20,293 bases of DNA. Origin: a virus. The notes below the pieces were generated by a model. It was not told the origin of the DNA. It did not search any database and saw only the letters and a program-made list of their open reading frames with translations. Shown one piece after another: positions 1 to 20,293 of the stretch. Each line of letters opens with the position of its first letter. Positions within the stretch are counted from its first letter, which is position 1. The stretch covers positions 1-20,293 of the IMG/VR virus record IMGVR_UViG_3300025418_000716; one strand, given 5' to 3'. A program made the position numbers and the translations under genes.

Positions 1-504
1 CAGTTAACAGACGCTAAACAACGTTTGGCTCAGGTCCAAGCATATAAGAAACAACAACTCGAGACAGCCAAGTCTCCAAAGCAAAATGTTCCAAATCCGA
101 TTAATACGGAAGTGCAACAGAATGCTACCAAGTGGCTCAAAAAGAACTCTTGGTATGACCCACAGGCTCGAGATACAGATAGTAGAATTGCCAAAGTAAT
201 TGACCAAGAACTTGCCGGTGAAGGCTGGGATGCAGCAGATCCAGAATACTGGGAAGAACTAGATAATCGTTTACAGGCACGTTTACCACACCGCTACGCA
301 TCAAAGGGCAACTCGTCCAACAAGAAGGCAGGACCAACATCCTCCAATCGGTCGAGCAGCTCACAGGTAGCAAAGCCAGGAACCGTCATGCTTAGTCGTG
401 ATCGAGTTCAAGCAATTAAAGATGCTGGCGCATGGGACGACGTAGCTAAACGAAACAAAATGATTCGTGCGTATCAAGCGTACGACAGACAAAATAAAGG
501 TTAA
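1..504 (+). CDS. Scaffold-like head assembly protein, C-terminal part (5' end cut by window)
   Basis: The frame is open from base 1, so the true start lies outside the window; a TTG at 25 is only an internal Leu codon. The visible 167 residues are hydrophilic, rich in Gln, Lys, Asp and Ser, and have no membrane segment. A helical charged region is followed by a Ser/Asn/Lys-rich linker (about residues 103-125) and a compact C-terminal segment with LSRDRVQAIKDAGAWDD and RMIRAYQAYDRQN-like sequence. Similar C-termini occur in proteins just upstream of the capsid genes in many aquatic phages. Charge, composition and position before the capsid genes suggest a scaffold or assembly protein, but the role is inferred from context. 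It ends 5 bases before the next gene. Confidence 0.6.
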   Translation, partial: QLTDAKQRLAQVQAYKKQQLETAKSPKQNVPNPINTEVQQNATKWLKKNSWYDPQARDTDSRIAKVIDQELAGEGWDAADPEYWEELDNRLQARLPHRYASKGNSSNKKAGPTSSNRSSSSQVAKPGTVMLSRDRVQAIKDAGAWDDVAKRNKMIRAYQAYDRQNKG

Positions 505-509
505 TTAAA

Positions 510-1067
510 ATGGCAAATCCAAGAATTAAACGTGACTTAGATGATCGCTTAGCCGATCGAGCACAAGAAGTAATGGAACGCGCAACAACTGCGAATCCAG
601 ATGACATTGCACGTCGTGAACGCCTTGATGCGTTTAGAGACAAGTGGGCAAATAGTGCGTTGCCCGATCTTCCTGCAGGGATTATCCCGGGGATGCACTT
701 GTGTTGGTTGTCAACAACCAATACTTACGACAGTATCGACAAACGTATGGCGTTGGGTTATGAGCCAGTTAAAGCCTCTGATTTAGGTAAGGGCTTTGAA
801 GGACTAGGCAAAATGAGCTCGGGCAAGTTTGAAGGCTGTGTTAGTTGTAACGAAATGGTGCTCTTCAAATTACCAGAAGACATCTACCAAGAAGTTATGC
901 GCATGCTACATCTCGAGGATCCTCTCGAGCACCAACGCAACATCACGGCTCAAGTCCGTGGGGCTGCAGAGGGAAAAAATGGCGGCCGTAGCCACTTGGA
1001 AGGTGGTCTTTTGGAGATGGAAAAGGACACCGCAAAAGCGAATAATAAAAACATTCGTTTCCAATAA
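510..1067 (+). CDS. Conserved phage protein of unknown function in the head module
   Basis: A 185-residue soluble protein starting at ATG 510, with an AAGG-type ribosome site at the end of the preceding gene. The first 45 residues are charged and helical. The middle carries CWLSTTNTYDSIDKRMALGYEPVK, seen here in part as LSTTNTYDSIDKRM, which is characteristic of proteins found between scaffold and capsid genes in related phages. C110 and C113 form a single CxxC pair, with another Cys at 65; this is too little to claim a zinc site. The C-terminal 50 residues are charged, low in hydrophobics and probably flexible. Location suggests a role in head assembly or a minor head component, but no biochemical function can be assigned. 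Confidence 0.7.
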   Translation: MANPRIKRDLDDRLADRAQEVMERATTANPDDIARRERLDAFRDKWANSALPDLPAGIIPGMHLCWLSTTNTYDSIDKRMALGYEPVKASDLGKGFEGLGKMSSGKFEGCVSCNEMVLFKLPEDIYQEVMRMLHLEDPLEHQRNITAQVRGAAEGKNGGRSHLEGGLLEMEKDTAKANNKNIRFQ

Positions 1068-1097
1068 CATTCTTCAAAAACAAAGGAAATACAATAA

Positions 1098-1772
1098 ATG
1101 TCCACAACATTTAAACCCTTTGGTCTGAAGCCTGTCTACCACCCAAGTGGCTTAGATCGTTCTGTACCATTTGTAGGCACCAATACCTACAATCCAGGAA
1201 CAACCTATACAGCCCCTTACAGTCTGACTAGCGCACAAGTTGCGTTTTATCAGTACACCCCAGTGGCTTTGACAGCATCAGGTCAATTAACAGTAGCAGC
1301 ACAAGCAGCAGCATCCACAACCATTGGTCGTGTATATGGCTCTTTCGATGGCGTTGAGTACACCAACTCTGACGGTCGTCGTGCAGTAGCTAAATACGCA
1401 ACAAAGGCAACTTTGGACGCTTCTACTCAGATCATTTTCTGGATCTTCCAAGACCCAGCATTGATTTATGAAATCCAGTGCAATGGCTCAGTAACAACTG
1501 CAGCTATCGGTACTCAATACAACTTTGACACAACTTCTGGCTCCCTCGTAACTGATGGTACAGCTATTGGTGTAGGTGGCGCAGGCTTCTCTACTACAGC
1601 TCTTTTAGCAACTCCAGTTGCTGCAGGCGCTCAAGGTCAAGTACGTGTTGTTGGATTAGGCCGTGAAGTAGCATATCCAGCTGGCAGCAATAACAGCTGG
1701 GGCGACGCTTACACGATTGTTCAAGTACAGATCGCAAACAATATGTTTGTAGCCGCTTCGGTCTCGATCTAA
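1098..1772 (+). CDS. Putative capsid decoration / minor capsid protein
   Basis: A 224-residue protein rich in Ala, Thr, Val and Gly with alternating beta-strand patterns, no signal peptide and no membrane helix. It begins MSTTFKPFGLKPVYHPSG; a KPFGL(R/K)P opening followed by a Gly/Thr/Asn-rich strand is typical of a small structural protein found directly beside the major capsid gene in aquatic phages. A central IIFWIFQDPALIYEIQ segment matches the D(D/P)P..(V/I)(F/Y)E(V/I)Q pattern of that family. AAAGGA upstream of ATG 1098 gives a good ribosome site. Outer capsid decoration is the most likely role, inferred from family resemblance and position; a minor head protein is the alternative. Confidence 0.6.
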   Translation: MSTTFKPFGLKPVYHPSGLDRSVPFVGTNTYNPGTTYTAPYSLTSAQVAFYQYTPVALTASGQLTVAAQAAASTTIGRVYGSFDGVEYTNSDGRRAVAKYATKATLDASTQIIFWIFQDPALIYEIQCNGSVTTAAIGTQYNFDTTSGSLVTDGTAIGVGGAGFSTTALLATPVAAGAQGQVRVVGLGREVAYPAGSNNSWGDAYTIVQVQIANNMFVAASVSI

Positions 1773-1794
1773 TATAATACGAAAGGAATAAGCA

Positions 1795-2712
1795 ATGGCA
1801 ACCCCAATGCGTAGTACAGACTTTCGTGCGGTAGTCGAGCCGATTATCAACGAAGTCTTTGATGGCGTTTACGAACAACGCGACGACGAGTGGAAAGGAT
1901 TTGTTGAACAGATCCAAGGTATCCCACGCAATTACCATGAAGAAGTAATGCTTTATGGTATGAACGCAGCTCCTGCAATGCCTGACGGCACTCCAGTTAG
2001 CTACGATCAAGGTGGTACACTGTACATCACTCGCTTTATCTACCAAATCTATGGCTTGGCATACGCCTTGACCAAAGTTTTGATGGAAGACGGTGATCAC
2101 ATCCGTATCGGTTCAACATTTGCTAAGCACCTTGCTCAGTCAATGATTGAAACCAAAGAAACATTGTGCGCTAACTTGCTCAACTTCGCATTTACAACCG
2201 GCTATGTCGGTGGTGATGGCGTAACATTGATCAACACAGCTCACCCTGTTGCTAACGGTTTGACATACTCTAACCAATTGTCTACAGCTGCTTCTTTGAG
2301 CCAAACTTCTGTTGAACAGATGTTAATTCAAATCCGTGGCGCTATCGACAACAACGGCAAGCGTATCCGTTTGAAAGCAGAACAGTTAGTTGTTCCACCA
2401 GCACTTGAGTTCCAGGCAGAAGTAATTCTGAAGTCTGTTCTCCGTTCTGGTACAGCTGACAACGATTTGAACCCAATCAAATCAACAGGTATGTTGCCAA
2501 AAGGCACACACGTGGTAACACGTTTGTCCTCAAGCAAAGCCTGGTGGGTTCAAACCGATGCAGAAAATGGTCTCATGCTCGTAATGCGTCGTCCAATGGA
2601 GAAATCCATGGAAGGTGACTTCGAGACTGATTCTATGCGTTACAAAGCCACTGAGCGTTATGCTACAGGTTGGCACGATGCACGTAACGTGTTCGGTACA
2701 GCTGGTTTGTAA
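1795..2712 (+). CDS. Major capsid protein (HK97-like fold)
   Basis: A 305-residue protein recognised as the major head subunit of a phage group common in aquatic metagenomes. Key stretches are STDFRAVVEPIINEVFDGVY near the N-terminus, YGLAYALTKVLMEDGDHIRI and HLAQSMIETKETLCANLLN in the middle, then NTAHPV, VPPALEFQAEVILKSVLRSG and EKSMEGDFETDSMRYKATER near the C-terminus. Length and the mixed long-helix/strand layout fit an HK97-fold subunit without a protease-cleaved delta domain, consistent with a separate scaffold-like gene upstream. The ribosome site AAAGGA precedes ATG 1795. The gene is followed immediately by the strongest intrinsic terminator in the window, as expected for the end of a highly expressed head unit. 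Confidence 0.9.
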   Translation: MATPMRSTDFRAVVEPIINEVFDGVYEQRDDEWKGFVEQIQGIPRNYHEEVMLYGMNAAPAMPDGTPVSYDQGGTLYITRFIYQIYGLAYALTKVLMEDGDHIRIGSTFAKHLAQSMIETKETLCANLLNFAFTTGYVGGDGVTLINTAHPVANGLTYSNQLSTAASLSQTSVEQMLIQIRGAIDNNGKRIRLKAEQLVVPPALEFQAEVILKSVLRSGTADNDLNPIKSTGMLPKGTHVVTRLSSSKAWWVQTDAENGLMLVMRRPMEKSMEGDFETDSMRYKATERYATGWHDARNVFGTAGL

Positions 2713-2738
2713 TCCAAACCTCTCGTAGTAACAAAAAA

Positions 2739-2761
2739 GCCACCCACAAGGTGGCTTTTTT
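2739..2761 (+). terminator. Rho-independent terminator after the capsid gene
   Basis: A perfect 6-bp stem, GCCACC (2739-2744) pairing with GGTGGC (2750-2755), closes a 5-base loop and is followed by six T. A run of six A (2733-2738) precedes the stem and can extend it by pairing with the T run. It lies 27 bases after the capsid stop codon. This is a textbook intrinsic terminator and should separate the head unit from the genes that follow. Confidence 0.93.
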
Positions 2762-2787
2762 GCATTTTAGGGCGGAAAAGGTGTGGA

Positions 2788-2809
2788 TTTTGCATTAGTA
2801 TAAATAGGA
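2788..2809 (+). promoter_or_regulatory. Putative phage promoter/operator, copy 1 of a repeated motif
   Basis: TTTTGCATTAGTATAAATAG occurs just after the capsid terminator and about 85 bases before the next gene. A 22-base block here matches 13722-13743 at all but one position, and its 14-base core TTTGCATTAKTATA recurs at 13160-13173. TATAAA resembles a -10 box, and TATAAATA equals the T4-type late promoter core, but there is no plausible -35 hexamer 16-18 bases upstream. It may be read by a phage-modified polymerase or bind a regulator. A degenerate half copy, TTTGCATTTTAG, overlaps the terminator T run near 2759-2770. Confidence 0.6.
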
Positions 2810-2894
2810 AGATTAATCCCATTCTGACCGCCGACACTTCCCGGTGAGACGACTTAGAGACAGCTTGGGACACCCACTAAGATAAGGAAATACC
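2810..2894 (+). other. Leader (5' UTR) of gene 2895
   Basis: These 85 bases run from the putative promoter to the start codon. A weak nested hairpin is possible: CTTAG (2853-2857) with CTAAG (2877-2881), enclosing GGG (2867-2869) with CCC (2873-2875). A smaller ACCG/CGGT pairing lies at 2827-2845. The Shine-Dalgarno AAGGAA (2884-2889) sits just outside the hairpin and is left free. No known riboswitch or leader family was recognised; the structures are short and may not be functional. Confidence 0.3.
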
Positions 2895-3464
2895 ATGTCA
2901 TCTACATTTACAACACCCATTCGCGTATTTAAACGCAATAACCCAACAAACAACGGCACAATCGCCCCAGACAACACTGGTGCAGCCCGTCTGTCACAAC
3001 AAAGCTACATCACCAACCCAATCGTAGGTACAACTTCTGGCGCAACAGTTTTAACAACTGCTGACATCGGTTCTACTACAGTAACTCCATTCGTATTGCC
3101 AGCTGGCGCAATCATTGAAAGCATCGCCCTCTATCAAGACGTAGCAGCTACTGGTTTGACTGGTGGTGTAATCACTGTATCTATCGTTCAGACTAGCCCA
3201 ACCGATGGTTCTTTGACAACTACAGCAATTGGTACAATTACTCCAACCGCAGCTGGTGGTCGTATCGCTGGTGTATTCACAGCAACTGCAGCAACTGCAG
3301 CTATTATTGAAAACATTGGCACACTCGACGCCACATTGACATTCTCTGCAGCTACTGTATCTGCCAACACCGGTACTTTGGGCGGCACATTCTCTGTAGA
3401 TTACACTGCACGTAACGTTGACGGTTCTATCACTGCCTACGGTTCTGGTTATACAAATAACTAA
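2895..3464 (+). CDS. Putative virion structural protein, beta-rich
   Basis: A 189-residue protein made largely of Thr, Ala, Gly, Ser, Val and Ile, with a charged 15-residue N-terminus (TTPIRVFKRNNPTNNG) and alternating hydrophobic/polar strands, no signal peptide and no membrane helix. VLPAGAIIESIALYQDVAAT resembles a strand-turn element of jelly-roll-like phage surface proteins. It has its own transcription unit: putative promoter before, terminator candidate after, and a good ribosome site (AAGGAA). That isolation suggests high expression, as for a capsid decoration or head-fibre protein. The function is inferred from composition and position only. Confidence 0.6.
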   Translation: MSSTFTTPIRVFKRNNPTNNGTIAPDNTGAARLSQQSYITNPIVGTTSGATVLTTADIGSTTVTPFVLPAGAIIESIALYQDVAATGLTGGVITVSIVQTSPTDGSLTTTAIGTITPTAAGGRIAGVFTATAATAAIIENIGTLDATLTFSAATVSANTGTLGGTFSVDYTARNVDGSITAYGSGYTNN

Positions 3465-3471
3465 TTTAGAT

Positions 3472-3494
3472 GGCGGGCTAGTCCCGCCTCTTTT
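3472..3494 (+). terminator. Probable intrinsic terminator
   Basis: GGCGGG (3472-3477) pairs perfectly with CCCGCC (3483-3488) around a 5-base loop, followed by TCTTTT. The stem is GC-rich and sits 8 bases after the stop codon of the preceding gene. The T run is short and interrupted, so it may be leaky, which would allow read-through into 3514 and the fibre genes, for which no separate promoter was found. Confidence 0.72.
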
Positions 3495-3513
3495 AACCGT
3501 TTAGGAGAAATAC

Positions 3514-4302
3514 ATGGCTAACGCCTACAATCCGTTTACATCCCCTCCCCATTCCGTAACTGTTCAAGGTGCTTACGAGCCATTTGACTTACAAGTTTCA
3601 CGCGGTCAAATTATGGGGCACCAAACATTAAGTTTGTTTGGCTACCAAGCTGCCGTAGGCAATACTTCTATTCCAGTTTGGGAAAACGCAACAGCTTATA
3701 CATACCCAACTTCAGCGTCTACGATGACTGTTGTAAGTACATCTACATCTGATGATACTAGCGCAAAAATTTTAATTTCTGGTTTAGATGCAAATTTTGC
3801 TCCAATTTCTGAAACTATTGCGTTAAATGGAACAACTAACGTCACAACCGTTAATAGCTACTTCCGTATTAATAGCCTGTTAATGACTTCACCGGGTACA
3901 AGCCAAACAACTAACGTTGGTACAATTACTGTTAAACAGTCTAGCAATATTTTAGCTCAAATTAACGCCGGTATTGGTAAATCACAAAGTACGGTATACA
4001 CTGTCCCTGCAGGATATACTTTCTATTTGGATTTTGCAGAAGTTAATACATCAAATAGCTACACATCAGCAAACATTGTCACTTACAAAGTACAAGCTAT
4101 CAACAATAACACTGGTATAAAATTAACTGTTTTACAACAACCATTTGTATCCATTTACACAGCCAATAGAACTTCTGATCCATTTGCTTATACAGAAAAA
4201 ACTGATATTCAATGGCAGTTAGTAACAAGCACAGCTACTACAGTTGCTGCAGGTGTGATTATTGCTGGTAAATTGATTAAAAACGATTGTCAGTCAGCTT
4301 AA
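3514..4302 (+). CDS. Putative virion structural protein
   Basis: A 262-residue Thr/Ser/Asn-rich protein with a strong AGGAG ribosome site. The first 50 residues include PFTSPPHSVTVQGAYEPFDLQ and QTLSLFGYQAAVG; the rest is predicted beta-sandwich-like, with ISGLDANFAPISETIALNGT (about residues 90-109) and VYTVPAGYTFYLDF. The combination of a short leader, GLDAN(F/Y)..I.ETI.LNG and a P-x-G-x-T-F strand is seen in virion proteins of marine and freshwater phages lying between the capsid and the fibres. There is no signal peptide or enzymatic motif. It is likely part of the capsid surface or a head-tail appendage; the exact role is unknown. Confidence 0.6.
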   Translation: MANAYNPFTSPPHSVTVQGAYEPFDLQVSRGQIMGHQTLSLFGYQAAVGNTSIPVWENATAYTYPTSASTMTVVSTSTSDDTSAKILISGLDANFAPISETIALNGTTNVTTVNSYFRINSLLMTSPGTSQTTNVGTITVKQSSNILAQINAGIGKSQSTVYTVPAGYTFYLDFAEVNTSNSYTSANIVTYKVQAINNNTGIKLTVLQQPFVSIYTANRTSDPFAYTEKTDIQWQLVTSTATTVAAGVIIAGKLIKNDCQSA

Positions 4303-4311
4303 GGCAGTTAA

Positions 4312-4929
4312 ATGCCTGTTTACATTGATACGCGGGGTAATTCAGTCCTATCTGTGGCGATCTGCGATCGCTGCAGTAGGAAATTTGCGTATGTAGATTT
4401 AATGCCAGACCCCAATTTCCCCGGAATGAGGGTATGTAAGGAAGATCGAGATAATTTTGATCCTTGGCGTCTTCCAGCTTTACAAACAGAAAACATTGCA
4501 TTGCGTTTTCCACGTCCTGATGTATCTATTGCTACTGGCCCAATTGGCGGTAACGAAATTACAACAGAAAACGGATTTCAAAATGGTAATTCAATATTTA
4601 TTGAGGGTGTTCCATCAGCAAATACCCAAGGTGATTTGAATACTATGAGTAACGTGGTGCCATCACCTATGACATTGGCTCCAAAAGTGGGTTCTATATC
4701 TCCCGCCACTGGACCAAAAACTGGTGGTACAAATGTCACAATTCATGGCAGCAACTTTACAGATATTGCAACTGTTAAGATTGGCGGCGTTGTAACAACA
4801 TTTAATTTAGTAGACTCATTAACTATTACAGCAGTGACACCAGCGTATGCGGTTACTGGTATTGTAGACGTTGAGGTATTTTCTCCGTTTGGCAATAGTA
4901 CAGCGTACGGTGCGTTTACTTATACCTAA
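4312..4929 (+). CDS. Zinc-ribbon-like N-terminus fused to an IPT/TIG (Ig-like) domain
   Basis: A 205-residue protein with two modules. Residues about 15-55 carry C18-x2-C21 and C42 in a short phage zinc-ribbon-like pattern (ICDRCSRKFAYVDL...RVCKEDRDN). The usual fourth Cys is missing, with Asp or Glu in its place, so metal binding is doubtful. A polar linker runs to about 124. Residues 125-205 form an IPT/TIG domain: PKVGSISPATGPKTGGTNVT, then IHGSNFTDIATVKIGG and FSPFGNSTAYGAFTYT at the end, the standard start and finish of that Ig-like fold. Such domains in virions often bind surface carbohydrate. It is probably a virion surface protein; the zinc-ribbon part may anchor it. It lies 9 bases after the previous gene. 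Confidence 0.68.
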   Translation: MPVYIDTRGNSVLSVAICDRCSRKFAYVDLMPDPNFPGMRVCKEDRDNFDPWRLPALQTENIALRFPRPDVSIATGPIGGNEITTENGFQNGNSIFIEGVPSANTQGDLNTMSNVVPSPMTLAPKVGSISPATGPKTGGTNVTIHGSNFTDIATVKIGGVVTTFNLVDSLTITAVTPAYAVTGIVDVEVFSPFGNSTAYGAFTYT

Positions 4930-4931
4930 AA

Positions 4932-5606
4932 ATGGCAGATCAGTCGATAACTCAATTACCAGTCGCTATCTCCGTAACGGGCGATGAACAAACTGTAATT
5001 GTACAAAGAGGCGTTACAAAGCAAGTACAAGTAAGTCTGATTGCTAACGCAGTATCACCTGGTAAGTTAATTACTAACGTAGTACTAAATGCTCAAAACT
5101 ATTTAGTATTTTATTACAGTGATGGAACAACTTCTACCACCGGCCCAATTCCTGGGTACACAAATGCAACAATTAATGGTGCTGGTCATTTAATTCTGAC
5201 CTTAACCACCGGCGGTACAGTTGACTGTGGTAATGTAGTCGGCCCACAAGGACCTACCGGACCAACGGGACCTGTAGGCCCCGCTGGAGCATCAGCTAGT
5301 GTAAATGCAGGTTCTGCAACAACACTACCTTATGGTTCTACACCAACAGTAACAAACGTTGGAACAACGCAAAATGCAGTGTTTAACTTCGGTATTCCAG
5401 CAGGTCAGCCCGGAGCTGGTGGCGCCACAATTGCAAACGACAACAGCACCAACGCAGTACGCTACCCTATTTTTACAGATGTAACCAGTGGCACACCAAC
5501 AACAGAGTACGTAGCATCTACACAATTACAGTTTAACCCCGGAGCTGGCACATTGACAACTCCCATCGTTACAGCCACCACCGGTATCGGCGGCGGAATA
5601 TTTTAA
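4932..5606 (+). CDS. Fibre-like protein with a short collagen-like segment
   Basis: A 224-residue protein. Residues 1-45 (SITQLPVAISVTGDEQTVIVQRGVTKQ) match an N-terminal module common in phage tail fibres, probably for virion attachment. Residues 104-120 are five to six Gly-x-y triplets with Pro (GPQGPTGPTGPVGPAGA), able to form a trimeric collagen-like helix. A strand-rich segment follows (TPTVTNVGTTQNAVFNFGIP), a typical companion of phage collagen repeats, with a second Gly/Pro stretch at 155-164. The C-terminus ends GIGGGIF, resembling the GGTF ends at 6974 and 18027. It has no clear ribosome site of its own, starts 2 bases after the previous stop, and shares one reading frame with the next four genes. 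Confidence 0.72.
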   Translation: MADQSITQLPVAISVTGDEQTVIVQRGVTKQVQVSLIANAVSPGKLITNVVLNAQNYLVFYYSDGTTSTTGPIPGYTNATINGAGHLILTLTTGGTVDCGNVVGPQGPTGPTGPVGPAGASASVNAGSATTLPYGSTPTVTNVGTTQNAVFNFGIPAGQPGAGGATIANDNSTNAVRYPIFTDVTSGTPTTEYVASTQLQFNPGAGTLTTPIVTATTGIGGGIF

Positions 5607-5615
5607 GGTAAATAC

Positions 5616-6974
5616 ATGGCTCAGTCTGGCTATACCCCCATACTAATATACAGCTCCACGACAGCGTCTAACGCGCCGTCTGCGGCTAACCTTACCAACA
5701 GCTCTTCCGGTTCTGAGCTGGCTATTAACGTTACTGACGGCAAGCTGTACTACAAAGACAATACCAACGCTGTTCAAGTTATTGCCTCTAAGAGCGCCGC
5801 ATCTGGTGCGTTTAGTTCAGTAAGTATTACTGGTGGCACAATTAACGGTACGGCAATCGGCGGGTCTACACCAGCAGCCGGTGCGTTTACCACGCTATCT
5901 TCTAGCGGTTTAGCGACCCTTAACAGCCTGTCTGTAACTGGTCTGACTGGTTACCTATACGCTAACGGCGCAGGCGCTGCTACGGCCTCTACAACGATTC
6001 CTACGACCGCTTTGAGCGGCACAATCAGTAACGCCCAGTTGGCAAATAGCTCAATCACCATTGGCACCACTGGAATTTCGTTAGGCAGCACAGCGCTAAC
6101 ACTAGCTGGCCTAACCAGCGTTACAGTAACACAAGACCCAGTAAGCGCACTTCAATTAGCTACTAAACAGTACGTTGATAATATTGCTTCCGGTTTAAGC
6201 ACTAAAGCACCGGTCTACGTAGCTACAACAGCAAACATTACCCTGTCTGGCGAGCAGACTATTGATGGCTTCTTGACATCATCAAGTCGTGTTTTGGTTA
6301 AAAACCAGACAACCCAGTCGCAAAACGGTATCTACGTATCGTCTTCAGGCGCATGGAGCCGCTCATCTGATGCAAACACTTGGAACCAATTGGTTTCTGC
6401 GTACGTGTTTGTTGAAGTCGGAACTACACAGGCGGACACCAGCTGGGTATGTACAGTAGACCCGGGTGGCACATTAGGAACTACACCTGTTACTTGGGTA
6501 CAGTTTTCCGGTGCAGGTACATATACTGCCGGTACTGGTTTAACTTTAACTGGTACTCAGTTTAGCATCACTAACACAGCGGTAACAGCAGGTAGCTACA
6601 CACTAGGAAACTTTACTGTTAATGCTCAAGGTCAGTTAACTGCTGCGTCTAGCACATCAACAACCGGTTCTGGCAACGTAGTACTTGCAACCAGCCCAAC
6701 ACTGGTTACTCCTAATTTGGGCACACCTAGCGCCTTGGTTGGTACTAACATTACTGGCACAGCGGCTGGCTTGTCAATTGGTGGTAATGCAGCAACAGCC
6801 ACGACAGCTACTAACGCAAGCAACGTGGCAATAACTACCGGCGCAGCTACAACAAACTACTTGACGTTTGTTACTGCAACAACAGGCAACTTGCCAGTGT
6901 TAACAAACACCAATTTAACTTATAACTCGTCCACCAACGCAATCACTGGTGGCATTGCAGGAGGCACGTTCTAG
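5616..6974 (+). CDS. Tail fibre protein
   Basis: A 452-residue Ser/Thr/Gly/Ala-rich fibre. Residues 1-55 (SGYTPILIYSSTTASN, then ELAINVTDGKLYYKDN) form a module also present at the start of the next gene. A low-complexity shaft follows. About residues 172-190 (DPVSALQLATKQYVDN) and 195-290 (VATTANITLSG, VLVKNQTTQSQNGIYVSSSG, WSRSSDA) are a well-known domain of phage tail fibres and appendages. The rest is Thr/Ala-rich repeat typical of fibre shafts, ending AGGTF. GGA-GGC in that ending forms a strong AGGAGG ribosome site (6959-6964) for the next gene. The TAG stop is followed directly by the next ATG, in frame. Confidence 0.82.
   Translation: MAQSGYTPILIYSSTTASNAPSAANLTNSSSGSELAINVTDGKLYYKDNTNAVQVIASKSAASGAFSSVSITGGTINGTAIGGSTPAAGAFTTLSSSGLATLNSLSVTGLTGYLYANGAGAATASTTIPTTALSGTISNAQLANSSITIGTTGISLGSTALTLAGLTSVTVTQDPVSALQLATKQYVDNIASGLSTKAPVYVATTANITLSGEQTIDGFLTSSSRVLVKNQTTQSQNGIYVSSSGAWSRSSDANTWNQLVSAYVFVEVGTTQADTSWVCTVDPGGTLGTTPVTWVQFSGAGTYTAGTGLTLTGTQFSITNTAVTAGSYTLGNFTVNAQGQLTAASSTSTTGSGNVVLATSPTLVTPNLGTPSALVGTNITGTAAGLSIGGNAATATTATNASNVAITTGAATTNYLTFVTATTGNLPVLTNTNLTYNSSTNAITGGIAGGTF
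6959..6964 (+). promoter_or_regulatory. Strong Shine-Dalgarno encoded in the C-terminal codons of a fibre gene
   Basis: AGGAGG lies 10 bases before ATG 6975 and is formed by the codons for Ala-Gly-Gly in the final AGGTF of the previous fibre. With the TAG stop touching the ATG, this site makes separate initiation of the second fibre likely. Confidence 0.8.
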
Positions 6975-7610
6975 ATGGCACAAAGCGGCTACACACCAAT
7001 AGCGCTTTACTATAGCGCAACAGCAAGTAACACACCGTCGTCTGCCAATCTGGTAAACGGTGAGTTAGCAATTAACATTACAGACGGCAAACTGTATTAT
7101 AAGAACAATGGCGGTGCAGTTCAAGCTATCGCTATTTTGTCTCGTACAAACGGTAATTTTAGTGATCTCACCGGTGCAATTACTGTAGCAAAAGGTGGAA
7201 CTTCAGCACAACCAGCTAGCCCAGTAACCGGTATGATCCGCTACAACACGGATACATTCCAGTTTGAAGGCTACGCCGGTAGCTCCCCATCATGGTTGCC
7301 AGTGGGCGGTTCAGTAATTAGCAATGATACCTCTACAGCAAGTAATTTGTATCCTATTTTTGCTAATGCAACATCCGGTACAGCTACTACAGTTTATACT
7401 AGTAACGCCAAATATTTATACAAACCATCTACTGGTGAATTACAATCATCTATTGTAAATGCCACAAACGGCATTCATGTAAATAGCCAAACAGTATCAG
7501 TAAGTTATACTATTGCATCTGGCTCTAGCGGATCAAGTGCTGGCCCCATTACTGTGGCAAGCGGTGTAACTGTAACTGTTTCCAGCGGCTCTCGCTGGGT
7601 TGTTTTATAA
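6975..7610 (+). CDS. Tail fibre protein, short, N-terminus homologous to the preceding fibre
   Basis: A 211-residue fibre whose first 55 residues (MAQSGYTPIALYYSATASN, ELAINITDGKLYYKNN) match the preceding protein at most positions, although the DNA has diverged. ITVAKGGTS and GMIRYNTDTFQFEGY (about residues 70-100) are classic fibre motifs, the second common near fibre heads. The C-terminus TVSSGSRWVVL matches a short ending seen on many phage fibres (S-G-S/A-R-W-V-(V/I)-L). There is no S74 domain. It starts directly after the TAG of the previous gene, so the two would fuse in frame if that stop were read through. It may be a short fibre or a foot that joins longer ones. Confidence 0.8.
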   Translation: MAQSGYTPIALYYSATASNTPSSANLVNGELAINITDGKLYYKNNGGAVQAIAILSRTNGNFSDLTGAITVAKGGTSAQPASPVTGMIRYNTDTFQFEGYAGSSPSWLPVGGSVISNDTSTASNLYPIFANATSGTATTVYTSNAKYLYKPSTGELQSSIVNATNGIHVNSQTVSVSYTIASGSSGSSAGPITVASGVTVTVSSGSRWVVL

Positions 7611-7619
7611 GGAAATCAC

Positions 7620-9023
7620 ATGTCAAGTTTAGTAATTGCTGGCGATACATCGGGGTCAATCACCCTCCAAGCCCCATCCACAGCGGGCAGCACAGTCTTA
7701 AACCTCCCAGCCGTATCAGGCACACTAGCCCTCACTTCCGGCTCACAAACCTTCACCAACCTCACAGTCACCAATGACGCTTCTATATCAGGTCTTACTG
7801 TTGGTAAGGGTGGAAATTCGTATAACACAGTATTTGGTTATCAAGCTGCTGCTGTAGCAACAGGTGGCTCTAATTTAGCTATAGGTTATCAAGCATTAAA
7901 TGCTACTACCTCATCTGCTGGAAATACTGCTGTTGGTGATTATAGGGCTTTATACGCCAATACTACAGGTGCAAACAATACAGCACTTGGAAATACTGCT
8001 TTAACTTCAAATACAACTGGTAGCAGTAATGTGGGCATTGGTTATCAATCACTTTACTCAAACACCACCGCATCTAATAACACAGCAGTTGGTCATCAAG
8101 CTGGGTATAGTAATACGACTGGAACTTACAATACGCTACTTGGTATGCAAGCAGGTTATTCATCAGCCACTAATAATGGCTTAACTGCATTAGGGTGGCA
8201 AGCTGGTTATGCAAGCACAGCAGATGGAAGTGTTTATGTCGGTTCTCACGCTGGATATGCTGCAACTGCTACTCATAATACTTTTCTTGGTGCAGATTCA
8301 GGATACCTTGTAACTTCAGGTGCAGCCAATACTATTCTTGGTCGCTTTAGTGGCAACCAAGGCGGTCTAGACATTCGTACAGCAAGTAACTACATTGTGT
8401 TATCTGATGGTGATGGTAATCCTAGATTGATTAGCGATAATATTGGTAGGGTTTATGTTGGATTAACTGCTACTGCTGGATATTTAGATGGATATTTAAC
8501 AGTTCAATCAACTGGCACAAATCCTGCAATTACTGCAGCAACAAATTCAAGCGGAAGTGCAACACAATTTGTTTATTCTGCTTGGGCTCCTTTCAATAGC
8601 GGTAATAATGTGTTTCATAGTTTTGAAACAGAAACATCACCAACAATAAGAGGAACTATTTCTTATAATCGTGCTGGTGGTTTAGTTGCTTATAACACCA
8701 CATCTGACCAAAGACTTAAAGAAAATATTGTTGATGCGCCTTCTGCATTGTCTAAAATTAATTCTGTTCAAATTCGCAGTTTTGATTGGAAAGAAACAGG
8801 CAATCACAATGATTTTGGCGTAATTGCTCAAGAATTACATCAAGTTGCTCCTGAATGTGTTACCGAAGGTCAAGACAACGAAGATGGAACAATGAAATCC
8901 CCATGGGCTGTAGATACATCAGCTTTAGTGCCAGCACTTATTAAAGCTATTCAAGAACTCAACACCTTAGTAACAACCCAAGCAGCCGAAATTGCGGCAC
9001 TCAAAGCTAAAGTAGGAGCGTAA
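7620..9023 (+). CDS. Tail fibre with YadA-like head repeats and S74 intramolecular chaperone
   Basis: A 467-residue fibre. The first 45 residues (TSGSITLQAPSTAGSTVLNL) are a common attachment module. Residues about 68-245 hold some 11 repeats of the YadA/trimeric-adhesin head type (xNTAVG-YQAL-SNTTG pattern), which build a left-handed trimeric beta-roll. A receptor-facing segment follows (about 250-355). Residues 361-467 are an S74 peptidase/chaperone domain starting TSDQRLKENI, with the expected Ser362/Lys367 pair, GVIAQEL at 400-406 and a C-terminal coiled coil (ALIKAIQELNTLVTTQ). In this family the domain assembles the trimer and then cuts itself off before the conserved Ser. The final codons contain AGGAG, the ribosome site of the next gene. 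Confidence 0.88.
   Translation: MSSLVIAGDTSGSITLQAPSTAGSTVLNLPAVSGTLALTSGSQTFTNLTVTNDASISGLTVGKGGNSYNTVFGYQAAAVATGGSNLAIGYQALNATTSSAGNTAVGDYRALYANTTGANNTALGNTALTSNTTGSSNVGIGYQSLYSNTTASNNTAVGHQAGYSNTTGTYNTLLGMQAGYSSATNNGLTALGWQAGYASTADGSVYVGSHAGYAATATHNTFLGADSGYLVTSGAANTILGRFSGNQGGLDIRTASNYIVLSDGDGNPRLISDNIGRVYVGLTATAGYLDGYLTVQSTGTNPAITAATNSSGSATQFVYSAWAPFNSGNNVFHSFETETSPTIRGTISYNRAGGLVAYNTTSDQRLKENIVDAPSALSKINSVQIRSFDWKETGNHNDFGVIAQELHQVAPECVTEGQDNEDGTMKSPWAVDTSALVPALIKAIQELNTLVTTQAAEIAALKAKVGA
8056..8120 (+). repeat. Near-identical DNA block shared by two fibre genes, copy 1
   Basis: These 65 bases match 10493-10557 at 61 positions, and the first 34 bases are identical. Both copies encode SNTTASNNTAV-type head repeats. 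The DNA identity is far above that of the other head repeats in the two genes, which points to recent gene conversion or recombination. Confidence 0.85.
9014..9018 (+). promoter_or_regulatory. Shine-Dalgarno encoded in the AKVGA end of an S74 fibre gene
   Basis: AGGAG is read from the Val-Gly-Ala codons at the end of the fibre gene and lies 8 bases before ATG 9027. The same arrangement occurs at 9983-9987 (6 bases before ATG 9994) and at 11469-11473 (7 bases before ATG 11481). Confidence 0.8.
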
Positions 9024-9026
9024 GAC

Positions 9027-9992
9027 ATGGCATCAATTCTCAGTGCAGGAACCTCAAGCGGCACAGCACTAAACCTCACGGGCGACACTAGCGGCATCCT
9101 CCAGCTCGCCAGCAATAACGGCACTGTAGGCTTGACGATGGATACAAGTCAAAACATTGGTATTGGTACTACTAGTCCTGCTTATAAATTAGATGTTTCA
9201 CAAAATATTGCTGGTGAAGGTGCAATTCAAATTACAAATGCTAATGCTGGAACATCGGTTATTTCAGAATTCAGAGCAAGTAATGGAACTAACTTTGCTC
9301 TTTATGGAATAGGTGGAACTGGCTATTCAACATACGCACAAATCAGAGCTAATGCTGCAGTAATTTATTCCAACACATCAGCAGGAGTTGGAATTAGTTC
9401 AGACAATGCTTCTGGTTATATCACTTTTGGTACAGGTTCTTCTGCTCCTGAACGGATGCGTATTGACTCTAGTGGTAATTTGTTGGTTGGTACTACAACA
9501 AGTGCTGGAGGTTCTGCTCCTCATGTAAAAGCAGCTTTAGGAATTAACACACGCTCTGGTCAAGGTGGTTCTTATGGTGGTAATTTATACAATCTGTATT
9601 GGACTGGCTCTGCCATGCAATTATGGGTTGATTCTTCGAATTTAGGAAACATTAGCGTTACCTCTGATTATCGTATTAAACGAAATGTTGAAACACAAAC
9701 TACACCTGCTTTAGAAAGAATAATGGCTTTAAGACCCGTTACCTATCAAATGGCTAATTATGGTGATTTGTTTAAAGCTAGTGACGATATTAAAGAAGGT
9801 TTTATTGCTCACGAAGTTCAAGAGATAATTCCTAGCGGAGCAGAAGGTGTAAAAGATGCTGAAAATCAAATTCAATCTTTGCGTTTAGATGCTCTTTGTT
9901 CTGTAATGGTTAAAGCAATCCAAGAACAACAAGCCCTTATCACCACATTGCAGACTCAAGTAGCTGCCCTTCAAGCAAAAGTAGGAGTTTAA
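9027..9992 (+). CDS. Tail fibre with S74 intramolecular chaperone
   Basis: A 321-residue fibre. The N-terminus (GTALNLTGDTSGILQLASNN) is a common fibre-attachment module, followed by IGIGTTSPAYKLDV and, at about 139-156, SSAPERMRIDSSGNLLVGTT, both stock fibre shaft motifs. Residues 211-321 are the S74 domain: VTSDYRIKRNV with Ser213 and Lys218, GFIAHEVQEIIP, and a terminal coiled coil ending QAKVGV. The domain diverges from those of the neighbouring fibres (SDYRIK rather than SDQRLK) and belongs to the longer ALERIMALRPVTYQM type, so it was probably acquired separately. It starts 3 bases after the preceding gene and in the same frame, with AGGAG at 9014-9018 as ribosome site. Confidence 0.87.
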   Translation: MASILSAGTSSGTALNLTGDTSGILQLASNNGTVGLTMDTSQNIGIGTTSPAYKLDVSQNIAGEGAIQITNANAGTSVISEFRASNGTNFALYGIGGTGYSTYAQIRANAAVIYSNTSAGVGISSDNASGYITFGTGSSAPERMRIDSSGNLLVGTTTSAGGSAPHVKAALGINTRSGQGGSYGGNLYNLYWTGSAMQLWVDSSNLGNISVTSDYRIKRNVETQTTPALERIMALRPVTYQMANYGDLFKASDDIKEGFIAHEVQEIIPSGAEGVKDAENQIQSLRLDALCSVMVKAIQEQQALITTLQTQVAALQAKVGV

Positions 9993-9993
9993 T

Positions 9994-11478
9994 ATGTCCC
10001 TTATTCTGAGCGGAACAAACGGTATAACATCCCCCGGCGGCGACACAGGCGCAGCAGACTTTACCATCAATGGACTTACTGTTGGTAAGGGTGGTGGTAG
10101 TGTAAGCAATAATACGGCATTTGGTGTAAGTGCTTTAACATCAAATACTTCAGGTGGCACAAATTCGGCATTTGGAATACAAGCTGCCTATTCAACTACA
10201 TCTGGAAATAGTAATACTGCTGTAGGCGCAACAGCACTTTATTCAAATGTTAGCAATAGTGATAGCACAGCAGTTGGCTATCAGGCGCTTTTTACATCCA
10301 CAGGCGGTAGTAATACAGCAGTAGGTTCTCATTCTTCACAATTAACTACTACTGGCATATATAATGCTTCTTTTGGCAGATATTCTTTATATAGCAATAC
10401 CACAGGCGGTTCAAATACTGCTATTGGCGATTCTGCTATGTATCCAAATACAACTGGTTCAAATAACACAGCAATAGGACAATCTGCTCTTAACTCAAAC
10501 ACCACCGCATCTAATAACACAGCAGTAGGTTATCAGGCTGGTTATAGTAATACGACTAATTCAGCATTAACTGCTATAGGATACCAAGCTGCATATGCAA
10601 GCACAGGTGGTAGCGTTACTGCTGTTGGTAATTTGGCTGCTGGAACAGCCACTACTGCTACAGGATTAACAGCCGTTGGTAATGCTGCACTTCGATACAC
10701 TACAACAGGTTCATACAATACGGCAATAGGTAGTGGTGATGCAACACAATATCCACCATTGTTTTTCAACACTACTGGAACTCATAATATTGCAATTGGT
10801 GTTCAAACTTTTTACACAAACACCACAGGTTCTTACAATACAGCAATAGGTGATTACGCACTTCAAGCAAACACTACCGCCAATTACAACACAGGATTAG
10901 GTTATCAAGCTGGTTATAACATAACAACTGGATTAGCCAATTTATGTTTAGGAAGTGCATCAGCAGGCTCTTTAACTACAGGCAGTAACAATATTTATAT
11001 GGGGCCGACAACTGCTTCTTCAGCAAGCGTTGGTCAAGAATTTGTTTTAGCTGCAACTGCTGGTTCTGCTGTAGTTGGAAAAGGAACAAATACTGGTTAT
11101 ATCTATTGTGGTGGTGGTGGCGTATATCAAGGCAATAATTCTGCAACTTGGTCTATTACATCTGACCAACGCCTTAAAAAGAACATTGTTGATAATACAG
11201 TCGGACTTGATGCCATCAATAAAATTCAAGTTCGCAATTTTGAATACCGCACAGCAGATGAAGTAACCGATTTGCCTAAAGAAAATGCTGTTGATATCAA
11301 TGGTGTTCAACTCGGTGCAATCGCACAAGAGCTTGCTTTAGTATTGCCAGACTGTGTAAAAACCGAATCTACTGGTGTAATGTCTGTAGATACATCAAAT
11401 ATCACATGGCATTTAATTAATGCTGTAAAAGAACTATCCGCAGAAGTAACCGCACTCAAAGCTAAATTAGGAGCATAA
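9994..11478 (+). CDS. Tail fibre with long YadA-like head-repeat shaft and S74 chaperone
   Basis: A 494-residue fibre, paralogous to 7620-9023. INGLTVGKGGGS (about residues 25-36) opens some 17-18 YadA-like head repeats (about 38-337), each with an (N)NTA(I/V)G core, more than the 11 of its paralogue, so the shaft should be longer. Residues 388-494 are the S74 domain: ITSDQRLKKNIVD with Ser390 and Lys395, then GAIAQELALVLPD and a C-terminal coil ending LKAKLGA. The DNA shares near-identical blocks with the paralogue (see repeats). The ribosome site AGGAG (9983-9987) lies in the end of the previous gene, and AGGAG at 11469-11473 serves the next. Confidence 0.88.
   Translation: MSLILSGTNGITSPGGDTGAADFTINGLTVGKGGGSVSNNTAFGVSALTSNTSGGTNSAFGIQAAYSTTSGNSNTAVGATALYSNVSNSDSTAVGYQALFTSTGGSNTAVGSHSSQLTTTGIYNASFGRYSLYSNTTGGSNTAIGDSAMYPNTTGSNNTAIGQSALNSNTTASNNTAVGYQAGYSNTTNSALTAIGYQAAYASTGGSVTAVGNLAAGTATTATGLTAVGNAALRYTTTGSYNTAIGSGDATQYPPLFFNTTGTHNIAIGVQTFYTNTTGSYNTAIGDYALQANTTANYNTGLGYQAGYNITTGLANLCLGSASAGSLTTGSNNIYMGPTTASSASVGQEFVLAATAGSAVVGKGTNTGYIYCGGGGVYQGNNSATWSITSDQRLKKNIVDNTVGLDAINKIQVRNFEYRTADEVTDLPKENAVDINGVQLGAIAQELALVLPDCVKTESTGVMSVDTSNITWHLINAVKELSAEVTALKAKLGA
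10493..10557 (+). repeat. Near-identical DNA block shared by two fibre genes, copy 2
   Basis: This is the partner of 8056-8120: 61 of 65 bases match and the first 34 are identical. A second exact 20-base match between the same two genes lies at 7794-7813 and 10075-10094, where the head-repeat shafts begin (GLTVGKGG). Confidence 0.85.
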
Positions 11479-11480
11479 AA

Positions 11481-11813
11481 ATGACAACAACATACACAAC
11501 TACCATTAACTCGATGTTCACAGTAAACACACCCGACCCTGATTATGTGGTTAATGTGCTCTTTACTGTATCTGGCACAGACGGCACTCATACTGCCTCT
11601 ATTGACGGCAGCATCCAATTTGCCCAAGAAGCTAAAGAGTCAGGGTTTATTCCTTACGCTAACTTAACCGAAGCTATCGTATTAGGCTGGATTAATGAAG
11701 CTACTGACAATCAGGCTAACTACTACGCCAACATTGACGGTCAAATTGCATCAATCATAAACCCACCAGTTAGCCCACAAAACACACCACTTCCTTGGGC
11801 AACAGCTAAATAA
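11481..11813 (+). CDS. Conserved phage protein of unknown function following the fibre genes
   Basis: A 110-residue soluble protein. It matches a small widespread phage family with an N-terminal strand region (TINSMFTVNTPDPDYVVNVLFTVSGTDG), a middle with FIPYANLTEAIVLGWINEA and a fixed C-terminus (IDGQIASIINPPVSPQNTPLPW). I believe Pfam lists this as a domain of unknown function, but I could not check the accession. The genes usually sit beside tail-fibre genes, so a fibre-assembly or minor-virion role is plausible but unproven. The ribosome site is the AGGAG formed by the end of the preceding fibre gene. Confidence 0.72.
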   Translation: MTTTYTTTINSMFTVNTPDPDYVVNVLFTVSGTDGTHTASIDGSIQFAQEAKESGFIPYANLTEAIVLGWINEATDNQANYYANIDGQIASIINPPVSPQNTPLPWATAK

Positions 11814-11821
11814 TAAGAAAA

Positions 11822-12052
11822 ATGAACTTTCAAGAATTTTTCAACATGATACTGCCTCTTGTCTTCGTGGCAATTGGTTGGTTTCTAAAAGAGCTCTGGA
11901 CTGCTGTACAGTCTCTGAAAATTGACTTGCATGACCTGCGCACCCACCTTGCTGAGAACTACATGCACAAGGACGATTTCTCAGACCGCTGGGAAGAGGT
12001 GTTAAAGGCCCTGCACCGCGTAGAAGACAAGTTAGACCAAATCCGCAAGTGA
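11822..12052 (+). CDS. Small membrane protein with coiled coil, lysis module
   Basis: A 76-residue protein with one N-terminal membrane helix (about residues 8-23, ILPLVFVAIGWF) and a charged coiled-coil tail containing LKIDLHDLRTHLAENYMHKDDF. The layout (short helix, then LxxDLHxLRxHxAExYxxKxDF) is common in small phage proteins next to holins. Its stop overlaps the GTG start of the next gene by 3 bases, so translation is probably coupled. It could be an antiholin or an accessory holin; neither is shown by the sequence. The ribosome site is weak (AAGAAA). Confidence 0.65.
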   Translation: MNFQEFFNMILPLVFVAIGWFLKELWTAVQSLKIDLHDLRTHLAENYMHKDDFSDRWEEVLKALHRVEDKLDQIRK

Positions 12053-12279
12053 ACGAAATTCTTAAACAACTCTTAACTGGCAAAGATAACACCACCTACG
12101 ATATTGGCCGTGTTACATGGTTAATTGGTATGGTTGCCGTTATCCTATTAGCCTTTTATGAGGTAATGCACAACACCGTAAGTATTCGTGAACTGGCTGA
12201 GTCATTAGGAATTGTCTCAGCTGCTGGTGGAGCCAGTGTGGCCATGAAGGGCCGCACAGAGCCTAATGGGGAACAATAG
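12049..12279 (+). CDS. Putative holin
   Basis: A 76-residue protein starting at GTG 12049, overlapping the previous gene's stop. It opens with LLTGKDNTTYDIGRV, a signature of small holin-like proteins in phages of Proteobacteria, then a strong membrane helix (about 21-41, VTWLIGMVAVILLAFYEVM) and a weaker Gly/Ala-rich second helix (about 50-67, SLGIVSAAGGASVAM), ending in a charged tail (KGRTEPNGEQ). Small size, two possible helices and a position just before the spanins and endolysin support a holin. Paired with a SAR endolysin it could be a pinholin, which would only need to depolarise the membrane; that is an inference. Confidence 0.68.
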   Translation: MNEILKQLLTGKDNTTYDIGRVTWLIGMVAVILLAFYEVMHNTVSIRELAESLGIVSAAGGASVAMKGRTEPNGEQ

Positions 12280-12749
12280 TGCCGTATAAAGATCCAGCTA
12301 AAAATGCAGCTTGTAAACGTGCTTGGTATTTGAATAACAAAGAAAAAGAACACGCAAGAGTTCGTGAATGGAACAAAAACAACCCCGAATGGATTAAAGA
12401 ATACCAAAAACAATACAATAAAAAGAACGCCACTAAAAAAGCAGAACAGTCTAAAAACTGGAGAGAAAATAACAGAGCAAAATACAACTCACTGCAAGCA
12501 AAACGCCGAGCAATCAAACTACAAGCAACACCACTTTGGTTAACAAAAAAACAAATTAACGAAATTAACGAGTATTATGTAATGGCTAAAGAATTAGAAA
12601 AAGTTTTTCCTTGGCCGCAACACGTAGATCATATATTTGCATTGCAGGGTTTTGATATCTGTGGGTTACATGTACCTTGGAACTTGCAAATTTTATCACA
12701 AAAAGCAAATTTAGAAAAAGGTAATAGGTCAGACCTATGTTCCCATTAG
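12279..12749 (+). CDS. HNH endonuclease, free-standing
   Basis: A 156-residue protein starting at GTG 12279, which overlaps the holin's TAG by one base. The N-terminus (MPYKDPAKNAACKRAWY) and the Lys/Asn/Glu-rich helical first 85 residues match phage HNH homing-type nucleases. The catalytic block is at 116-150: VDHIFALQGFDICGLHVPWN with D117-H118, then N135 and N144 in NLEKGNR, an H-N-N variant of the motif. Its function would be DNA nicking or cleavage, possibly homing. It is more Lys/Asn- and A-rich than its neighbours, suggesting a later arrival in the lysis cassette. The next gene starts inside its last 13 bases. Confidence 0.85.
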   Translation: MPYKDPAKNAACKRAWYLNNKEKEHARVREWNKNNPEWIKEYQKQYNKKNATKKAEQSKNWRENNRAKYNSLQAKRRAIKLQATPLWLTKKQINEINEYYVMAKELEKVFPWPQHVDHIFALQGFDICGLHVPWNLQILSQKANLEKGNRSDLCSH

Positions 12750-13144
12750 GAATCATAACTTATGCAAAAATTGGACTTTGTGCTTTATGTTTATGCGGCG
12801 CTGGCTATCTTGGCTACAGTTTGGAAGCTGCTCGATTTGATCGTTACAAAGCGGAGCAACAAGCCCTTACCCAAACGCTTCAGGAAGAGCACCAAGCAGC
12901 CGCTGACCAAATAAGGAAAGAGAAAGATGCTCAAATTGCTTCTATCAATAACAGCCTCGCTGATGCTCTTGTGCGGCTGCGTAGCCGTCCCAGTCGCGCC
13001 CAAGGCGCCGCAAATGGACAAGGCGGAACTGGGTTGTCCCTTTCTGCAGAGGATGCAACTTTTCTTGAACGGGAAGCTGCCCGAGCAGACGTGCTCAGAA
13101 GCGCGCTAGACGCTTGCTATAAACAATACGACGCACTGAAATAG
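12737..13144 (+). CDS. Rz: i-spanin, Rz-like inner membrane lysis protein
   Basis: A 135-residue protein with an N-terminal membrane anchor (about residues 8-28, TYAKIGLCALCLCGAGYLGY), then a long charged helix (about 30-80, RYKAEQQALTQTLQEEHQAA, KEKDAQIA) and a C-terminal helix with C127 (ARADVLRSALDACYKQYDAL). This is the standard Rz layout: an inner-membrane anchor with a periplasmic coiled coil, acting in the last step of lysis by fusing the inner and outer membranes. Identification is strengthened by a lipoprotein gene nested in its +1 frame. It starts within the HNH gene and has only a weak ribosome site, so it probably relies on coupling. Confidence 0.83.
   Translation: MFPLGIITYAKIGLCALCLCGAGYLGYSLEAARFDRYKAEQQALTQTLQEEHQAAADQIRKEKDAQIASINNSLADALVRLRSRPSRAQGAANGQGGTGLSLSAEDATFLEREAARADVLRSALDACYKQYDALK
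12927..13109 (+). CDS. Rz1: o-spanin, Rz1-like outer membrane lipoprotein, nested in Rz
   Basis: A 60-residue protein wholly inside the Rz gene in the +1 frame, the same arrangement as lambda Rz/Rz1. MLKLLLSITASLMLLCGC is a lipoprotein signal peptide: a Lys, a hydrophobic core and a lipobox L15-C16-G17 before C18, the expected lipidated Cys. The mature part is about 43 residues and begins with a Pro/Ala-rich stretch (VAVPVAPKAPQ), typical of Rz1. It also has C37 and C56. An AAGGA ribosome site (12913-12917) lies 9 bases before the ATG. Together with Rz it should span the periplasm and disrupt the outer membrane, implying a Gram-negative host. Confidence 0.85.
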   Translation: MLKLLLSITASLMLLCGCVAVPVAPKAPQMDKAELGCPFLQRMQLFLNGKLPEQTCSEAR

Positions 13145-13159
13145 GCGCGTCCCCCCCAA

Positions 13160-13179
13160 TTTGCATTATTATATGCAAA
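13160..13179 (+). promoter_or_regulatory. Putative phage promoter/operator, copy 2 (variant with inverted repeat)
   Basis: The core TTTGCATTATTATA (13160-13173) matches the other two copies of this motif. Here it also forms an inverted repeat: TTTGCAT (13160-13166) with ATGCAAA (13173-13179) around six bases. It lies in the 48-base gap between Rz and the endolysin, 13 bases before the start codon and just upstream of its TAAGGAG ribosome site. A run of seven C (13151-13157) precedes it. So close to the start codon, it may work as an operator or RNA hairpin rather than a promoter. Confidence 0.5.
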
Positions 13180-13192
13180 GTAAGGAGCCAAA

Positions 13193-13711
13193 ATGAAACA
13201 ATTAGTAGTAATACTACTGTGGATATTAGGTGTATTTGCCGCTATTCACTTTACAGACCGATACACCCAGATTGAAGAAAACATCATGGCAATCGCTAAA
13301 TCCACTCTAGACTTTATAACCAAAGAAGAAGGCGCCCGTAACAAGGCCTACAAGGACTCTAAGGGCTTGTGGACCATTGGTGTAGGCCACCTCATAAAAA
13401 GTGATGAGCAAGACCTTATTCATGCAACCTTGACAGACGAGCAGGTAGAAGAGCTTCTTAAAAGCGATTTAAAGTGGTGTAGCGAGGCCGTAGAGAGTTC
13501 GGTGAAGGTACCCCTTCAACAGAACCAATTTGACGCCCTATACAGCCTTTGCTTCAATATTGGAGAGACTAACTTCCGTAAGTCTACTGTTGTTAAGAAA
13601 ATTAACGCAAATGATATGCAGGGGGCGGCAGATGCCATCCTCATGTGGAATAAGCCAGATGTGCTTATTAACCGCAGAAAACGCGAAAGAGCATTGTTTT
13701 TAGGGGCGTAA
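13193..13711 (+). CDS. Endolysin, GH24 lysozyme with signal-anchor-release N-terminus
   Basis: A 172-residue lysozyme of the T4/P22 family that hydrolyses the MurNAc-GlcNAc bond of peptidoglycan. The catalytic triad fits E-x8-D-x5-T: E46, D55 and T61 in EEGARNKAYKDSKGLWTIGV. Later family markers are VPLQQNQFDALYSLCFNIG and the Arg-rich end INRRKRERALFL. Residues 4-20 (LVVILLWILGVFAAIHF) form a weakly hydrophobic helix rich in Gly/Ala with no cleavage site, as in SAR endolysins, which are secreted by the host Sec system, tethered and released when the membrane depolarises. The TAAGGAG ribosome site supports ATG 13193. An internal Met at 32 (13286) could yield a form without the anchor. Confidence 0.88.
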   Translation: MKQLVVILLWILGVFAAIHFTDRYTQIEENIMAIAKSTLDFITKEEGARNKAYKDSKGLWTIGVGHLIKSDEQDLIHATLTDEQVEELLKSDLKWCSEAVESSVKVPLQQNQFDALYSLCFNIGETNFRKSTVVKKINANDMQGAADAILMWNKPDVLINRRKRERALFLGA

Positions 13712-13721
13712 ACCACCCATT

Positions 13722-13743
13722 TTTTGCATTAGTATAAGTAGGA
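13722..13743 (+). promoter_or_regulatory. Putative phage promoter/operator, copy 3
   Basis: TTTTGCATTAGTATAAGTAG, 10 bases after the endolysin stop and about 40 bases before the next start. The 22-base block differs from the copy at 2788-2809 at a single position (TATAAG here, TATAAA there). There is again no recognisable -35 box. Position between transcriptional blocks supports a promoter for the genes from 13783 onward. Confidence 0.6.
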
Positions 13744-13782
13744 CTGATCATCCTTTTTTAATCAATTACTCGAGGAATTGCC

Positions 13783-14904
13783 ATGGAAGGCTTTAAAAAG
13801 ATAGTTAAAATGAAGACAGGCGGCGGCGTGTCTAAGGCTGTAGCTAAGTGCTACGGCGGCAAAATGAAAAAAGGCGGCGAAGTTGATGCTGCTGACATCA
13901 AGCAAGATAAAGCAATTGTTAAAAAAGCCTTTGCTATGCACGATAAACAAGAGCATGGTGGTGAAAAGACTGATCTTTCCAAGTTAAAGCGTGGTGGCCG
14001 TTCCAAAAAAGAATGCGGTACTGTCCGTAAATACAAGACCGGCGGCTCTGTAACCAACGTTTACGAAGCTAAAAAATCCTCTGGCGACTTAGATAACATC
14101 CGCAAAACCAAGTTAATCAAACCAGGTAAAGCTGATGCTCCTTCTAAGGCTGCCGTAAAAGGCAAAGATGTTGGTGCTAAAACCACTGGTGCATCTGGTC
14201 ACAAAGACCCATATATTAAAAGCAAAGAATCTGGTAAAGCAGCTACAGCCCCATCTGGTGCTAAAGGCGGACCAAACAAATACAAGTGCGGCGGCAAAGT
14301 AAAGAAAATGGCTGGTGGTAAGCAAGTAGGCGCAACTGAAGCCCAACAAAAATACTACGACAAAAACATGGCTGAAGGCGATAAAAAAGCAGCAAAAGCT
14401 GATTACGAAGCCTTTGGTTCACGTGGTGATGCAGCTCGTAAAGGTATGTCAGAAGGTCGTATGGATGCACTTGGTAACCCATATAAGAAGGGTGGCAAAG
14501 CAAAAGTAAAAAAGTTTGCTGACGGAGGCTATACTGGTGACGATCCTATTGTTAAGTATCGTATGGGTATGACTGACGCTGCTGGCAATCCAACAACACC
14601 AACTCCGGCTGCTGCACCAGCTCCTACAGCACCTAATCCAGCTATGATTGAAGACGAAAGCGATCGCGGCAATGTAAGCCCAGCTGCTGCAGCTTTCAAC
14701 AAAGATATCCCTGGCGCAGGTCCAGTGGCCCCATCTACAGCATTACGCCCAACTCCAAGAGTGCGTCGTGTTACAGCAATGAAAAAACCTGGCATGATGG
14801 ATAATCTATTAGCTAAGCCAAGCGTTAAAAACTTCTTAAACAACTTTAACCAGTCTGCTTTAATAGGTGCTAAAAAAGGCGGCAAAATTAAAGGTAAATG
14901 CTAA
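13783..14904 (+). CDS. Gly/Lys-rich basic phage protein of unknown function
   Basis: A 373-residue, strongly basic, low-complexity protein. Short basic GG patches recur: GGKMKKGG (25-32), KRGGRSKKECG (69-79), KTGG (85-88), KYKCGGKVKKMAGGK (166-180), KKGGKAKVKKFADGG (235-249) and KKGGKIKGKC at the end. Residues 39-71 (QDKAIVKKAFAMHDKQEHGG, then TDLSKLKRGG) look like a conserved helical segment that I recall from related phages. A Pro/Ala linker (about 270-325) precedes a helical C-terminus (NLLAKPSVKNFLNNFNQSAL). No signal peptide, membrane helix or enzyme motif is present. Composition suggests binding to nucleic acid, perhaps a protein packaged with the genome, but this is inference. A GAGGAA ribosome site precedes ATG 13783. 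Confidence 0.75.
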   Translation: MEGFKKIVKMKTGGGVSKAVAKCYGGKMKKGGEVDAADIKQDKAIVKKAFAMHDKQEHGGEKTDLSKLKRGGRSKKECGTVRKYKTGGSVTNVYEAKKSSGDLDNIRKTKLIKPGKADAPSKAAVKGKDVGAKTTGASGHKDPYIKSKESGKAATAPSGAKGGPNKYKCGGKVKKMAGGKQVGATEAQQKYYDKNMAEGDKKAAKADYEAFGSRGDAARKGMSEGRMDALGNPYKKGGKAKVKKFADGGYTGDDPIVKYRMGMTDAAGNPTTPTPAAAPAPTAPNPAMIEDESDRGNVSPAAAAFNKDIPGAGPVAPSTALRPTPRVRRVTAMKKPGMMDNLLAKPSVKNFLNNFNQSALIGAKKGGKIKGKC

Positions 14905-14905
14905 T

Positions 14906-15076
14906 ATGCCATCCAAAAGCCAAGCACAAGAGCGCTTGATGGCTGCTTCGGCTCACAATCCTAAGTTTGCTAAAAAGGTTGGTGTGCCCACTAAAGTTGC
15001 CAAAGAGTTTAACAAAGCCGACAAAGGCGTCAAACTTAAATCATTACCAAAGCGGGTTTCTGGTAGGGGGCGCTAA
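14906..15076 (+). CDS. Small conserved basic phage protein
   Basis: A 56-residue protein beginning MPSKSQAQERLMAASAHNPK, then FAKKVGVPTKVAKEFNKADK and a basic end (KRVSGRGR). This MPSKS-x-AQ-x-RLM-x-A-x-AHNP start is shared by many small uncharacterised phage proteins. ATG 14906 is preferred over an in-frame ATG at 14867, which lies within the previous gene and would add an unrelated 13-residue extension. It starts one base after the preceding stop; its own stop touches the next ATG, and its last codons contain AGGGGG (15065-15070), the ribosome site of the next gene. Basic charge and pairing with the preceding gene hint at a shared role with DNA or the head. Confidence 0.75.
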   Translation: MPSKSQAQERLMAASAHNPKFAKKVGVPTKVAKEFNKADKGVKLKSLPKRVSGRGR

Positions 15077-16144
15077 ATGGCGTACAGCAACACAACTGGT
15101 CAAACAACAATCAATGTTGACCAGCTAATTTCATACGCATTTCGTGATTCTGGCAAAGCTGCCGAGGAAATGACGCCTGAGCTAGTTAATGCTGGCAAAC
15201 AGGCGCTTTTTTACAACCTTCAAAATCTTTCCAATTTAGGCGTTAATCTTTGGCTTTTGGAAAACCAATTATACGGTGCCCTAACAGCCCAGCAACAATT
15301 GGTTCTTCCAAAAACCACAATTGATGTTCGTGAAGCAAACTGGGTTTATATTATTAACCAGTCAGCTTCTGAATATTTACCAGTAGATAACCCGAGCTCC
15401 CCCGCAGTATTTGATCAAAACTTAGATTTAGTTTCCACATCCACTGTAGGTAAAAACTATTTTGGTCTTGAATACACATCTGCCCAGCCTGTTTATTACG
15501 TTGGTTTTAATGGTTACGCTGCTAACGGTGGTACAACCACATACAATTTTGCGTATGAAGTAAGCAATGACGGTGTTACTTGGAAAACTGTACAACAATT
15601 TCCAGCCACCACATTATCTGATAAACAATGGCAATATTTTAATATTAGTATTACCCCAACATACAAATATTATAGATTACGTGAAACAGTAGCAACAACT
15701 TTTTCTATTCGTCAAATTGTGTTTTCAACCAGCCAACAAGTTATTCCTTTGGCCCGTTTAAACCGCGATGATTACTGGAATTTACCAAACAAACAGTTTC
15801 CATCGGTTCGTTCGTTACAATACTGGTATGACCGAACCATTGAGCCTTCAATGTATTTATGGCCTGTGCCAAATAATGATTTTCAAATGTTTCAGCTTCT
15901 TGTTGAAAAACAAATGGAAGATGTTGGTTCATTAACAAACCAAATTTATGTTCCTGATCGTTGGATTAACTCTGTGCAAGCTACACTATCACATCGTTTA
16001 TCTCTTCAGATACCTGGTGTAGATTCAAACCGTATTCAATATTTAGAAGGCTTGGCAGAGAAATATTTCATGCAAGCTAATAACGAAGAGCGTGATAAAT
16101 CGCCTATTTACTTCCAACCTAATATAAGCTATTACACAAGATGA
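15077..16144 (+). CDS. Head-tail connector-like structural protein with inserted discoidin-like domain
   Basis: A 355-residue protein. The N-terminal 90 residues (LISYAFRDSGKAAEEMTPEL, KQALFYNLQNLSNLGVNLWL) and C-terminal 140 residues (PLARLNRDDYWNLPNKQFPS, YWYDRTIEPSMYLWPVP, DRWINSVQATLSHRLSLQIP) match a family in the connector region of podovirus-like aquatic phages. Between them, at about 105-218, sits a beta-sandwich with discoidin/F5-8C traits: YEVSNDGVTWKTVQQF, WQYFNI and YKYYRLRETV..FSIRQIVF. Such folds usually bind sugars. The connector role rests on family resemblance and on the adaptor gene that follows with an ATGA overlap. Confidence 0.68.
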   Translation: MAYSNTTGQTTINVDQLISYAFRDSGKAAEEMTPELVNAGKQALFYNLQNLSNLGVNLWLLENQLYGALTAQQQLVLPKTTIDVREANWVYIINQSASEYLPVDNPSSPAVFDQNLDLVSTSTVGKNYFGLEYTSAQPVYYVGFNGYAANGGTTTYNFAYEVSNDGVTWKTVQQFPATTLSDKQWQYFNISITPTYKYYRLRETVATTFSIRQIVFSTSQQVIPLARLNRDDYWNLPNKQFPSVRSLQYWYDRTIEPSMYLWPVPNNDFQMFQLLVEKQMEDVGSLTNQIYVPDRWINSVQATLSHRLSLQIPGVDSNRIQYLEGLAEKYFMQANNEERDKSPIYFQPNISYYTR

Positions 16145-16755
16145 GCGTAATAATGACCTACGATTCGCTGGTTTTAAATATCCAGCAATACATGGAGCGT
16201 GATGACGCAGATTTTGTTGCGCAGATTCCTAACCTTATTGCGTTAGCAGAATCTTCTATTGCTGCTGAACTTAAAACATACCTCCAGCTTATTGTAGTAG
16301 AAACCAATCTAGCAACTAACCAGACTGTACTTAATAAGCCAGCTCGTTGGCGTAAAACTGTTTCTATGAAAGTTAATGGTAAACCAGTGCTGCTTCGTAG
16401 CCAAGATTATGTAGCTCAGTATCTTTCAGAATCTAGCAACGGCCAGCCACAGTACTATTCAGAGTACGATTTTAACAACTGGAATTTTGCACCAGCACCA
16501 AATACAAGCTACCCAGTAGAAATTATCTACTACGCCGAAGTGCAGCCATTGGATGAAACAAATCAACAGAATTTATGGACTGCCATTGCACCACAAGCTA
16601 TGTTGTACGGAGCACTTTTACAAGCTCAAGGATATTTAAAAGCCTTAGATAAATTACCTGTTTGGAAGGGCTATTACACAGATGCTATTGCAGCACTTAA
16701 GAAAGAAGACAATTCTCGCCGGGTGGATCGTAACACTTCGGTACAGGAACCCTAA
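16141..16755 (+). CDS. Phage adaptor (head-tail joining) protein
   Basis: A 204-residue, mainly helical protein with MTYDSLVLNIQQYMERDDAD and IPNLIALAESSIAAELKTYL at the start, NKPARWRKTVSM in the middle, YYSEYDFNNWNFAPAP and a C-terminal helix region with IAPQAMLYGALLQAQGYLKA. This is the pattern of podovirus adaptor proteins of the SU10 type; the size is close to T7 gp11 (about 196 residues), which joins the portal to the tail nozzle. It overlaps the previous stop (ATGA). A second in-frame Met (codon 5, MTYDSL) is the more usual family start and could be the one used. It shares one frame with the next two genes. Confidence 0.75.
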   Translation: MSVIMTYDSLVLNIQQYMERDDADFVAQIPNLIALAESSIAAELKTYLQLIVVETNLATNQTVLNKPARWRKTVSMKVNGKPVLLRSQDYVAQYLSESSNGQPQYYSEYDFNNWNFAPAPNTSYPVEIIYYAEVQPLDETNQQNLWTAIAPQAMLYGALLQAQGYLKALDKLPVWKGYYTDAIAALKKEDNSRRVDRNTSVQEP

Positions 16756-16758
16756 TAT

Positions 16759-18027
16759 ATGACTACTCCAGTTTACGTATCACCTTTTACAGGAACCGTT
16801 GTTACAGCAACAGATGTGTCTTACTATGCTCTTGCATTTAGTTCAAATACACAACTTTTTTGGCCTTCTACAGTTAATAATTCTCAAACTCCTGCTGCAA
16901 GAATTATTGATTGCGTTGCTTCTTCTTCTGGCCTGTCTATTGCTCTTCCTCCAGGTAATCAAGGGACATTAGGTGCCGATATTCTGTTTCGTAACTTAGG
17001 TGCTCAAGCATTTACTGTTACAGATTACGATAGCGGCGCTTCATTTACTGTTCCTGTTGGTATATCTAAATACGTTTATTTAGTAGATAACACTACTGAA
17101 GCTGGTGTTTGGCATAATGTAACTTTTGCAGCTGGAACATCATACGCAGATGCAGCATCATTAGCTGGTTCTGGTTTAACAACCATATCTGGTAAATTAG
17201 CAACATCACAAAATCCTGTTGATTTAACATCATCTCCGGTAATTAACGATGCCAGCCGTGCGGCTACATTTGTTTGGAATGGAGGGGCTGGAACATTTAC
17301 ACTTCCAATTGTTTCTAGTTTATCAGCAGGTTGGTTTATTGGGTTTCGTAATAACGGAACAGGTTCTTTAAACATTAATCCGGTATCTCCAAATACTATT
17401 AATGGTTTAACAACTATTGTAGCAAACCCCGGCGATTCTGGTTTTATTATGTTGGATACCAACAGTGGTGGTTTTATTACCGTAGGATTAGCGCCAGTAA
17501 ACAATGTAACTTTTACAGCGGCAACATACGACGTTGATACCATTCCGGGTAACACATTTAGCTTAACTTCTTTTGCCCCAATTATTCAGACTTATATTGC
17601 ACAATCTGGTACACGTACTAGCACTTTAGCAGTAACATTACCCGCTATTACTCAAATTTATATTCTGGTTAATAACACAAACCAAACTGGCTATAATATT
17701 ACGTTCCAAAATCAAGGAAGCTCACAACCTCCTTTAATACTATCGGCCGGCACAGTTCAAACAATTCTTAGCGATGGTTTAAACCTTTATCCTTTAACTA
17801 CCTCGTCTGCTGGTTTATTTTATGCAGCAAATGGTACAGCTTCTGTTCCATCATATTCTTTTAATAATGACACTGCAACAGGTATGTATCTTGTAGGTTC
17901 TTCTATTCTTGGATTGACAGCTAACGGCCATGAAATTATTCAAATGGATAATTCAAACTTGTCCGCACCTCTTGTAACTGTAAACGCAACATTAAACGCA
18001 CAACTTATTGATGGTGGGACGTTCTAA
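16759..18027 (+). CDS. Fibre-like / appendage protein within the tail module
   Basis: A 422-residue beta-rich protein with repeating units in the middle that share a pattern of short strands around Gly/Asn turns (WFIGFRNNGTGSLNINPVSP; YILVNNTNQTGYNITFQNQG; ADILFRNLGAQAFTVTDYDS). Each unit has (I/L/F)xx(R/N/V)NxGxxx(F/L/I)x(I/V)xx, as in trimeric fibre or appendage shafts. The C-terminus (SVPSYSFNNDTATGMYLVGS, EIIQMDNSN) is a stock fibre motif, and the protein ends DGGTF, like the fibre at 5616-6974. It lies between the adaptor and hub genes, so it may be a fibre anchored at the tail, or a hub-associated appendage. The ribosome site is AGGAA; the stop touches the next ATG in frame. Confidence 0.72.
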   Translation: MTTPVYVSPFTGTVVTATDVSYYALAFSSNTQLFWPSTVNNSQTPAARIIDCVASSSGLSIALPPGNQGTLGADILFRNLGAQAFTVTDYDSGASFTVPVGISKYVYLVDNTTEAGVWHNVTFAAGTSYADAASLAGSGLTTISGKLATSQNPVDLTSSPVINDASRAATFVWNGGAGTFTLPIVSSLSAGWFIGFRNNGTGSLNINPVSPNTINGLTTIVANPGDSGFIMLDTNSGGFITVGLAPVNNVTFTAATYDVDTIPGNTFSLTSFAPIIQTYIAQSGTRTSTLAVTLPAITQIYILVNNTNQTGYNITFQNQGSSQPPLILSAGTVQTILSDGLNLYPLTTSSAGLFYAANGTASVPSYSFNNDTATGMYLVGSSILGLTANGHEIIQMDNSNLSAPLVTVNATLNAQLIDGGTF

Positions 18028-20193
18028 ATGGCGGCTGATAATCAGCAACAGGACACCTCGCAATATACATCAATTTATTCCCTGGCTATTCCAGCGGGCA
18101 TTAAACGCGATGGTACCCAATTTCAAAACGACCAATACACTGACGGTGTATGGTGCCGTTTTCAACGTGGCGACCCTAAAAAAATGGGCGGTTACCGCAC
18201 ACTGTTTCAAAGCCTAGTTGGTATTTACCGTGGTTTAGTTGCGCAACCATTCAACGGCGTCAACTACATTTTTGCAGGTAACTATCAAGAATTAGATATA
18301 TTTACAACCGGTACAACTTATGCCACAGGTAGCGGCCCTTTTACGGTAAACATTTTACCGGGCACTGTTTATTTTACATTGGTGTCTAATACAACATCTT
18401 CTTTTGTTGTCGCTGGTAACCAAACAACTTTATTCCCAACTGGTACTAAAGTTATTTTTAGCCAGACTGGTACACCTACTGTTTATATAGTAAGCACATC
18501 TTCCTACACCTCTCCAAACACCACAGTAAACGTTACTGGTGGTTCTATTTCCGGTACTCCAGCTAAAGCATGGTTAGATAATACTCCGGTATTTACCGGA
18601 GACGCAGATCTTCAAACAGACCCATCTATTGGTAACTATCGAGTTACTTGGCAATTTGATTCAATCTTTAGCCCATCTGGCGGCAATCTTCAAGTATTAG
18701 CACATCCCGGATATAATTTACAAAATATTGATAACGGCGTTGTAAGTCAAGTTCTTATTGGAAACATTACGCCAGACGCAACAGATACCTGGAACTTTAC
18801 TGGCCTATCTGACAGCGCAGGTCAAAACCCAACATATAAACCAATTAGTGTTGACGGCGGCGTTTGTGTTCTGTATCCATTTATATTTGTTTACGGTTCT
18901 AGTGGCTTTATCGCCAATAATAATGTAAGCACTACATACGCATCTCAAAGCCCCTATGATTGGAACGGCACATTTGCCAATCAGGTAAACGTAGCCTCAT
19001 CAAAGATTGTTAAGGGTGTGCCAATGCGTGGTGGTACTAACTCACCATCTGGCTTATTTTGGGCTACTGACTCCCTTATTCGTGCTTCTTTTAACTCCCA
19101 AGCAACTGGAATTTATTGGACATACGATATTATTTCTAGCCAAATCTCTATCATGTCTTCCAATGCTGTTGTGGAGATGGACGGAATTTATTTCTGGATG
19201 GGTGTTGATCGTTTCTATTTATACAATGGTTCTGTACAAGTATTACCAAACGATAAAAACGTGAACTGGTTGTTTGATAACATTAACTACGAACAACGCC
19301 AAAAAGTGTGGGCCACTAAGATTCCACGCTATAATGAGATTTGGTTCTTTTACCCCCGTGGCACCGCAACAGAATGTACAGATGCTATTATTTATAACGT
19401 AAAAGACAAGCTCTGGTATGATGCTGGTCAAGCAACCGGTGCTCAACGTTCTTGTGGATACACCACAGAAATCTTCCCAACACCTATTTGGGCTGATTGG
19501 AATTATAATCCAATTTTTAGTAAAACATTTAATGTTATTGCACACCCAGCTAGTTTACCAGCTCCAAATGCTAATCAGTTTTATTTAGCTGGGGATCAAA
19601 CAATTGGTTTTAGCCCTGGTGACTCAGTATCATTTAACACTACAAACAGTTTTAATAAAACTTATGTTATTACAAATAGCACCAATATTTATAACACAAC
19701 TGTAGTTCCACCGGGTGTTACTCGGGTAACTGTTGCTGAAAACTTTTCCCCTAGCCCAACCGTTGGAGAATCAGTATATAGCGTTGCAGGTGGGTTTAAT
19801 ATTTGGCAACATGAATACGGTCAAAATGAAATTGCGCTAAATGGTGAATTTGCTGTTTATTCTAGCATTACTACCAGCGACATTGGCTGGTTAACAGGCA
19901 CACCTAGCCAAGATGGTTTAGTTGGTGTTAACCGACGTATGCACTTGCGTCGTGTTGAGCCAAACTTTTTGCAATCCGGTACAATGGCTATGAGCATTTT
20001 AGGTCGTAAGTTTGCTGGCAGCCCCATGCAAGAAATTGCAGGACCATACTACTTTAACCAAGATACTGGTAAAATCGACTTACGTGTAGAATACCGTTTA
20101 GTTCGTTTAAAATTTGAATCTAACGTAATTGACGGTAATTTTGAAATGGGTCGTAACTTAATTACTGCAGAGTTTGGCGATGAGCGCCCCTAA
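18028..20193 (+). CDS. Tail hub / nozzle-like protein
   Basis: A 721-residue beta-rich protein. The N-terminus (SIYSLAIPAGIKRDGTQFQN, TDGVWCRFQRGDPKKMGGYR) shows the DG.W.RF..G.P.K.GGY pattern of podovirus tail proteins related in role to P22 gp10 and T7 gp12, which form the tube or nozzle below the adaptor. Repeats of blade-like sequence follow (VAQPFNGVNYIFAGNYQELD; TDSLIRASFNS; VEMDGIYFWMGVDRFYLYNG; IPRYNEIWFFYPRG), consistent with a beta-propeller; a segment at about 520-590 looks like an inserted beta domain. Length is close to T7 gp12 (about 794). GGTGGGA at the end of the previous gene provides the ribosome site. Confidence 0.75.
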   Translation: MAADNQQQDTSQYTSIYSLAIPAGIKRDGTQFQNDQYTDGVWCRFQRGDPKKMGGYRTLFQSLVGIYRGLVAQPFNGVNYIFAGNYQELDIFTTGTTYATGSGPFTVNILPGTVYFTLVSNTTSSFVVAGNQTTLFPTGTKVIFSQTGTPTVYIVSTSSYTSPNTTVNVTGGSISGTPAKAWLDNTPVFTGDADLQTDPSIGNYRVTWQFDSIFSPSGGNLQVLAHPGYNLQNIDNGVVSQVLIGNITPDATDTWNFTGLSDSAGQNPTYKPISVDGGVCVLYPFIFVYGSSGFIANNNVSTTYASQSPYDWNGTFANQVNVASSKIVKGVPMRGGTNSPSGLFWATDSLIRASFNSQATGIYWTYDIISSQISIMSSNAVVEMDGIYFWMGVDRFYLYNGSVQVLPNDKNVNWLFDNINYEQRQKVWATKIPRYNEIWFFYPRGTATECTDAIIYNVKDKLWYDAGQATGAQRSCGYTTEIFPTPIWADWNYNPIFSKTFNVIAHPASLPAPNANQFYLAGDQTIGFSPGDSVSFNTTNSFNKTYVITNSTNIYNTTVVPPGVTRVTVAENFSPSPTVGESVYSVAGGFNIWQHEYGQNEIALNGEFAVYSSITTSDIGWLTGTPSQDGLVGVNRRMHLRRVEPNFLQSGTMAMSILGRKFAGSPMQEIAGPYYFNQDTGKIDLRVEYRLVRLKFESNVIDGNFEMGRNLITAEFGDERP

Positions 20194-20293
20194 AAACTTT
20201 CAACAGTTTTTTCCATGTTTGCCGGACTATATGACATGGGAAGACTGGAATGGCAATTTGGCTATTTATTACGGCCAAAAGAATATTGAATTT
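20180..20293 (+). CDS. Conserved phage protein of unknown function, N-terminal part (3' end cut by window)
   Basis: The frame opens at ATG 20180, overlapping the last 14 bases of the preceding gene, and runs open to the window's end (38 codons). The peptide FQQFFPCLPDYMTWEDWNGN followed by LAIYYGQKNIEF resembles a short family (FPxLPxYxTWEDWNGNxAIYYG) found after the hub gene in related phages. No function is known to me. The overlap suggests translational coupling; the ribosome site is weak. Confidence 0.7.
   Translation, partial: MSAPKNFQQFFPCLPDYMTWEDWNGNLAIYYGQKNIEF

Follow-up and report, generated by a model that had tools for sequence, protein, structure and literature searches.

The 3′ end of Peptidase_S74 phage fibre genes as a probable two-purpose boundary

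The 3′ end of the Peptidase_S74 (S74) fibre genes described here probably is a two-purpose boundary (rough probability 0.8). The same short stretch would form the end of the chaperone helix and hold the Shine-Dalgarno sequence (SD) of the next gene, and it would at the same time act as a boundary for mosaic exchange. The last 50-90 nt of these genes, comprising the C-terminal helix and the SD, are found as a discrete block on S74 domains that are about 40% identical, and before unrelated genes. The mobile unit is thus the 3′ end, which is smaller than the fibre gene. All SDs mentioned here are predicted from a match in the sequence alone.

Three S74 fibre genes and their endings

The window (the whole stretch of DNA that was analysed) is an IMG/VR virus record of 20.3 kb, in which the structural genes are densely packed and all lie on the same strand. 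Three consecutive genes of the plus strand code for S74 fibres: fibre 1 (7620-9023, 467 aa), fibre 2 (9027-9992, 321 aa) and fibre 3 (9994-11478, 494 aa). Each contains a C-terminal Peptidase_S74 chaperone domain (at about 8703-8861, 9663-9836 and 11161-11361, respectively), followed by a C-terminal helix. The three fibres score 55.2, 38.9 and 40.6 bits with the Peptidase_S74 HMM (PF13884), versus a curated cut-off of 22. At the cleavage site the motif T-S-D-x-R-x-K is invariant in 3/3 window fibres, so that the Ser-Lys dyad, five residues apart, is present. The dyad of MYRF has the same kind of spacing (S578/K583, PMC3742443). From their membership of the family, the window fibres can be expected to undergo autocleavage and to release the C-terminal chaperone.

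The fibres terminate in ALKAKVGA, ALQAKVGV and ALKAKLGA, each directly before the stop codon, which confirms the ending type (K/Q)AK(V/L)G(A/V) given at 9023, 9992 and 11478 in a preliminary description of this DNA. In all three cases the next ATG lies 1-3 nt past the stop, and the final codons of the fibre contain AGGAG: at 9014-9018 in fibre 1 (8 nt before ATG 9027), at 9983-9987 in fibre 2 (6 nt before ATG 9994) and at 11469-11473 in fibre 3 (7 nt before ATG 11481), all on the plus strand. The 27-base end of fibre 1 (8997-9023, plus strand) contains the common 15-mer GCACTCAAAGCTAAA and is identical to 11452-11478 at 25/27 positions, exactly the two differences claimed before. Folding of the three junction RNAs yields little structure at the start sites (z of +2.4, +1.7 and +0.7), which is suggestive only.

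The gene downstream of fibre 3 (11481-11813, plus strand) belongs to DUF7936 (PF25590) and has its probable SD inside fibre 3. Small DUF7936-like genes are located immediately 3′ of the S74 fibre in 76/212 S74 loci (about a third), distributed over 20 S74 clusters. They are a recurrent fibre partner. Further downstream, a small ORF with a GTG start (12279-12749) has the look of an HNH-type endonuclease by its residues.

A second ending type, GGTF or GGIF, had been described as equivalent, with Gly codons supplying an AGGAG-like sequence 6-10 bases before the next ATG. This holds for the three S74 ends and for 6974, and fails at 5606 and 18027. In the GGIAGGTF end of gene 5616-6974, AGGAGG is found at 6959-6964 (plus strand), 10 nt before ATG 6975. 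At 5606, about 18 nt separate the Gly codons (GGCGGCGGA) from the ATG; here the spacer (TAAGGTAAATACATG) probably provides the SD for 5616 instead, as AAGG across stop and spacer (5605-5608, plus strand). The GGTF end of gene 16759-18027 (18013-18027, plus strand) reads GGTGGGACGTTCTAAATG and lacks AGGAG. The peptide is conserved in the family of this gene, where the Gly codons vary freely without SD bias: the GGAGG codon pair occurs in 0/49 homologous ends with a near ATG. Among GGxF ends outside the 16759 family, 15/20 have GGAGG if the start is near and 0/24 if it is spaced. GGTF was rejected as a general SD carrier on the basis of 5606 and 18027. The GGTF set mainly reflects conservation of the peptide, and among the three cited sites it supplies an SD at 6974 only.

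The neighbouring fibre genes 5616 and 6975 have a common N-terminus, MAQSGYTPI...LAIN(V/I)TDGKLYYK, i.e. a duplicated adaptor start. Starts of this MAQSGYTPI type repeatedly come after GGxF ends.

Codon and peptide choice at homologous S74 ends

S74 ends were gathered from viral contigs, together with fibre relatives and a separate set that was fetched with the chaperone body alone. A start is called near when the next ATG lies within −4 to +4 of the stop, and spaced when it is about 5-30 nt away. An SD match is a match of at least 4 nt to TAAGGAGGTGA in the last 18 nt of the gene. Such a match is found in 94% of the 185 near-start S74 ends and at 4% of internal offsets, versus 0/28 ends with the start 5-25 nt away. 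The same can be observed in the set fetched by chaperone body, with 90% of 39 near ends and 11% of 9 spaced ends, which replicates the result. Across the sets, 90-94% of near ends carry the SD, compared to 4-14% of internal positions and 0-11% of spaced ends. The expectation that the SD is conserved beyond the need of the peptide, and lost when no near gene follows, is borne out at these ends. In spaced ends the SD usually lies in the spacer instead, and S74 ends without an embedded SD often carry one there (e.g. SAGVAGF and the stop, then TAGGAGAATTAAATG). The distance between SD and start is constant, with a mean of 6.6-8.3 nt over start offsets from −4 to +3; only one end, with offset 0, departs from this (9 nt).

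Ten S74 relatives, mostly from cultured phages, have annotated neighbours and broadly fit the near-start rule. In MEP301 (TTGGAGGCTAAATAATG), ctpbd312, Synechococcus MA01 and Ochrobactrum OC the next start is near and the end is SD-like; both features are absent from CRP-1, CRP-7, ctfne034, P-SSM2 and the convergent Escherichia phage bob. HTVC111P departs from the rule, since its next start is near but its end contains no SD. The S74 relatives on bacterial genome contigs (L321-L350) mostly have distant neighbours and no clear embedded SD, a contrast that is qualitative only. Two single ends stand apart. In L182 (GCTAAGGTAGGAGCATAA) the tail SD is retained though the next start is 29 nt off and has its own AAGGAG, possibly as the relic of a recent change of neighbour. 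In L089 (AGGAGCATAAAATTACCG) ATT replaces the expected near ATG; this may be a non-standard start or a lost one.

The signal extends to the choice of synonymous codons. In a synonymous shuffle of 163 clusters with the codon use of these genes themselves, the observed SD frequency at near ends was 0.91, versus 0.58 expected. Where no start is near, the two values coincide (0.24 and 0.24). One and the same peptide even switches its codons with the position of the next start. Genes ending in LExx before the stop use TTG/CTG-GAG in 34/45 near cases versus 1/24 that are not near (p=5e-9), and the GGxF ends described above behave likewise. In KxG ends the Gly codon is GGA in 58/67, versus a background of 24%. 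Among [VLI]Gx ends, GGA remains the usual codon even where no start is near (5/8), which counts against a codon switch in this ending. Overall, these data argue for selection at the RNA level on S74 ends, as had been proposed.

The choice of peptide shifts as well. The SD frequency expected from the shuffle is 0.61 in near S74 tails versus 0.22 in spaced ones, and the corresponding values for other genes, 0.35 and 0.20, differ less. The peptide thus yields to the need of the RNA more in S74 tails than elsewhere. This fits the earlier suggestion of a tail that would be discarded along with the chaperone and hence be free to serve the RNA.

The 3′ block and its competing explanations

For the analysis of the block, pairs were selected in which the chaperone bodies have less than 60% amino acid identity and at least 9/10 tail residues are alike. 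In 50 such pairs, tail codons 5-14 (counted from the end) are all identical wherever the residue is shared; from the synonymous identity of their bodies, 2.7 such pairs would be expected. This synonymous-codon test is unaffected by peptide-based fetching. In those pairs the block extends a median of 74 nt to the left and 4 nt to the right of the stop. Pairwise re-alignment of the block pairs gave a median body identity of 42% and 16 tail haplotypes. A short near-identical stretch with unrelated flanks on both sides, in different genomes, is what is expected of a recombination linker, and the 3′ end has probably been swapped by recombination.

In the window, the portable block of fibre 3 covers 11428-11478 (plus strand). 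In the fetched loci, 27 HSPs end 0-9 nt past this stop, and their left ends cluster 30-50 nt upstream. At the two fibre-fibre junctions the block is longer. The fibre 1/2 block (8941-9179, plus strand) comprises the C-terminal helix, the SD and the start of fibre 2, with HSPs ending at about −82/−92 and +156/+176, and recurs on other contigs with different fibre bodies to either side. The fibre 2/3 block (9912-10093, plus strand), from −80 to +101/+147 of 9992, is likewise common to other contigs. A portable boundary at the stop codon, as claimed earlier, is therefore found at 11478, whereas the blocks at 9023 and 9992 also include the beginning of the next gene. The idea of the fibre gene as a plug-in cassette needs a similar correction: the ending does carry the ribosome site of the neighbour, but the unit is the 50-90 nt end and not the fibre gene, since the bodies are only about 40% identical.

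Tails of at least 90% identity with both a different body and a different neighbour were found in 94 pairs of S74 ends, versus 2 pairs among all other gene ends; as many loci were fetched by tail-peptide pattern, these and the other block-sharing counts are not rates, and the pairs are mutually non-independent. A block shared with a different body is seen in 15/56 ends of one viral-contig set and in only 1/79 of the broad set fetched by chaperone body. Block sharing therefore belongs to a narrower phage group around the window. The ending LQTQVAALQ(A/T)KVGA, as on S74 fibres, also occurs on an ORF (L232) that did not score as S74 in the search.

Tight packing by itself could account for part of these results: any gene with a near neighbour must house the SD of that neighbour, and S74 tails would be nothing special. 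The pattern has been published for 530 genomes (PMC2784483), and on the same contigs other genes of at least 250 aa with a near start also contain the SD, in 57% versus 19% in the internal control. The S74 genes are clearly stronger, with 92%, and an SD match of 5 or more is found in 61% of them versus 26% of the other genes, a gap that may be somewhat smaller in reality because the other-gene control may include long ORFs that are not genes. Tight packing also leaves unexplained the larger peptide-level shift of S74 tails and the agreement of different S74 domains in synonymous codons beyond the SD. As a full explanation it is conceivable and somewhat unlikely. A conserved coiled-coil peptide together with host codon bias, without any recombination, is improbable as the source of the shared endings. 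ALKAKxGA is indeed frequent, and in many pairs one peptide is encoded by different codons, most pairs having 3-5/10 identical. Against this stand the 50 fully identical tails, the sharp ends of the block (at about −50/−80 and at the stop) and the hybrid tails of four loci (L157, L092, L093 and L164).

These hybrids bear on a third explanation as well, in which the SD is a property of a moving downstream gene and the fibre C-terminus merely accommodates it. In the four loci a helix of the fibre-1 type is joined to an end of the fibre-3 type, TTAGGAGCATAA, with its neighbour, so that the switch occurs inside the ending. At 9023 and 9992, too, tail and next start move together. The comparison of pairs points the other way. 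When the coil is shared and the neighbour differs, 67% of pairs (56% if the pairs are disjoint) agree in all of the last four codons; when the neighbour is shared and the coil differs, 5-6% do so, with a background of 9%. At other thresholds an identical SD block is found in 29-70% of coil-shared pairs versus 0-12% of neighbour-shared pairs, the latter side comprising few pairs (4-34). The SD haplotype tracks the fibre coil (56-70% at a coil identity of 90% or 85%) and not the downstream gene (0-12%, at or near background), so in most cases the neighbour receives its ribosome site from the ending, in agreement with the preliminary description. An SD carried by the downstream gene was rejected as the rule on account of these low values and is kept as a minority case; as a general account it is hardly likely. 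The hybrid ends themselves may stem from a crossover in the shared 15-mer, with which they are consistent.

Proposed mechanism and known systems

In the two-purpose reading, the ending would serve the protein as the final turns of the C-terminal helix in its intramolecular chaperone. For the RNA, it would be the SD of a next gene starting −4 to +4 nt from the stop, as suggested by its position, the codon bias, the complementary spacer SDs and the constant spacing. Termination of the fibre and initiation of this gene are probably coupled. As the chaperone part would be cleaved away and lost (release as presumed for the family), the ending may tolerate changes of codon and residue that keep GGAG or AGGAG at the right distance, in line with the statistics above. 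As an exchange boundary, the ending would act through the helix and SD block that is present on differing chaperone domains and before differing neighbours. Since this block of 50-90 nt is common to differing S74 genes and neighbours, a gene joined behind it would find a ribosome site ready.

A stronger and rather doubtful proposal is that the discarded S74 tail is a dedicated 3′ adapter, selected both as exchange homology and as ribosome site. If this were true, fibre genes could be added, dropped and reordered in tandem arrays with the expression of the next gene intact. The two-purpose ending itself suggests a route by which phages may exchange host-recognition genes and still express the gene that follows, by means of an RNA signal that sits on a part of the protein expected to be discarded. 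It also gives a clear prediction of the sites where fibre genes can be joined. The S74 ends further offer a replicated case in which the needs of translation initiation appear to shape both codon choice and the C-terminal peptide.

That an SD may lie in the upstream gene is a general principle and already published (PMC2784483). Eyre-Walker (1996, cited in PMC2784483) described an SD housed in the 3′ end of the upstream gene, and Palleja et al. (2009) reported SD presence of about 56% for neighbours 1-4 nt apart in 530 genomes, with a spacing of 5-8 nt being disfavoured (PMC2784483). As in the S74 ends, the spacing of 1-4 nt places the SD within the coding end of the upstream gene, where the use of codons and of stops is adapted to it. 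The frequency is about 90% here versus about 56% there, though SD criteria differ between the studies. Here, moreover, the SD is concentrated in one domain family and its influence extends to the choice of residues. The embedded SD of S74 tails is thus a strong case of a known principle. What is new is that SDs are concentrated in the S74 tail, that they influence even the choice of peptide, and that a discrete portable 3′ block exists. Translational coupling (reviewed in PMC12548453) likewise involves short spacing or overlap and an SD near the upstream stop; here it is a prediction from the sequence.

The T5-like fibres LtfA and LtfB share with the window fibres the PF13884 endosialidase-type chaperone, the cleavage-site motif, the C-terminal helix and the tandem arrangement, and their host range has been switched by recombination (PMC4728585). 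No RNA role of the 3′ end was found reported for Peptidase_S74 or LtfA/LtfB in the literature searched. Mosaicism of tail-fibre domains (PMC10684548) is similar in that fragments are common to otherwise different fibres, but here the shared piece is an end of 50-90 nt that ceases at the stop codon. A close precedent is provided by the boundary sequences of mosaic phages, where a short 3′ end is common to adjacent or different genes: genes 67 and 68 of mycobacteriophage Island3 have common C-termini of 18 residues, a probable crossover site (PMC3029335). In contrast to that case, the boundary described here also holds a predicted ribosome site and recurs on many S74 fibres.
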